Source: an uncultured Lachnospiraceae bacterium (GTDB taxonomy: Bacteria > Bacillota > Clostridia > Lachnospirales > Lachnospiraceae). Taken from it: a stretch of 56,408 nt of DNA. A program made the translations under genes and the position numbers. The stretch spans positions 1 to 56,408 of the forward strand of contig CAMSTM010000002.1 of the NCBI GenBank assembly GCA_947063675.1. The letters are read 5' to 3'. Of this stretch, positions 1 to 56,408 are shown piece by piece. Numbering within the stretch: the first letter of the stretch is position 1; each line of letters begins with the position of its first letter. The notes beneath the pieces are model-generated. The model had not been told where the DNA came from and did no database searches. It worked only from the letters and a program-made list of their open reading frames with translations.

Positions 1-431
1 CTTAAAAACTTACGTTTTTTACCTTCACGGGCAACAATGTTATCCATTGCAGGTACATCTTCGCACGAAATGGGATTCTGCCACCCCTTTATCCCCATAC
101 AAACATGAACGGATAAAAAGGCGAAAATAAAATCAGGTGTATGCGTGTCCTATTGAATTGTCTTGGCTTTTTCAAGCCTACAATTATCATAACTGAAAGG
201 GAGTTATTTTCAGAGTGCCAGTATCCGCTATTTATAGCTGATATACGCCACCTTGACTATCAGATAAAAAAGAAAAAAGACCAGACTCCAGATTATAATC
301 TGTTGTCTGATCTGCTTACTACATTAAAACATCCTTGTAAATAGCAAATAGTAATATTCTAATCCTTTCAAGAAAAATTTTATTACACTAAAAGTGGTGT
401 ACCTCTTCTATATAAAGCACACCACTTACTT
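1..431. other. Left-edge AT-rich stretch, no recognised gene
   Basis: No gene is confidently recognised here. A plus-strand frame of 67 codons (141-344) lacks a convincing ribosome site and resembles nothing known to me. A minus-strand frame is open from about 138 to the window edge and contains a readable stretch with GWQNP and AMDNIVARE. It could be the start of a protein continuing to the left, but no good start site is visible. The right end holds the terminator of the operon at 1626-432. Confidence 0.3.
388..427 (-). terminator. Rho-independent terminator after the protease/DUF3221 operon
   Basis: A perfect 9-bp inverted repeat (AAGTGGTGT at 392-400, ACACCACTT at 419-427) lies just beyond the stop codon at 432. 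Read on the minus strand the stem is followed by a short T-rich tract, as expected for an intrinsic terminator of the leftward operon. Confidence 0.7.
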
Positions 432-761
432 TCAAGAATCTTTTTCAATTCTATATGCTGTTACCTGCATAGGATATGTTTCTGCAATCTCTCCAGCAAA
501 CCAAATCCGTACTCTACTGCCTTCAGGAAATGTTCCAATTTCTTCTCCATTGTAATCACTCTCTAAGAAAACAACATATTCTGCTCCCGTTTCATCTCGT
601 ATCAGTATATTGCTTTCTTTGATTTCCAAAACTGTCCCTACTATCGTATTTTCTTTGCCCACATCACTTTTCCCAAGCTTCATATATAGCACCACTAATA
701 CAATTGCCAGTAATAGTATGGATACAGAAATTCCTATCGCTATTTTCTTTTTACTTTGCAT
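432..761 (-). CDS. Membrane-anchored DUF3221-like small protein
   Basis: About 109 residues. The N-terminus has a few lysines and one hydrophobic segment (about residues 6-26), so it is a single membrane anchor or uncleaved signal. The exported part begins with TIVGTVLEIKES, continues through ILIRDETG and ends with SRVRIWFAGEI and a beta-rich tail. This is the small beta-barrel layout of DUF3221 (YobA-like) proteins, whose function is unknown. An ATG at 767 is too close to the ribosome site; AAAGGA is correctly spaced for the ATG at 761, giving an 11-base overlap with the protease gene and likely translational coupling. It is the last gene before a terminator. A role protecting the cell from, or partnering, the protease is inference. 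Confidence 0.7.
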   Translation of the reverse strand: MQSKKKIAIGISVSILLLAIVLVVLYMKLGKSDVGKENTIVGTVLEIKESNILIRDETGAEYVVFLESDYNGEEIGTFPEGSRVRIWFAGEIAETYPMQVTAYRIEKDS

Positions 762-1626
762 ACCCATTATCCTTTAACCAGTTTACCAGTGTAGTAGTAA
801 TTCTTCTACTATAATTCCCTCCGTGCGTATGGATACCGACAGCCTGATTTCCATATGTACTATTATAAAAATATGTTGGTGAGCCACTCTCGCCGCCTGC
901 GGTATCCGCTGTATGCATAAAACGGTTCGTTGTGATATTGCTAACCGTTCCAGCACAAGTCCACATATAATATCCTGCTAAATCAGCCGGATACCCTGTT
1001 ACTCTTATGTTTGTGGTTCCTATGCTGTTTCCACTGGTTCCATGAAGCCCAAACCATCCAGTAGTATTTCCAATATTACTGTCTAATACCATTATTCCAT
1101 AATCCCAGTCTGCTTCGCTACCAGTATACTTGGTATCAACATAATATTTTGTCATATTAGCCGTTATAGGTTTAGATGAGCCATTTCTTCCCGCATATAC
1201 CGTAACCGATTTTGCCTTACTTGTGGATGACTTAAGGCAATGCCCCGCCGTCAGCATAGTATTAGGTGAAATCATAAATCCTGTTCCTCTGAAAGTTTGT
1301 CCATCTTCCATAGTAATACTTAAATATGCTATTGCATAATAAGGAGAAATTGTTGTATTGGTAACCTTCGTTCTTTCATCGGTTCCAATAACTGATCTTT
1401 CTAAAATGGTCTCTGAAGCTGCAGTATCAGCTACCATAGAGTATGTAGCTGTCTCTGGTAAATCAATAATTCTCTCTGTACCATTTACCACATCTACTTC
1501 CAATAGCTGTTCTGTTTGTGCTGTCCTTGAATCCCCTTCACTATCTTGTGGAATTTCCTGTGCATATACAGTGATACCACTAAACAATAACAACATTACG
1601 CTAACAATAGAAATTATTTTTTTCAT
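751..1626 (-). CDS. Secreted V8-like (S1B) serine protease
   Basis: 291 residues: signal peptide (about 1-22), a propeptide to about residue 90, then a trypsin-fold domain. The catalytic triad is visible: His129 in LTAGHC, Asp175 in DWDYGIM and Ser247 in GGESGSP. The late GIHTHGG motif matches the GIH motif of Staphylococcus V8 and Bacillus glutamyl endopeptidases, whose histidine helps bind a P1 glutamate, so Glu preference is a reasonable guess. The context around the active serine resembles the Bacillus enzymes (TAGGxSGSP). It is co-transcribed with the DUF3221-like gene, which overlaps its end. It lies on the same strand as the RiPP locus, whose exporters lack a built-in peptidase, so a role in maturation of the exported peptide is possible but unproven. 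Confidence 0.87.
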   Translation of the reverse strand: MKKIISIVSVMLLLFSGITVYAQEIPQDSEGDSRTAQTEQLLEVDVVNGTERIIDLPETATYSMVADTAASETILERSVIGTDERTKVTNTTISPYYAIAYLSITMEDGQTFRGTGFMISPNTMLTAGHCLKSSTSKAKSVTVYAGRNGSSKPITANMTKYYVDTKYTGSEADWDYGIMVLDSNIGNTTGWFGLHGTSGNSIGTTNIRVTGYPADLAGYYMWTCAGTVSNITTNRFMHTADTAGGESGSPTYFYNSTYGNQAVGIHTHGGNYSRRITTTLVNWLKDNGYAK

Positions 1627-1659
1627 ATGAGTTTTCTCCCTTCTGAAAATTATGTTTTA

Positions 1660-1689
1660 ATTCAAATGCTACGGCATTTATATTTGAAT
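1660..1689. promoter_or_regulatory. Inverted repeat upstream of the protease gene
   Basis: ATTCAAAT (1660-1667) and ATTTGAAT (1682-1689) form a perfect inverted repeat, and nested inside are AAATGC and GCATTT around TACG. The structure lies 34-63 bases upstream of the protease start and could be an operator or a leader hairpin. No regulator can be assigned from sequence alone. Confidence 0.4.
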
Positions 1690-1899
1690 GTCGATAAATG
1701 ATTATCCTTGATAAACCAATTATCAAATTCATTACCATATTTAACCTCCCAAGATCAATTATAGCAAGTAATATCTTAAGTACAATAACCCTTGCAGAAA
1801 GCGTCCTTTTATCGCAGAAAATGGACATAAAAACAGCTTTACCACACTTAATGAAAAACTTGCTCTCTTTAAATTATTATGCCATCATTCTCACTTTAC

Positions 1900-2127
1900 C
1901 TATCTTTTCGCAACCTTCAATGATAAAGCAGCAATAAATTCCTTCGGGCTTGGCAACCGTCCTGATCCAAACAGACCATCCCACTTAGACCTTGTTTCCT
2001 TGTTCAAGAAACCAATCATAATAGCTTTCTCCATTTCCGTCCTGATTTCACTTTCGCTTTTTCCTTCTTTTTGAGCAATTCTCTTAATTGCATCTCTTAC
2101 TCATTCGTCTCTTTCTGATAGTATAGC
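1900..2127 (-). pseudogene. Remnant of a small helical gut-Firmicute protein (Spo0A-C-like family)
   Basis: Read on the minus strand this stretch encodes LSERDE, a TGA stop (2103-2101), then VRDAIKRIAQKEGKS, EIRTEMEKAI, a WDGLFGSG segment and PSPKEFIAALS before a final TAG. The order (alternating helix, then a P-x-x-EFI motif near the end) resembles a family of about 70-residue proteins common in gut Clostridia, some of which are labelled Spo0A C-terminal-like. The in-frame TGA falls where a tryptophan would fit (TGG to TGA). No upstream start with a ribosome site was seen, so the gene looks dead. The rest of 1690-2167 shows no other gene. Confidence 0.55.
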
Positions 2128-2167
2128 TTCTTATTTATAACAACTTATAACTGATATATTAATTTTA

Positions 2168-2188
2168 ACTAATGTATACTTAATTAGT
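2168..2188 (+). promoter_or_regulatory. Promoter with overlapping palindromic operator for the XRE gene
   Basis: ACTAAT (2168-2173) and ATTAGT (2183-2188) form an inverted repeat that brackets a TATACT -10 hexamer (2175-2180). A repressor site lying over the -10 region, just ahead of a small HTH gene, fits autoregulation. Confidence 0.5.
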
Positions 2189-2240
2189 CAAACAGTTTGT
2201 GTCTACATATTATGACACTTTTCGACATGGAGGTGCAAAA

Positions 2241-2467
2241 TTGAGCCAAAACGGAAGTATCAAAATTCACTTAGGACAGTTGCTCAAAGAGTCTGGTTTA
2301 AGTAAAAAAAAATTCTGTCAAAAAGCAGAAATTCAGCGTTCTCAACTAAATGGATATATCAATAATACCATTACCGGCTGGATACGGAAGTGCTTGTGCG
2401 GATTTGTCGCACACTAAATTGCACTATTGCAGATCTTTTAGAGTATATTCCGCCAGTTGAACACTAG
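2241..2467 (+). pseudogene. Frameshifted XRE-family (HTH_26-like) regulator
   Basis: The start is probably the TTG at 2241, which has GGAGG at 2229-2233; the upstream ATG at 2199 has no ribosome site. The protein opens with SIKIHLGQLLKESGLSKKKF, then QRSQLNGYINN, a typical Cro/C1 helix-turn-helix. At about 2372-2376 the frame is lost: shifting by one base restores RLDTEVLVRICRTLNC and IADLLEY, then a TAG at 2465-2467, which is the usual end of this roughly 75-residue family. A single missing C in ATTACC(C)GG would explain everything. It is either a recent pseudogene or a sequencing error. The hairpin right after the stop is its terminator. Confidence 0.8.
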
Positions 2468-2506
2468 AAAACACAGTCTGAAATCAATATATTTCAGACT
2501 GTGTTT
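2468..2506. terminator. Bidirectional terminator hairpin
   Basis: A 16-bp perfect stem (AAACACAGTCTGAAAT against ATTTCAGACTGTGTTT) with a short AT loop lies between the converging XRE gene and lipoprotein gene. A T-rich tail on both strands suits termination from either side. Confidence 0.75.
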
Positions 2507-2579
2507 CTAATATCCTTTAGAATAAAAGGCATTATATAGTAATCCTTTTTATTAATGATTTAATTGACAATTATTTCTA

Positions 2580-3482
2580 CTATTCTAATATAACCTGACA
2601 TTCACCGGAACTTTCCTGCGGAGCATTATATGACCGTGTATGTTCGTCAAATTCCTGTTGAGAATATTTTTCAATACTAATTAATGTGCCATTCCCTTCC
2701 GCTGTTAGGTTATTATAATCTCGGACAGTATAGATATCCACTGTTCCGTCCCCATTTTCAGAACGTATTACACCTTGAAAATTCCCACTGCCTAAATCTT
2801 CTCCATTGGATGTCAGAATATCTTGAAAGAAACGAACTTTTTCTCCATTGAAAAACCATTGTTCAGTTTTAAAATCATAAGTGACGCCAAAAGCTTCGTA
2901 TTCTTCAATCATTTTTTGTCTTTCAGATGCCGACAGCGATTCACCTGCACTAGCTGCTATCAATGGAGGATTTTTAATTTCATCAACATTACGAGCCGCA
3001 AACTCTGCATCTGTAAATTCCCTCAACTCAAGCAACTTTCCACTTGGATCATAAGAGCCATCTTCATTTCGCACTAAATTGTTTACATCTCGAACAGTAT
3101 ATACATCTACTACACCATTTTCATTGAAAAAATCCACACCTGCCCGTGAACCATCTTCTAATGAATAATAATCCTCAAACCAACGTACCGCTTTTCCATT
3201 ATAGTATAATTCATCTTTTCCGGCATCATAAGTCATGCCAAACTGCTCGTAAATTTTAAACCGTTCTTCTAAAGCTGTTTTTTCATCTACGTTTTGAGAA
3301 TTATCTCCAGCTACCGCATTGAGAATCGGAGAAGAAGCAGCCGAAGGCTGGTTTTGTTGCATACTTTCCTCTGCATGTGCAGTATTGCTCCCCAGTGAGG
3401 ATGCCGTCATCCCACAGCCCGAAAGACCTTCAACAAACAACATACATACAAGGGTAAAAACAAGTTTCTTTTGATTTTTCAT
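2580..3482 (-). CDS. Lipoprotein with two tandem repeat domains
   Basis: 300 residues. A lipoprotein signal ends in LSGC (Cys23), followed by a low-complexity Ser/Ala/Gln linker. Two similar units follow, about residues 71-164 and 188-282. Each has an acidic helix, FG(M/V)TYD, a YYNGK or FFNGE motif, VR(W/F)F, then G-(V/T)-VD(V/I)YTVRD-x-NNL and an acidic tail ending in EF. Related single units occur in Clostridia next to BlaR1/M56-like sensors, in my recollection. The protein would sit on the outer face of the membrane. It has its own promoter with OmpR-type repeats, so it is probably a target of the two-component system immediately upstream. Envelope sensing or immunity to the RiPP are guesses. 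Confidence 0.75.
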   Translation of the reverse strand: MKNQKKLVFTLVCMLFVEGLSGCGMTASSLGSNTAHAEESMQQNQPSAASSPILNAVAGDNSQNVDEKTALEERFKIYEQFGMTYDAGKDELYYNGKAVRWFEDYYSLEDGSRAGVDFFNENGVVDVYTVRDVNNLVRNEDGSYDPSGKLLELREFTDAEFAARNVDEIKNPPLIAASAGESLSASERQKMIEEYEAFGVTYDFKTEQWFFNGEKVRFFQDILTSNGEDLGSGNFQGVIRSENGDGTVDIYTVRDYNNLTAEGNGTLISIEKYSQQEFDEHTRSYNAPQESSGECQVILE

Positions 3483-3516
3483 AAGTCAACACCATTCCTT
3501 TCTTTGATATACATAA

Positions 3517-3560
3517 AGTATAGCAAAGTTTTATGTGATACATGTGTGAATAGTTTGTGA
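3517..3560 (-). promoter_or_regulatory. Lipoprotein promoter with three 11-bp-spaced repeats
   Basis: On the minus strand TATACT (3522-3517) is a good -10. Upstream, overlapping the -35 position, TCACA occurs three times with exact 11-base spacing (plus-strand TGTGA at 3534, 3545 and 3556). Direct repeats at one helical turn are the classic binding pattern of OmpR/PhoB-family regulators, and such a regulator is encoded at 5691-5014. Confidence 0.65.
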
Positions 3561-3614
3561 TTTATGTGTAGTTGATGAAAAAACAGAAACATCTATCCCT
3601 TACCAATCTTATTT

Positions 3615-5036
3615 CTAAATTACAAAGGAAAATCGCACACCAGTAGATGTATTGCACACTAAACATTTACTTCCATGCCGCTGTAAAATTTTTTGTGTAA
3701 TATACAAGCCCAATCCGCTTCCACCTGTCTTCCTGCTTCTTGACTGATCAATACGATAAAATGCATCGAACAGTTTCGAAATACAATCTTCCGGTATATT
3801 TGTTCCAGTATTTTCAACTGAAAACAAAAATTGATCCTCTTCAACTTGTGCAATAATGTCAATTTCCGCTCCTTGTGGTGAATAAATTATTGCATTACCA
3901 ATTAGATTTGAAAACACTTTTTTCATAAGCATCTTATCTCCATTGATATAAGCTGCCTTTGGCATATCGCAGTGTATCTGTAAATCCTTATTAGTCGTTA
4001 AATCCTCTGTTTCATTTAAATACTGGCAGATAAGTTGTACACAATCAATTTTATCACTTTTTAACTCTGAATTAACTGTTTCCAATCTTGAAACAGTTAA
4101 AATTTCCTGCACCAATGTTTCAAGAATATTCACAATTTCCAAAGACCTTGACAAATATTTCTTATGGTCCTTATACGCCCCTACACCCAACAACATTCCT
4201 TCTAACTGCCCTTTGATAACTGTGATTGGTGTTTTCAACTCATGAGACACTGCTGAAAAGAAATCTAGCTGAGCTTGTTCTATCTTTTTCTCATGTTCAA
4301 TATCTGCTTCCAATTTTTTATTTGCATTTTGCAGGTCAGAAAGCGCAACAGAAAGATTACAAGATAGAATATTAAGGCTTTTTTCCAATATTCCAAGTTC
4401 ATCAGTTCTGTCCTCCCTTAACCGCCACTCCAAGTGCAAATCAGACATTTTTTCAGATATACGGCTAATCTTTAATACTGGTTTTGTAATTATGTGAGCA
4501 TACAGTCCTGATGCAACAAGTGCAATCACACTAATAACACACAGCAGCAAGGGTAAAATACGAAAAAAAGATTGTTGCAATTCAGCAACCTGTTCTGCCG
4601 TTCCATATACCATTAACATATAGCGATCGGTACTGTCAGCAAAAGCAAAATAATAACTGTTTGATAAAATTGGAACATTTTCGGAATAATCTTCTTCCGA
4701 GGCTGCTATTATTATCCCATTATTCAAACCATTTTCCTCTTGCAATGTTGGAAGAGATACCTGTAAACCATTATCCGCATACAGCTCGACATAACTTATT
4801 TCTGTATTTTGTATAAACTGATCAAATAATCCCCCACTTTCCTGAAAAGATACCTGTTCCAGTTCAAGTATGAAGTCCTTTGCCCGATCATCCAAGACAT
4901 CATTCAGTTTACTAGAATATGTCTGCGGCATAATCCATGCCAACAACCCAAAAACGAGGAGACAAGCGCATAGCAAAAAAAATGTTGTTATAACAAATAC
5001 CTTTGCAAATAGACTATCCTTTATTTTCTTTATCAA
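3615..5036 (-). CDS. Membrane sensor histidine kinase of the RiPP-locus two-component system
   Basis: About 473 residues from a TTG at 5036 (23-base overlap with the regulator gene; AGAGGAG lies 12 bases upstream). A farther upstream ATG at 5114 would force a 101-base overlap and is less likely. Domains in order: TM1, an extracellular sensor of about 120 residues, TM2 (LPLLLCVISVIALV), HAMP, a HisKA domain with SHELKTP (phosphoacceptor His265), then a HATPase domain with NLIGNA, VENTGTNIP and GGSGLGLYI. This is an EnvZ/VanS-type kinase. It lies downstream of its cognate regulator and next to the lipoprotein it probably controls. The signal, possibly the peptide product or envelope stress, is unknown. 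Confidence 0.9.
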   Translation of the reverse strand: MIKKIKDSLFAKVFVITTFFLLCACLLVFGLLAWIMPQTYSSKLNDVLDDRAKDFILELEQVSFQESGGLFDQFIQNTEISYVELYADNGLQVSLPTLQEENGLNNGIIIAASEEDYSENVPILSNSYYFAFADSTDRYMLMVYGTAEQVAELQQSFFRILPLLLCVISVIALVASGLYAHIITKPVLKISRISEKMSDLHLEWRLREDRTDELGILEKSLNILSCNLSVALSDLQNANKKLEADIEHEKKIEQAQLDFFSAVSHELKTPITVIKGQLEGMLLGVGAYKDHKKYLSRSLEIVNILETLVQEILTVSRLETVNSELKSDKIDCVQLICQYLNETEDLTTNKDLQIHCDMPKAAYINGDKMLMKKVFSNLIGNAIIYSPQGAEIDIIAQVEEDQFLFSVENTGTNIPEDCISKLFDAFYRIDQSRSRKTGGSGLGLYITQKILQRHGSKCLVCNTSTGVRFSFVI

Positions 5037-5691
5037 TTTTATACCCCACTCCTCTAATTGTCTGAATAAAGTCAATGCCGAGTTTCTTTCGTAAATTCTT
5101 AATATGTGTGTCAACTACACGTTCATCACCATAAAAATCATATTTCCACAACTTTTCTAAAAGGTTTTGTCGAGTTAATACTTGTCCTTGATGAGTTAAT
5201 AGTTCACGCAAAATTTCAAATTCTCTTTGTGTTAGTTCAAAAGAGTTTTCATCTACTGTGGCAGTATAACAATCCATGTGCAATATGAAATTTTTATATG
5301 AGATTGATTGATTCTCCCCGTTCTGTAACTCATTACTTCGTCGAAGCACTGCCGCAATTTTACGAATTAAAATAGGCATAGAAAAAGGTTTTGTTATATA
5401 GTCATCAACCTGCAAATCCAAACCTCTAATCTGTTCGTCCTCTCCACTTAATGCCGTAAGCATGATAATAGGTATTTGTGATTGCTTGCGTATAAATTCA
5501 CAAACGCCAAAACCATCAAGTTTAGGGAGCATAACATCTAGCAGTATTAAATTAAATTGATTTCTTGTAAAATAATCTATGGCTTCGATCCCATCATTGG
5601 CAACCATCACTTCATAACCAGCTTCTCGCAAAAAATTTTGTAAAAGTTCTTGAATATCTAAATCATCCTCAACAATTAAAATTTTTAACAT
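5014..5691 (-). CDS. OmpR/PhoB-family response regulator
   Basis: 225 residues: receiver domain with acidic residues in VEDDLD, phosphoacceptor Asp52 in LLDVMLPK and the switch lysine in DDYITKPF. The winged-helix DNA-binding domain (about 130-223) contains LTQREFEIL, the VDTHIKNLRKKLG recognition region and IRGVGYK. It is a complete family member of usual length. Translation begins at MLKILIVEDD. It overlaps the start of the sensor kinase gene. The three 11-bp-spaced repeats ahead of the lipoprotein gene are the best candidate binding sites. Confidence 0.93.
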   Translation of the reverse strand: MLKILIVEDDLDIQELLQNFLREAGYEVMVANDGIEAIDYFTRNQFNLILLDVMLPKLDGFGVCEFIRKQSQIPIIMLTALSGEDEQIRGLDLQVDDYITKPFSMPILIRKIAAVLRRSNELQNGENQSISYKNFILHMDCYTATVDENSFELTQREFEILRELLTHQGQVLTRQNLLEKLWKYDFYGDERVVDTHIKNLRKKLGIDFIQTIRGVGYKIDKENKG

Positions 5692-5764
5692 ATCTTACCT
5701 CTACTTATAATCCTATGATCATTGTCCAAACTTAAATTGCTTATTTCATTACAAATAGAAAGTA

Positions 5765-7510
5765 TCAATTATACATTCTGCTTTGAGTTACAAACATATT
5801 ATAATATCTTCCTCTGTTTTCCATTAATTCTTCATGCGTTCCTTGCTCAACAATGTTCCCCTTATCAATAACCACTATCTTATCACATAATTTTGTAATA
5901 CTCAACCTATGACTAACTATAACTACTGTTTTTCCATCAGCTAAAGAAGTGAATTTTTCATAAAACTCATTTTCTATTATAGGATCAAGACTTGATGTTG
6001 GTTCGTCCATTATTAATATTTTAGAATTTTCACGCAGTAATGTCCTCTGTATACATACCTTTTGCCATTCTCCACCTGATAATTCATGCGCACCTTCCCT
6101 AAGCTGCCCTAATTCTGTATCAATCCCATTAGGCAAACTATTTATAAGCCTATCCATTCTAAAATTATCGTTATCACTTAACTTAATTGAATTTCCAAAA
6201 TTACCTATTTGTAAATTTTCCTTTAATGTGAATTGATACCGAATAAACTTTTGAAATAACGGTACTGTAATATTTCTAAAATCATCTATTACTTCTGAAA
6301 GTTCATTGTTACCAATTTTTACTATGCCAGACGAAGGTTCATATAACCCTAATAATATATTTAACAATGTAGATTTACCACTTCCATTCTCACCAACTAT
6401 TGCTACTTTCTGATTTTGTTCTATAGTAATATTTATATTATTCAAAGTATTGTTTTGAATACCATGATAACGAAACGAAACATTCTCCAAAGTAATAGTG
6501 TAATCTTTAATTTTTTCTTGTTTTTTCTTTGAAAACTCAGGAATATTTTTAAATTCTTCCCAATCGTTGAAATATAAGGACACTTCATTAATATCAGAAA
6601 TAGTAATAAAAAGCGAAATCATACTGTTTACGATAGCTTGAGCAGCACCCATTACGAGAACAAAATTTCCTAACCCCGATCTATTATGAACTATGTCCAT
6701 GCATGTTACAACAACACATATTGCCATTCCAAAATTATGAACAAAAGCCAAAACAATTTCATACAAACAAAATTTTATAGATAAAATCATTTTTATTTTA
6801 AAGATTTTTCTTCGTTGAACTCGGATTATATTATCAAAAAAATTGGTTAGTTTAAATAATCTTATTTCTTTAACACTCTTTCTTTCCATTAATAAACTTA
6901 TAAAATAATTAAGTTTTCGTTCTTCTTTATTAAGCTCCACTTCTTGCGCATAATTCATAGTTACTTTTTTAATGCACATATATAAGTAAGGCAAAGCTGA
7001 AAAAATAATTACACAAGGAAAATACCATTTTACCTTAAAAAGCGCAAACGAGTATCCAGCTATAATCACAACCGGACTAACAATACCTATTATATCTTGA
7101 ATAAATTTAATTACAGAACTAACAATAGCATTATTAATTCTGTCCAAATAATCATATGTAACTACTTTCTCTAGCTCTTCCAACTTAATTTTACTGATTT
7201 TATCCGTTATTAACGAGAACAATTTACTCTGAATATTATACTGCATCTTAATTTGAATATGAGAATTTATCAATTCCATTATATCGATTGTAATTTGAGA
7301 TAAAATATATAATAAAATAATGATAAATACTATGGGATAATCAAAAAGAGTAGCAGATAATAAATCAATTATGATTTTATAGAAATAAGAGATTATTGGT
7401 TGTAAAATTGCACTTACGAACATTATCAAAATATTTAATTTGATTATTTTAAATGATTTTTTATCCAGAAATTCTTTTATTAATCCAAAATTATGTACTA
7501 ATCTTTTCAT
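5765..7510 (-). CDS. ABC exporter half-transporter (membrane domain fused to ATPase), second copy
   Basis: About 581 residues from the ATG at 7510, which has GGAG six bases upstream; the longer frame to 7570 lacks a ribosome site. The N-terminal half has about six membrane segments. The ATPase half shows Walker A GENGSGKST (about 373-381), signature LSGGEWQKV (about 477), Walker B ILIMDEP (about 498) and SHR (about 533). The enzyme is a type I exporter subunit without an N-terminal C39 peptidase. It probably dimerises with the neighbouring half-transporter encoded at 9460-7766, exporting the modified peptide or conferring immunity. A 255-base gap with a small frame and an inverted repeat separates the two genes. 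Confidence 0.88.
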   Translation of the reverse strand: MKRLVHNFGLIKEFLDKKSFKIIKLNILIMFVSAILQPIISYFYKIIIDLLSATLFDYPIVFIIILLYILSQITIDIMELINSHIQIKMQYNIQSKLFSLITDKISKIKLEELEKVVTYDYLDRINNAIVSSVIKFIQDIIGIVSPVVIIAGYSFALFKVKWYFPCVIIFSALPYLYMCIKKVTMNYAQEVELNKEERKLNYFISLLMERKSVKEIRLFKLTNFFDNIIRVQRRKIFKIKMILSIKFCLYEIVLAFVHNFGMAICVVVTCMDIVHNRSGLGNFVLVMGAAQAIVNSMISLFITISDINEVSLYFNDWEEFKNIPEFSKKKQEKIKDYTITLENVSFRYHGIQNNTLNNINITIEQNQKVAIVGENGSGKSTLLNILLGLYEPSSGIVKIGNNELSEVIDDFRNITVPLFQKFIRYQFTLKENLQIGNFGNSIKLSDNDNFRMDRLINSLPNGIDTELGQLREGAHELSGGEWQKVCIQRTLLRENSKILIMDEPTSSLDPIIENEFYEKFTSLADGKTVVIVSHRLSITKLCDKIVVIDKGNIVEQGTHEELMENRGRYYNMFVTQSRMYN

Positions 7511-7580
7511 ATTAATCTCCATTCTCTTATTAACTATAACGGGCTCAACGAACCACCCTAGTTCAAGCAACCGAGGTATC

Positions 7581-7664
7581 CTATCCTAGCTTCTTTTTCC
7601 AGAACACTGCAAGCAGCGAGGTAATACCCCCGTGAAAGTATAAATAACAATAAGTTGCTTTCAT
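7581..7664 (-). CDS. Possible 27-residue peptide between the two ABC genes
   Basis: An ATG at 7664 opens a 27-codon frame, MKATYCYLYFHGG..., ending in FWKKKLG before a TAG at 7581. The ribosome site is weak (AGGA, spaced four bases). It could be a regulatory leader peptide or chance. The peptide is aromatic-rich with a basic tail. Confidence 0.25.
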   Translation of the reverse strand: MKATYCYLYFHGGITSLLAVFWKKKLG

Positions 7665-7665
7665 T

Positions 7666-7719
7666 CTGTCCTAAAAATCAGCGATAATTTCAATTTTTCC
7701 ATTTGAGTTTTTCGGACAG
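7666..7719. repeat. Inverted repeat between the ABC transporter genes
   Basis: CTGTCCTAAAAA (7666-7677) and TTTTTCGGACAG (7708-7719) are inverted copies with one mismatch, separated by 30 bases. In RNA this would be a long hairpin immediately upstream of the 27-codon frame. Attenuator, processing site or remnant of a mobile element end are all possible. Confidence 0.45.
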
Positions 7720-7765
7720 CTTTCCCTTCAACTGCTTAATACAACAGACCTGTTTCATACTCTTA

Positions 7766-9460
7766 CTATTTATACCATTTAGCCTGCGAATTATAGTAAT
7801 TATAATAATTTCCCTTGAGTTCCATCAACTCCTTATGCGTTCCACTTTCAACAATTCTACCAGCCTTTATAAAAAACACTCTATCCGCCAATTTAGCCAA
7901 ACCTATTCTATGGGATATTAAAACTACAGTTTTTTTCTGCAAAACTTTTTTAATTATATCAAATTGTTTTTTTTCTGCTATAGCGTCTAAACTAGCTGAT
8001 GGTTCATCGAATATAATAAAGTCTGAGTCTTTATACAACGCACGGCATATCGCTAATTTTTGCCATTCTCCCAAAGATATATCTATTCCATTATCATAAA
8101 ATTCTTTTCCCAAGTTAGTATCCATACTATATTTTACTTCCATTAATTCGAGAAGTTTTTGAATTTCACATTTATTTATTGCGATATAAGTATTACCTAA
8201 ATAAACATTTGTCTCAATGTTCATATTAAAACATACAAAATCCTGAAAAACTGCACTGCTCTCCTTTATACCCAAAGCAAGCCTGCCTTCATCTGGAGTT
8301 ATTAATTGTGCCATAACTTTTGCCAATGTGGATTTACCGCTTCCGTTATCACCCACCAAAGTAATTATCTCTCCTCTATTTATTTTAATATTAATATTAT
8401 TTAAAACATGCTTTCGATTTCTATAAGAAAACGAAACATTCTTCATTATTAAAACATCTTTTTCATTTTTTTCGATTATATACGAATCTTCAACATCAGT
8501 TTCTGAATAATTAATAACCATATATAAATCTTTTATATAAGCCATGTCCTGATAACTTGAAGATAATATACCAATTATAGATGAAGAAATAGAAAAAAAA
8601 CTAGCATGGCTTTGAATTATTACAATCACTTGTTCTATTCCAATTTGCCCTTTAGATAAATCAAAAAGTAATAATAGCCAAATAAATAATTCGCAACCAT
8701 ACATTACTATTGTCCAAATAGCATTTATAATTGTCCATTTTTCTACAATCTTAAAATGTCTCTGTTCCATTTCCTTAAATTCATATACTCTTTTTTTATT
8801 TATCCAATCATTTATTTTATAAGCACGTATTTCTTTTAAATTATCTTTGTTACATAATAGCTGCAACAAATAATCGTGCCTTCGACCTTTGGCATCTTGA
8901 AATTTGGCTAAGGAAATATTATCATCTGCAATTTTTAATGAATATATATTCTGAACAAAAATTAGCACTATAAAAACCAATAAATATTTATAATGAATAT
9001 TTATTATCAAAACGCCGATGCTTACTATGCTAATAAGATTTGCAATCACATACAAAATATTATTCAAAGAATTACAAACTATATTTTCGATTGCTTTCTT
9101 GGCACGCTTTATTCTTAAATAAAGTTCTGCATCATCAAAATCCAACAAATTAATTTTGTTCAACTTGCAAAACATTTGACTATAAAAAAATTCTTGTATT
9201 TTTATATTGAAAAGCTCACTAACCGCACCAATTATTGACGTTTTTATTCCTTTAACACCCATAATTACTATATACAATAATAACCAGGTAATTATACTCA
9301 ATATATTTTCATAATTTACTAATTTTCTTGTTATGTTCTGGGTGAGAATAAGCTCAACGGGTTGTAATAATGCAAAAAAGGCATTTAGCAAAAAAAGTAT
9401 CCCTATGTAAACAGGTGCTGTTTTAATTATTTTTCCAATTAACCAAATATAATATTTCAT
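7766..9460 (-). CDS. ABC exporter half-transporter (membrane domain fused to ATPase), first copy
   Basis: 564 residues with membrane segments through about residue 300, then an ATPase domain: Walker A GDNGSGKST (370-378), signature ISLGEWQKL (461-469), Walker B FIIFDEP (481-487) and SHR (516-518). The signature is ISLGE rather than LSGGE, so this may be the degenerate half of a heterodimer with the second copy, in which LSGGE is normal. No C39 peptidase domain is present. It is the first gene after the precursor peptide and its terminator, so some read-through or a local promoter must supply it. Export of the RiPP is the likely role. Confidence 0.88.
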   Translation of the reverse strand: MKYYIWLIGKIIKTAPVYIGILFLLNAFFALLQPVELILTQNITRKLVNYENILSIITWLLLYIVIMGVKGIKTSIIGAVSELFNIKIQEFFYSQMFCKLNKINLLDFDDAELYLRIKRAKKAIENIVCNSLNNILYVIANLISIVSIGVLIINIHYKYLLVFIVLIFVQNIYSLKIADDNISLAKFQDAKGRRHDYLLQLLCNKDNLKEIRAYKINDWINKKRVYEFKEMEQRHFKIVEKWTIINAIWTIVMYGCELFIWLLLLFDLSKGQIGIEQVIVIIQSHASFFSISSSIIGILSSSYQDMAYIKDLYMVINYSETDVEDSYIIEKNEKDVLIMKNVSFSYRNRKHVLNNINIKINRGEIITLVGDNGSGKSTLAKVMAQLITPDEGRLALGIKESSAVFQDFVCFNMNIETNVYLGNTYIAINKCEIQKLLELMEVKYSMDTNLGKEFYDNGIDISLGEWQKLAICRALYKDSDFIIFDEPSASLDAIAEKKQFDIIKKVLQKKTVVLISHRIGLAKLADRVFFIKAGRIVESGTHKELMELKGNYYNYYNSQAKWYK

Positions 9461-9523
9461 CTTTCACCACCATACACATTCAATGTTTAAATTACACGCC
9501 CCAACTATATATCCATATCTTAA

Positions 9524-9556
9524 AAAAGGACGAGAGTACTTAACTTTCGTCCTTTT
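9524..9556 (-). terminator. Terminator or attenuator between precursor and exporter genes
   Basis: AAAAGGACGAGAG (9524-9536) pairs with CTTTCGTCCTTTT (9544-9556), 13 bp with one G-U, loop of seven. On the minus strand the stem is followed by six T. A partial stop here would give high levels of the short precursor mRNA and less exporter mRNA, as is common in bacteriocin operons. Confidence 0.8.
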
Positions 9557-9725
9557 ATAAACAATAGAATATATACAAATAATCAGTACAGATACTACAT
9601 ATTGAAAATGTTAAAATAATTACTATTGCATTGATATCCTACTGCTTGTTTCAATCAATTTGATAGAAATATATGACTAATCACACATCTCCTACATTTT
9701 GATTTATTACTGCTACTGTCCTTAA

Positions 9726-9899
9726 TTATGACGCAACCGCATATTTGATTGTGCATCCCTTCCACCAAGAACCATTACAGGTAAAAGAACCCGAACACCT
9801 AAACGGGTTCTTACTGCAAGTGAATGTTGTAGGGCTACTACAAGACTGATCACGCGGCTCAATACCGGTTGTAACTACTACAGGATTAGTATACTTCAT
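9726..9899 (-). CDS. Five-cysteine RiPP precursor peptide (candidate ranthipeptide or sactipeptide)
   Basis: 57 residues, with GGAGG seven bases ahead of the ATG. The gene lies 56 bases downstream of the radical SAM maturase and upstream of two ABC exporters. The N-terminal leader (MKYTNPVVVTTGIEPRDQS) is Cys-free. The core has Cys at 20, 28, 35, 41 and 49 (spacing 7, 6, 5 and 7 residues), rich in Ser, Thr and Gly. Phe-x-Cys occurs three times (FTC, FRC, FTC), followed by SWWKGC and a short tail. Cys-rich core, small Cys-free leader and adjacency to a SPASM maturase with a separate PqqD-like protein are the hallmarks of thioether RiPPs. It does not match the SCIFF, subtilosin or ruminococcin C pattern as I know them. 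Five cysteines is an odd count, so one may stay free or form a different link. Confidence 0.85.
   Translation of the reverse strand: MKYTNPVVVTTGIEPRDQSCSSPTTFTCSKNPFRCSGSFTCNGSWWKGCTIKYAVAS
9785..9812 (-). other. Strong hairpin inside the precursor coding region
   Basis: AAGAACCCG (9785-9793) and CGGGTTCTT (9804-9812) form a perfect 9-bp stem around a 10-base loop within codons 30-39 of the precursor, and T residues follow it on the transcribed strand. It may stabilise the mRNA or slow translation between core segments. Confidence 0.5.
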
Positions 9900-9955
9900 A
9901 TTTTCACCTCCTCCACTGCATAGTATCTATATTGACAATCATTTTAACCAAAATA

Positions 9956-11074
9956 TTACAGTAATGAGGTGTTCTTAGTTTTATCAAAATCCTCTAAAAT
10001 ACCTTTCTTTCTAAAATAACAATCTCCATCTGTCTCCTGCACCGATCCATGTTGCAATACCATCGCAATGCAGCCCTTTCCGCATATTGACTGCCATACG
10101 CACTTTTTACAATTATGTATATATTCAATTCCAAACCTTAAAAACCATATCAATTTGGAAAAATCTGAAGATTCAACAATTTCTTGTAATGTATTACAAT
10201 TTACATTGCCAACAGAATATAAATCATCTGAAAACAACTGGCACAAATATACATTTCCTAATGGATCAATTCTCGGCACAAGTCCTCTTAATTTTCCTTC
10301 ATCACCAAATAAAATAGGACATCCACCAGAAAATGTACCTTTAGGCAAACCGATATGCATTCCCTCATCATTAAGTTTTTTGATTTCCTCACTTGTCGTC
10401 AAGAAATTAAAAAGTTCCTCCTTTTCATTTTGTTTTAACACTAATAAGTCTGTATGACTACTTGTTCTTCCAACTGGTGATAACGCTGCAATATCCACAT
10501 GTGTTATCCCTAATGATTTCATAAATGTAAGGAATGGTATTACATTGTCCTTGTTATGGGCTGTTAAAGTAAATCTTACTGGTATATTTTCCTGATACCC
10601 TTCATCGAGCAGAAATCGCAATCCACGCATAGTTCTTTCAAAATTACCATTTCCGCATAAAACATCATGAATCTCTGCATTTGTTCCATTTAGGCTTATC
10701 TGTACACCCATTTGACTATTTACAAGTTTTCTGGCTTTATCCTTATCTATTAAAGTTGCATTAGTTATCATCAATCGTGTGGAAATTTTTGATTCTCTTA
10801 AAACATCAATGAAGTCCCATATCTGAGGATGTAAAAGAGGCTCACCACCGGATAAAGTTACGGATGATTCTGGATCATCCTTTGGAATGCTTGAAATTAT
10901 ATTTTCAAATGCATTTATATCTAAAATATCTTTTTTATTACCACTTTCATTGTAGCAATGAATGCATCTCAAATTACAGGTATTAATTATCTCTATATAT
11001 GCTCCCTTAATTTCATATTCTTTTGAAACATTTAAAAAACTATCTTTTTTTATTTCAATCATTTTGCTTTTCAC
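9956..11074 (-). CDS. Radical SAM/SPASM peptide maturase
   Basis: 372 residues. The SAM-binding cluster motif CNLRCIHC gives Cys33, Cys37 and Cys40 (CX3CX2C), with GGEP at 76-79. The C-terminal SPASM domain has all seven expected cysteines: 252, 278 (GNVYLC, the Gx4C element), then CX2CX5CX3C at 322, 325, 331 and 335, and 352. This binds two auxiliary Fe-S clusters. Known members install thioether or carbon-carbon crosslinks in peptides. The enzyme has no N-terminal recognition domain of its own; that function is supplied by the PqqD-like protein six bases upstream. The precursor gene follows directly. Assignment as the maturase of the five-Cys peptide is strong inference from the gene order. 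Confidence 0.93.
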   Translation of the reverse strand: MKSKMIEIKKDSFLNVSKEYEIKGAYIEIINTCNLRCIHCYNESGNKKDILDINAFENIISSIPKDDPESSVTLSGGEPLLHPQIWDFIDVLRESKISTRLMITNATLIDKDKARKLVNSQMGVQISLNGTNAEIHDVLCGNGNFERTMRGLRFLLDEGYQENIPVRFTLTAHNKDNVIPFLTFMKSLGITHVDIAALSPVGRTSSHTDLLVLKQNEKEELFNFLTTSEEIKKLNDEGMHIGLPKGTFSGGCPILFGDEGKLRGLVPRIDPLGNVYLCQLFSDDLYSVGNVNCNTLQEIVESSDFSKLIWFLRFGIEYIHNCKKCVWQSICGKGCIAMVLQHGSVQETDGDCYFRKKGILEDFDKTKNTSLL

Positions 11075-11080
11075 CTCTTT

Positions 11081-11356
11081 CTAATCAATTTCCTGAACTA
11101 ATCCCGCTTTGCATATTGCTTCGATCACATTTTTGCAATCATTTTCTATCTGTTCAATAGTTACTTCTTCTTTATTAATAATTTGTTCATATATGTATGC
11201 CGCCAGCTCATCAACTGTTTTTCCATCGCAATTCTGCCACATATAAAATGCGATCTCATTCAAGGTAATCATTTGATTACCATTTGCAAGAACTAAATAT
11301 TTTTCACCCATCTTCTCATAAGTCTTATTTATTTTCTTTAATACTGTATTCTTCAT
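11081..11356 (-). CDS. PqqD-like RiPP recognition element
   Basis: About 91 residues starting at MKNTVLKKIN; the upstream ATG at 11401 lacks a ribosome site. The MITLNEIAFYMWQNCDG segment (about 29-45) and the final helices ending KAGLV are the conserved features of PqqD-family proteins, which bind leader peptides and deliver them to radical SAM enzymes. It ends six bases before the maturase gene, so the two are translationally close. This discrete protein is probably the leader-binding partner of the adjacent maturase. The 170 bases upstream are very AT-rich and contain the likely operon promoter, which could not be pinned down. Confidence 0.88.
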   Translation of the reverse strand: MKNTVLKKINKTYEKMGEKYLVLANGNQMITLNEIAFYMWQNCDGKTVDELAAYIYEQIINKEEVTIEQIENDCKNVIEAICKAGLVQEID

Positions 11357-11528
11357 TTTCCTCTTTCCTTTTCTTGTTATTGTGTTTTTTATATAATACA
11401 CTTTTATCTAGGCTTTTTAATTCACATGTAATAATTGCGAGTTTATATGTCATATTTCCCGATTTATCTATTTGAAATACTTAAAAACCTATTATTCTTT
11501 CATTTTTTACCACATATTCCTAAATTTT

Positions 11529-11732
11529 TTAAAATAGCTTGTCCTGCTCCGTGATTTCAGGCTTACTTTCTTCCTTTACGCACTTCTTAGCGAGACACTG
11601 ACGATTGTTTCCGTGAAAGAATCGACAGCGCATACAGCTTCTTAAATCGTTTTCCAACTTTACCTGTGCCGCAATAATTCCATCCGGTTTTGGAGCGTTC
11701 TGCATCCTTACGTTAATTCCCATCCACGCCAC
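11529..11732 (-). CDS. Small four-cysteine protein, unrecognised
   Basis: 67 residues from a GTG start at 11732; an ATG at 11723 is an alternative, and neither has ideal ribosome spacing. The protein carries a CX2CX9CX4C pattern (Cys33, 36, 46 and 51), which may bind zinc. It is the last of three small genes that overlap or nearly overlap (12245-11853, 11856-11713 and this one), the compact arrangement typical of phage or integrative-element modules. No function is assigned. Confidence 0.55.
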   Translation of the reverse strand: MAWMGINVRMQNAPKPDGIIAAQVKLENDLRSCMRCRFFHGNNRQCLAKKCVKEESKPEITEQDKLF

Positions 11733-11856
11733 CCGCCTCTCTTGCGGCGGAAAGCCTGTACATCTCTTCTAATTTCCTGTCTGCCATCCCTGCTGATCTT
11801 GCAAGAGAAAAGTATAACAAAAGTACTACTGTTAAAATGATTACTGCCCCTATCAT
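11713..11856 (-). CDS. 47-residue single-pass membrane peptide
   Basis: A short gene with a good GGAGG eight bases before its ATG. The ATG overlaps the stop of the upstream gene as ATGA, which argues that it is real and translationally coupled. The N-terminal half (MIGAVIILTVVLLLLYFSLA) is one hydrophobic helix and the rest is charged (ADRKLEEMYRLSAAREAGG). The fold resembles small regulatory or holin-like membrane peptides, but no family is recognised. It overlaps the next small gene by 20 bases. Confidence 0.65.
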   Translation of the reverse strand: MIGAVIILTVVLLLYFSLARSAGMADRKLEEMYRLSAAREAGGVDGN

Positions 11857-12245
11857 CTACCGCCCCTCCTTTTCTGTTCCGTTTTCTTCCTCTGTTCCGC
11901 CTCCATCTGCCTGACATACTCACGAATGTCAATCAGATCCTCTAGGTCATAGATTTTGGAACCCATAGCACGGTCAACATTTTCAGGAGTGCATTCGCCA
12001 TGTTCTGTTAATGCTGCTATTACTTTCTGCCTGATTTCTTCCTGCACAGAATCCGGCATTGCTGCTATATAGTGTGGCGGCATCTTTGAAACTTCTGTTA
12101 TTACCTCCTTTTCATATCCGTAACTCTTTTCAAAGTCACTTAGAAACTGTTCTTTTACCAAGACTGCATTTGCCTTGTTTTCCTCACTGGCTAACTCCAC
12201 CAGTCCGTCTAGGAACTCAACTAGCTCTCTTTTTGTAAAACCCAT
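11853..12245 (-). CDS. Unrecognised 130-residue helical protein
   Basis: Translation starts at MGFTKREL with GGAGG eight bases upstream. The protein is predicted mostly helical and acidic in its first 110 residues, with a strongly basic end (KKTEQKRRGGR). No family is recognised. It heads a three-gene operon of small proteins just inside the apparent element boundary. Its position and the coupled stop/start with the next gene suggest an accessory-element function. Confidence 0.7.
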   Translation of the reverse strand: MGFTKRELVEFLDGLVELASEENKANAVLVKEQFLSDFEKSYGYEKEVITEVSKMPPHYIAAMPDSVQEEIRQKVIAALTEHGECTPENVDRAMGSKIYDLEDLIDIREYVRQMEAEQRKKTEQKRRGGR

Positions 12246-12322
12246 CTGTTAATCCTCCTTCTCCCAAAATAAAAAGGCAGGAACAGATTAGCGATACACA
12301 AACGGAATATCCGTTTTAAGAG

Positions 12323-12499
12323 CTAATTTAGTCCTACCTAAATAATCATTGTATTAAGTTTTCACCTCGCATTCCACTAAAAGCCAAAGCCCGACCATAT
12401 TTGTATCGACCATATTTGACTTCCGTAATGTAGGTTTTGAATTGTTCAGCGCTGCCCATTCTTAACCCCAATTAGGTATAAAAAATAGGACTAAATTAG
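12323..12499. repeat. 14-bp inverted repeat pair near the boundary
   Basis: CTAATTTAGTCCTA (12323-12336) is the exact inverted copy of TAGGACTAAATTAG (12486-12499), with further partial matches outside (TTAAG). They flank the direct repeats at 12392-12418. Confidence 0.7.
12392..12418 (+). repeat. Two 12-bp direct repeats
   Basis: CGACCATATTTG occurs at 12392-12403 and again at 12407-12418, a 15-base period. They lie between the 14-bp inverted pair and may be protein-binding sites. Confidence 0.7.
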
Positions 12500-12529
12500 G
12501 CTTAACCCCTTGATTTTACTGGGTTTCTT

Positions 12530-12850
12530 CTAACTTGGTCCTATTATAACACGGGCATCAATATAATCAGTTCCTAAAAGCCCGAGGCTTTTTTCCACGG
12601 TTCCTTCCGTCAGATACTGGCTTGCCCAAATCTTGGTGGAAAGGAAAATGTCTTTGCGGGGAACACCGGATTCTTTCATGCCCCGGCCAACCGCGCGCTC
12701 ATTCATATACGCCTGTGCCGTGTCAATCATGCGGTAACCGCAGGTTAAGGCATCAAATACAGCCTTCTGTGCCTGTGGGGGACTCATCATAAAAGTGCCG
12801 ATGCCCACTGCGGGCATGGAGATGCCATTGCTTAAAGTAAAGTTCATCAT
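12530..12850 (-). pseudogene. Aldo/keto reductase truncated by the element boundary
   Basis: The first about 98 residues are a normal aldo/keto reductase start: MPAVGIGTFMM, the catalytic Asp and Tyr in MIDTAQAY, the catalytic Lys in LSTKIW and LGTDYID. Family members go on for about 180 more residues with a conserved His in xxLIHxP. Here the sequence instead runs DARVIIGPS and stops. The change coincides with the shift to AT-rich DNA, so the element (or a deletion at its edge) removed the C-terminal two thirds. The protein cannot form the complete barrel. It is read divergently from a LysR regulator. Confidence 0.85.
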
Positions 12851-12946
12851 TGGAAAATCCTCCTTTTTTCTTTCATTTGCGTTCCGTCCGCAATCTCGTT
12901 AATAGTATTATAAGCAATAATATATGAAAAAGTACAATAGCAATCC

Positions 12947-12973
12947 TGCAATCCACATTGCATAAAATGCAAT
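12947..12973. promoter_or_regulatory. LysR-type operator with three half-sites
   Basis: TGCAAT (12947-12952), ATTGCAT (12957-12963) and ATGCAAT (12967-12973) alternate in orientation, giving two overlapping palindromes, one of the T-N11-A kind. They sit between the divergent reductase and LysR genes, where such regulators control both. Confidence 0.6.
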
Positions 12974-13037
12974 CTGAATGTTTACCGGCAGTCATTTATA
13001 TGTTAGGATAATGAAAAAGAAAGAGGAGAGATGATTT

Positions 13038-13874
13038 ATGTTGGATTTGCATCTGCTTGAACAGTTTGTCACCTTTTATCATACGGGTACGCTGGTGGAA
13101 GCGTCGGAACAGCTTCATATTTCGCAGTCAACCCTTACCAGAGGAATGCAGCGGCTAGAAGGAGAGTTTGGCGTGCCGCTTTTTAAAAGGACAAAGAACA
13201 GCATTGCGCTGACAGAGGCGGGAAAAATGGCGGCTTCCGATGCGGAAATGCTGTTACGCCAGTGCGACAACATGCTTTACAGGATTCGGGATTTTGACAG
13301 GAAAAGCCGGACCATTACATTAGGAGCCTGCGCTCCGGTTCCGATTACGGGTGTTATTTCATATATAACCAGCCTGTTTGCCGGTACGTCAATCTCTTCG
13401 GAATTAGAGAGCATTTCGGATTTGCTTTCGGGGCTTGCCGACGAAACCTATCAGTTGATTATACTTCCATATGCGCCCGATGATTTACCCGCCGTGCCCT
13501 TGGGGACGGAGCATTTATTCTTCTATCTTCCGGAAAATCACCGTTTTGCACACCGAAGCTCACTGACTGTCAACGAGATGAACGGAGAAAATATGCTTTT
13601 GTTTCAGGATATCGGTTTCTGGCATGACCTTGTAATGGAGAAAATGCCGGATTCAAGGTTTCTCCTGCAATCCGAGCGATACACTTTTTTAGAACTGGTT
13701 CGGAACTCCACCATGCCGTCTTTTACCACCGATGCGGCGCAGTATGAGCAGTCGGGGGATGGACGTGTGAGAGTTCCGATTGAAGATAAGCAGTTTAACG
13801 TGACTTATTATCTGGTCTGTAAACAGGAAAATAAGAAGAAATTCAGACAGCTTTTCGAGGCATTACTCATATAA
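13038..13874 (+). CDS. LysR-family transcriptional regulator
   Basis: 278 residues with an N-terminal winged HTH (ASEQLHISQSTLTRGMQRLEG, a family hallmark) and a C-terminal substrate-binding-like effector domain, slightly short for the family. It is divergent from the truncated aldo/keto reductase, with an operator between them, so it probably controls that gene and itself. The effector is unknown. Its 3' end overlaps the convergent DUF4037 gene by 12 bases. Confidence 0.88.
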   Translation: MLDLHLLEQFVTFYHTGTLVEASEQLHISQSTLTRGMQRLEGEFGVPLFKRTKNSIALTEAGKMAASDAEMLLRQCDNMLYRIRDFDRKSRTITLGACAPVPITGVISYITSLFAGTSISSELESISDLLSGLADETYQLIILPYAPDDLPAVPLGTEHLFFYLPENHRFAHRSSLTVNEMNGENMLLFQDIGFWHDLVMEKMPDSRFLLQSERYTFLELVRNSTMPSFTTDAAQYEQSGDGRVRVPIEDKQFNVTYYLVCKQENKKKFRQLFEALLI

Positions 13875-15041
13875 CCGCCGGATTTTTTCCTGAAAGCGGC
13901 AGTCGTCGGAAAAATCGGACAGACCGCCCACCTGACTTAAAGAGCCGATTAAGGGAATGTTTTCGAATGCCGTACCCTTTAGTTTTTTTGACATGGCCTG
14001 AGCAAACTTGTCGGCAAAAATGACCTTGATATTTCTGCCAAAATAAGATTCTATTTCATAGTCCACATAACCCGTAAGGCCGCTTGCGTTGTGCATAGCC
14101 GCAGCCATGGCCTGGGCCCTTACAAGGCTGTCCTCACGCCGGGCAAGCGAGGGGGCGTGCAGAGCGGAATCTATCAGCTCTCTGATACCGGCGAGCAGCG
14201 AATCGAAGGACTGCGAAGCAGACAGTTGCGGAACGCCGCCACAGTCAGCGGCCTCACGGCCTGACGGAAGAGATGCGGATTTGCTGCCTGCAGAAAGCCT
14301 GTCAAAAGCCGTTCCGAACCATTTGCTATAAGGCGCATAGGTATCCGTGTAAAGAAAGCAGAGACGTATCAGCCGTTCGGCGATTCTTGCGCAGATAATG
14401 ACAGAGCCGGTTTCGTCGCCGCATTCTCCGCAGCGCCGTACAAAAGCCTGCTCGGAGGCAATGATATTCCAGTTAGAAGCAATCAGGTAGGCTTTTACGT
14501 CCCTGGGATAATACTTTAAAGGCGATATTCTGTCCATAACCTTCAATTTGTCAATAAACATGGTTCCCGACACCAGCGAAAGCAGGCGGTGTTCCGAAAA
14601 GGCAAGCCAGTCGGCAGGCTGTAAGCCGGACAGGTCTGCAATGCCGATGCGCTCGATAAGAAATTCCTCAAAGGTTTGAATGAAAATGAGAGGATTTACT
14701 TTTCCGCTGTCAATAAACTTTGCATGCCGGACGCCGTTATCATTGGGGTCGGGCTCTGAAAAGTTTACGCTGTAACCTTTATACCGGTAAGGAAGCGTTT
14801 CAGAAAAAGTGTCCATTATTTTCTGCTTTTTGACGGTGTCCTCCGGTTTCAAAAACAGATAAAAGCGGGGGCCCCACATATGGTCCCTCGACACTTCGTC
14901 GTCATACCCGAGAACATCAGAGCCATAACCAATCAGTCCGGCCGAGTACTCCAAATCCGGGTAATGCCTGTCCAGAATCGGTTTTGCAATTTCCAGAAAA
15001 AAGTCCCTTGAAAGTTCTAATCCTTTTATAAATTCAGCCAT
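13863..15041 (-). CDS. DUF4037 domain protein (nucleotidyltransferase-like fold)
   Basis: 392 residues from the ATG at 15041, which has GGGAGG six bases upstream; a longer frame to 15059 lacks a site. YSAGLIGYGSDVLGYDDE and RDHMWGPR near the N-terminus are typical of DUF4037 proteins, which have a nucleotidyltransferase-like fold of unknown substrate. A Ser/Gly-rich linker lies near residue 260. It is convergent with and overlaps the LysR gene, and lies 45 bases downstream of the ComB-like gene on the same strand, so they may be co-transcribed. Confidence 0.82.
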   Translation of the reverse strand: MAEFIKGLELSRDFFLEIAKPILDRHYPDLEYSAGLIGYGSDVLGYDDEVSRDHMWGPRFYLFLKPEDTVKKQKIMDTFSETLPYRYKGYSVNFSEPDPNDNGVRHAKFIDSGKVNPLIFIQTFEEFLIERIGIADLSGLQPADWLAFSEHRLLSLVSGTMFIDKLKVMDRISPLKYYPRDVKAYLIASNWNIIASEQAFVRRCGECGDETGSVIICARIAERLIRLCFLYTDTYAPYSKWFGTAFDRLSAGSKSASLPSGREAADCGGVPQLSASQSFDSLLAGIRELIDSALHAPSLARREDSLVRAQAMAAAMHNASGLTGYVDYEIESYFGRNIKVIFADKFAQAMSKKLKGTAFENIPLIGSLSQVGGLSDFSDDCRFQEKIRRLYE

Positions 15042-15086
15042 GCGGTTCCTCCCTTTCAAACTAAAGGCTCATTGCTATCGGCGGGA

Positions 15087-15800
15087 TTATCTGACCAGAC
15101 GTGAAAGAAATCCCTTTTCATCTTTATCAACTCTCAGCACAAAATCAAATTTATTGTATTCAATACACATCCAGAAGTCCGGCTCCGGAAAAACATCCTG
15201 ATTCTGTCTGTCAAAAAAATGCGCCCCGCCCTCATGCCTGAGGCGTTTTACCCGTTCGTCCATATCGGGCAGCTCCGCTCCTTCAAGAATACTCCGTATA
15301 TATTCCGCGCACAGCTCGTCCTCCTTAGCGGGAGCGATACCGCCGTTTCCCATACATACAAGAGAAACTTCCTTTGGCTGATTTTCCATAATATACCTTG
15401 CAACTGCCTTTGCGTTGACCAGGCTGCCGGTGATAATTTCGTCCGCTTCTTTCGCGTTTATAATCCCCTGGGTTCCAGCGCTGGTGGTATGGATAACGGT
15501 TTTCCCACGCAGGTCGTGTTTTGCCGTTTCGGAGGGGGAGTTTCCGAAGTCGAATCCCTCGCATTTCCTACCCTTGCGCTCGCCGATAAGCACATAACCG
15601 GAATTGGCTTTTTTGAAAGCAAAGGCTTCCTCGATTGTCCCTACTGGGCGGATAAGCGATACCCCCATGTTATACAGGTAACATTCCAGAGAAAAAGCGC
15701 GGAAAACGTCGATGATTACGGTAAGGCCGGTAGCTTTTTTGGAACCTTCGATGAGGTGGTAAGTATTTATTTTAATTAAATCGTTATTTAATAATTGCAT
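15087..15800 (-). CDS. 2-phosphosulfolactate phosphatase (ComB) family protein
   Basis: 237 residues. Recognised from TVIIDVFRAFS near the start, IGERKGRKCEGFDFGNSP (a glycine-rich metal/substrate loop), KTVIHTTSAGTQGI and VCMGNGG followed by EDELCAEYI. In methanogens ComB hydrolyses 2-phosphosulfolactate for coenzyme M synthesis; bacterial relatives such as this one probably act on other phosphate esters. No coenzyme M genes are seen here. It may form a transcription unit with DUF4037. Confidence 0.8.
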   Translation of the reverse strand: MQLLNNDLIKINTYHLIEGSKKATGLTVIIDVFRAFSLECYLYNMGVSLIRPVGTIEEAFAFKKANSGYVLIGERKGRKCEGFDFGNSPSETAKHDLRGKTVIHTTSAGTQGIINAKEADEIITGSLVNAKAVARYIMENQPKEVSLVCMGNGGIAPAKEDELCAEYIRSILEGAELPDMDERVKRLRHEGGAHFFDRQNQDVFPEPDFWMCIEYNKFDFVLRVDKDEKGFLSRLVR

Positions 15801-15944
15801 TTTGGGATTCAGTCCTCCTTTAGGTATTGTAGCAGGCTTTATTCTATCATGGGGGAAGAATTTGTGTAAAGGGATAGTTCTTTAAAAAGGGGTCGGAGTA
15901 TGTTATATTTTAAATAAGGGTATAAGTGCGAAAGGATGGAAGCT

Positions 15945-17321
15945 ATGACAGAAGTAAAAATAAAACAGGGATATTTAAAGGGGGTAGAAAAAGACGGTTA
16001 TACGGTTTTTATGGGAGTCCCCTATGCGGCGCCGCCGGTTGGCGCCTTAAGATTTTGCGCACCCGAAGAATGCGCGCCATGGGAAGGCGTCTACCATGCC
16101 GACCGCTTCGGGAAAACCTGCTGGCAGGAGCGGGAGGAAAAGGGTTCCTTTTATGACGTCGAGTTTTACCGCAACGCCGATTATTTAACGGATTTTGACG
16201 AGGACTGCCTGTATTTGAATATCTGGGTTCCGGGAAATGAGGGAGTTTTGGAGAAAAGTGTTTCTGCAAAAGATATTCCCGCAGAGAGTTTTTCTGCGAA
16301 AAAGCTTCCGGTGGCGTTCTGGATTCACGGAGGGGCTTTTAACCATGGTTTCGGGCATGAAATGGAATTTGACGGCGCGGAGTATGCAAAAAGGGGAGTA
16401 ATTCTGGTAACAATTAATTACAGAGTAGGCGTATTCGGCTATCTTGCCCATGAGTGGCTGAGCCGGGAAAGCTCTTATGGCATCAGCGGCAATTACGGGA
16501 TGCTGGACCAGATTGCCGCGCTAAGGTGGGTTAAGGAAAATATCGAAGCCTTTGGCGGCGATGCCGGAAATATTACAATTTTCGGACAGTCGGCAGGGGC
16601 AATCAGCGTTCAGGGACTTGTCTCCTCCGATTTGACAAAGGATTACATTGCAAAGGCAATCATGCAGAGCGGCGGCGGATACGGGACATCTCTGGTAAAT
16701 ATGACGGCACTGGCGGAGGCGGAAGAAACGGGAGCGGAATTTGTAAGGTTCTGCGGGGTGGAATCACTTGAGGAGCTGCGGAATATGAGAGCGGAAGAAC
16801 TGCTTGAGAAACAGACCGCCTTTTGCAAAAAGTTTTCCGAACAGGGGCTTATATTTATGCCGGATATTGACGGATATGTGTTGAAAGAAAATTACAATTC
16901 CGCCATAGAAAACGGGAGAATCAAAAAGATTCCTTATATGATTGGCGCAACCTTGAATGATATTGCGGCCTCGCCGGAGCAACTGGCGCAGGGGATTCGC
17001 GGACTGCTTTATGACGGGTGTATCCGGTTTGCACAGATGCTGGAAAGGCAGAAAAAGGAAAGCGGCGCAGGGAATGCCATTTATGTTTATGATTTTGTAC
17101 GGCAGCTTCCCGGGGACGAGGCAGGAGCGTTCCATTCGGCGGAACTCTGGTACATGTTCGGAACGTATAAACGGTGCTGGCGGCCTTTTACCGGGGAAGA
17201 TGCAAGGCTCAGCGAAAAAATGCTGGACGCATGGACGGGTTTTATGAAAAACGGCACGCCGGGAGAGGAATGGAAGCCGTATACAGAGGAAAAGCCGTAT
17301 GTGCAGGTGTTTGATGTATGA
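15945..17321 (+). CDS. Type-B carboxylesterase
   Basis: 458 residues from the ATG at 15945, placed by AAGGA upstream; an ATG nine bases earlier overlaps that site. Family signs: FMGVPYAAPPVG, EDCLYLNIWVP, the oxyanion loop in WIHGGAF, the nucleophile elbow FGQSAGA (Ser216) and the catalytic His397 in AFHSAEL. The usual acidic triad residue in a DE motif is not evident (the equivalent region reads ATLNDIAASPE), so activity may rest on another Asp/Glu. No signal peptide, so cytoplasmic. Para-nitrobenzyl-esterase-like; natural substrate unknown. Confidence 0.9.
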   Translation: MTEVKIKQGYLKGVEKDGYTVFMGVPYAAPPVGALRFCAPEECAPWEGVYHADRFGKTCWQEREEKGSFYDVEFYRNADYLTDFDEDCLYLNIWVPGNEGVLEKSVSAKDIPAESFSAKKLPVAFWIHGGAFNHGFGHEMEFDGAEYAKRGVILVTINYRVGVFGYLAHEWLSRESSYGISGNYGMLDQIAALRWVKENIEAFGGDAGNITIFGQSAGAISVQGLVSSDLTKDYIAKAIMQSGGGYGTSLVNMTALAEAEETGAEFVRFCGVESLEELRNMRAEELLEKQTAFCKKFSEQGLIFMPDIDGYVLKENYNSAIENGRIKKIPYMIGATLNDIAASPEQLAQGIRGLLYDGCIRFAQMLERQKKESGAGNAIYVYDFVRQLPGDEAGAFHSAELWYMFGTYKRCWRPFTGEDARLSEKMLDAWTGFMKNGTPGEEWKPYTEEKPYVQVFDV

Positions 17322-17351
17322 GATGAAGGGCAGCTTAAAGAGGCGTATTTT

Positions 17352-18714
17352 ATGAGCAAAATATTTAATGTAAATGGAAATTGTATACCGGAATTGCACT
17401 ATATGGTGGAGCTTACGGAACGGCTTGGGCAGATAAAGATAATGGTGGAAGCCGGACAGTATTTTACCATAAACCGTGCCAGACAATATGGAAAGACTAC
17501 AGTGCTCAAGGCACTGGCAAATTATCTGAAAGAAGAATACCTGGTGGTTAGTCTGGATTTTCAGAAGATGAGCTATGCAAATTTTGAAAATGAGCAGGCA
17601 TTTGTAGTGGCTTTTGCGGGTGAGTTAATCGATAATGTGGAAAGTATGCCTGAAGAGATATATGAGAGGCTGAATGCTTTTGCGGAAGAGCGTGTGCGGA
17701 ATCTGACGCTCCTGTCATTATTTCGGGTGATAAACAAATGGTGCGGGCAGTCAGAAAAGAAAATCGTACTAATGATTGACGAGGTGGACAGCGCAACAAA
17801 TAATCAGGTGTTTCTTGATTTCCTTGCCCAACTGCGCGGATGTTATATCAGCAGGGATACGAAACCGACTTTTCAGTCGGTAATTCTTACAGGTGTATAT
17901 GATGTGTGCAATATCAGGAGAAAGATTCGGCCGGAAAATGAACATAAAGTAAATAGTCCCTGGAATATTGCGGCCGATTTTTCTGTAGACATGAGTTTTT
18001 CTGTAAAGGATATTGAGGGAATGCTAAAAGCGTATGAAGATGATAATCATACGGGAATGGATATTGAGAAAATATCCTGTCTTCTTTATGATTATACCTC
18101 CGGTTATCCTTATCTGGTTTCGCGTCTCTGTAAGTTTATGGATGAACAGATAGCCGGAACGAATGATTTTCAGAATAAAAAAAGCGTATGGACGGAGGCG
18201 GGGGTTCTGGAAGCGGTTAAGTTATTGCTTGAAGATAGAAATCCGCTGTTTGAGTCGCTGATGAGTAAGTTGAATGATTTCCCGGAGCTTTGCGATGTGA
18301 TTTCCGCTCTGCTGTTTCAGGGAAAGAAAGTTGCATATAATCCGGATGATGAGGTAGTTTGGGAGGCTTTAATGTTTGGATTTGTAAAAGTGAAGGATTC
18401 CGGCGTCTGTCTTGCCAACAGGATATTCGAGACACGGCTATATAATTATTTTCTTTTGACAATTTCCGAACAGAACAGCAGACTTTACGAAGAAGGCTCG
18501 AGACAGAAAAATCAGTTTATTATTAATGGTCATTTTAAAGATATGGCATGGAAATGCATATAATGAGCGGGGTGAAAAGCAGCTATCGGATTATATGAAT
18601 TATTTTCATCTGGATAAAGGATACATGCTAAGTTTTAATTTTAATCAAAAGAAGAAAATTGGAGTGAGGGAGATTATTGTGGGGAACAAGATGCTTATAG
18701 AGGCTGTGGTTTAA
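17352..18714 (+). pseudogene. AAA-ATPase/PD-(D/E)XK protein inactivated by deletion and frameshift
   Basis: The N-terminal ATPase reads through with RARQYGKTTVL (Walker A-like) and VLMIDEVD (Walker B). At about 18,535 the frame ends with FIINGHFKDM..., while the next frame (+1) resumes with LKIWHGNAYNERGEKQ, LSDYM, GYMLSFNFN and KKIGVREI to a stop at 18,714. Intact relatives have about 70 residues between NGH and the E-L-K-I-W motif, including the acidic nuclease residues, so this copy has lost them. The fragment lies just upstream of an intact related gene. It is clearly broken, with no sign of a programmed shift. Confidence 0.75.
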
Positions 18715-18809
18715 TCTGCCCCGAAAAAGTGTCAGTGCGAAAGAATGTATAATTCAATTAAGGAAATATCAGCGGAAAATGAGCTCATTGCCGGAAAGGA
18801 GTGCACACT

Positions 18810-20552
18810 ATGCCCGGAAAAGTCGGAATCGGAATGCAGGATTTTAGAAAAATCAGGGAAAGAAATGCATTTTATATTGATAAAACCCTGTTTATAAAGG
18901 AGTGGTGGGAGTCGCTGGACGATGTGACATTGATTACGCGTCCCCGGCGTTTCGGAAAAACGCTGACGATGAGTATGGTAGAGAACTTTTATTCATTAGA
19001 ATATGCTTCCGGGGCGGTAATATTTGAAGGGCTGGATATATGGAAAGAGGAAAAGTATCGTAATTTGCAGGGCACTTTTCCGGTGATAAGTCTGTCTTTT
19101 GCAAACATAAAGGAAGTAAGTTATGAGCAGACAAGGAAAAAAATCTGCCAGATTCTTGTAAATTTGTATTCCAGACACAGCTATCTGCTTGAGAGCAATG
19201 TATTAACGAAAAAGGACAAAGACTTTTATCAAAGCGTTTCGGTAAATATGGATGATGCGACTGCTACTTTTGCAATTTATCAATTGTCGGAGTACCTCTG
19301 CCGGTATTATGGGAAGAAGGTATTAATTTTTCTGGATGAGTATGATACCCCCATGCAGGAGGCTTATGTGAATGGATACTGGAAGGAAATGGCTGATTTT
19401 ATCAGGAGTATGCTGAATGCGGCGTTTAAGACCAATCCGTTTATGGAAAGGGCGATTATGACGGGGATTACCAGAATTACCCGGGAATCGGTTTTTTCAG
19501 ACTTAAATAATCTTGAAATTGTGACAATAACCTCTGAGAAGTATGAGAGTTTTTTTGGTTTTACTGAAGATGAGGTGTTTGCAGCTCTGGATGAATTTGG
19601 CCTTTCGGAGGACAGACAGCGAATAAAAGAGTGGTATGATGGTTTTACTTTCGGAAAGCGCATGGATATGTATAATCCATGGTCAATTCTCAATTACCTT
19701 GATAAACGTAAGTTTTCAGCATATTGGGCGAACTCCAGCAGCAACGAGCTGGCGGAGCGGCTGGTTCGTAAGGGGAGTTTTGGCATAAAGACCGATTTGG
19801 AGGAACTGATAAAGGGACATTCCATAGAAAAAAGTATGGACGAGCAGGTTGTCTTCAAGCAACTGGATAGACAGGAGGAAGCAGTCTGGAGCCTGTTTCT
19901 GGCATGTGGTTATTTGAAGACGTTAAAGTGCAGACTGGACGAAAATTCAGGAAAGTACTGCTATGAGCTTACCCTTACAAATAAGGAAGTGCAGATGATG
20001 TTTACCGGTATGATTCGCGGTTGGTTTTCGGAAAGCCGAAGGGAGTATTCCGCCTTCACTACGGCGATGTTGACAGGGAATCTGGAACTGATGAATGAAT
20101 ATATGAATAAGATTGCCATGAATTCTTTCAGTTTTTTTGATGTGGGAGGAAAGACCCCAGACAGTGGACAGCCGGAAAGCTTTTATCATGGATTTGTTCT
20201 GGGGCTTGTGGTGGAACTGGACGCTCAGTATGTGGTTTTGTCAAACCGGGAGAGCGGACTCGGAAGATATGACGTTGTGCTGGAGCCAAAAGACCGTAAT
20301 ATGGATGCAATTATTATGGAATTTAAAGCGTTCGACCAAAAGAGAGAAAAAACGCTGGAAGATACTGTAATCAGGGCTCTTAATCAGATAGAAGAAAAGG
20401 AGTATGCGCAGGAATTGATTGCACGGGGGATTCCGGAGGAAAAAATACACAAGTATGGTTTTGGCTTTAAGGGAAAGCAAGTATTAATTGGCACAGATTA
20501 TGGGAGTGGAAAGGGGAGCCTGGAATGCATAGAGAAGGCTTTGGCTCCGTGA
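18810..20552 (+). CDS. AAA-ATPase-like protein with PD-(D/E)XK nuclease domain
   Basis: About 580 residues from the ATG at 18810 (GGAG eight bases upstream). ITRPRRFGKTLTMSM is the RxRRFGKT Walker A of AAA-ATPase-like (PF09820) proteins, VLIFLDEYDTPM the Walker B. The C-terminal domain has YDVVLEPKDRNMDAIIMEFK, the D...ExK core of PDDEXK_9. Family members are common in gut bacteria, often in many copies, with unknown role (a conflict or defence function has been suggested). It is followed by a terminator that recurs 12 kb away. Confidence 0.85.
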   Translation: MPGKVGIGMQDFRKIRERNAFYIDKTLFIKEWWESLDDVTLITRPRRFGKTLTMSMVENFYSLEYASGAVIFEGLDIWKEEKYRNLQGTFPVISLSFANIKEVSYEQTRKKICQILVNLYSRHSYLLESNVLTKKDKDFYQSVSVNMDDATATFAIYQLSEYLCRYYGKKVLIFLDEYDTPMQEAYVNGYWKEMADFIRSMLNAAFKTNPFMERAIMTGITRITRESVFSDLNNLEIVTITSEKYESFFGFTEDEVFAALDEFGLSEDRQRIKEWYDGFTFGKRMDMYNPWSILNYLDKRKFSAYWANSSSNELAERLVRKGSFGIKTDLEELIKGHSIEKSMDEQVVFKQLDRQEEAVWSLFLACGYLKTLKCRLDENSGKYCYELTLTNKEVQMMFTGMIRGWFSESRREYSAFTTAMLTGNLELMNEYMNKIAMNSFSFFDVGGKTPDSGQPESFYHGFVLGLVVELDAQYVVLSNRESGLGRYDVVLEPKDRNMDAIIMEFKAFDQKREKTLEDTVIRALNQIEEKEYAQELIARGIPEEKIHKYGFGFKGKQVLIGTDYGSGKGSLECIEKALAP

Positions 20553-20594
20553 AAAAGCGCTTAAATAAATGAAGGATAAAATAAGCAGTTACCG

Positions 20595-20627
20595 CAAAAA
20601 GTCTCAACACATGTTGGGGCTTTTTTT
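20595..20627 (+). terminator. Terminator, first copy of a repeated element
   Basis: GTCTCAAC-ACAT-GTTGGGGC folds with G-U pairs into a stem flanked by A and T runs. A near-identical copy with shared upstream text (CTTAAATAAAT) is at 32647-32677. Confidence 0.7.
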
Positions 20628-20696
20628 GCAGCATAATATTAATGAAGAATTGTATGGGAAGACAAAATAGCCATATAAAAAGGTTCGATATCCACG

Positions 20697-20726
20697 TTGA
20701 ATGAGACGGGAATATATCTTTATAAT
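20697..20726 (+). promoter_or_regulatory. Promoter of the first sugar-transport operon
   Basis: TTGAAT (20697-20702) and a perfect TATAAT (20721-20726) are 18 bases apart, about 60 bases upstream of the first permease gene. Confidence 0.6.
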
Positions 20727-20784
20727 ATAAATACAAGAAGAACTTAAGAGATAAACGATACGAAGAAACGCATGAGGAGAAAAG

Positions 20785-21735
20785 ATGGGGAAAGAAAAGA
20801 CAATTGTACTTACCGTACAGGGAGAATGTGGCAGCAGATTGAAAAGACATATGCAAAGCTTATGGCCATATTATTTAATGGTACTGCCCGGTTTTATTTA
20901 CCTTTTGGCCTTTCGTTACATTCCTATGCTGGGAAGCGTGATTGCCTTTCAGGATTTTTCAGTGGTGAAAGGGATTGGCGGAAGCGATTGGGCGGGAGTG
21001 AGAAATTTTCAGAAGCTTTTTCATTATCCGGATTTTTACAAAATTTTAAAAAATACAATTATCCTTGGCTTACTGAAGATGGGAATTGTATTTCCGATAC
21101 CTGTTTTTTTATCTCTTATGCTGAATGAAGTAAAAAATCAGGTATTGAAAAAAGGGATACAGACGGTAATATGCATTCCCTATTTCCTGTCGTGGGTTAT
21201 TATTGGCGGACTGGTGTTTGACCTTTTTGGTGTGGGCGGAATTTTTAATAATATACGAAACGCGTTGGGGATGGATACACTTCTGGTAATGCAGAAGGAA
21301 AACTGGTTCCGGCCAGTGTATGTGATTTCTTCCATATGGAAAGAGGCCGGGTGGGGGACGGTGGTGTATCTTGCGGCTATCAGCGGAATTGACCCCGGGA
21401 TATATGAATCAGCTTCTATTGACGGAGCTTCCAGGTTTCAGAGGATGCGATATATCACATTTCCGCTTCTAATTCCGACGGTGCTGACGTTGTTTCTACT
21501 TAATATCGGGAGTTTCCTGGAACTGGGTTTTGAACAAGTGTACAATCTGTATACACCAATGACATATTCAGTTGCTGATATTTTTGATACGTATGTGTTT
21601 CGGGCAGGAATCCAGCAGGGGCAGTATAGCTTTGCAACAGCAGTGGGATTGTTTCAGTCTGTGGTGGGGTTATTCCTGGTAATTATTTTTAATCATTTGT
21701 CTAAACGTTATTCGGAAGAAGGAGGTCTGTGGTAA
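20785..21735 (+). CDS. Sugar ABC permease, LplB-type
   Basis: 316 residues with six membrane segments and the EAA loop ESASIDGASRFQRMRYITFP that docks to the ATPase. Members of this group (LplB/YtcP-like) import oligosaccharides or sugar-acid polymers with a partner permease and a lipoprotein, and share a chromosomally encoded ATPase that is absent here. Its stop lies two bases before the second permease start. It opens the cassette. Confidence 0.9.
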   Translation: MGKEKTIVLTVQGECGSRLKRHMQSLWPYYLMVLPGFIYLLAFRYIPMLGSVIAFQDFSVVKGIGGSDWAGVRNFQKLFHYPDFYKILKNTIILGLLKMGIVFPIPVFLSLMLNEVKNQVLKKGIQTVICIPYFLSWVIIGGLVFDLFGVGGIFNNIRNALGMDTLLVMQKENWFRPVYVISSIWKEAGWGTVVYLAAISGIDPGIYESASIDGASRFQRMRYITFPLLIPTVLTLFLLNIGSFLELGFEQVYNLYTPMTYSVADIFDTYVFRAGIQQGQYSFATAVGLFQSVVGLFLVIIFNHLSKRYSEEGGLW

Positions 21736-21737
21736 GC

Positions 21738-22607
21738 ATGGTAAAAGAATCTTTAAGAGACAGGCTGTTCTCGAAAAGTATCACAGCTATTCTGACTGTA
21801 TTGGCGGTGATTGCCTTTATCCCTCTTCTGTCGGAGATTTCACTGTCTTTCAGTTCAAAAGCAGCGTCAGATATGAACAAGGTAAATCTTTACCCGGTGG
21901 GTTTTACGCTGGAATCCTGGAGATACATGCTGACAAAGGGCGGCCTGTGGTCATCCTTTGTCATCACCATCAGCTCCACGATGATTGGAACTGTGACAGC
22001 GCTTGCTATTACTGCACTGATGGCCTATCCCCTGTCCAAGAGCAGATTCAGGGCGGGGAAGATACTGATGTTGTATGTGGTGTTCACCATGATATTTAAA
22101 GCGCCTACAGTGCCATATTTCCTGACCTTAAGAAAAATGGGACTTTATAACAGTTATTGGGTATTGGTTTTCCCGCATATCCTGACGGCTTATAATCTGA
22201 TTATTATGAGGACATTTTTTAAGCAGTTTCCCGGTGAGATAGAGGAAGCAGCCGTGATTGACGGCTGTGGAGTGTTCCGGTTGCTGATTAAAATTGTGCT
22301 TCCGGCGTCTAAGGCGGTTCTGGCAACCCTTGGATTATTTTATGCAGTAACTATGTGGAATCAGTACCAGCATCCACTTATGTTTATACAGGATATCAAT
22401 CTGTATCCGCTTCAGCTTAAAATTCGCCAGATTATTGATGGAGGAGGTGATTTACTTGCGATTACGGCGGTGAAAAATGTGAATTACACGGAAGCGACGC
22501 TGAGTGCGGCAGCAGTGGTGTTTGCTATTATTCCAATATTGATTTTTTATCCGTGGCTGCAGAAATATTTTGCTAAAGGAGCTATGCTTGGTTCCGTAAA
22601 AGGATAG
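21738..22607 (+). CDS. Sugar ABC permease, LplC/YtcP-type
   Basis: About 289 residues with six membrane segments and the EAA motif EEAAVIDGCGVFRLLIKIVLP. It pairs with the previous gene. The ATG at 21738 is preferred over a GTG at 21729 that would sit too close to the ribosome site. The end SVKG is usual for this family. Confidence 0.9.
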   Translation: MVKESLRDRLFSKSITAILTVLAVIAFIPLLSEISLSFSSKAASDMNKVNLYPVGFTLESWRYMLTKGGLWSSFVITISSTMIGTVTALAITALMAYPLSKSRFRAGKILMLYVVFTMIFKAPTVPYFLTLRKMGLYNSYWVLVFPHILTAYNLIIMRTFFKQFPGEIEEAAVIDGCGVFRLLIKIVLPASKAVLATLGLFYAVTMWNQYQHPLMFIQDINLYPLQLKIRQIIDGGGDLLAITAVKNVNYTEATLSAAAVVFAIIPILIFYPWLQKYFAKGAMLGSVKG

Positions 22608-22641
22608 GAAATTATAATCAGAACAAACCAGGAGGAAGAGT

Positions 22642-24264
22642 ATGAAGAGAAAAGTGTTAGCATTATTGATTACGGGTGCGCTTCTTGCAGGAGTGCTCTC
22701 AGGATGCGGCGGAGGGGGAACTCCTTCCACGGCCGGAACCGAAACGGCAGGAGAGGGAGATTCCTCTGGCACCGGGGAGGCGCAGATTAGCGGCGATGAG
22801 GAGGTTTCGGATGACGAAGTTGTGGAACTGGAGATGTGGGTTACCAATAACGGATATCTGCCAGTTGAAAAAGATGGAGTTGTCTATAATTTCTATAAAG
22901 ATTTACTGGGTGTTGGAATTACGGAGCCCTATGTGGAGTGGAACGGCGGACAGACTTATGGGGAACAGCTGAATCTGAGGATTGCTGCAGGAGAAATGCC
23001 CGACATTGTCCAGCCTGTAAACGGAATAGAAACAGGATTGGCAAAAGAGGGTGCGCTACTGGATTTGACGGATTATCTTCCCAAATATGCGCCGCATTTG
23101 TGGGATTATATTTCAGAAAATACTTGGGACGTTATAAAAAGCTATGACCCTACAGGAGAAGGACGGATTTATATGATTCCACTGTCTGTTGATTTTACAC
23201 GTCATGGCGCAATGATTCGAAAAGACTGGTTGGATAATCTGGGACTGGAAATGCCAACGACCCAGGAAGAACTGGTAGAGGTACTTCGGGCATTTAAAAC
23301 ACAGGACCCTAATGGAAACGGAGTTGCCGATGAAATTCCTACCGGGGGGCGTGCGGAAGCAAGATGGATGGATTATCTGTTTGCAATGTATGGGATAGCC
23401 ATGTGGGAAGGATATCCCGAATGGGACATCTTCGATGGAGAACTCACCTATTCTGCAGTAACACCTAATATGCGCGATGCTCTGGAATTTATCAGCGGTT
23501 TGTATCAGGAGGGGCTTTTAGATGTGGAAACCCTGATTAATGACAAAGCCGCATGGGACGGTAAGATGAATGCCGGTCAGGTAGGTGTGTTTTATCAGTG
23601 GCCGGAAAGGTCTTATATGTATGCTGCGGATATTTATAATGCAACGGGCATACAGTCAGATTTGGTGGTGATGCCTGTAATCAGTGCAGAAGGTTACGAA
23701 GGCTTTTATACAAAAAAACCCACGGCAGGTATAGGTACGATTTTAAAAGCGACGGATGATGAAAACAGAATTAAAGCTATGCTTACAGTAGTAGATGCCT
23801 ATGGAAATGCTGATTTGAGGGATACTTTGCTGCTTGGGCCGGAAGGGATGCATTGTGCCAGGGATGAAGAGGGGGCTCTCAAGAAGCTTCCTGAAGATAA
23901 GACTACCCAGGAGCATCTGGTGGTTGACCCCAGCGGCGTCTGCAGTAATGCTGAAAGTGTGATTAAGCAGTTGGAGTTAAACAGTACAGAAGATACCAAG
24001 TGGGCAATTGACAGGGCAATCCAGAATGTTAAGGATGTACAGCAGTACGGAAAGGTTATTGCTGGGGATGGTATTCCAAGTTCCATTTATGACGGGTATG
24101 ATGATATTGAAAACAGAACTCTTTATGTGGAATATGCTTCTAAAATTATTGCTGGAGAATGGCCGATAGAAAAATTTGATGAATTTGTGGAAAAGTGGTA
24201 TGCACAGGGCGGAACAGAAGTGACAAAAGCCGCCAGGGAATGGTATGCTGTTAAAAATGGATAA
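22642..24264 (+). CDS. Extracellular sugar-binding lipoprotein (LplA-like)
   Basis: 540 residues. The signal ends in LLAGVLSGC (Cys22 lipidated), followed by a flexible Gly/Ser/Glu linker. The rest is a large two-lobe solute-binding protein with a typical DxNGNGVADEIP segment, found in oligosaccharide-binding members. The ligand is probably a plant or host oligosaccharide processed by the three downstream enzymes. A hairpin follows the gene, as often seen where the binding protein must outnumber the regulators. Confidence 0.9.
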   Translation: MKRKVLALLITGALLAGVLSGCGGGGTPSTAGTETAGEGDSSGTGEAQISGDEEVSDDEVVELEMWVTNNGYLPVEKDGVVYNFYKDLLGVGITEPYVEWNGGQTYGEQLNLRIAAGEMPDIVQPVNGIETGLAKEGALLDLTDYLPKYAPHLWDYISENTWDVIKSYDPTGEGRIYMIPLSVDFTRHGAMIRKDWLDNLGLEMPTTQEELVEVLRAFKTQDPNGNGVADEIPTGGRAEARWMDYLFAMYGIAMWEGYPEWDIFDGELTYSAVTPNMRDALEFISGLYQEGLLDVETLINDKAAWDGKMNAGQVGVFYQWPERSYMYAADIYNATGIQSDLVVMPVISAEGYEGFYTKKPTAGIGTILKATDDENRIKAMLTVVDAYGNADLRDTLLLGPEGMHCARDEEGALKKLPEDKTTQEHLVVDPSGVCSNAESVIKQLELNSTEDTKWAIDRAIQNVKDVQQYGKVIAGDGIPSSIYDGYDDIENRTLYVEYASKIIAGEWPIEKFDEFVEKWYAQGGTEVTKAAREWYAVKNG

Positions 24265-24270
24265 CTGGAA

Positions 24271-24304
24271 GAAAGCGCAGGGACTAAGATGCCTTTGCGC
24301 TTTC
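24271..24304 (+). other. Hairpin between binding-protein and kinase genes
   Basis: GAAAGCGCA (24271-24279) pairs perfectly with TGCGCTTTC (24296-24304). There is no long T run, so it is more likely an mRNA-stabilising or attenuating structure than a full terminator. Confidence 0.5.
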
Positions 24305-24354
24305 GGTCAGTTAAATACTGGTGTATAAAGACATGTTTAAAATGGAGGTTTCGG

Positions 24355-26166
24355 ATGAAAAATTCATTTATGAATGGAAAACTGGCGGGAAGGCTGATGA
24401 TGGGATATCTGTTTGCCTGTGTTGTGCCTCTGATACTGACCAGCATAATTATTTACCGGGTAGCAGCGGAAAGTATGGAAGAAACCTCTATGGAATTTGC
24501 GTCAGCCTTTAGCTCTCAGATAGTGACGCTTATGGATGACCTCATTGACACCTATGACAGACTTACCAAGTCTGTGCTGGTGGATAATGATGTTATCACT
24601 TCTCTTTCGGAGCAGGAGAGCGTCGGTGCCATTGACCGGATGAACAGCCAGCTGGGCGTACGTAAAATCATGATGCGTCTTATGACTTTAAAGCCGGAGA
24701 TTAAGACCGCCTGTATTTTAACGGAAGACGGGCAGTTTTACCAGTTCAGCAGCGAGGGGGATAACATTGATTCGGCAGTTCTGGCGGAGCAGCCCTGGGT
24801 TGCGGAAATCAGGGAGAGCAGCGAAAATATCAGCCTGACTGCCGTTCATACTCATGCTTATAGTGACAGAAATCCGGAAGGACTGGTTTTTACCATTGGC
24901 AGGAAGATAAGAAACCGGAACGGAGCCGTTGCAGGGTTAATACTGATTGATTTGGACCCCACAGGGCTGGTTTCTTTAAGTGATGCCTTTTTGCTGGCAA
25001 GAAATCAGTATAATATTAAAATCAGCATTACTGACGCAAATAGCAGGGTTTTGTATGACTCTGATGTAGCAAGCGGCAGAATCAGTTGGAGCGAGGCGGT
25101 AGGAGAGGATATCCCCCTTTACCAAAAAAATGAGAAAGACTATATTGTCCTGTGTGAGCAGACCAGAAGAGCCGGACTCTCGGTATACGCAGTGATACCA
25201 AGAAGCAGCCTTCTGTTTAAAATTAACAAAATGGAATATGTGACGATTATTTGTGTTATTCTGTGTACTCTGGCAGTGATTGGAATCTCCATTCCCTTAA
25301 GCGGGACAGTTACAAAGCCGGTTTACCGGCTGCAGGCGGCTATGCGAAGGATGGAAAGTGGGGAGTATGAAACGATAGAGGATTACCGGACAGGGGATGA
25401 GATAGGGAACCTGATTGCGAGCTATAATCATATGGTATTGCGAATGAAGGAATTGATAGAAACGGTTTATCTGTCGGAAATCAGGCATAAAAACGCAAAG
25501 CTTCTTGCACTGCAGACACAGATTAACCCACATATGCTATATAACACATTGGAGGCTATACGTATGAAAGCTCTGCGAAGCGGAGCGGGGGAAGTGGCGG
25601 AGATGATAAAGCGGCTGGCGAAAATGTTTCGGGTGGTATTAAGCGGGCAGCGTACAGAACATCGGCTTAAGGAAGAGGTGGAATATGTACAAAATTATTT
25701 AGAACTTCAAAATCTCCGTTCACGGAATATGTTTTTTTTAGATATACAGCTTTCAGAGGAAATGCAGGAGTGTAAAATGATACCGATGATACTACAGCCG
25801 GTGATAGAAAACAGCATTGAGCACGGATTCCGGGGACACGGATATCCTCTCCATATCATAGTGAAAGGGGAGGTAGTAAACGGGAGGGAATTATTTTTAC
25901 GTATTAGCGATGACGGAAAGGGGATTAACGCGGAGCAGGTTGAAGGGATTAATCATAGCCTGGAAGCAGTAGAGACAGTGCAGCCTGCCGTGGGGCTTGT
26001 CTTAATACAGGAGGAGGAAGTAAGCATAGGATTGAAAAATATTGCGGAGAGAATTCGATTGCAATATGGAAGCACGGGAAGCCTGCGGGTGGCCAGGTGT
26101 GAGTGTGGCGGAGCCTGCATTGAAATTCGCATGCCGTTTCAGGCGGCGTTATATGACGAAAAATGA
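24355..26166 (+). CDS. YesM-type sensor histidine kinase
   Basis: 603 residues from the ATG at 24355 (GGAGG six bases upstream). TM1 near residues 15-35, an extracytoplasmic sensor of about 240 residues, TM2 (TIICVILCTLAVIGI), HAMP, then the YesM-class phosphoacceptor motif QTQINPHMLYNTL (His393; usually HFLYNTL) and an ATPase with VIENSIEHGF and DDGKGI. YesM-type kinases act with AraC-type YesN regulators to switch on local carbohydrate genes. It precedes its regulator. Confidence 0.9.
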   Translation: MKNSFMNGKLAGRLMMGYLFACVVPLILTSIIIYRVAAESMEETSMEFASAFSSQIVTLMDDLIDTYDRLTKSVLVDNDVITSLSEQESVGAIDRMNSQLGVRKIMMRLMTLKPEIKTACILTEDGQFYQFSSEGDNIDSAVLAEQPWVAEIRESSENISLTAVHTHAYSDRNPEGLVFTIGRKIRNRNGAVAGLILIDLDPTGLVSLSDAFLLARNQYNIKISITDANSRVLYDSDVASGRISWSEAVGEDIPLYQKNEKDYIVLCEQTRRAGLSVYAVIPRSSLLFKINKMEYVTIICVILCTLAVIGISIPLSGTVTKPVYRLQAAMRRMESGEYETIEDYRTGDEIGNLIASYNHMVLRMKELIETVYLSEIRHKNAKLLALQTQINPHMLYNTLEAIRMKALRSGAGEVAEMIKRLAKMFRVVLSGQRTEHRLKEEVEYVQNYLELQNLRSRNMFFLDIQLSEEMQECKMIPMILQPVIENSIEHGFRGHGYPLHIIVKGEVVNGRELFLRISDDGKGINAEQVEGINHSLEAVETVQPAVGLVLIQEEEVSIGLKNIAERIRLQYGSTGSLRVARCECGGACIEIRMPFQAALYDEK

Positions 26167-26174
26167 GGTGGATT

Positions 26175-27755
26175 ATGAGCGTTAAAATAATTGTGGTGGA
26201 TGATGAGCCGGAAATTGCGGATGGGGTGGCCTGGATGGCAGAAAAACTGTGCCCGGATTGTAAAGTTTCAGCTGTGGCGTATGGAGGGGAAGAGGGGTAT
26301 GAACGAGCTCATGCATTTTTGCCGGATGTAATCCTCACAGACATTAAAATGCCGGATTGCGACGGGCTTGCGATGATAAAAAAGCTTCGGAAGAAAAATC
26401 TGAAAATACGGTATATTATACTTACCGGCTATGCTGAGTTTGAATACGCAAGGCAGGCGATTTCGCTGGGAGTGGAAGATTTTATTACGAAACCGGTAGA
26501 GGAGGATGAGCTGAAGAAAGTTTTGAGTCACACATGCCAGGCTGTTTTGGAGGAGAGGAAAGATAAAGAAAGTCTTCAGCAGATGAAAGGAATTGTTAAG
26601 GACTATGTCTTAAAGGAGTTTTTAGATAACAGGAAAGGCTATCAGGGAGAGGTGGAGAAATATCTGGAACAGGAGGGAGTTTGTGGGAAAGGAAAAAAAT
26701 GTCTGTGTATGGCAGTTGAGATGGATGATGAAATTGACGAACAGGTGTGGAGGGAACTTTTAATTGGTGAGAAGGATGAAATTGAGTCGCTTGAGTTTCT
26801 CAAATCCGGTATTTTAGTGGAATATTCCAGAGGACTTTTTGTCCTCCTTGGTGAACTTACAGAAAATATGAGGTCAGAAACTGTTATTGCGAGGATTGAA
26901 AGTAAGAAGCACAGATTTGGCAGAAAATTACGGCAGCCGGTCAGTATCGGACTTGGCTTTTGCGATGGACCCGAACATTTGCCGGAAGCTTTTGAAGAAG
27001 CCAGGTGCGCTTTAAATTATAGAATTTTAAAGGGAGCGGATTGTGTTATTTCCTATGAGCAAATAAGGGATATTGAAGAATGCTCCGTTATTATTTCAAA
27101 ACAGGATATTGAGCAGCTTTCTGAGCATATTGACCGGATGGATAATGCAGGGATTAAATCCCTGGTGGAACATATTTTTTTAAGAATAAGTGAGGAGGAA
27201 AATTTAAGTCTGCAGGATTTACAGATGCTTAGCTTAAATCTGGTGTTGTCGGGGATTCGGAAGATACCTTTTGTGCAATTCCAGATGAACCGTTATCTGG
27301 GAAAAAACATCTTTTCCCTGGAGAGTATATCTAAATTCCGGACCATGGAGCAATTGCAGAACTGGATTGTTAATATTCTGCAGGGAATGAACGAACTGAT
27401 GCTTCGTGACGATATGTCGGAAAAGAGGGATATAATTGCGGAGGTAAAGGGATATATTTCAAAAAATTTTAATCGTGAAATCAGCTTAAATGAAATATCA
27501 GAACATTTTTTTATTAATCCCTACTACTTCAGTCATTTGTTTAAAAAGAAAACAGGCGAGACCTATCAGAATTATTTAATCCGGCTGCGTATGGAACGGG
27601 CGAAAAAGCTTTTGGAGGAGACAGACTTAAAAGTATATGAAATCTGCGAGAGGGTGGGTTATTCCGATACCAATCATTTTATCAAAATGTTTGCCCGGAT
27701 GACAGAAATGAATCCGGGGGAATACCGAAAAGTGTATAAGGAGGGAAAAGATTGA
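26175..27755 (+). CDS. YesN-type response regulator with AraC DNA-binding domain
   Basis: About 526 residues from the ATG at 26175. Receiver with DDEPE, phosphoacceptor Asp56 in LTDIKMPD and Lys in ITKPVE; a middle domain; C-terminal tandem HTH with ISLNEISEHFFINPYYFSHLFKKKTGE and VYEICERVGYSDTNHFIKMF. It is the partner of the preceding kinase. Probable target: the promoter at 20697. It overlaps the following enzyme gene by four bases. Confidence 0.92.
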   Translation: MSVKIIVVDDEPEIADGVAWMAEKLCPDCKVSAVAYGGEEGYERAHAFLPDVILTDIKMPDCDGLAMIKKLRKKNLKIRYIILTGYAEFEYARQAISLGVEDFITKPVEEDELKKVLSHTCQAVLEERKDKESLQQMKGIVKDYVLKEFLDNRKGYQGEVEKYLEQEGVCGKGKKCLCMAVEMDDEIDEQVWRELLIGEKDEIESLEFLKSGILVEYSRGLFVLLGELTENMRSETVIARIESKKHRFGRKLRQPVSIGLGFCDGPEHLPEAFEEARCALNYRILKGADCVISYEQIRDIEECSVIISKQDIEQLSEHIDRMDNAGIKSLVEHIFLRISEEENLSLQDLQMLSLNLVLSGIRKIPFVQFQMNRYLGKNIFSLESISKFRTMEQLQNWIVNILQGMNELMLRDDMSEKRDIIAEVKGYISKNFNREISLNEISEHFFINPYYFSHLFKKKTGETYQNYLIRLRMERAKKLLEETDLKVYEICERVGYSDTNHFIKMFARMTEMNPGEYRKVYKEGKD

Positions 27756-29317
27756 AAATGAGAAAAAAGAGAGTGGATTTTATTGCGCTTGCAGGGGAAG
27801 TGTGCAATTCAGATTCTTCCTCGCCGGCATATATGGAAGAAGTGTGGCATAAAGCAAAGGAACTTCAGATGAATACGTTGCTTCTGCCAGTGAGCTGGGA
27901 GCTTGTGGAGCCAGAGGAGGGTATTTTTGATTTTTCCATCCCCGATGCATTGCTTGAGCAGGCCAGAGCACAGGAGATGAAAATTGTTTTTTTATGGTTT
28001 GGTTCCTGGAAAAACGCACAGTGTTATTATGCCCCGGGCTGGGTAAAACGGGACACTGTTCGTTTCCCACGGGCGCAGGTAAAAAAGGGGGAAAATAAAA
28101 TATACCTTGAAAATTTACATGGTATGCCATATACAAGTCTTTCCTGTTTTGGAGAGGCTACTAAGAAAGCGGACGCCAGAGCCTTTGCGGAATTTATGCG
28201 GCATTTAAAGATAAGGGATGAAGAAGAAAAAACCGTGATTATGGTACAGGTGGAAAATGAAACCGGTGTACAGGGAGCGGCAAGGGAGCATTCTGATTTG
28301 GCCGATGAAATATTTGCAGGCAATGTGCCGGAGGAGTTTGCCGACTATATGAGGGATTGTACAGGGGAAATGGCAGAGGATGTACGAAGATGTGTGGAAG
28401 CCGGAAAAAAGGGACATACATGGAGCGAGACTTTTGGAGATGTGGCGGAAGAAATTTTCAGTGCTTACCATATTGCAAGCTTTGTCAACACTGTCGCTGC
28501 CGCCGGGAAAGAAGTGTATGATATTCCCATGTCTGTAAACTGCTGGTTGGATAAGAAAGAAAAAGCAGGTATGTATCCCAGCGGAGGGCCTGTTGCAAGG
28601 ATGATGGAGGTCTGGAAATATGCTGCACCCGCTATTGACGTGTTTTGCCCCGATATTTATGTACCCGACTTTTGCGGTGTCTGTGACGAGTATGGGAAAA
28701 TGGGAAACCCGCTGTTTGTTCCTGAGACAGCCACCCATAGCCATGCGGGACCCCGGTTGGTTTATGCGGTAGGCCACTATCATGCATGGGGCTACTCGCC
28801 ATTTGCTTTCGAACATATGGGGCAGCCTTTCAATGCATCACAGAGCTTTCTTTTTGGAGTGGATGTGAATGACCCGTTGCTGTCTGTGCCCCAGAATGTG
28901 GAGGAATATGCCTGGTATAATCGCACTTTAAGCAGTATGATGCCGTTGCTTACGGAGAGATATGATACCGACAGACTGCAGGCGGTTATCAGTGAAAGAC
29001 CTGAAGAAAATGTTATGCATTTTGACGATTTTGGATTTCAGGCGGATTTAAATCCTGTGACTGTCCGGAGAAAAGATAGTGTGTGCCTTGTTTTGCAGGA
29101 AAGCGGCGATACCTTTTATATCCTTATGAATGCCTGTATGTTAATTCCCTTTTCCAGATGTCCTGAAAAGAAAAATGTGGACATCCTTTTGCTGGAGGAA
29201 GGTGAGTTTACAAATGAAGGATGGATAGCGGGACGGAGGCTTAACGGAGATGAGGCGGCCCGCTTAATAAGTGAGGAACCTGTACTCTGGAGGATAAAAT
29301 TGTTAATGTATGAGTAG
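27752..29317 (+). CDS. GH35-like beta-galactosidase family enzyme (DUF5597 type)
   Basis: 521 residues. TTG start at 27752 with GGAGG seven bases upstream, overlapping the previous stop. A TIM-barrel start reads LLLPVSWELVEPEEG; the acid/base is Glu170 in QVENETG, and the nucleophile is likely Glu325 in FVPETATH. A C-terminal beta domain follows. Members act on terminal beta-galactose or related residues. No signal peptide, so it acts in the cytoplasm on imported oligosaccharide. Substrate not settled. Confidence 0.85.
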   Translation: MKMRKKRVDFIALAGEVCNSDSSSPAYMEEVWHKAKELQMNTLLLPVSWELVEPEEGIFDFSIPDALLEQARAQEMKIVFLWFGSWKNAQCYYAPGWVKRDTVRFPRAQVKKGENKIYLENLHGMPYTSLSCFGEATKKADARAFAEFMRHLKIRDEEEKTVIMVQVENETGVQGAAREHSDLADEIFAGNVPEEFADYMRDCTGEMAEDVRRCVEAGKKGHTWSETFGDVAEEIFSAYHIASFVNTVAAAGKEVYDIPMSVNCWLDKKEKAGMYPSGGPVARMMEVWKYAAPAIDVFCPDIYVPDFCGVCDEYGKMGNPLFVPETATHSHAGPRLVYAVGHYHAWGYSPFAFEHMGQPFNASQSFLFGVDVNDPLLSVPQNVEEYAWYNRTLSSMMPLLTERYDTDRLQAVISERPEENVMHFDDFGFQADLNPVTVRRKDSVCLVLQESGDTFYILMNACMLIPFSRCPEKKNVDILLLEEGEFTNEGWIAGRRLNGDEAARLISEEPVLWRIKLLMYE

Positions 29318-29346
29318 AGGCGGGATAATAAAGAAAGAGGTAAAAA

Positions 29347-30897
29347 ATGAATACAATTGTATACGAAGAGCGGGTGGAACAATGGGGAATTGCTGAGGTT
29401 ATTTGCTACGGACCGTCAGATGGAAATCCTTTTCTGGAGCAAAGTATTAAGGGGCGTTTTAGAGGAAAGAATGAGACAGTTATCGTGGACGGTTTTTACG
29501 ACGGAGATGGTCTTTATAAAGTCCGGTTTATGCCGTCATTTCCCGGGCACTACACATTTTCTGTTGAAGGAAGTTTTTTAGAAAAGGAAGTAGAGGGAAC
29601 ATTTCTGGTAATCCCGGCATCGAAGGGGAACCACGGACCTGTGAGGGTGGCTGGGACTTATCATTTCGCATATGAAGACGGTACGCCATATTATTCGATA
29701 GGCACTACCTGTTATGTATGGGAATTACAAAATGATGAAAGAATTGCACAAACGATTGAGAGTCTTGAAGCAGCCCGGTTTAATAAAATCCGATTCTGTA
29801 TTTTTCCTAAACATTATGATTATAATTTAGGTGAACCCAGAAGTTACCCTTATGAGGGAACGCCTATGGACAGCAGCGTACTGACGAAAGAGAATTTCAG
29901 TTTTTATACAAGACGGACGGAAGGCAATCACTGGGATTTTTTCAGATTTTATCCGGCTCATTTCCGACATATCGAAAATTGTATACTGGAGCTGCAAAGG
30001 AGGGGAATAGAGGCGGATATTATCGTAATGCATCCTTATGACCGCTGGGGATTTTCCCAGATGACACAGGAAGAGGACGACCTCTACTGGAGTTATGTGC
30101 TGGCCCGATTTTCTGCATATCGCAATGTGTGGTGGTCGCTGGCAAATGAATATGATTTAATGTACTGCAAGACGGTGGATGACTGGGAGCGTTATGCAGC
30201 GTTAATCTGTGAAAAGGACCCCTACAATCATCTCCGCTCCATACATAACTGTTATAGTTTTTATGATTACCGGCATCCCTGGGTGACTCACTGCAGTATT
30301 CAGAGACAGGAGCCCTATCTGTCTGCGGAGTATGTAACAAAATGGCGGGAGGAATACAAGAAACCTGTGGTGTTGGATGAAATCTGTTATGAGGGAAATC
30401 TCCAGTATGGATGGGGGAGCATTAGCAGCAGAGAACTGGTACGAAGATTCTGGGAGGCGGCATGCCGGGGCGGATATGCGGGACATGGAGAGACACTGAT
30501 GAATCCTGATAATGTGCTCTGGTGGTCTCATGGCGGTAAGCTTCAAGGTGAGAGCTGGAAAAGACTGGGCTTTCTATATGATATTTTGTGCGAAACACCG
30601 GGGCTGGGGCTTACTTTCCATAATTTGAGCTGGGATTGTGTGTGTGCGGTTCCCGAGCTGGAAAAGGCTCGTCAGGTGAAAAGCTATTATCTGATTTATC
30701 TGGGATATACCTGTCCGGCCTTTAAGGAATATTATTTTGATGACGATACGGAGTTTGAGGTGGAGGTAATCGACACCTGGGGCATGACCATTGAAAAACG
30801 GGGAATCTGCAAAGGAAAAATTAAAGTTGAACTGCCTGGACGGGAGTATATGGCGGTTCGGTTAAAGAAGCAAAAGCAGAACCAGAATAAAGAGTAA
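29347..30897 (+). CDS. DUF5060/DUF5605-type glycosidase
   Basis: 516 residues. An N-terminal beta-sandwich (DUF5060; FYDGDGLYKVRFMPSFPGHY) precedes a barrel catalytic domain with YSIGTTCYVW and likely acid/base Glu in WSLANEYD, then VVLDEICYEG carrying the probable nucleophile. The C-terminal beta domain fits DUF5605. Related enzymes are called putative collagen-binding or apiosidase-like in databases. No signal peptide. Exact linkage unknown. Confidence 0.8.
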   Translation: MNTIVYEERVEQWGIAEVICYGPSDGNPFLEQSIKGRFRGKNETVIVDGFYDGDGLYKVRFMPSFPGHYTFSVEGSFLEKEVEGTFLVIPASKGNHGPVRVAGTYHFAYEDGTPYYSIGTTCYVWELQNDERIAQTIESLEAARFNKIRFCIFPKHYDYNLGEPRSYPYEGTPMDSSVLTKENFSFYTRRTEGNHWDFFRFYPAHFRHIENCILELQRRGIEADIIVMHPYDRWGFSQMTQEEDDLYWSYVLARFSAYRNVWWSLANEYDLMYCKTVDDWERYAALICEKDPYNHLRSIHNCYSFYDYRHPWVTHCSIQRQEPYLSAEYVTKWREEYKKPVVLDEICYEGNLQYGWGSISSRELVRRFWEAACRGGYAGHGETLMNPDNVLWWSHGGKLQGESWKRLGFLYDILCETPGLGLTFHNLSWDCVCAVPELEKARQVKSYYLIYLGYTCPAFKEYYFDDDTEFEVEVIDTWGMTIEKRGICKGKIKVELPGREYMAVRLKKQKQNQNKE

Positions 30898-30916
30898 AGG
30901 ACAGGAGAAAAATTGC

Positions 30917-32605
30917 ATGAATTATTTTTGTAATCCGGTTAATATCAATTACCGATATCAATTTAATGAAGACCCGAACAAGCGGAAGATGCAGATATGC
31001 AGGGAGGCAGCAGACCCGTCGATGATTTACTTTCAGGGAAAATACTATATTTTTGCATCTATGACATTGAGTGTATGGGTGTCAGAGGATATGACTAACT
31101 GGGAGAGCTTTCGTCTGCCGGAAAATCTGCCTCTTTATGACTATGCGCCAGATGTAAGTGTTATTGGTGAATATGTGTATTTCAGCGCATCCAAGAGGAG
31201 AGAAATCTGCAATTATTATCGTACGAAAGATATTTTAAACGGACCTTATGAGGAAATTCCCGGGAGTTTTGATTTCTGGGACCCCAACTTATTCTGTGAT
31301 GATGATGGAAGAGTTTATTTTTATTGGGGCTGTTCTAATACCACGCCAATTTGGGGGGTGGAGCTGAATCGGGAGACCATGTGCCCTTTAGGGGAGCGCA
31401 TAGCGCTGATTGATGGGGATGCATGGAGCAAAGGATATGAGCGTGTGGGTGAAAACCATTCCGGAAGTGATAGACCTTATATAGAAGGCGCCTGGATGAA
31501 TAAATATCAGGGAAGATATTATTTGCAGTATGCATGTTCAGGAACACAGTATAATATTTATTCCGATGGCGTTTATATAGGTGATTCCCCTCTCGGTCCA
31601 TTCAGACTTGCGGATAATAATCCGTATTCTTATGAGCCCGGTGGATTTCTGCCAGGCGCAGGTCATGGTTCCACTATGTGGGATAAAGAGAAAAATTTAT
31701 GGCATACGGCAACCATGCGAATCAGTAAAAACCACATTTTTGAGAGGCGTGTTGGAATCTGGCCTGCAGGATTTGATGAAGATGGAGAACTTTTTTGTAA
31801 TCAGCGCTATGGAGATTGGCCCATGGAGATTGGGAATGGAAAAATAAATCCCTGGAGGAATCCGGGGTGGTATCTGATAAGCTATGGAAAGCCAGTGACG
31901 GCTTCTTCCAGCGAAGAAAGAAAAGGACCGGAACAGGCTGTAGATGAAAATGTGCAGACCTGGTGGCGTGCTTTGACCGCTGAGAGTGGGGAATGGCTGC
32001 AGGTTGATTTGGAGAAAGAATATACAGTAAATGCAGTACAGATTAATTTTGCCGATGATGGAATTGATATTCCGGTGCCGGGCAAACTCCAAAGAACGAC
32101 ACAGGCGCGTTATATCGAGGAGAAAGATTATGTAACCCGCTGGAAGTTGGAAGGTTCTCCGGACGGAGACCATTATTTTATGATAGAGGATAAATCGGAA
32201 GCAGAGACAGATTTACCCCATGATTTGATAGTAAAAGAAAAAGGTGTACGATTACGTTTTTTAAGGCTGACAATTCTGGAAGTGCCTTATGGACAACGAC
32301 CATGTATTTCGGGCCTGCGGGTATTTGGCGTTGGAGATGGGCAAAAACCGAGAGCACCCAAGTTCGAAGCGGTAAGGGAAAATGCTCTGGATATGATGAT
32401 AAAAATCACGGATGGCGATGCTGTGGGATATAACATTTTATGGGGCAGCAGTCCCCAAAAACTTTATCATAGTTATATGATATTTGGAATGGAACAGCGT
32501 GTGGGCGCACTGGTTAAAGACCGTGAGTATTATGTGCGTGTGGATGCCTTTAATGAAAACGGAATTACGGAAGGAAATACTGTAAAACTTATGGAAGACC
32601 AGTAA
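30917..32605 (+). CDS. GH43 glycosidase with discoidin (F5/8-type) carbohydrate-binding domain
   Basis: 562 residues. Five-bladed propeller: catalytic Asp in ADPSMIYF, the second Asp in WDPNLF and Glu in IEGAWM. After residue about 320 a discoidin domain (VTASSSEE, QAVDENVQTWWRA, WLQVDL) and a fibronectin-like tail. GH43 enzymes remove arabinose, xylose or galactose residues. Cytoplasmic (no signal). Last gene of the cassette, closed by a terminator. Confidence 0.9.
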   Translation: MNYFCNPVNINYRYQFNEDPNKRKMQICREAADPSMIYFQGKYYIFASMTLSVWVSEDMTNWESFRLPENLPLYDYAPDVSVIGEYVYFSASKRREICNYYRTKDILNGPYEEIPGSFDFWDPNLFCDDDGRVYFYWGCSNTTPIWGVELNRETMCPLGERIALIDGDAWSKGYERVGENHSGSDRPYIEGAWMNKYQGRYYLQYACSGTQYNIYSDGVYIGDSPLGPFRLADNNPYSYEPGGFLPGAGHGSTMWDKEKNLWHTATMRISKNHIFERRVGIWPAGFDEDGELFCNQRYGDWPMEIGNGKINPWRNPGWYLISYGKPVTASSSEERKGPEQAVDENVQTWWRALTAESGEWLQVDLEKEYTVNAVQINFADDGIDIPVPGKLQRTTQARYIEEKDYVTRWKLEGSPDGDHYFMIEDKSEAETDLPHDLIVKEKGVRLRFLRLTILEVPYGQRPCISGLRVFGVGDGQKPRAPKFEAVRENALDMMIKITDGDAVGYNILWGSSPQKLYHSYMIFGMEQRVGALVKDREYYVRVDAFNENGITEGNTVKLMEDQ

Positions 32606-32646
32606 AATGAAAGAATAAGTAGGCACTTAAATAAATAGTTTTTGAA

Positions 32647-32677
32647 GAAAAGTCTCAACGCATGTTGGGGCTTTTTT
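32647..32677 (+). terminator. Terminator, second copy of a repeated element
   Basis: AAAAGTCTCAACGCATGTTGGGGCTTTTTT folds as in the first copy at 20595. The preceding CTTAAATAAAT is also shared. The two copies bracket the 12-kb cassette. Confidence 0.8.
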
Positions 32678-32868
32678 ATGCATTCATTCTCTCCCGTTCC
32701 TTTCAAACACCTTAAAAATCTGCATATCCTCCTGAAAAATCTGAATTTCATTTTTTCCCTTAAATTGATATACTAAGCCGTAAAATGGTAGAAGCAAAGA
32801 AAAATATGCGGATTTTGACTATTTCGAGCTGTCGGATACAGAAGAATGTCAGGGAGGAGGGACGGACA

Positions 32869-34251
32869 ATGATAATTGACATTACAGCGCAGGGCGCTGT
32901 GGGAGACTGGAAAAAAGTGAACACTGCGTAGATTCAGGCGGCAATAGACATGTGCCATGAGGCAGGCGGCGGAACGGTGCTTATTCCAAAGGGAAATTAT
33001 ATCAGCGGGACCGTTTTTCTCAAAAGCAACGTGCTTTTGGAAATTGCGGCGGGCGGGGTGCTTACAGCCAGCGGGGATATCCGGGATTACCGGGAAAATG
33101 TGCATTATAACAGATACCGCAATGAGAAAGCCCTTGACAGATGCTTTATTTACGCTGAAAATCAGGAGAATATCAAAATTACGGGAAAGGGAGAAATCAA
33201 CGGAAACGCGGAGGCTTTCCCAAATGAGGGAAGCATTTACAGACCCATGATGCTGCGTTTTCTGCGGTGCAGAAATATACATATTTCGGAAGTAAAGCTA
33301 CATCAGTCGGCATCATGGACGGCGGCCTTTTTGGATTCTTCCTGTATATGGGTGAGGGAAGTGCATATTTTTAATGACAAAAATTATAATGGGGACGGTC
33401 TGGACTTTGACGGCTGCGCCCATGTGTTTGTGGATAACTGTAGCATTACGGGAACGGACGATAATCTGTGTCTTCAGGCGGGCAGCAGGGAATATCCGGT
33501 CAGGGACGTTCACATCACCAACTGCGAATTTTCCTCCCTCTGTGCGGCAATCCGTATCGGCCTGAAATCCATCGGCGAGATTCAGGGCGTGGTTATCAGC
33601 AACTGTACCATGGAGAGGGTGTGGAGAGAGGGAATTAAAATTGAGTGCACGGAGGGCGGCAGCATTACGGATATTGGGGTTTGCAATGTGGTGATGCGGG
33701 ATGTGTCAAGGCCCCTTTTTATCATTCTAAATAACCGGTTTGAGACAGAGGACTACGGCAGTTCGGTGGAGCTGAAACAAATGCCGGAGATTGGCAGGAT
33801 GGAGAATCTGATGTTTTCCGGCATTATCGCAGCGGATTCAGAAGAAATGAAGAAAACACACTTCCGGTTTGACGATGATATTATGGGAAGACCCGAATTT
33901 GAGGGAATCCGTATTGATGCGGAAAGAAATCATCCTATCAGGGGAATTACCATGACGAATATCCGGTATCACAGCGTAGGCGGGGTGAAGAAAGAGGGTA
34001 TTCCCGAATGTTACCCGGAAGTGCTGGACAGACGTCTTTACCCCGGGGTGAAGGTGTCGGAAAATTATTACCCTGACTGGAGCAGAGCCGCTTTTATGGA
34101 TATCCGTAATGTGGAAGACCTTTATCTGGCCGGCATACAGTTTTCCTGTGAGGAGCCGGATGAGAGGGAACCTTATTATATAGAAGGATGTCATGTATTG
34201 AAACAGGAAATTTATTTGCAGAAGACTAACGCGAAACAGCCTATTATGTAG
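32869..34251 (+). pseudogene. GH28 polygalacturonase-like gene with early in-frame TAG
   Basis: The true start is the ATG at 32869 with GGAGG eight bases upstream. The frame begins MIIDITAQGAVGDWKKVNTA, meets TAG (32929-32931), then continues IQAAIDM and stays open for 433 codons. The first residues (GA.GDxxxxNTxAIQAAID) are the conserved GH28 opening, so the stop interrupts a real protein. Downstream: a beta-helix with NGDGLDFDGC, GTDDNLCLQAG and the catalytic Asp/His region. TAG probably replaced CAG, AAG or GAG. Re-initiation at the ATG at 32950 lacks a ribosome site. No signal peptide. Confidence 0.8.
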
Positions 34252-34265
34252 AAACGAGGTGCGAA

Positions 34266-35414
34266 ATGAAAGAATATCAGGTATGGGCAGAAGAAGTTTT
34301 ACAGAAGGTACGGGAAAAGATGGAATGGGTGAGTGAAAAAAATCAGGATAAAATCCCGTATACCACAGATGCAAACGGCAATTACGATGACCGCTCGGAA
34401 GAAAAGGAGTGGCTTGCAGACGACGGTTTAAACTGGTGGACCAACGGTTTCTGGGGCGGTATTATGTGGCTTTTGTATCAGGATACGGGAGAGGAGCGAT
34501 ATGCGGATATTGCAAGGAAATCGGCGAGGAAGTTGGAAAAATGTTTTGAAACCTACTATGGCCTTCACCATGACGTGGGCTTTATGTTTCTTCCCACCGC
34601 AGTGGCGGATTACCGGCTGACCGGCAGTCTAAAGGCCAGAAGGGCGGCCATGCACGGGGCAAATCTTTTGGCCGGCCGGTTTAATCCGGCAGGAAAATTC
34701 ATACGGGCATGGAATGAAGTGGGGGAAAGCGATACAAGGGGCTGGGCAATTATTGACTGTATGTTCAATATTTCCCTGCTGTACTGGGCGTCGGAGGAAA
34801 GCAAAGACCCCAGATTTCGCCAGATGGCCATGATGCACGCGGACACTGTCCTCGCGCATTTTATCCGCCCCGACGGCTCCGTCTGTCATATTGTGGAATT
34901 TGACCCGGAAAAGGGCGGGATGATAAGAAGCCACGGCGGGCAGGGATATGGGGAAGGCTCCTCCTGGACAAGGGGGCAGGGCTGGGCGGTATACGGTTTT
35001 GCAAACAGCTACGCCCATACGGGGAAGCAGGAGTATCTTGACGCGGCCAAACGGTGCGCCCATTATTGTATGGCAAATATTCCGGAAAGCGGGATTATCC
35101 CGGTGGATTTCAGACAGCCCAAGGAGCCGGCATGGGAGGATTCCTGCGGCGCATGTGTGATTGCGGGAGGGCTTTTAGAGGTGGCAAAACATGTGACGGC
35201 GCCGGAAAAGGATATGTATGTGCGGGCAGCAGTGAAGATTTTAAAAGCCATAGCCGATACCAGAGCGGATTTTGGCCGCGGCTGCGACGCCATTGTACAG
35301 AACTGCACCGGAGCTTACCACAGCGACACCCATCATTTTACGATGGTGTATGCGGACTACTTCTTTATCGAAGCCCTGTATAAGCTTACGGGGACCGGAA
35401 TACTGCTCTGGTAG
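34266..35414 (+). CDS. GH88 unsaturated glucuronyl hydrolase
   Basis: 382 residues with GAGG six bases before the ATG. An alpha/alpha barrel with the two family aspartates, in HHDVGFM and AIIDCMFN, and the SSWTRGQGWA motif. It removes unsaturated uronic acid from oligosaccharides made by lyases, a step in pectin or glycosaminoglycan breakdown. Directly downstream of the GH28 gene, which points to pectic substrates. Cytoplasmic. Confidence 0.9.
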   Translation: MKEYQVWAEEVLQKVREKMEWVSEKNQDKIPYTTDANGNYDDRSEEKEWLADDGLNWWTNGFWGGIMWLLYQDTGEERYADIARKSARKLEKCFETYYGLHHDVGFMFLPTAVADYRLTGSLKARRAAMHGANLLAGRFNPAGKFIRAWNEVGESDTRGWAIIDCMFNISLLYWASEESKDPRFRQMAMMHADTVLAHFIRPDGSVCHIVEFDPEKGGMIRSHGGQGYGEGSSWTRGQGWAVYGFANSYAHTGKQEYLDAAKRCAHYCMANIPESGIIPVDFRQPKEPAWEDSCGACVIAGGLLEVAKHVTAPEKDMYVRAAVKILKAIADTRADFGRGCDAIVQNCTGAYHSDTHHFTMVYADYFFIEALYKLTGTGILLW

Positions 35415-35438
35415 TGCCAGGAAGTTTTTGCAAAAAGA

Positions 35439-35466
35439 TTGATTTTTTCGTACCTTATTGTATAAT
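35439..35466 (+). promoter_or_regulatory. Promoter for the Fic gene
   Basis: TTGATT (35439-35444), a 16-base spacer and a perfect TATAAT (35461-35466), about 50 bases before the Fic start. Confidence 0.6.
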
Positions 35467-35515
35467 GGAGGAAGAAAGTGCGTAAGATAATACACAAGTA
35501 TGTGGAGGCGGTTTT

Positions 35516-36508
35516 ATGGGGGAGTATAAGTTATCTTTTACAATTACAAATGAGATTTTATCTTATGTTTCCTCAATATCAGAAAAGATTGGACGGATTA
35601 CAGCCACCAGTAATTTAGAAGCAAAACCACACCTGAGAAAAAGCAATCGTATCAGGTCCATTCACTCGTCCTTGAAGATTGAAGCCAATTCTCTTTCTTT
35701 GGGGCAGGTTAGGGACGTTATCAATGGTAAGATGGTATTGGGTGAGCAAAAAGAAATCCAGGAAGTCAAGAATGCCCATGCTGCTTATGAAAGAAATTCT
35801 GAAATTGACCCATATAGTATCAAATATTTAAAGAAGTTCCATAGTATTATGACAAAATATGTTGTGGAGGAATCCGGTAACTTTCGCCGAGGCGAGGAGG
35901 GTGTCTTTAATGGTGAACGGTGTATTTTTATGGCGCCGCCCGCAAGGTTCGTTCCACAGCTAATGGAGGACCTTTTTAACTGGATGAAAGAAGCAAAAAA
36001 TTCCGTTCATCCTTTGATTCTTGGCAGCGTATTCCATTATGAGTTTGTTTTTATCCATCCGTTCTCTGATGGCAACGGCAGAATGGCAAGATTATGGCAT
36101 ACGGCTATTCTTTCCAAATGGAAATCCGTATTTGAATATATTCCGATTGAAAGCCAGATAGAGAAGTTTCAGGACGAATATTATGAAGCGATTGCCAGGT
36201 GCCATGTAGATGGCGCATCCACGATTTTTATTGAGTTTATGTTGTCGCAGATTGATAAGATTCTGGATGATATTTCTATTCAGATAAGTGAGGATAATGA
36301 GAGATTTTCAGAATGCATTAAGAAATTGCTCGCGGTTATGGAATATGATATTCCTTACACAGGCAAAACGCTAATGGAAAAACTGGGTCTTAAATCAAAG
36401 GAGGGATTCCGCAGAAATTATATACGCCCGGCAATAGATATGAATCTTATCTGTATGACAATTCCTGATAAACCTAATAGCAGAAATCAAAGATATGTTA
36501 AAGTTTGA
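35516..36508 (+). CDS. Fic family protein
   Basis: 330 residues. The Fic core HPFSDGNGRMAR (His181 to Arg192) is complete, consistent with AMP-transferase activity. An N-terminal segment with SSLKIEANS resembles the class II inhibitory helix S/T-x-x-x-E-(G/N), though the residue after Glu is Ala. A C-terminal winged-helix-like part follows. Free-standing unit with its own promoter and terminator, more AT-rich than the flanking glycan genes, so probably a separate acquisition. Confidence 0.9.
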   Translation: MGEYKLSFTITNEILSYVSSISEKIGRITATSNLEAKPHLRKSNRIRSIHSSLKIEANSLSLGQVRDVINGKMVLGEQKEIQEVKNAHAAYERNSEIDPYSIKYLKKFHSIMTKYVVEESGNFRRGEEGVFNGERCIFMAPPARFVPQLMEDLFNWMKEAKNSVHPLILGSVFHYEFVFIHPFSDGNGRMARLWHTAILSKWKSVFEYIPIESQIEKFQDEYYEAIARCHVDGASTIFIEFMLSQIDKILDDISIQISEDNERFSECIKKLLAVMEYDIPYTGKTLMEKLGLKSKEGFRRNYIRPAIDMNLICMTIPDKPNSRNQRYVKV

Positions 36509-36510
36509 AT

Positions 36511-36546
36511 AAGCGCTTTGTCTGAATCTGGATGAAGTGCTTTTTT
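36511..36546 (+). terminator. Terminator after the Fic gene
   Basis: AAGCGCTT pairs with AAGTGCTT (one G-U pair) across a 16-base loop, followed by six T. Confidence 0.7.
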
Positions 36547-36708
36547 AATTCTGCCCGGATTTGCGCAAAGTTCATTTTATAAGCATCTTAAAAAACTGCA
36601 CCTGAAACTTTAAAACCTGTATTTTTTTAGAAAATAAAAACTGATATAGTACAATTACAAAAGACGGAAGGCCAACCGAATGGAAAAAGAGCTAGGAGGA
36701 AGAAAGCT

Positions 36709-38139
36709 ATGAAAAAGAAATTATTAGCAGTTTTGCTGTCCGGCGCGATGGCGGCGGCAGCCCTTACAGGATGCGGCGGAACGGATAAGGCCCCCGCGGA
36801 TAATGCAGCAAATACCCAGGAGGATGCGGCAGCAGAAGACGCTGATGCGGCGGATGCGCAGGACGAGGCGGCTGATGCCGAAGCGTCAGAGGATACGGCA
36901 AGGGCTGAGGACACAGCTTCCGTTGTTTCCGCACCCACGGAACTGACTTATATTTTTGCCGACGGCGACGAGGGAGCAAAGGCTTCCATGAATGAAATCG
37001 TCAACAAATTCAACGAAACCTACCCTGATATTACTGTTACGATTGAGCCCGGAAACGGCGGCGCTTACAGCGAATTTATCAAGACCAAGGACAGCGTGGG
37101 AGAGTTTCCCGATGTGATGGAAATGAGAGACACAGCCATGTATGTACGGGCCGGGAAACTGGAGCCGCTGTCAGACGATATCGTATCCCTTTTCAGAACC
37201 ACCACGGCCTTTGACGGCAAGGTGTACACAGCGCCCCTGGGTGGAGAAAATACTAACGGAATCATTTACAATAAGACTTATTTTGATGAGAACGGATGGA
37301 GCGAGCCTGCTACTTATGATGAATTTATCGAGCTGTGTCAGAAGATTGCGGACAAAGGAGATATGGCGCCTCTGGTAGTTGGCGGACAGGATATCTGGCA
37401 CATGGGCTTCTGGTTCCATAAGGCATATAATGACCAGGTGCTGAGCAAGGACCCTGACTTTATCAAACACTGCTATGACGGCAGCAAGGATTTTACAGAT
37501 GAGACGATTAAGGCAACTTTTGAGGAAATGCAGACTATCATGCAGTATGCGCAGGATGGCTGGGTGTCCACGCCGGACGCTCAGATTACCACCTTCCTTG
37601 TAAACGATATGGCGGCCATGATGTACTCCGGAACCCATATGTTTTCACAGATTGCCCAGGCGGACCCGGAATTTGAAATGGGATGGTTTGCGGTTCCCAG
37701 CCCGGACGGAAAAACGCGCCTGGTGGGCGGCGGCGGTATAGGCGGACTTGCGATTTCCGCAGAGGCGGCAAAGGACCCTGATAAAAAGGCTGCGGCAGAG
37801 GAATTTATCAAATTTTTCTATCAGCCCGACAACTATAAGATTTACTGTGAAAAATTAAGCGCAATTCCTTCAACTGTGGAGACCCCTGCTCTTGAAGTGC
37901 CGGATGTGCTCCAGGAAGTAATCGACGCAAACGCCACAGCGGATGATTTGGCGCCCATGTGGAACGGAAGAGTGGGAGAGAATGAGCTTCCTCCTGATTT
38001 CAGAAACTTTACTTACAAAACGCTGATTGAGGTTCTGCAGGGAACCAGAGACATTGACTCGGCATGTGAGGAATTAAACAAAACATGGCAGGTCAGCATG
38101 CAGAGCTTTAACCCGATTACAGGTGTAGGAATCGAATAA
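36709..38139 (+). CDS. Sugar-binding lipoprotein (family 1)
   Basis: 476 residues, signal ending in ALTGC (Cys22). A very Ala/Asp/Glu-rich linker (about 25-75) tethers a two-lobe binding protein (VNKFNETYPDITV start is typical of family 1 sugar binders). It opens a second transport operon with paired UgpA/UgpE-like permeases. Ligand unknown. Confidence 0.92.
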   Translation: MKKKLLAVLLSGAMAAAALTGCGGTDKAPADNAANTQEDAAAEDADAADAQDEAADAEASEDTARAEDTASVVSAPTELTYIFADGDEGAKASMNEIVNKFNETYPDITVTIEPGNGGAYSEFIKTKDSVGEFPDVMEMRDTAMYVRAGKLEPLSDDIVSLFRTTTAFDGKVYTAPLGGENTNGIIYNKTYFDENGWSEPATYDEFIELCQKIADKGDMAPLVVGGQDIWHMGFWFHKAYNDQVLSKDPDFIKHCYDGSKDFTDETIKATFEEMQTIMQYAQDGWVSTPDAQITTFLVNDMAAMMYSGTHMFSQIAQADPEFEMGWFAVPSPDGKTRLVGGGGIGGLAISAEAAKDPDKKAAAEEFIKFFYQPDNYKIYCEKLSAIPSTVETPALEVPDVLQEVIDANATADDLAPMWNGRVGENELPPDFRNFTYKTLIEVLQGTRDIDSACEELNKTWQVSMQSFNPITGVGIE

Positions 38140-38159
38140 CCGGCGATGCGGTCAGAAGT

Positions 38160-38245
38160 AAATCCCGGACTGTGTGAGCAGTTACGGGATTTATTTTCGC
38201 AAACGGCAGGCCGGACGGCATACCGGTATGTTCGTCTGGCTGCCG
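38160..38245 (+). other. Two hairpins between binding protein and permease genes
   Basis: The first stem, AAATCCCG/CGGGATTT (38160-38192), is followed by ATTTT. A second GC-rich stem pairs CGGCAG...CCGGACG (38204) with CGTCTGG...CTGCCG (38245). Together they could stop much of the transcript and protect the upstream mRNA. Confidence 0.55.
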
Positions 38246-38288
38246 CCGCATAAGCCAAAGCCCGCAGAACCGGCAGACACGGAGGTTT

Positions 38289-39176
38289 TTGATGAAAAAG
38301 AAAAAAAAGTTTGACAAAACGGCATTTATGTTCATAGCGCCGGCATTTATCCTCTTCACGTTATTTATTATAGTTCCCACCGTCTCCAGCGTCTATTACA
38401 GTCTTACCTCCTGGGACGGCATCAGTCCCGATATCAAATTTATCGGTCTGGCCAATTATAAAGAAATATTTACCAGCGACCGTTTCGGAAACGCTATGAA
38501 AAATACGATAATCCTGACAGTGTTCATCTCAATTTTTGAAAATACAATCGCCCTGGCGCTGGCGCTGATTGTGGACAATGTAAGATGGGGAAAAAATTTT
38601 TTCAGAAGCGGCTTTTACATTCCCGTTTTAATCAGCGGTATTGTTTCAGGCTTTATCTGGAAGATTATGTACAATTACAATTTCGGTACTTTTAACGCGG
38701 TGCTGGGCAGTCTGGGTCTGGATAAATGGAAGCAGGACTGGCTTGGAAACAGCGCCCTGACGCTTCTTATGATTGGCGTTGTGCTGATTTGGAAGGGCGC
38801 GGGCTACTATATGATTATCTATCTGGCCTCCCTGCAGAGCGTTTCCACAGACCTGATAGAAGCGGCCCAGATTGACGGGGCAAGCCCCATCCAGAGATTT
38901 AAGGCCATAACGATTCCTCTGATTTCAGGAGCGTTCACCATCAACTTTACACTGTCTTTGATTAACGGCTTAAAGGTTTTCGACCAGATTAATGTAATGA
39001 CGGACGGCGGTCCGGGATTTACGTCGGAAACGCTGGTTTACCTGCTTTATAAGGTAGGATTCAACGAAGGCAGACAGGGATTCGGCACTGCGGTGGGAAT
39101 TATGCTGCTGTTTATCATAATCGTGCTGAATACCATCCAGCAGAAATTCTTAAGGAGCAGGGAGGTGCAGATGTAA
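38289..39176 (+). CDS. Sugar ABC permease, UgpA/MalF-like
   Basis: 295 residues, six membrane segments, EAA loop EAAQIDGASPIQRFKAITIP, then TDGGPGFTSETLVYLLY, a usual family segment. It pairs with the following gene, one base apart. Confidence 0.92.
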   Translation: MMKKKKKFDKTAFMFIAPAFILFTLFIIVPTVSSVYYSLTSWDGISPDIKFIGLANYKEIFTSDRFGNAMKNTIILTVFISIFENTIALALALIVDNVRWGKNFFRSGFYIPVLISGIVSGFIWKIMYNYNFGTFNAVLGSLGLDKWKQDWLGNSALTLLMIGVVLIWKGAGYYMIIYLASLQSVSTDLIEAAQIDGASPIQRFKAITIPLISGAFTINFTLSLINGLKVFDQINVMTDGGPGFTSETLVYLLYKVGFNEGRQGFGTAVGIMLLFIIIVLNTIQQKFLRSREVQM

Positions 39177-39177
39177 T

Positions 39178-40014
39178 ATGAAAGCAAAGAAAAGAGTAAA
39201 GCCCGGCGACTGTGTTTTATTTGCGGTAACCGTGATTCTGGCCTTTCTGTTTATCTATCCGGTACTGTTTGCGCTGATGTCGGCCTTTAAGAGTAACGGC
39301 GATATTTTAAAGAGCCCCATAAGCTTTCCCACCAGCCTTTACATACAGAACTTTAAGGATTTGTTTGCGCAGTCGGATTTCTTTACGGCGATTCTCCATT
39401 CCGTGTTTCTGACGGTTGTGTCGGAAGTGCTGATTGTGTTCATCGTTCCCATGGCGGCTTACGGGATTGAGAGAAGGCAAAGCCGTACCACCGCCCTGAT
39501 TTATACCTATTTTCTGGCCGGTATGATGATACCCTTTCATCTGTATATGTTCCCGCTGTTTAAGGAGATGAGAATGTTCCACCTGTTCGGAAATATGGCG
39601 GGCCCGATTGTTAACTATATCGCCGGGTCCATTGCTTTCGGCTCGCTGCTTTACTGCAGTTTCTTAAAAGGAATCCCTCTGGAGATAGAGGAAGCTGCCA
39701 TGATTGACGGATGCACGCCCTTTCAGACCTTCTGGAAAGTAACGTTTCCGCTGCTTGGTCCCTGTACGGGTTCCATGGTTATCCTGAACGGTCTGGGAAT
39801 CTGGAACGATTACCTGATGCCTTATCTGGTACTTCCCAGCGGTAAGGCCAAGACCATTACCGTTGAAATCGCGGGGTTCGTGGGCCAGTATACGGCCAGA
39901 TGGGATATCGTTTTTGCCGGAACCATCATTTCCATTGTACCGGCCCTGATTATTTTCTGCCTGTTCCAGAAGTACTTTGTGAAAGGTATAACGGCCGGTG
40001 CCGCAAAAGGCTGA
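39178..40014 (+). CDS. Sugar ABC permease, UgpE/MalG-like
   Basis: 278 residues, six membrane segments, EAA loop EEAAMIDGCTPFQTFWKVTFP and the family end VKGITAGAAKG. Partner of the preceding permease. No ATPase is encoded in the operon, so a shared MsmK-like ATPase is expected elsewhere. Confidence 0.92.
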   Translation: MKAKKRVKPGDCVLFAVTVILAFLFIYPVLFALMSAFKSNGDILKSPISFPTSLYIQNFKDLFAQSDFFTAILHSVFLTVVSEVLIVFIVPMAAYGIERRQSRTTALIYTYFLAGMMIPFHLYMFPLFKEMRMFHLFGNMAGPIVNYIAGSIAFGSLLYCSFLKGIPLEIEEAAMIDGCTPFQTFWKVTFPLLGPCTGSMVILNGLGIWNDYLMPYLVLPSGKAKTITVEIAGFVGQYTARWDIVFAGTIISIVPALIIFCLFQKYFVKGITAGAAKG

Positions 40015-40067
40015 TTGCGCTTTTGCACTGAATTTGTTATTCTGAAATCATCATTTCCGGAATCAGC

Positions 40068-41975
40068 ATGGCTGATTTCAGCAATGAAGAATCTGCGGCG
40101 CAGAGAAAAACCGGTATTCCCGCTTTGGCGGCATGGAGGAAAATCGTGAAAGGCTTCAGTCTTTATCAGAAATTTGCCCTGACAATTATATTGTTGGGGC
40201 TTTTACCTATGGCGGTGCTGGCAACCTTTATCGCCAATAAGATGATTAAGGATTATTCCCTGGCGCTCAGAGGGCAGTACGAGCAGGCGGCGGGCTATGT
40301 GGAATACAGCATTGAGTCTATGCTGGATTCTTATAACACCATATCCAAAATGCCCTATTATTATAATTTCAATGACAGTGATACGCAGGGCAGTTATCTG
40401 TCTTTCGACCATTTCAGGCAGATTCTGTACGGAGAGGGCTATGAGGCGGATACCATGGAGGAGGACAGGAAGCGCGACATGGGAAATTTCCTGCAGTACA
40501 TCCAGAGCGTGGATGCCTATATCAGCGGCGTCCACGTGATTGCGCTGGACAGCGGCGGAAAAAAGCAATCCTTCCACTACAGCGTCTATAACCGTTTTTT
40601 TCTGGACCCGGAGCTGTTCGAGGAGACGGTGGCCTATGCGGAAACGGATAAAAGCGGAAAAAATCTGATGCTTGTGCCGCCCCATACCACCGCCTACTTT
40701 TACGGAACGCCCGAGATGGTTCTCACGGTTGCGCGCAACTACTTTGACCTGCGGGGTACGGTGGGAAATACGCCCTATGTGGGGACGATTTTTATAGACA
40801 TTGATTTGAAAACCTTAGAGGGGATTTTCCGAAGCGTTGCGTTTACCGGAAACGAGGTTCTTTATGTGGTAAACGACGAAAACGACTGCTTTTACAGCAA
40901 TCAGGCGGAGCTGATCGGGCAGAATATCAGCCGGATAATGGAGGCTGTGGACGGGCAGAAGGAACGCTTTGTAATCAGGACACCGGAAAACGATTACGGA
41001 CTTTCGGTGGTGGTTTCCTTAGACACGGAGACGGCCTTTGGCGATATCAGGCGGATGCAGCAGACCATGTACTTTTTTGTGGCGATATCGGTGGCGGCGC
41101 TGTTTGCCGGTTCCTTTTATTTTTCCAGAAGGCTTACCCGTCCCATGCACGAGATGATGAGACAGATGTCCATGGTGGAAACCGGATATTTTGATATTGA
41201 GCTTCCCATCCGCTCGAAGGACGAGATTGGCGTTTTGTCCGAGCGGTTTAACCAGATGTCAAGAGCGCTTAAAACCTATATCAATCAGTCCTATGTGGCG
41301 CAGATTAAGCAGAACGAGGCGGAGCTTACGGCATTGAAATCCCAGATTTATCCGCATTTTTTATATAACACGCTGGAAATCATCCGCATGACCGCTCTGG
41401 AAGAGGAGGGCCGGGAGAAAGTGCCGGAGATGATAGAAGCGCTTTCCGGGCAGATTCATTATCTGATAGGCCCTATGCAGGATATGGTGCCGCTGGAAAA
41501 GGAGATTGACATCGTCAGAAAGTACATCTATCTGCTGAACTGCCGGATTGGAAGCAAGGTACAGCTTATGGTGGAGGCTAAGGGCGGCCTTAAGGCGCAG
41601 GTGCCGAAGCTGATTTTACAGCCCATTGTGGAGAACGCCTATGTCCACGGCATAAAGCCCAAAAAGGGAAACGGCTGCATTATGATTGAAACGGCGGTAT
41701 CGGAGGAGCGGTTTGAAATTTCGGTTATGGACAATGGCATCGGCATGGACAGGGAAGCCACTCAAAAGATTATGGGGCTTTTTGAGAGCGACGCTCCGGG
41801 AATCAAGAACGAATATAACTGGCAGAGCATCGGGCTTAAAAATGTGCACGACAGGATACGGTTTCTGTACGGCGAGGAATACGGGATTCAGATTACCAGC
41901 ACGGCGGCGGTAGGCACAATCGTGAGAATACTGCTCCCGCTGCGGGGAATTACGGAAAAGGATGAAGATAAATGA
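40068..41975 (+). CDS. YesM-type sensor histidine kinase (second system)
   Basis: 635 residues: TM1 (LTIILLGLLPMAVLATFI), extracellular sensor, TM2 (YFFVAISVAALFAGSFYF), HAMP, phosphoacceptor in KSQIYPHFLYNTL (His430) and ATPase with IVENAYVHG and DNGIGMD. The gene ends in ATGA, overlapping the regulator by four bases. Start ATG at 40068 has only a weak ribosome site; a later Met is possible. Confidence 0.9.
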   Translation: MADFSNEESAAQRKTGIPALAAWRKIVKGFSLYQKFALTIILLGLLPMAVLATFIANKMIKDYSLALRGQYEQAAGYVEYSIESMLDSYNTISKMPYYYNFNDSDTQGSYLSFDHFRQILYGEGYEADTMEEDRKRDMGNFLQYIQSVDAYISGVHVIALDSGGKKQSFHYSVYNRFFLDPELFEETVAYAETDKSGKNLMLVPPHTTAYFYGTPEMVLTVARNYFDLRGTVGNTPYVGTIFIDIDLKTLEGIFRSVAFTGNEVLYVVNDENDCFYSNQAELIGQNISRIMEAVDGQKERFVIRTPENDYGLSVVVSLDTETAFGDIRRMQQTMYFFVAISVAALFAGSFYFSRRLTRPMHEMMRQMSMVETGYFDIELPIRSKDEIGVLSERFNQMSRALKTYINQSYVAQIKQNEAELTALKSQIYPHFLYNTLEIIRMTALEEEGREKVPEMIEALSGQIHYLIGPMQDMVPLEKEIDIVRKYIYLLNCRIGSKVQLMVEAKGGLKAQVPKLILQPIVENAYVHGIKPKKGNGCIMIETAVSEERFEISVMDNGIGMDREATQKIMGLFESDAPGIKNEYNWQSIGLKNVHDRIRFLYGEEYGIQITSTAAVGTIVRILLPLRGITEKDEDK

Positions 41976-43498
41976 TTCAGATGATATTGGCGGACGACGA
42001 ACCGGTGATTACCAGAGGGATAAGAAAACTCCTTGACTGGAAAGCGCTGGGGATTGAGATTGTGGGAGAATATGAGGACGGGCGTAAGGCACTTGAGGCA
42101 ATCGTGAGGGATAAGCCTGAGATTGCGCTTCTGGATATTTCCATGCCGGGACTGACAGGGGTGGAGATATTGAAAGAGTGCCGGGCAATCGGCAACGGGG
42201 TATCCGTTATTTTTATCAGCGGCTTTCAGGATTTTGAGTACGCCAAGGCCGCTCTGCAGTACGGGGCCGTAGACTACCTTTTAAAACCTGTCATCCGGGA
42301 GGAGCTTCTTCGGGCCATTGAAAAGAGCGTATCGGCGGCGGGCCGGGAAAAGGCCGTAGAGGGGGCTGAGGACGGAAATAAGAAAAACAGGGAAGAGGTC
42401 GATTACGAACGGCTGATAGAAAACGAAGAAACCGACTATGTAACGGTTTACGCGGATATCGTTTACAGGAAAGAGGAAGACGGGCAGATGCGGAAACTGA
42501 TTCATTTTTCCCTGTTTGGCTTTCTGGAGGAATATTTAAATGAAACAAAGCTGGGAATTGTGTTTCAGAAAAATAACCGGATTGTAGTGGTTTTAAAGGG
42601 TTTGGAGAGAGAGAAGGCCCGGGAAGCAGCGGAGGAAATCTGTTCGGAAGCCTTTAGGGCAACCGGCCATACCGTCTTTTTTATAATCGGGGACGCGGTC
42701 CGTTCCATGGGGGAAATCCCGGGGATGTTCCGTCAGTGCCTTGAAAGGAGCGGGTATCTTTTTTTCGCGGACAAAATGCCGGTTCCCGTGATAAATCTGG
42801 GTGAAAAGGTGTTCAGCGGCAGAGGCGACTCCCATATGCTGGGGGAACTGCGGCAGAAGCTTTTCGACGCGGCGGTGGCCCAGAATGAGGAGCTGATGAA
42901 AGAAACCGGCAGGCAGTACGGACGGCTGGTTCTGCGTTTGTCCGAGGGAAAAAAGGAAGACGCCTGTTTTTACTTCTGCTCGGCGGCCAGATTCATGGAG
43001 GAGAGGTGCGAGGCTCTTGATTTGCCGGGCAACAAATCCGAGATGAAAGAACTGTTGGAAAAAAGCAGGGCGTGCGAAAGCTTTGGGGAAATGGAAGCGA
43101 TGTTTGAGCGGGAATTTGAAAGATACCTGGACAGAATCAGAAACGTGGCCGTAAACAGCGACAAAAAAGATATCTTGAAGGCGAAAGACTACATAGAAAA
43201 ACATTATATGGAAAATCTGTCGTTGAACGTGCTGGCGGAGGAAATCCATATGAATCCCTATTATTTCAGCAGCTTTTTCAAGAAAAATACCGGGGAGAAT
43301 TTTAAAGACTACGTTAACCGCATCCGGGTGGAGAGAGCGGTTCCCATGCTGCTTTCAACGGATATGAAAACTTATGAAATTGCGGAGAAGGCAGGCTTTG
43401 GGGACATCAGAATGTTTAACACGGCGTTTATGAAAATTTATCAGGAGACGCCGGGAAGCTACCGGAAGCGGGTGCGGGAATCGAAAGGAGACGCCTGA
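41972..43498 (+). CDS. YesN-type response regulator with AraC domain (second system)
   Basis: 508 residues. Receiver with ADDEP, Asp55 in LLDISMPG and Lys in LLKPVI; C-terminal AraC pair with LSLNVLAEEIHMNPYYFSSF and TYEIAEKAGFGDIRMFNTAFM. Cognate of the preceding kinase. It ends one base before the GH43 gene. Confidence 0.92.
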   Translation: MIQMILADDEPVITRGIRKLLDWKALGIEIVGEYEDGRKALEAIVRDKPEIALLDISMPGLTGVEILKECRAIGNGVSVIFISGFQDFEYAKAALQYGAVDYLLKPVIREELLRAIEKSVSAAGREKAVEGAEDGNKKNREEVDYERLIENEETDYVTVYADIVYRKEEDGQMRKLIHFSLFGFLEEYLNETKLGIVFQKNNRIVVVLKGLEREKAREAAEEICSEAFRATGHTVFFIIGDAVRSMGEIPGMFRQCLERSGYLFFADKMPVPVINLGEKVFSGRGDSHMLGELRQKLFDAAVAQNEELMKETGRQYGRLVLRLSEGKKEDACFYFCSAARFMEERCEALDLPGNKSEMKELLEKSRACESFGEMEAMFEREFERYLDRIRNVAVNSDKKDILKAKDYIEKHYMENLSLNVLAEEIHMNPYYFSSFFKKNTGENFKDYVNRIRVERAVPMLLSTDMKTYEIAEKAGFGDIRMFNTAFMKIYQETPGSYRKRVRESKGDA

Positions 43499-43499
43499 T

Positions 43500-45215
43500 A
43501 TGAGAGAAAAAATTATAAACCCCATTTTGCGGGGATTTCATCCCGACCCCTCCATCGTACGGGTGGGGGAGGACTATTATCTTGCCACATCAACCTTCGA
43601 GTGGTGGCCCGGGGGGCGTCTGCACCACTCGAGGGATTTAAAAAACTGGGATTTGATAGAATATCCTTTAAACCGGATGAGCCAGCTTGACCTGCGGGGC
43701 GTGGGCGCTTCCCAGGGAGTGTGGGCGCCGGATTTATCTTACTGTGACGGAACCTTTTTTCTGGTTTATACGGTGGTAAAGGCATTTTACTGCAATATGT
43801 ATGATACCCACAATTATCTTGTGACGGCTTCCGATATTCACGGGCCCTGGTCGGAGCCTGTGGCTTTAAATAACTTTGGTTTTGACCCCTCTCTTTTCCA
43901 CGACGGGGACGGCAGAAAATACGTGGTCAGTATGGCAACCGACCACCGTGTTCCGAAGAAATATGCCGGACGGCTGGTTTTGCAGGAATACGACCCTGTA
44001 AAGAAGGAAATGACCGGACCGGTTCAGGATATTTATAAAGCGGATAAGATTTTCCTTGAAGGGCCTCATATCTTTAAGCATGGGAAATGGTATTATCTTT
44101 TTTCGGCCGACACAGGAACGGGAGAAGGCCACGGCCAGACCATCCAGCGCAGCGAAAACATTTGGGGGCCTTATGAGATGTACCGGGCCGATTTCATGGA
44201 GCGCGCCTCGGAGAGCGAGGCGTATTCCATCCTCACCAGCAGACACCATGAGGAGATTCTTCTGCAAAAAAGCGGCCACTGCGATTTGTTGGAAACGCCG
44301 GAGGGGGAATGGTACGCAGTGCATTTGTGCGGGCGGGCGTCAGAGGAGAGAAATCCTGCCGACGCGGCGCGCTTTCCGAACTGTCGCCGTTACATACTGG
44401 GCCGGGAAACCGCCGTTCAGAAAATGAAGTGGACGGAGGACGGGTGGCTGGTGATGGAATGCGGGGGGAATACGCCGCAGACGGAAGTGGAGATGCCAAA
44501 GCGGGGAGACGGGAAAGCACAGACAGAGAGTACAGAGGCGGTAGAAATGGTAGTCGGCTCCGACGGAGGGGCAAGGGAAACACAATTTGTGCGGGATGAT
44601 TTTAACGGGCCGAAGCTCCATCTGGATTACCAGTCCCTGCGGATTCCCATGGACGGCAATCATATTTCCCTGACAAAGAGGCCGGGGTATCTTCGCATGT
44701 ACGGCAGAAGCGGCCTTTCCTCCAAATTTTCCCAGACCCTGATTGCCCGGCGCATGACGGAATACGATATGGAAGCGTCGGCGTGCATGGAGTTTGAGCC
44801 TGAGGTTTTCAAGCAGATGGCCGGGCTTGTTCTGATGTACGATACGGACAATTATCTCTATCTTCATGTTTCCCATGACGAGGATGTGGGAAAGTGCGTC
44901 ACGCTTTTAAAGGCCGAAAATAAAAAGTATGAATACCTCACGGATTATCTTCCTCTTGAGCCTGGAAGAGAAGTTTATCTGAAATTAACAATTAACGGCA
45001 GTAAAGCACAGTTTTTTTATGGGTATCGGGAAGGAGAATGGGAAAAAGCGGGCGGGGCCGTAAACATTGGCTTTTTGTCCGATGAAGCCTGTGCGGAGGG
45101 ATGGTTTACCGGCACGATGATTGGAATCTGCTGTCAGGATTTGACCGGATTCGGGAAGTATGCGGATTTCGACTGGTTTGAAGTGGGGGCGGTACGGGAA
45201 AAAAGGGACGGCTGA
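43500..45215 (+). CDS. GH43 beta-xylosidase/arabinofuranosidase-like enzyme
   Basis: 571 residues. Propeller with catalytic Asp in FHPDPSIV, GVWAPDLSY and Glu in LEGPHIF; the STFEWWPGGRLHHSRDL segment is characteristic of the GH43 group that includes XynB-like xylosidases. A C-terminal beta-sandwich (after about residue 365) caps the active site in relatives. Extra Glu/Thr-rich linker near residue 340. No signal peptide. Directly downstream of the YesN regulator. Confidence 0.9.
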   Translation: MREKIINPILRGFHPDPSIVRVGEDYYLATSTFEWWPGGRLHHSRDLKNWDLIEYPLNRMSQLDLRGVGASQGVWAPDLSYCDGTFFLVYTVVKAFYCNMYDTHNYLVTASDIHGPWSEPVALNNFGFDPSLFHDGDGRKYVVSMATDHRVPKKYAGRLVLQEYDPVKKEMTGPVQDIYKADKIFLEGPHIFKHGKWYYLFSADTGTGEGHGQTIQRSENIWGPYEMYRADFMERASESEAYSILTSRHHEEILLQKSGHCDLLETPEGEWYAVHLCGRASEERNPADAARFPNCRRYILGRETAVQKMKWTEDGWLVMECGGNTPQTEVEMPKRGDGKAQTESTEAVEMVVGSDGGARETQFVRDDFNGPKLHLDYQSLRIPMDGNHISLTKRPGYLRMYGRSGLSSKFSQTLIARRMTEYDMEASACMEFEPEVFKQMAGLVLMYDTDNYLYLHVSHDEDVGKCVTLLKAENKKYEYLTDYLPLEPGREVYLKLTINGSKAQFFYGYREGEWEKAGGAVNIGFLSDEACAEGWFTGTMIGICCQDLTGFGKYADFDWFEVGAVREKRDG

Positions 45216-45388
45216 AAAGGAAGTTCTGGTTTTCAATAAGTATAGTATGTGGGTAAATGGTCAAAATTGCTAAGTTTTAAATATAAAGTAAAGAGAAAGC
45301 CGCCCGGCGATTTTGTATAATTAGCATAGTTAAAATTATAAAGTTTATGCCGCTGGTCCGGCATGACAGACGGAAAAGAGGGAAAACT

Positions 45389-47548
45389 ATGGCAAAAACA
45401 AAAGGCGGCTTCACCCTGCCGGGGGAAGCCGGATACGAGGCGCTTACGTTGAAAATGGCGGAAAAATGGGGAGCTGACGTAATTCGTGACAGCGACGGAA
45501 CAGAATTGTCGGAGGAAATTGTGCAGGCCGGATACGGAATTTATTCCACTATCTGTATCATCAGGGAGCACAACGAATGGGCGAAAAACCATCCGGGGAA
45601 CTTACAGCAGTCCTTTTTAATGACCGCGCCGGTGACGGCAAACGACGAGGTAGTGTCCGTTCATCTGATGGAAGGATTTTTTGACGGACAGTTCGTTGTC
45701 AATGACAGCGAGGAATCCTTACGTTACTGGGAGGTTTATGACAGGACCACGGAAGAAAAGCTCCCGAACGGACAGTGGTGCTTTGAAAAGGAAGCCGGCA
45801 ACGTGGTAATCCAAAAGGCCGTTCCTTTTCATAATTATACGGTAAGCTTTCTGGCATACCGCGTGTGGGAAGAAATTTCCATGTACAATCACGTGACAAA
45901 TAACTGGGACAAGGAACATTTAGTGCCCATTGACCCCAGAAAAAAGGAAGCCAGGGATTATCTTTACGAGTGGCTGGAAAACTGGTGCAAGACCCATCCC
46001 GACACAACGGTGGTGCGTTTTACATCCCTGTTTTACAACTTTGTCTGGATTTGGGGCAGCAGGGAGGAAAACAGGAATCTTTATACGGATTGGGGTTCCT
46101 ATGACTTCACTGTAAGTCCGCTTGCTTTGGAGGAATTTGAAAAGGCGTACGGCTATGCACTTTGCGCCGAGGATTTCATCAATCAGGGAAAGCTTCATGT
46201 GACCCATATGCCGGCAGGCAAAAAGCAGAGGGATTATATGGCCTTTACCAACCGTTTCGTGGTGGATTTTGGAAAAGAACTGGTGGAACTGGTACACCGT
46301 TACGGCAAGAAAGCCTATGTATTTTATGACGATAGCTGGGTAGGCGTGGAGCCTTACAGCGAACTTTTCCCCGAGTTTGGATTTGACGGGCTGATTAAAT
46401 GCGTGTTTTCGGGATACGAGGCGCGTCTTTGCGCCGGGGCAAAGGTGGAGACCCACGAGCTGCGCCTGCATCCCTACCTGTTCCCGGTTGGACTTGGCGG
46501 AGCGCCTACTTTTTCGGAGGGTGGCAATCCGGTTCTGGACGCAAAAAAATACTGGGTAAGTATCCGCCGGGCGCTCCTTCGCCAGCCGGTGGACAGAATC
46601 GGCCTTGGCGGTTATCTGCATCTGACAGAGCCTTACCCTGATTTCTGCGACTACATAGAGCAGGTGGCGGACGAGTTCAGAACCATAAAGGAAATGCACG
46701 GGGACGGCGGCGTTTACACCATACCCTGTAAGGTGGCGGTTCTCCACAGTTGGGGAAGTCTCCGCTCCTGGACCCTTTCGGGACATTTCCACGAAACCTA
46801 CATGCATGACCTGATTCATATAAACGAAGCCCTCTCGGGACTTCCGGTGGAAGTTTCCTTTATCAGCTTTGAGGACGTAAAGGCCGGAGCGTTAAAAGAC
46901 GCAGACGTTGTCATCAATGCCGGCCGGGCCGGAACTGCCTGGAGCGGCGGCGACGCGTGGAAAGACGCGGAGCTTGTAAGCCGCATTCAGGAATGGGTGT
47001 ATAAAGGAGGCGTATTCCTTGGCGTTGGCGAGCCCTCGGCGGCGGAAGGCTATCAGGATTATTTCCGCATGGCACAGGTTCTGGGAATCGACGAGGATAC
47101 CGGTGCAAGAGTATGCCACGGAAGATGGCAGTATACCATAGACGAGGAGACCAAAAAGCTTTTGATGCCGGAAGGCGCGGACGTACCGGAGAGGCCGTAT
47201 CTTATGCTGACGGATGGAAAAGCCCGCGTCCTGGCGGAAAAGAACAAAATTCCCACGGCCGTTATCAATGACTTTGGAAAAGGAAAAGGAATTTATCTTA
47301 GCGGATTTTCCTTAAGCAACGCCAACGCCCGGATGCTCCTTAATCTGATGCTCTACGGTATGGGACTGCCCCTTAGCCAGAATTATCTCACGGACAACCC
47401 GGACGCGGAATGCGCTTATTATCCGGGAACCGGAAAACTGGTGGTAATCAACAACAGCGACAGACAGGTGCGGACAAAGGTGCAGACAGAAAAAGGCGTG
47501 CGGGAATTTACGCTGGCGGCGTTTGAGACGGTGATTGAGGAGATGTAA
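45389..47548 (+). CDS. GH112 galactosyl phosphorylase
   Basis: 719 residues from the ATG at 45389 (GAGGG six bases upstream); the frame open from 45347 lacks a site. Barrel with the general acid in VFYDDSWVG, then HELRLHPYLFPVGLGGAP and LGGYLHLTEPYPDF. Members phosphorolyse beta-galactosides: lacto-N-biose/galacto-N-biose or beta-1,4-galactosyl-L-rhamnose, giving galactose 1-phosphate without spending ATP. The pectic neighbours slightly favour galactosyl-rhamnose, but host glycans are equally possible. Confidence 0.9.
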   Translation: MAKTKGGFTLPGEAGYEALTLKMAEKWGADVIRDSDGTELSEEIVQAGYGIYSTICIIREHNEWAKNHPGNLQQSFLMTAPVTANDEVVSVHLMEGFFDGQFVVNDSEESLRYWEVYDRTTEEKLPNGQWCFEKEAGNVVIQKAVPFHNYTVSFLAYRVWEEISMYNHVTNNWDKEHLVPIDPRKKEARDYLYEWLENWCKTHPDTTVVRFTSLFYNFVWIWGSREENRNLYTDWGSYDFTVSPLALEEFEKAYGYALCAEDFINQGKLHVTHMPAGKKQRDYMAFTNRFVVDFGKELVELVHRYGKKAYVFYDDSWVGVEPYSELFPEFGFDGLIKCVFSGYEARLCAGAKVETHELRLHPYLFPVGLGGAPTFSEGGNPVLDAKKYWVSIRRALLRQPVDRIGLGGYLHLTEPYPDFCDYIEQVADEFRTIKEMHGDGGVYTIPCKVAVLHSWGSLRSWTLSGHFHETYMHDLIHINEALSGLPVEVSFISFEDVKAGALKDADVVINAGRAGTAWSGGDAWKDAELVSRIQEWVYKGGVFLGVGEPSAAEGYQDYFRMAQVLGIDEDTGARVCHGRWQYTIDEETKKLLMPEGADVPERPYLMLTDGKARVLAEKNKIPTAVINDFGKGKGIYLSGFSLSNANARMLLNLMLYGMGLPLSQNYLTDNPDAECAYYPGTGKLVVINNSDRQVRTKVQTEKGVREFTLAAFETVIEEM

Positions 47549-47563
47549 AAATTAAATGAACAT

Positions 47564-48514
47564 TTAAATTTCCTTCGGCGGAGTCATCCATCCGGTACAT
47601 TTCAAAATAGACCTGTTGCGGATAAAGGACATCTGCTTCCGGTATTGCAGCGGAGTTACCCCCTCGATATCCAGAAATTGCCGGTTAAAGCTGGAAACGG
47701 AACGGTAGCCTACTTCCTCTGAGATGGCAAGAACCGGCTGCTCCGTGGTGCGCAAAAGGACAGTGGCTCTTGCAATCCGGGTGCGGTTTAAATATTCTAA
47801 AGCGCCATAGCCCATAATGGCGTGAAAGGTTCTTCGAAAGTGGGTAGGGCTCATATGGCACAGAGGAGCAAGATTTTCTATAGGAAAATCTGACATATAG
47901 TTTTTTCGGATATATTGAAGGGCAGGGGAAATGGCCAGAGAATTTTCATGTAACTGAATGTTTCCCTGGCCCTCTTTTTCCGCGTTGGAATAAAGGCTAA
48001 TCAGCTTCATCATAAGGGAAAGCAGAAGCCCCCTTACGCTGAAAGCAAAATTCATTTCTTTTCGTTCCATTTCATTCATAACGGATGTTACCAGCGTATA
48101 TATTTCGGGATAAGCCTTTCCGGGAAAAATGGCGCTGCAGCTTCGCAGAAGCTTTTGAAGTATTTCCAGATTAGAGACGGCCTCTAAAGGAAAGTACGGA
48201 TAAAACAGCTCCTCCACATTTACAAAAATGTAAGACCATTTGCTGGAGGCGCCGGGAGAGGAGTAAGTGGTATGGGGGATATCGCTGCCTACAATGGTCA
48301 CGTCTCCGGCGGAAAAGGGGCAGGAAACCCCTGAAAATTCCATGGTGCCGCTGTCGGATTCGCAAAGGCCGATTTCCAGACAATTGTGAAAATGAAGGGC
48401 GCCTGACGGCACGTCGGAAATATGCCACTCATCCCCCCGAAGGAGAATAACGGGGAAATAGGCGGGCAGAAGATAATTACGGTATTCTATTGTCTGGCGT
48501 TTGGGTCTGGACAA
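47564..48514 (-). CDS. AraC-family regulator with cupin sensor domain
   Basis: 316 residues from a TTG start at 48514, with GGAGG seven bases upstream. N-terminal cupin (LHFHNCLEIGLC, GDVTIVG) and C-terminal two-HTH domain (LAPLCHMSPTHFRRTF, EEVGYRSVSSFNRQF). Convergent with GH112 and divergent from the MGMT-like gene. Sugar-sensing activator is the likely role. Confidence 0.9.
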   Translation of the reverse strand: MSRPKRQTIEYRNYLLPAYFPVILLRGDEWHISDVPSGALHFHNCLEIGLCESDSGTMEFSGVSCPFSAGDVTIVGSDIPHTTYSSPGASSKWSYIFVNVEELFYPYFPLEAVSNLEILQKLLRSCSAIFPGKAYPEIYTLVTSVMNEMERKEMNFAFSVRGLLLSLMMKLISLYSNAEKEGQGNIQLHENSLAISPALQYIRKNYMSDFPIENLAPLCHMSPTHFRRTFHAIMGYGALEYLNRTRIARATVLLRTTEQPVLAISEEVGYRSVSSFNRQFLDIEGVTPLQYRKQMSFIRNRSILKCTGWMTPPKEI

Positions 48515-48668
48515 AAAGGAACCTCCCTGACGATATCATTTGTTTTCGGTTCTGCGGGCATAGAGTCGGGCGTGCATGCCGTTATATTCTCCGCAAACTG
48601 CACAAAAACTGTTACATTCAGCTTATCATGGTTTTTTGCTTGTAACAACTGCAAATATTCCGTATTAC

Positions 48669-48697
48669 TTGCCTTTCGGCAGATATCTTTCTATAAT
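48669..48697 (+). promoter_or_regulatory. Promoter of the MGMT-like gene
   Basis: TTGCCT (48669-48674), 17-base spacer, TATAAT (48692-48697), 35 bases before the start codon. Confidence 0.6.
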
Positions 48698-48731
48698 GAA
48701 AATACAAAAAGGCAGGGACAGGAGAATCAAA

Positions 48732-49040
48732 ATGGCGGAAGTTCTGACAGAAGACCTGATTTATGAAATATTGTCGGTGGTGGAGGAAATACCCGAGGGA
48801 AAGGCTGCGTCCTACGGGCAGATTGCCCGCCTGATTGGCCGGGACAAAAACGCAAGGCTTGTGGGAAAGGTTCTTAGCATGGCGGAGTACTACGGCAAGT
48901 ATCCCTGCCACCGTGTGGTGAACCATGCGGGAAGGCTGGCTCCCCATTTTCCGGAGCAGAAACGTCTTCTGGAAGAGGAGAATGTGAAATTTAAGGACGG
49001 GAATCATGTGGATATGAAAGCGTGCGGGTGGGAGTGTTAG
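48732..49040 (+). CDS. MGMT-family DNA alkyltransferase-like protein (DNA-binding domain only)
   Basis: 102 residues from the ATG at 48732 (AGGAG seven bases upstream); longer frame upstream has no site. Only the C-terminal DNA-binding/active-site domain of MGMT is present: YGQIARLIG and PCHRVV with the reactive Cys59. Alkyltransferase-like (ATL) proteins of this size usually carry Trp there, so retention of Cys suggests catalysis is possible. Short for a full Ogt. Confidence 0.85.
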   Translation: MAEVLTEDLIYEILSVVEEIPEGKAASYGQIARLIGRDKNARLVGKVLSMAEYYGKYPCHRVVNHAGRLAPHFPEQKRLLEEENVKFKDGNHVDMKACGWEC

Positions 49041-49166
49041 GGACATTGCTGCCTGCAGGATTTGAAGAACTGCTGTATGTTGTTGTAAATTCAGATTTAT
49101 ATGGAATTGGAAGGACAGAACAGGGGTGCCTGACAAACAAAAAACTTTTCATCAGGGGGAGAAAAA

Positions 49167-50405
49167 ATGACAAAAGAAATGCAGAATTTACTTGATAAAG
49201 ACTGCCGCCTCATAGGCGATGCAGAGGCACAAAAGGTCTACAGGAACTGCTTTGGCTGCACCTGGGATACGACCCTTCAGAGGAATGAGAGCGGAACCTC
49301 CTTTTGCATAACAGGTGATATTGAGGCCATGTGGCTGCGGGACAGCTCCATGCAGGTGCTTCCTTATCTGCGGGCGCTTGCCGATGAGGAGGTAAACGCC
49401 GCCATAAAGGGGCTGATTTGGAAGCAGGCGGAATTGATTCTGACAGACCCTTATGCCAATGCCTTTAACAGGAACGGAGATTACGCCTGTTTTCGCAGGG
49501 ACAAAACGGAAATGGGGCCTTACATATGGGAGAGAAAGTATGAGGTGGATTCCCTGGCTTTTCCTCTTTTTCTTCTGGAGGAATATTGCAGGCGGGCGAA
49601 GGATGCTGTAATTACAGATAAGGTAAAAGAGGCAGTCCGCACCGTGATTCATGTTTGGAAGACAGAGCAACGCCACGAGAACTCGCCTTACCGGTTTGAG
49701 AGGGACAGCGAGCTTGCCACGGAAACCTTAGGCAATGAGGGAAAAGGCTCTCCGGTGGGATATACCGGAATGACATGGTCGGGATTTCGCCCCAGCGACG
49801 ATGCCTGCACTTACCATTACCTGATTCCCGCGAACATGCTGGCGGCAGTGGTTTTAAAAGGTCTGCGCAGCCTGTCTCTGGAAAAGGAAATTGTGGAAGA
49901 AGCGGAAGGGCTGGCGGAGCAGATAGAAGCGGGCATCTATAAATGGGGCGTGGTCAGACACCCGGAATTTGGAGAAATCTTTGCCTACGAGGTGGACGGG
50001 CTTGGAAATTACCTCCTGATGGACGACGCCAATCTGCCCAGCCTTCTGGGCGCGCCCTGGTTTGGGTTCTGCGAAACGAATTCTCCCGTTTATCAAAATA
50101 CCAGAAGATTTCTTTTGAGCAGGTTTAACCCGTTTTATTATGAAGGAAAATGGGCGAAAGGAATCGGGAGCCCGCACACGCCGGAAGGATATGTGTGGCA
50201 TATTGCGCTGGCGGTACAGGGACTGACCGCAGATTCTGTGGAGGAAAAGAGAGAGATTTTAAATACTTTAATAAATACCACGGCGGGAACATACCATATG
50301 CACGAAGGTTTTCACCCGGACAGGCCGGCGGAATTCACCCGCCCATGGTTCGCATGGGCGGATTCCATGTTCTGCCTGCTGGCGGCAGAAGTTTACGGCT
50401 TGTAA
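49167..50405 (+). CDS. GH125 exo-alpha-1,6-mannosidase
   Basis: 412 residues. FCITGDIEAMWLRDSSMQV, NRNGDYACFRRDKTE and MTWSGFRPSDDACTYHYLIPANM are strongly conserved in GH125 (metal-independent inverting alpha-mannosidases). The catalytic Asp lies in RPSDDA and the likely base Glu in MHEGFHPD. Acts on alpha-1,6-linked mannose from N-glycans or yeast mannan. Cytoplasmic. Convergent with the DUF2804/MFS operon. Confidence 0.93.
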   Translation: MTKEMQNLLDKDCRLIGDAEAQKVYRNCFGCTWDTTLQRNESGTSFCITGDIEAMWLRDSSMQVLPYLRALADEEVNAAIKGLIWKQAELILTDPYANAFNRNGDYACFRRDKTEMGPYIWERKYEVDSLAFPLFLLEEYCRRAKDAVITDKVKEAVRTVIHVWKTEQRHENSPYRFERDSELATETLGNEGKGSPVGYTGMTWSGFRPSDDACTYHYLIPANMLAAVVLKGLRSLSLEKEIVEEAEGLAEQIEAGIYKWGVVRHPEFGEIFAYEVDGLGNYLLMDDANLPSLLGAPWFGFCETNSPVYQNTRRFLLSRFNPFYYEGKWAKGIGSPHTPEGYVWHIALAVQGLTADSVEEKREILNTLINTTAGTYHMHEGFHPDRPAEFTRPWFAWADSMFCLLAAEVYGL

Positions 50406-50408
50406 CTT

Positions 50409-51437
50409 TTACCAGTTGTTTACCGCGTGCTCCGCAAAGGAAATCACGTTCTTTACATTAAGGCTGGTGCCGTCGTCCAAAACGGCGGTGCCGGAAAAGC
50501 TTCCGAACATCTGATGGCAATGGTTATCCACCCATAGAAGCTTTATTTTTGTCTCCCTGTCGTAAACGGGAGTCAGCCACAAATCAAGCCGTCCCTCATC
50601 GTCAGTGAAGTGCCAGGGTTCCATATAATCATTTCCAAGGGTAAAAGTAACCTTTCCCAGCTTATGGGATTTCCCATTGTAAAAAAGCATGTTTTCGCTG
50701 GCGATATCTGTGTTTCCGAAGCCGCACCCCAGATTAAAGCCGAACATTTCCCCGTCAAGATAACCGCTTCCGTTGCTCCAATACCACTCGTTATGGAAAG
50801 GCCAGACCCCTCTGCCCCAATCAAGAATACCGAAGGAATCCTTTTTGTCGAATTTCCACTCATGCTTTGGCGTGCGGACAAAGCCCTCGGCGGTCATACA
50901 GTTGATTTTGTGGTTGTAGTAAAACGCCTGTTCATATTCGTCAAAAGGCAGATTGATTACCAGTGAATCAGGATTCTGCCGTTCAAGATAAATGACAGCT
51001 TCCAGCCCGCGCCAGCGGCAGGTCAGCGTGCGCCTTCCCGCGGTGACGTCAAAGCTCATAAAGACGCCGGCCTTTTTATCCACATTTGGAAAGCCCGGAC
51101 GGGGATAGGTCAGGGTGTGGGGCTTTTCCGCATTCTCCGGCATATGGAAAGAGCCGAAAGGGAGGGGAATCGTCTGGCAGAGGTCAAAATATTTTTTCCC
51201 TTTCTGAAAATCAAACAGCATCAGGCTTACCTGCCCGGCGTAACCGGCGTGGCCGATGGTGAGCTGCAGGCAGAGATGGTCGTTGGAAATCTGATAAAAA
51301 TCCCACTCCTTTACCCGCCATGGCGGAGCCTTAATGGCGCTGCGGTGATAGATAAGCGTGCTTTTCCTTGAAAAGCCGGGAAAGGGGCGGCCTTTTTTGT
51401 CCAGAACCGGCCCGCTTTGTAAAAGTTCTCGTTCCAT
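50409..51437 (-). CDS. DUF2804 domain protein
   Basis: 342 residues from the ATG at 51437 (GGAGG six bases upstream). AIKAPPWRVKEWDFYQI, GHAGYAGQ and FNLGCGFGN resemble DUF2804 proteins, which have a beta-sandwich, lipocalin-like fold and unknown role. Immediately downstream of the MFS gene (29-base gap), probably co-transcribed, so perhaps acts on or with its substrate. Confidence 0.8.
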   Translation of the reverse strand: MERELLQSGPVLDKKGRPFPGFSRKSTLIYHRSAIKAPPWRVKEWDFYQISNDHLCLQLTIGHAGYAGQVSLMLFDFQKGKKYFDLCQTIPLPFGSFHMPENAEKPHTLTYPRPGFPNVDKKAGVFMSFDVTAGRRTLTCRWRGLEAVIYLERQNPDSLVINLPFDEYEQAFYYNHKINCMTAEGFVRTPKHEWKFDKKDSFGILDWGRGVWPFHNEWYWSNGSGYLDGEMFGFNLGCGFGNTDIASENMLFYNGKSHKLGKVTFTLGNDYMEPWHFTDDEGRLDLWLTPVYDRETKIKLLWVDNHCHQMFGSFSGTAVLDDGTSLNVKNVISFAEHAVNNW

Positions 51438-51466
51438 GGTGCACCTCCTATTCCAGTTCCGCTGCG

Positions 51467-52744
51467 TTATATCCGGTTGCGTTTCCGGCATAATTTTGCG
51501 GCGGCATTTAAGGGTATCAGTGTAAATAAGGTTAAAATTGCGGAGATGAGAAACAGGCTGGGCGCGGGAACCATTCCCGATGCACCGTTAATTTCCGCTT
51601 CGATTCCGAGATGATTAATGATGGGTGTTGCTATGGCAGGCCCTACAATCATCGGGATACATACAAAGAAAATCTGTTTAACGCCTTCAAACTGTCCCCG
51701 CTGCTCCTCGGGATACAGGTTTTTCATCCATGCGGTCAGGGACTGGAGCACCAGAATATAACCGATTCCCGCGCCGAACACGCCGATTAGGAGTACCGGC
51801 AGCTTCTGGGAAATACTTACCAGAACCAGCCCTGTGGTGTTGCAGATTAAGGCGCCAAAGATAACTGCCGCCATCTTTCCCCTGTCAATGAATTTGGCGG
51901 CGGGAATCGTCAAAAGGGCGGCGGTTAAGAGGCCGACGCCTTGGATAACACCTGTCATTCCATAGTCATAGCCAAGGTAGTTGACAAAATAAATGGTAAT
52001 GTAAGGGAAGTAAACGTTAAAACCGATGAAATACACCGTCATAACCACGAATACCCAGAAAAGCTCCTGATTCTCGCGAATAGTATTCCAGTTAAACACC
52101 GACAGAAACTGGTGCCGGAATCCTTTTTCATCCCGTTTGGGGACAAGGGCAGGGGAATCCTGCAGGGTAAAAAGGGCAAGAAAACCCATCATTGCCACGA
52201 TGGCTCCCATAAGGCCGAAAAAGGCAAAAAAGTCCAGCTTTTCAATTAAAAAGCCCGATACCACCGCCCCGAAAATCGTTGCAAAAACAGGCATGACGGC
52301 CAGTACGCCGCCCAGCTTTCCGCGGTTGTGTTCGTTGGAAATATCGGTGGTCCAGGGAGAAAAACCGCCGTCGTTTCCCAGAGAGCCGAAAAAGCTCATC
52401 ACGGCGTCCGCCAGCACCACCGCTGCGGCGGCAATGAAAAGGGGATTCTTGGGAATCATTTCCGTTGCACCGAAAAGGAAGGTAAACACTCCCCAGAAAA
52501 TATACCCCACGCAGATAAAAGGCTTTCTTTTTCCGATGCGGTCGCCCCATGTTCCCACCAGAAAGGTGCAGAAGGTGGATACCACGGCGCTGACACCCAC
52601 CATCCAGGAAACGATGGCCGGTTCGGGGGCGATTTTGTCATATACAAAGTTGTTGAACCAGGAATTTTCAATATTCCAGCAGATTTGACCTGCCATTCCC
52701 AGTATCCAGATTAAAATCCAGTTTTTACGGCTGATGTTGTTCAT
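51467..52744 (-). CDS. MFS transporter
   Basis: 425 residues with twelve predicted membrane segments. GTWGDRIGKRKPF is the loop 2-3 MFS signature and a second copy region has AKFIDRGK. An FGSLGNDGGFSPWTTDIS segment suggests a sugar or glycoside carrier. First gene of a two-gene operon with DUF2804. Substrate unknown. Confidence 0.88.
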   Translation of the reverse strand: MNNISRKNWILIWILGMAGQICWNIENSWFNNFVYDKIAPEPAIVSWMVGVSAVVSTFCTFLVGTWGDRIGKRKPFICVGYIFWGVFTFLFGATEMIPKNPLFIAAAAVVLADAVMSFFGSLGNDGGFSPWTTDISNEHNRGKLGGVLAVMPVFATIFGAVVSGFLIEKLDFFAFFGLMGAIVAMMGFLALFTLQDSPALVPKRDEKGFRHQFLSVFNWNTIRENQELFWVFVVMTVYFIGFNVYFPYITIYFVNYLGYDYGMTGVIQGVGLLTAALLTIPAAKFIDRGKMAAVIFGALICNTTGLVLVSISQKLPVLLIGVFGAGIGYILVLQSLTAWMKNLYPEEQRGQFEGVKQIFFVCIPMIVGPAIATPIINHLGIEAEINGASGMVPAPSLFLISAILTLFTLIPLNAAAKLCRKRNRI

Positions 52745-52848
52745 AAGTAAGCTCCTTTTCTGCTTTCCATCATATCATACAAAGCGGAGAAACGGGAAAT
52801 TTTTCTGTAAAAAAAGCTTATTTTATAAAAGGCTTTGAAGAATCCGCA

Positions 52849-52878
52849 TTGACAACCCGCCGCCCGGTAAGTTAATAT
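52849..52878 (+). promoter_or_regulatory. Near-consensus promoter for the small NHLP-like gene
   Basis: A perfect TTGACA (52849-52854), 18-base spacer, and TAATAT (52873-52878), 29 bases before the start codon. Expression is probably high. Confidence 0.7.
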
Positions 52879-52906
52879 CAAATAAAAAAAGAAAAGGAGC
52901 ATGGAA

Positions 52907-53125
52907 ATGGACATAAAAGAACAGATTAAAAAGGTTGTTGACAAAATTTCCAGGGATAAGGATTTTCAGGAGCAGTTCCAGAAGGACCCGGTAAAGGCAT
53001 TAGAGGGTGTGCTCGGCGTGGATTTGCCGGACGACGTTATTAATCAGGTGGTTGCCGGCGTTAAGACAAAGCTCACGGCTGACAAGGCGGCAGGAGCGGT
53101 GGACGCTATAAAGAAGCTGTTTTAA
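52907..53125 (+). CDS. Small helical protein resembling the NHLP RiPP leader
   Basis: About 72 residues. ATG at 52907 is correctly spaced from AAGGAG; the ATG at 52901 is too close. The middle has DKDFQEQF, DPVKALEGVLGVDLPDDVINQVV, close to the D-x-x-F-x-x-x-L-x-x-DP-x-x-AL-x-x-x-LGV-x-LP pattern of nitrile-hydratase-like leader peptides. The C-terminal part (TADKAAGAVDAIKKLF) is helical, with no Cys and no Ser/Thr-rich core, so it is a leader-like protein without an obvious product segment. Similar proteins are widespread in gut Clostridia. Role unknown. Confidence 0.8.
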   Translation: MDIKEQIKKVVDKISRDKDFQEQFQKDPVKALEGVLGVDLPDDVINQVVAGVKTKLTADKAAGAVDAIKKLF

Positions 53126-53225
53126 TAAAAGTATGACAGGAAAATGAGTATAGAATTTTCCGTTACATAAATAAATCATTTTGTTCCATAACGACCCAGA
53201 TGCTATGAGGTTCCCTCTTTTATCA

Positions 53226-53233
53226 GCCGATAT
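53226..53233 (+). promoter_or_regulatory. GCCGATAT element, sigma-28-like -10
   Basis: GCCGATAT matches the SigD/FliA -10. A -35 TAAA is not clear at the usual distance (TATGAGG is present). An ACCGATAT at 54994-55001 precedes the LytTR gene. Confidence 0.3.
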
Positions 53234-53283
53234 AAAATACAAGACAGGAAGTCTTTTGGTTGGTAAAAAGGAGGGAGCCTTTT

Positions 53284-54207
53284 ATGTATTCAGTGAAAAA
53301 CACAAACTATTCGTCACCATATTATTATAGGAACAGTAACAGCGCCGGACAAGACGCGGAACCGGCAGCGCGGGAGAAAAACGAGATACCTGCTTCCGGC
53401 AGCGGCAGGGCGGCAGAAGAAGCCGGAACCGGAAAACCGGAGGAGGAGAAAGGCAAAGGATTCCCAAGGGAGGAACCGGCGGTCCTTACTTTAGAGAGTA
53501 TTCAGAAAAAAAGGGAAGAAGAAAAGGAAGAGGAGACACAGGGACTGGTATCACAGCTTCTCGAACAGGCTGAGGCAATGAAAAATTCCTTTAATGAACA
53601 GAGGGAAAACCAGACCAATCTTTATGACGCCACCATGGATTTGATGGCGATAGCCAGTGCGGAAAGAGAGACTGTGCTCAAGGCAATACAGGTCCGCCTG
53701 ATGTTTAAAATGCGGACCGTAAAGACGAGCGGGGCGAAGTCCGGCGAGGTTCAGATTGCAGTAAATAAGTTAAAAAAGGTGCTTGGAAAGCTCAAGACAA
53801 AGATTAAAAAGCTGAAAGAAGAAGCGGGAATAGAGAAAAAAAGGAAAAATGCCGAGAAAGCAAAGAAGCGGAAGCTGGAGGAGAGACTCCGCCGGGAGCT
53901 TGAGGTGCGCAGAACGATTCGCAAAAACAGGGAAAAGAAGGACGTGGAGGAGAGCCGGATGGGAATGGGCGCCAACTACGGAGGTGTGTCAGGCGGCGAA
54001 CCCGTATCCATAAAGGACTTCGGAATGTCAGGAATAGCAGGCGATATGGCTCTGGAAGATTTAATAACAAGTGATTTGGAATTGGAAATGGGTGTGGACA
54101 GCGTGGCAGCGGCGTATGAAGTTGCCGGAGCAGGTATGGAGGCCGGGGCTGCCGCAGTCGGAGCGGCGGGAGATGCCTGCGCGGTAAGTATAGATATATC
54201 AGTGTAA
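53284..54207 (+). CDS. Unrecognised charged coiled-coil protein
   Basis: 308 residues from the ATG at 53284. A disordered N-terminus (Ser/Asn/Tyr, then Glu/Gly/Arg-rich) leads to a long lysine/glutamate coiled coil (about 85-225, e.g. KKLKEEAGIEKKRKNAEKAKKR is part), then a Gly/Ala-rich acidic tail ending CAVSIDISV. No known family. It is followed 29 bases later by another unrecognised gene, probably co-transcribed. Confidence 0.7.
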   Translation: MYSVKNTNYSSPYYYRNSNSAGQDAEPAAREKNEIPASGSGRAAEEAGTGKPEEEKGKGFPREEPAVLTLESIQKKREEEKEEETQGLVSQLLEQAEAMKNSFNEQRENQTNLYDATMDLMAIASAERETVLKAIQVRLMFKMRTVKTSGAKSGEVQIAVNKLKKVLGKLKTKIKKLKEEAGIEKKRKNAEKAKKRKLEERLRRELEVRRTIRKNREKKDVEESRMGMGANYGGVSGGEPVSIKDFGMSGIAGDMALEDLITSDLELEMGVDSVAAAYEVAGAGMEAGAAAVGAAGDACAVSIDISV

Positions 54208-54236
54208 AGGCTGTACAGGGGAAGGAGGGAGTGCGA

Positions 54237-54929
54237 GTGGCAAACAACAGTTTTTTTGTGAACGATATGGTCAGGGCTTATTACGGTGTTCTGGAAGCTC
54301 AGAAAGCGGGAAAACCCTCCATAAAAGGAATGGATTTTAAGGATATGGTGGCGGCAATGGATAAAAAAGGAGGAGTGGCCTCCTTTTCCAGAGAAAATAT
54401 GCCCCTGGAGGAATATAAGCAGTATATTTATCAGAGAATTTCACAGATTCCCATCCACCCTTCCCAGCGTATGATGTCGGCGGCGGTTCATATTACGGAC
54501 GCCGGTTTTGAGGCAATGCGAAACGACGAGGAGTATGAAAAGTGGGTGCTTGACGTCCTTCGGCGGAGCTTCGGAATGAGCGATCCCTGGGCGGAAGTAT
54601 GCGGCGAGAGCTTTTCCGTGCACCGGTTCGGGGCAACCAGAGAGGATTACCGGGGGGATAAGTGGCATACCGGTTTCCGGGGAGGAAGAGGCCGCTCCGT
54701 GTATGAAAAGGAAGCGGAGGAAAGCTTCTGGGAAAAGCGCAGAAAGCGGCATAAGAAATATATGAAGCTGCAGGAAGAAATGGCAATTGAAAAGAAAATT
54801 TTAGAGCATGTGTATCAGGAGGCGGCAGTCCGAAGGGGAGACTACGAAAATATGTATGATTTCCAGGGAGCCATGCCAATGCTGCCGATAGCGAAGATGA
54901 TGCTCATGGCGGATAAGAAAGTAAAGTAG
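54237..54929 (+). CDS. Unrecognised protein, partner of the coiled-coil gene
   Basis: 230 residues, GTG start at 54237 with GGAGG eight bases upstream (a GTG at 54231 is too close). It opens VANNSFFVNDMVRAYYG, has a KDMVAAMDKKGG segment, a basic KRRKRHKKYMK stretch near 165 and an amphipathic C-terminus. No family recognised. Linked to the preceding coiled-coil gene by a 29-base gap. Confidence 0.72.
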   Translation: MANNSFFVNDMVRAYYGVLEAQKAGKPSIKGMDFKDMVAAMDKKGGVASFSRENMPLEEYKQYIYQRISQIPIHPSQRMMSAAVHITDAGFEAMRNDEEYEKWVLDVLRRSFGMSDPWAEVCGESFSVHRFGATREDYRGDKWHTGFRGGRGRSVYEKEAEESFWEKRRKRHKKYMKLQEEMAIEKKILEHVYQEAAVRRGDYENMYDFQGAMPMLPIAKMMLMADKKVK

Positions 54930-55054
54930 AATTTGCTTTGATGACAGAAATGAGCCTTTTTATTACAACAGAAATATTCCTTTTCGAAAAATTACCGATA
55001 TAAGTATATAAGACATGATGAGGGCAACAGGCAGTTTACAGGAAAGGATATGAT

Positions 55055-55759
55055 TTGAAGATGCTTCAGATTGCAGTTTGCGAAGATGAAAAGGCCATGG
55101 GCGGTTATCTGAAACAACTGATAGAAAAGAGACTTGCAGGTCAGATGGAGTATAAGGTTGAAGTGTTTGAGGCCGGACAGGAACTGCTTGAATGTGGAAA
55201 AAACTACGATATCTTTTTTCTGGATATCGGTTTGAAGGATATGAGCGGAATTGACATGGCAAGGAAGCTTCGGGAAACCTCCGGGGCGGTAATTATTTTT
55301 GTGACAGCGCTTAAAGAGTATGTATTTGACGCTTTTGACGTGCAGGCGTTCCAATATCTGCTAAAGCCGGTGAATGAGGAAAAATTTTTCCGGGTATTGG
55401 ACGACGCGGTGGCCGAGTGCCTCTCATCTAAAGGGACGGAGCCCCTTGTTATCAGAATCAAAGGAACCTACAGAAGTATTCCCCGGGAAAATATTGTCTA
55501 TGCTGAAAATGACGCAAGAAAAGTCGTATTGCATTTAAAGGAGGAGCAGATTTCCTATTATGCGAAGATGAGCGAGCTGGAGAAGATACTGAGCGGGCAG
55601 TTTTTCAGATGCCACAGGGGATATCTGGTAAACTTAAACGAGGTTAAGAGCTATGATACAGGAAGCATCTGGCTGAAAAACGGCGAGGCTATCCTGATGG
55701 CCAAGCAAAAATACAGCGCTTTCGTATCCGCGTATATGGAATTCCTGCGCAGAAAATAA
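55055..55759 (+). CDS. LytTR-family response regulator
   Basis: 234 residues, TTG start at 55055 with AAGGA six bases upstream (the ATG two codons on is the alternative). Receiver with CEDEK, Asp in FFLDIGLKDMSG and Lys in LLKPVN; then a LytTR DNA-binding domain (FRCHRGYLVNL, EAILMAKQKYSAF). These regulate peptide pheromone-controlled genes with an AgrC-like kinase, and such a membrane protein follows. Confidence 0.92.
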   Translation: MKMLQIAVCEDEKAMGGYLKQLIEKRLAGQMEYKVEVFEAGQELLECGKNYDIFFLDIGLKDMSGIDMARKLRETSGAVIIFVTALKEYVFDAFDVQAFQYLLKPVNEEKFFRVLDDAVAECLSSKGTEPLVIRIKGTYRSIPRENIVYAENDARKVVLHLKEEQISYYAKMSELEKILSGQFFRCHRGYLVNLNEVKSYDTGSIWLKNGEAILMAKQKYSAFVSAYMEFLRRK

Positions 55760-55770
55760 CGGGGGTCGTT

Positions 55771-56408
55771 TTGAAAGAACCGCTTTATTTTATTCAGGAT
55801 TTATTTTGTGCCGTATTAAGAAGATATCTGATGATTCATGTGACTTGCGGCATACTTTCGTTGAAAGGCAGATTTATCAAAAAAGAAAAGCAGATTGCGG
55901 CGGGGTATGTGGCCTTAAGCATGGCTTTCTATGTGGCTGCGAATTATCTGTCTGCTTTTACATTACTTTTATACGGAGACAGACGAGGGATGCTGGAAAG
56001 CAGAAGAAGTATTCTGCCGCTGCTTCTGAATATCTCTCTGCTGTTGGTTTACTGCCTGTATTTTTATTCCGGGAAAAAGAGCAAAATCTGCTACACGGTT
56101 TTTACAATATATACGCTCAATGAGCTGATTATGTTTACGCTTCATTCGCTGTTTGTCGCATTGCTTGGCGGCGTGTCTGATATACTGACGAAGCAGGTAG
56201 CAGAGGGAAACGAATTTTTTCTTCAAAACTATTGGACGATATTTGAAATCTACCAGTTTTTCTGGAATTTGTCCTTTCAAATGCTGCTCTGCCTAGCTTT
56301 TTACTATATAACTAAAATATTAAAGCAAAATTTAATATATGAAAACAAAGAACTGAGCAGAGTACAGGAGCTGTTTCTTGCAGTTCCAAGTGCAATGGGA
56401 ATGAGTAT
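55771..56408 (+). CDS. Partial membrane sensor kinase (AgrC/GHKL type), runs off right edge
   Basis: Open frame of at least 212 codons from a TTG at 55771, with a G-rich ribosome site five bases upstream and no stop before the window ends. Several membrane segments (e.g. LLNISLLLVYCLYFY) and a charged start. The C-terminal kinase domain must lie outside. Position after a LytTR regulator supports an AgrC-like partner. No HATPase is visible yet. Confidence 0.75.
   Translation, partial: MKEPLYFIQDLFCAVLRRYLMIHVTCGILSLKGRFIKKEKQIAAGYVALSMAFYVAANYLSAFTLLLYGDRRGMLESRRSILPLLLNISLLLVYCLYFYSGKKSKICYTVFTIYTLNELIMFTLHSLFVALLGGVSDILTKQVAEGNEFFLQNYWTIFEIYQFFWNLSFQMLLCLAFYYITKILKQNLIYENKELSRVQELFLAVPSAMGMS

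Follow-up and report, generated by a model that had tools for sequence, protein, structure and literature searches.

The window analyzed here, i.e., the whole stretch of 56,408 nucleotides, contains a small ORF at 9726..9899 within a group of genes that lie on the same strand:

751..1626, minus strand, trypsin-like serine protease, possible leader protease (PF00089, 4.2e-11)
2580..3482, minus strand, lipoprotein-like protein with two domain copies, candidate for immunity or sensing; the domain is common with a BlaR1-like tail
3615..5114, minus strand, sensor histidine kinase (PF00512 and PF02518)
5014..5691, minus strand, OmpR-type response regulator (PF00072 and PF00486)
5765..7570, minus strand, ABC half-transporter 2 (PF00005, 1.2e-28), counterpart in 10 of 11 loci including the window
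7766..9460, minus strand, ABC half-transporter 1 (PF00005, 5e-23), counterpart in 10 of 11 loci including the window
9726..9899, minus strand, predicted RiPP precursor of 57 aa with an MxYxxP and IEPR leader, a five-Cys core and an aromatic residue after each Cys
9956..11074, minus strand, radical SAM/SPASM maturase, 372 aa (GTG start) or 368 aa (ATG start) (PF04055, 1.6e-20; PF13186, 6.4e-8)
11081..11401, minus strand, PqqD-like protein, probable leader-binding RRE (PF05402, 3.5e-10)

On the minus strand, the genes for the PqqD-like protein and the maturase are located upstream of the precursor and those for the two ABC half-transporters downstream, and a C39 peptidase domain was not found in either half-transporter. 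The precursor ORF comprises 57 codons, starts with ATG and is directly preceded by GGAGGAGG, a strong ribosome-binding site. Its Cys residues occupy positions 20, 28, 35, 41, and 49, which leaves the N-terminal 19 residues free of Cys. The initial annotation had described the ORF, its ribosome-binding site and its placement between the maturase and the exporters in just this way, and we find all of it as described. Between precursor and exporter, no terminator was reported and promoter-like sites number 12, as compared to a shuffle mean of 12.0. Neither Pfam nor NCBIfam, whose Cys-rich precursor models include SCIFF, CLI_3235, and Clo7bot, matched the window precursor. For nine of the 12 distinct precursors described below, no NCBIfam model scored at E < 0.05 (best E 0.058), in agreement with the earlier view that the peptide lacks a curated family name, and the best E-value in PHROGs was only 0.03. 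A PDB profile search with nine precursors returned Cys-rich modules of receptors at E 0.1–0.6, which we dismissed as an effect of composition. In the window's own genome, the precursor profile matched once, and SPASM matches number eight overall.

With the precursor alone as query, 194 related genomes yielded only the precursor itself, and an earlier scan of genome contigs with a single protein as query gave no match. With the maturase as query, for which the counts are lower bounds as candidates of some genomes were scored in part in most searches, relatives were found in 1 of 37 genomes of the same genus (itself; 1e-60), in 2 of 397 genomes of the same family (itself and G833, locus L015, 46% identical; E ≤ 1e-30), in 4 of 391 genomes of the same class (itself and three remote enzymes at 30–32%; 1e-30) and in 1 of 319 genomes at the level of the phylum (itself). 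Among the best 80 of 532 matches, a scan of genome contigs gave at least four loci at 42–47% identity, from Petralouisia muris (L019), Paenibacillus jilunlii (L020), P. silagei (L022), and a Eubacterium MAG (L021). The same kind of count, again a lower bound, is 6 of 100 genomes for the genus of P. jilunlii (1e-80), 1 of 299 for its class and 1 of 250 for the family of the Eubacterium MAG, the single genome being the search center itself in the two latter cases. A further cassette at 41% identity lies on MT838633.1 (L099) from human feces, which is filed as 'Bacteriophage sp.' (unverified). It contains a PqqD gene, a maturase gene and two precursor genes and is probably a bacterial contig rather than a phage. 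A viral origin was rejected, as two scans of viral contigs contained no relative. Plasmid records gave no match at 1e-30; for the L019 enzyme, 22 plasmid records matched at 1e-15, with 24–28% identity in the 20 listed. In total, ten further cassettes were obtained from two genomes of Lachnospiraceae or of the same family, the Eubacterium MAG, the fecal contig, and six genomes of the genus Paenibacillus, which together with the window give 12 distinct precursors. The family is rare and patchy in the genomes searched. As the contig results cover the best 80 of 532 matches and candidates were partially scored, it is probably larger than the members given here.

The order of the genes is conserved. 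In all 11 loci compared (window, L015, L019, L020, L021, L022, L099, and L114–L117), the maturase gene is preceded by the PqqD gene and followed by a precursor, and in ten of them the two ABC genes follow next after the precursor, the exception being the 5-kb contig L099. Two precursors each are present in L021 and L099, and one of those in L021 lies ahead of PqqD. Thirteen precursor genes encode 12 distinct peptides since the peptides of L022 and L117 are identical. Gene content shows a conserved cassette in which a PqqD-like protein and a radical SAM/SPASM maturase are accompanied by one precursor, or two, and by two ABC half-transporters. The radical SAM/SPASM RiPP gene order assigned to the window in the initial annotation recurs, with PqqD-like protein, maturase and precursor, in ten further cassettes. 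The trypsin-like protease was considered as a fixed part of the cassette and rejected, as the searched stretches of the ten other loci contain no match at 1e-4; no protease is conserved across the cassette.

The CxxxCxxC motif and a SPASM-type set of Cys residues, the spacing of which we take to be that of a full SPASM domain, are invariant in seven aligned maturases. The model for StsB, the maturase of streptosactin, matches all seven maturases scanned and is the model with the lowest E-value over them (1.6e-40). StsB (NF045574) is also the best match of the window maturase but is only remote kin because the score of 128.4 bits does not reach the curated cut-off of 625. The window maturase stays below the cut-off of every NCBIfam model among the best 25 of 88, including PapB (81.5 bits, cut-off 340) and CefB of the Cys-every-fifth system CefA/CefB (65.6 bits, cut-off 600). 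Other matching HMMs represent mycofactocin, WgkB, and heme-pathway enzymes, and the best solved structures for the maturase profile are the anaerobic sulfatase-maturating enzyme and SkfB (E ~1e-20), followed by remoter ones. In a tree of 21 rows chosen by hand, ten maturases of the five-Cys loci group together as a single clade (100/98), to which the three remote class members do not belong. ORFs with the Cys motif are present in all ten family loci but in 2 of the 79 radical SAM loci that are more distant, a comparison made without a Shine-Dalgarno criterion, as choosing the first start codon left the site flagged in only two of the ten family loci. The two outlying ORFs are not precursor-like and lack the (unreliable) Shine-Dalgarno flag. 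The clade and these counts indicate that precursor type and enzyme clade go together. L016–L018, the class members with 30–32% identity, contain no motif ORF and fall outside the maturase clade, and were not accepted as family members.

Seven homologous precursor genes (five close Paenibacillus copies, L015 and L019, with the window's own gene left out) are under purifying selection: in 11 pairwise comparisons, ten of which lie among the five close Paenibacillus copies, dN is 0.03–0.16 and dS 0.33–1.8, and no codon for Cys, Phe, Tyr, or Trp is replaced. These data bear on the question of whether 9726..9899 could be a chance reading frame with the true precursor located elsewhere. The small size of the ORF is all that speaks for this. 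Against it stand homologous ORFs after the maturase in ten other loci, the low dN/dS of the seven homologous genes, and a control with first-order Markov windows. When ORFs of 35–80 codons with at least five Cys, first 15 residues free of Cys, and at least three [FYW]xC were counted, 200 random windows contained eight motif ORFs, none of them with a Shine-Dalgarno site, as compared to one with such a site in the real window. We regard a chance ORF as refuted by the homologues, together with the selection data and the control, and its probability as negligible. That the five-Cys ORF is the RiPP precursor of the radical SAM/SPASM cassette is, in our judgment, close to certain.

All 12 distinct precursors begin with MxYxxP and 11 of them contain five Cys, the first peptide of L021 having four. 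The check proposed in the initial annotation, a search for homologous precursors next to SPASM enzymes, returned precursors with a conserved Cys count, so that the first refuting condition named there did not arise. A feature that becomes visible from the homologues, and that was absent from that annotation, is the distribution of aromatic residues. For each Cys, at least one aromatic residue lies between it and the next Cys or, for the last one, the C-terminus (59 of 59 Cys if His is counted, 57 of 59 without His), and a few gaps contain two or three aromatics, so that the partner is not always unique. Of the 47 interior gaps, 46 have an aromatic residue at position -2 relative to the Cys that closes the gap if His is included and 44 if it is not, and all 12 peptides have one after their last Cys. 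Position -2 of the first Cys is aromatic in none of the 12 (by eye). The distance from aromatic residue to Cys (Ar-x-C) is fixed and that from Cys to aromatic residue varies. The five peptides from Paenibacillus, being close copies of one another, should not be treated as independent in these numbers. In shuffles within the core, the -2 spacing has p-values of 0.0006–0.014 for F/Y/W/H and 0.0003–0.047 for F/Y/W, whereas the occurrence of an aromatic residue behind each Cys does not reach significance in individual peptides (p 0.05–0.31 for F/Y/W/H, up to 0.73 without His). For this reason, the direction of pairing rests on the conserved ends of the core. The lone -2 exception with His counted is the SWWKGC of the window peptide, in the fourth gap of which the Ar-x-C spacing is broken and C-x3-W is kept. 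"Three Phe-x-Cys, then SWWKGC", as the peptide had been described, is thus true of the window sequence, but WWKGC is the single departure from the aromatic-x-Cys rule of the family rather than a motif. Likewise, the number of five Cys, which had been called unusual for being odd, is explained once every Cys has an aromatic partner downstream.

Seen together, the five-Cys peptides look like a real and as yet unnamed family of radical SAM thioether-type RiPPs, the bond type being one that we infer from sequence. In the biosynthetic route that we consider somewhat better than evenly probable as a whole, a leader-dependent RiPP with five unnested Cys-to-aromatic thioethers would be exported, freed of its leader, and used in competition or signaling. 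The PqqD-like protein would bind the MxYxxP leader and present the peptide. The maturase would abstract a hydrogen from the aromatic residue after each Cys, and the Cys sulfur would be joined to the alpha or the benzylic beta carbon of this downstream residue. The product would contain five small unnested thioether rings, each from a Cys to the -2 aromatic residue three to seven positions further on, and neighboring rings would usually be separated by one residue. The two ABC proteins would export the peptide and a trypsin-like protease would remove the leader, outside Paenibacillus probably at an Arg two to four positions before the first Cys. Such an Arg is present in 7 of 12 precursors, all outside Paenibacillus (by eye). 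The Paenibacillus precursors lack it, and some cores of the family hold Lys, at which trypsin could also cut. The mature peptide would most likely be a narrow-spectrum competition or signaling peptide.

Precedents for several of these steps are found in known sactipeptides. According to the passages of PMC8172795 consulted, streptosactin has unnested rings that close three residues after the Cys (Cys25-Ser28 and Cys31-Gly34, with Cys15 printed in one passage), and AlbA uses Phe acceptors in subtilosin, where an exchange between Phe and Tyr is tolerated and Ala is not. For RumC, a gut sactipeptide, a trypsin cut after Lys19 is activating in the part of PMC6779426 consulted.

The maturase could also act on the aromatic-x-Cys units themselves and crosslink the aromatic residue at position 1 to the Cys at position 3, either as a cyclophane of the triceptide kind or as a backward thioether. 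At most four rings would then form, and the residues at the two ends of the core, the first Cys and the final aromatic one, would have another role. This arrangement, which we hold to be rather unlikely, accounts better than downstream pairing does for the one spacing that is constant across the family, present in 46 of 47 interior gaps, and the interchange of F, Y, W, and H would suit a ring chemistry. However, two residues kept in 12 of 12 peptides, the first Cys and the aromatic residue at the C-terminal end, would remain unpaired, and SWWKGC in the window breaks its spacing. We prefer Cys-to-downstream-aromatic bonds because a partner is available even to the last Cys and none lies upstream of the first, and also because the window exception keeps C-x3-W while it breaks Ar-x-C. 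A different modification altogether, e.g., epimerization or other C-C bonds, with the Cys residues ending up in disulfides, as free thiols, or bound to a metal, appears improbable. SPASM enzymes have many outcomes and the HMMs for mycofactocin, WgkB, and heme-pathway enzymes do match, but five Cys cannot all pair as disulfides within one chain and the conserved pattern of Cys and aromatic residues points to the pair as the substrate. The two crosslinking chemistries are separated by a simple mass prediction, -10 Da for five bonds as compared to -8 Da for four. As a tentative suggestion, one radical SAM enzyme may form Cys-aromatic bonds of a type not previously described in this form, be it five benzylic thioethers to Phe, Tyr, Trp, or His or a repeated aromatic-x-Cys crosslink. 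Equally tentatively, such a product may consist of a row of very small rings, most of them separated by one residue, and be made by Clostridia-type bacteria and Paenibacillus, mostly beside a BlaR1-like sensor.

With a short precursor that has a conserved leader and lies beside a SPASM enzyme and a PqqD-like RRE, the five-Cys cassette corresponds to the general description of radical SAM RiPPs. Sactipeptides are defined by a bond between the Cys sulfur and an alpha carbon, triceptides by three-residue cyclophanes of the type Ar-X-X in which a ring carbon of the aromatic residue is joined to a beta carbon, and PapA, the precursor of freyrasin, has the spacing C-x3-D. Compared by class description only, triceptides resemble the five-Cys family in the interior Ar-x-Cys spacing and the exchange of F, Y, W, and H and differ from it in the repeated Cys as the third residue and in the leftover first Cys and last aromatic residue: with a repeated Ar-x-X, 46 of 47 interior gaps fit, one gap is broken, and these two ends stay unpaired. 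The topology proposed for the five-Cys peptides with downstream thioethers is most likely nearest to that of streptosactin (GggA/GggB, also StsB), a type II unnested sactipeptide that likewise has short unnested rings from Cys to a downstream residue (PMC8172795, in part). Streptosactin has two rings with Ser and Gly as acceptors, whereas aromatic acceptors and five rings are proposed here, and in the five-Cys cassette, unlike in streptosactin, the PqqD-like protein is a separate gene. In the ranthipeptide system PapA/PapB, one SPASM enzyme installs several Cys-to-downstream thioethers, six on PapA (PMC8172795, in part). PapA links Cys to Asp, but, judged by eye, no Cys in the precursors described here has Asp or Glu at the fourth position after it. 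Ruminococcin C shares with the five-Cys precursors a Cys-rich core and a leader of about 20 residues, and an activation of the trypsin type is proposed here too. It has four Cys and two maturases in the parts of PMC6779426 and PMC8188230 consulted, unlike the five-Cys cassette.

The motif of the family was not found in the literature searched, the scope of which excluded most subscription journals, nor by term in the part of PMC9413430 consulted. In the part consulted, a 2016 survey (PMC5100339) mentions several species of Paenibacillus as having putative, uncharacterized clusters for sactipeptides. The label "previously unannotated" is therefore apt insofar as no curated model matches but must be qualified because the clusters of that survey are left unspecified. 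What emerges is a coherent family of RiPPs, as yet without a name, that follows a simple rule open to testing, namely an aromatic residue after every Cys.

In 8 of 11 loci, a BlaI and BlaR1-like (M56) pair adjoins the cassette:

L015:6546-8089, BlaI/BlaR1-type pair
L019:6133-7679, BlaI/BlaR1-type pair
L020:12910-14764, BlaI/BlaR1-type pair
L022:12915-14767, BlaI/BlaR1-type pair
L114–L117, BlaI/BlaR1-type pair in each

A weaker pair in L021 (527-2150; 28 and 20% identity) is located about 2 kb off behind other genes. Neither the first 13 kb of the window nor L099 contains such a pair; an OmpR-type response regulator is found instead, and the one in the window (5014..5691) perhaps stands in for the pair of most relatives. 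Genes of the agrC/agrA type are next door in all six Paenibacillus loci. A literature search combining RiPP, BlaR1, and radical SAM gave a single match, which by its title concerns C. difficile extrachromosomal elements. The window lipoprotein has homologues in L015 and L019, and its domain, present in two copies, recurs in the C-terminal tail of the BlaR1-like M56 protein of L022 (BLASTP 1e-9):

window 2580..3482, lipoprotein with the common domain
L022:14348-14764, common domain in the tail of 13346-14767
L015:13693-14409, common domain

A weaker match (0.001) connects two L015 proteins, the lipoprotein and the BlaR1-like protein. Pfam gave nothing above cut-off for the lipoprotein, with Glyco_hydro_16 below threshold in L015. 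The lipoprotein may bind the peptide as an immunity protein or a sensor. The company of BlaI/BlaR1 and the domain common to the lipoprotein and the BlaR1-like protein suggest contact with the cell envelope and provide a handle on immunity.

Mobilization genes are located beside the cassette in two loci, where MobC and a relaxase are encoded, with a Tn916-type integrase nearby in L015:

L015:4104-6141 and 16998-17999, relaxase, MobC, and Tn916-type integrase
L019:3485-5525, relaxase and MobC

The cassette may thus be cargo of an integrative mobilizable element, which would explain the patchy distribution. Dedicated exporters, mobilization genes, agr neighbors, and BlaR1-type sensors would all suit a role in competition or signaling, and the product is probably a peptide of this kind. 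With its spread over distant Bacillota and two loci beside mobilization genes, the family is a candidate source of narrow-spectrum antimicrobials.

Other peptides were encountered near radical SAM genes. SacP23 of P. polymyxa, a CLI_3235-type peptide with a TIGR04068 maturase in the part of PMC10731318 consulted, was set aside as lying outside the five-Cys family. L016 (4428-8294) encodes a remote maturase (32%) with a PqqD-like gene and a different, MKYSKP-type peptide, besides a YcaO-like protein and other genes judged by eye; predicted from its genes by eye, it is another cassette with a similar leader. Two near-identical peptides of 39 aa that end in GSCYSCKGCK are encoded just after a radical SAM gene in L055 (9319-9438 and 9565-9684) and probably represent a RiPP unrelated to the five-Cys family.
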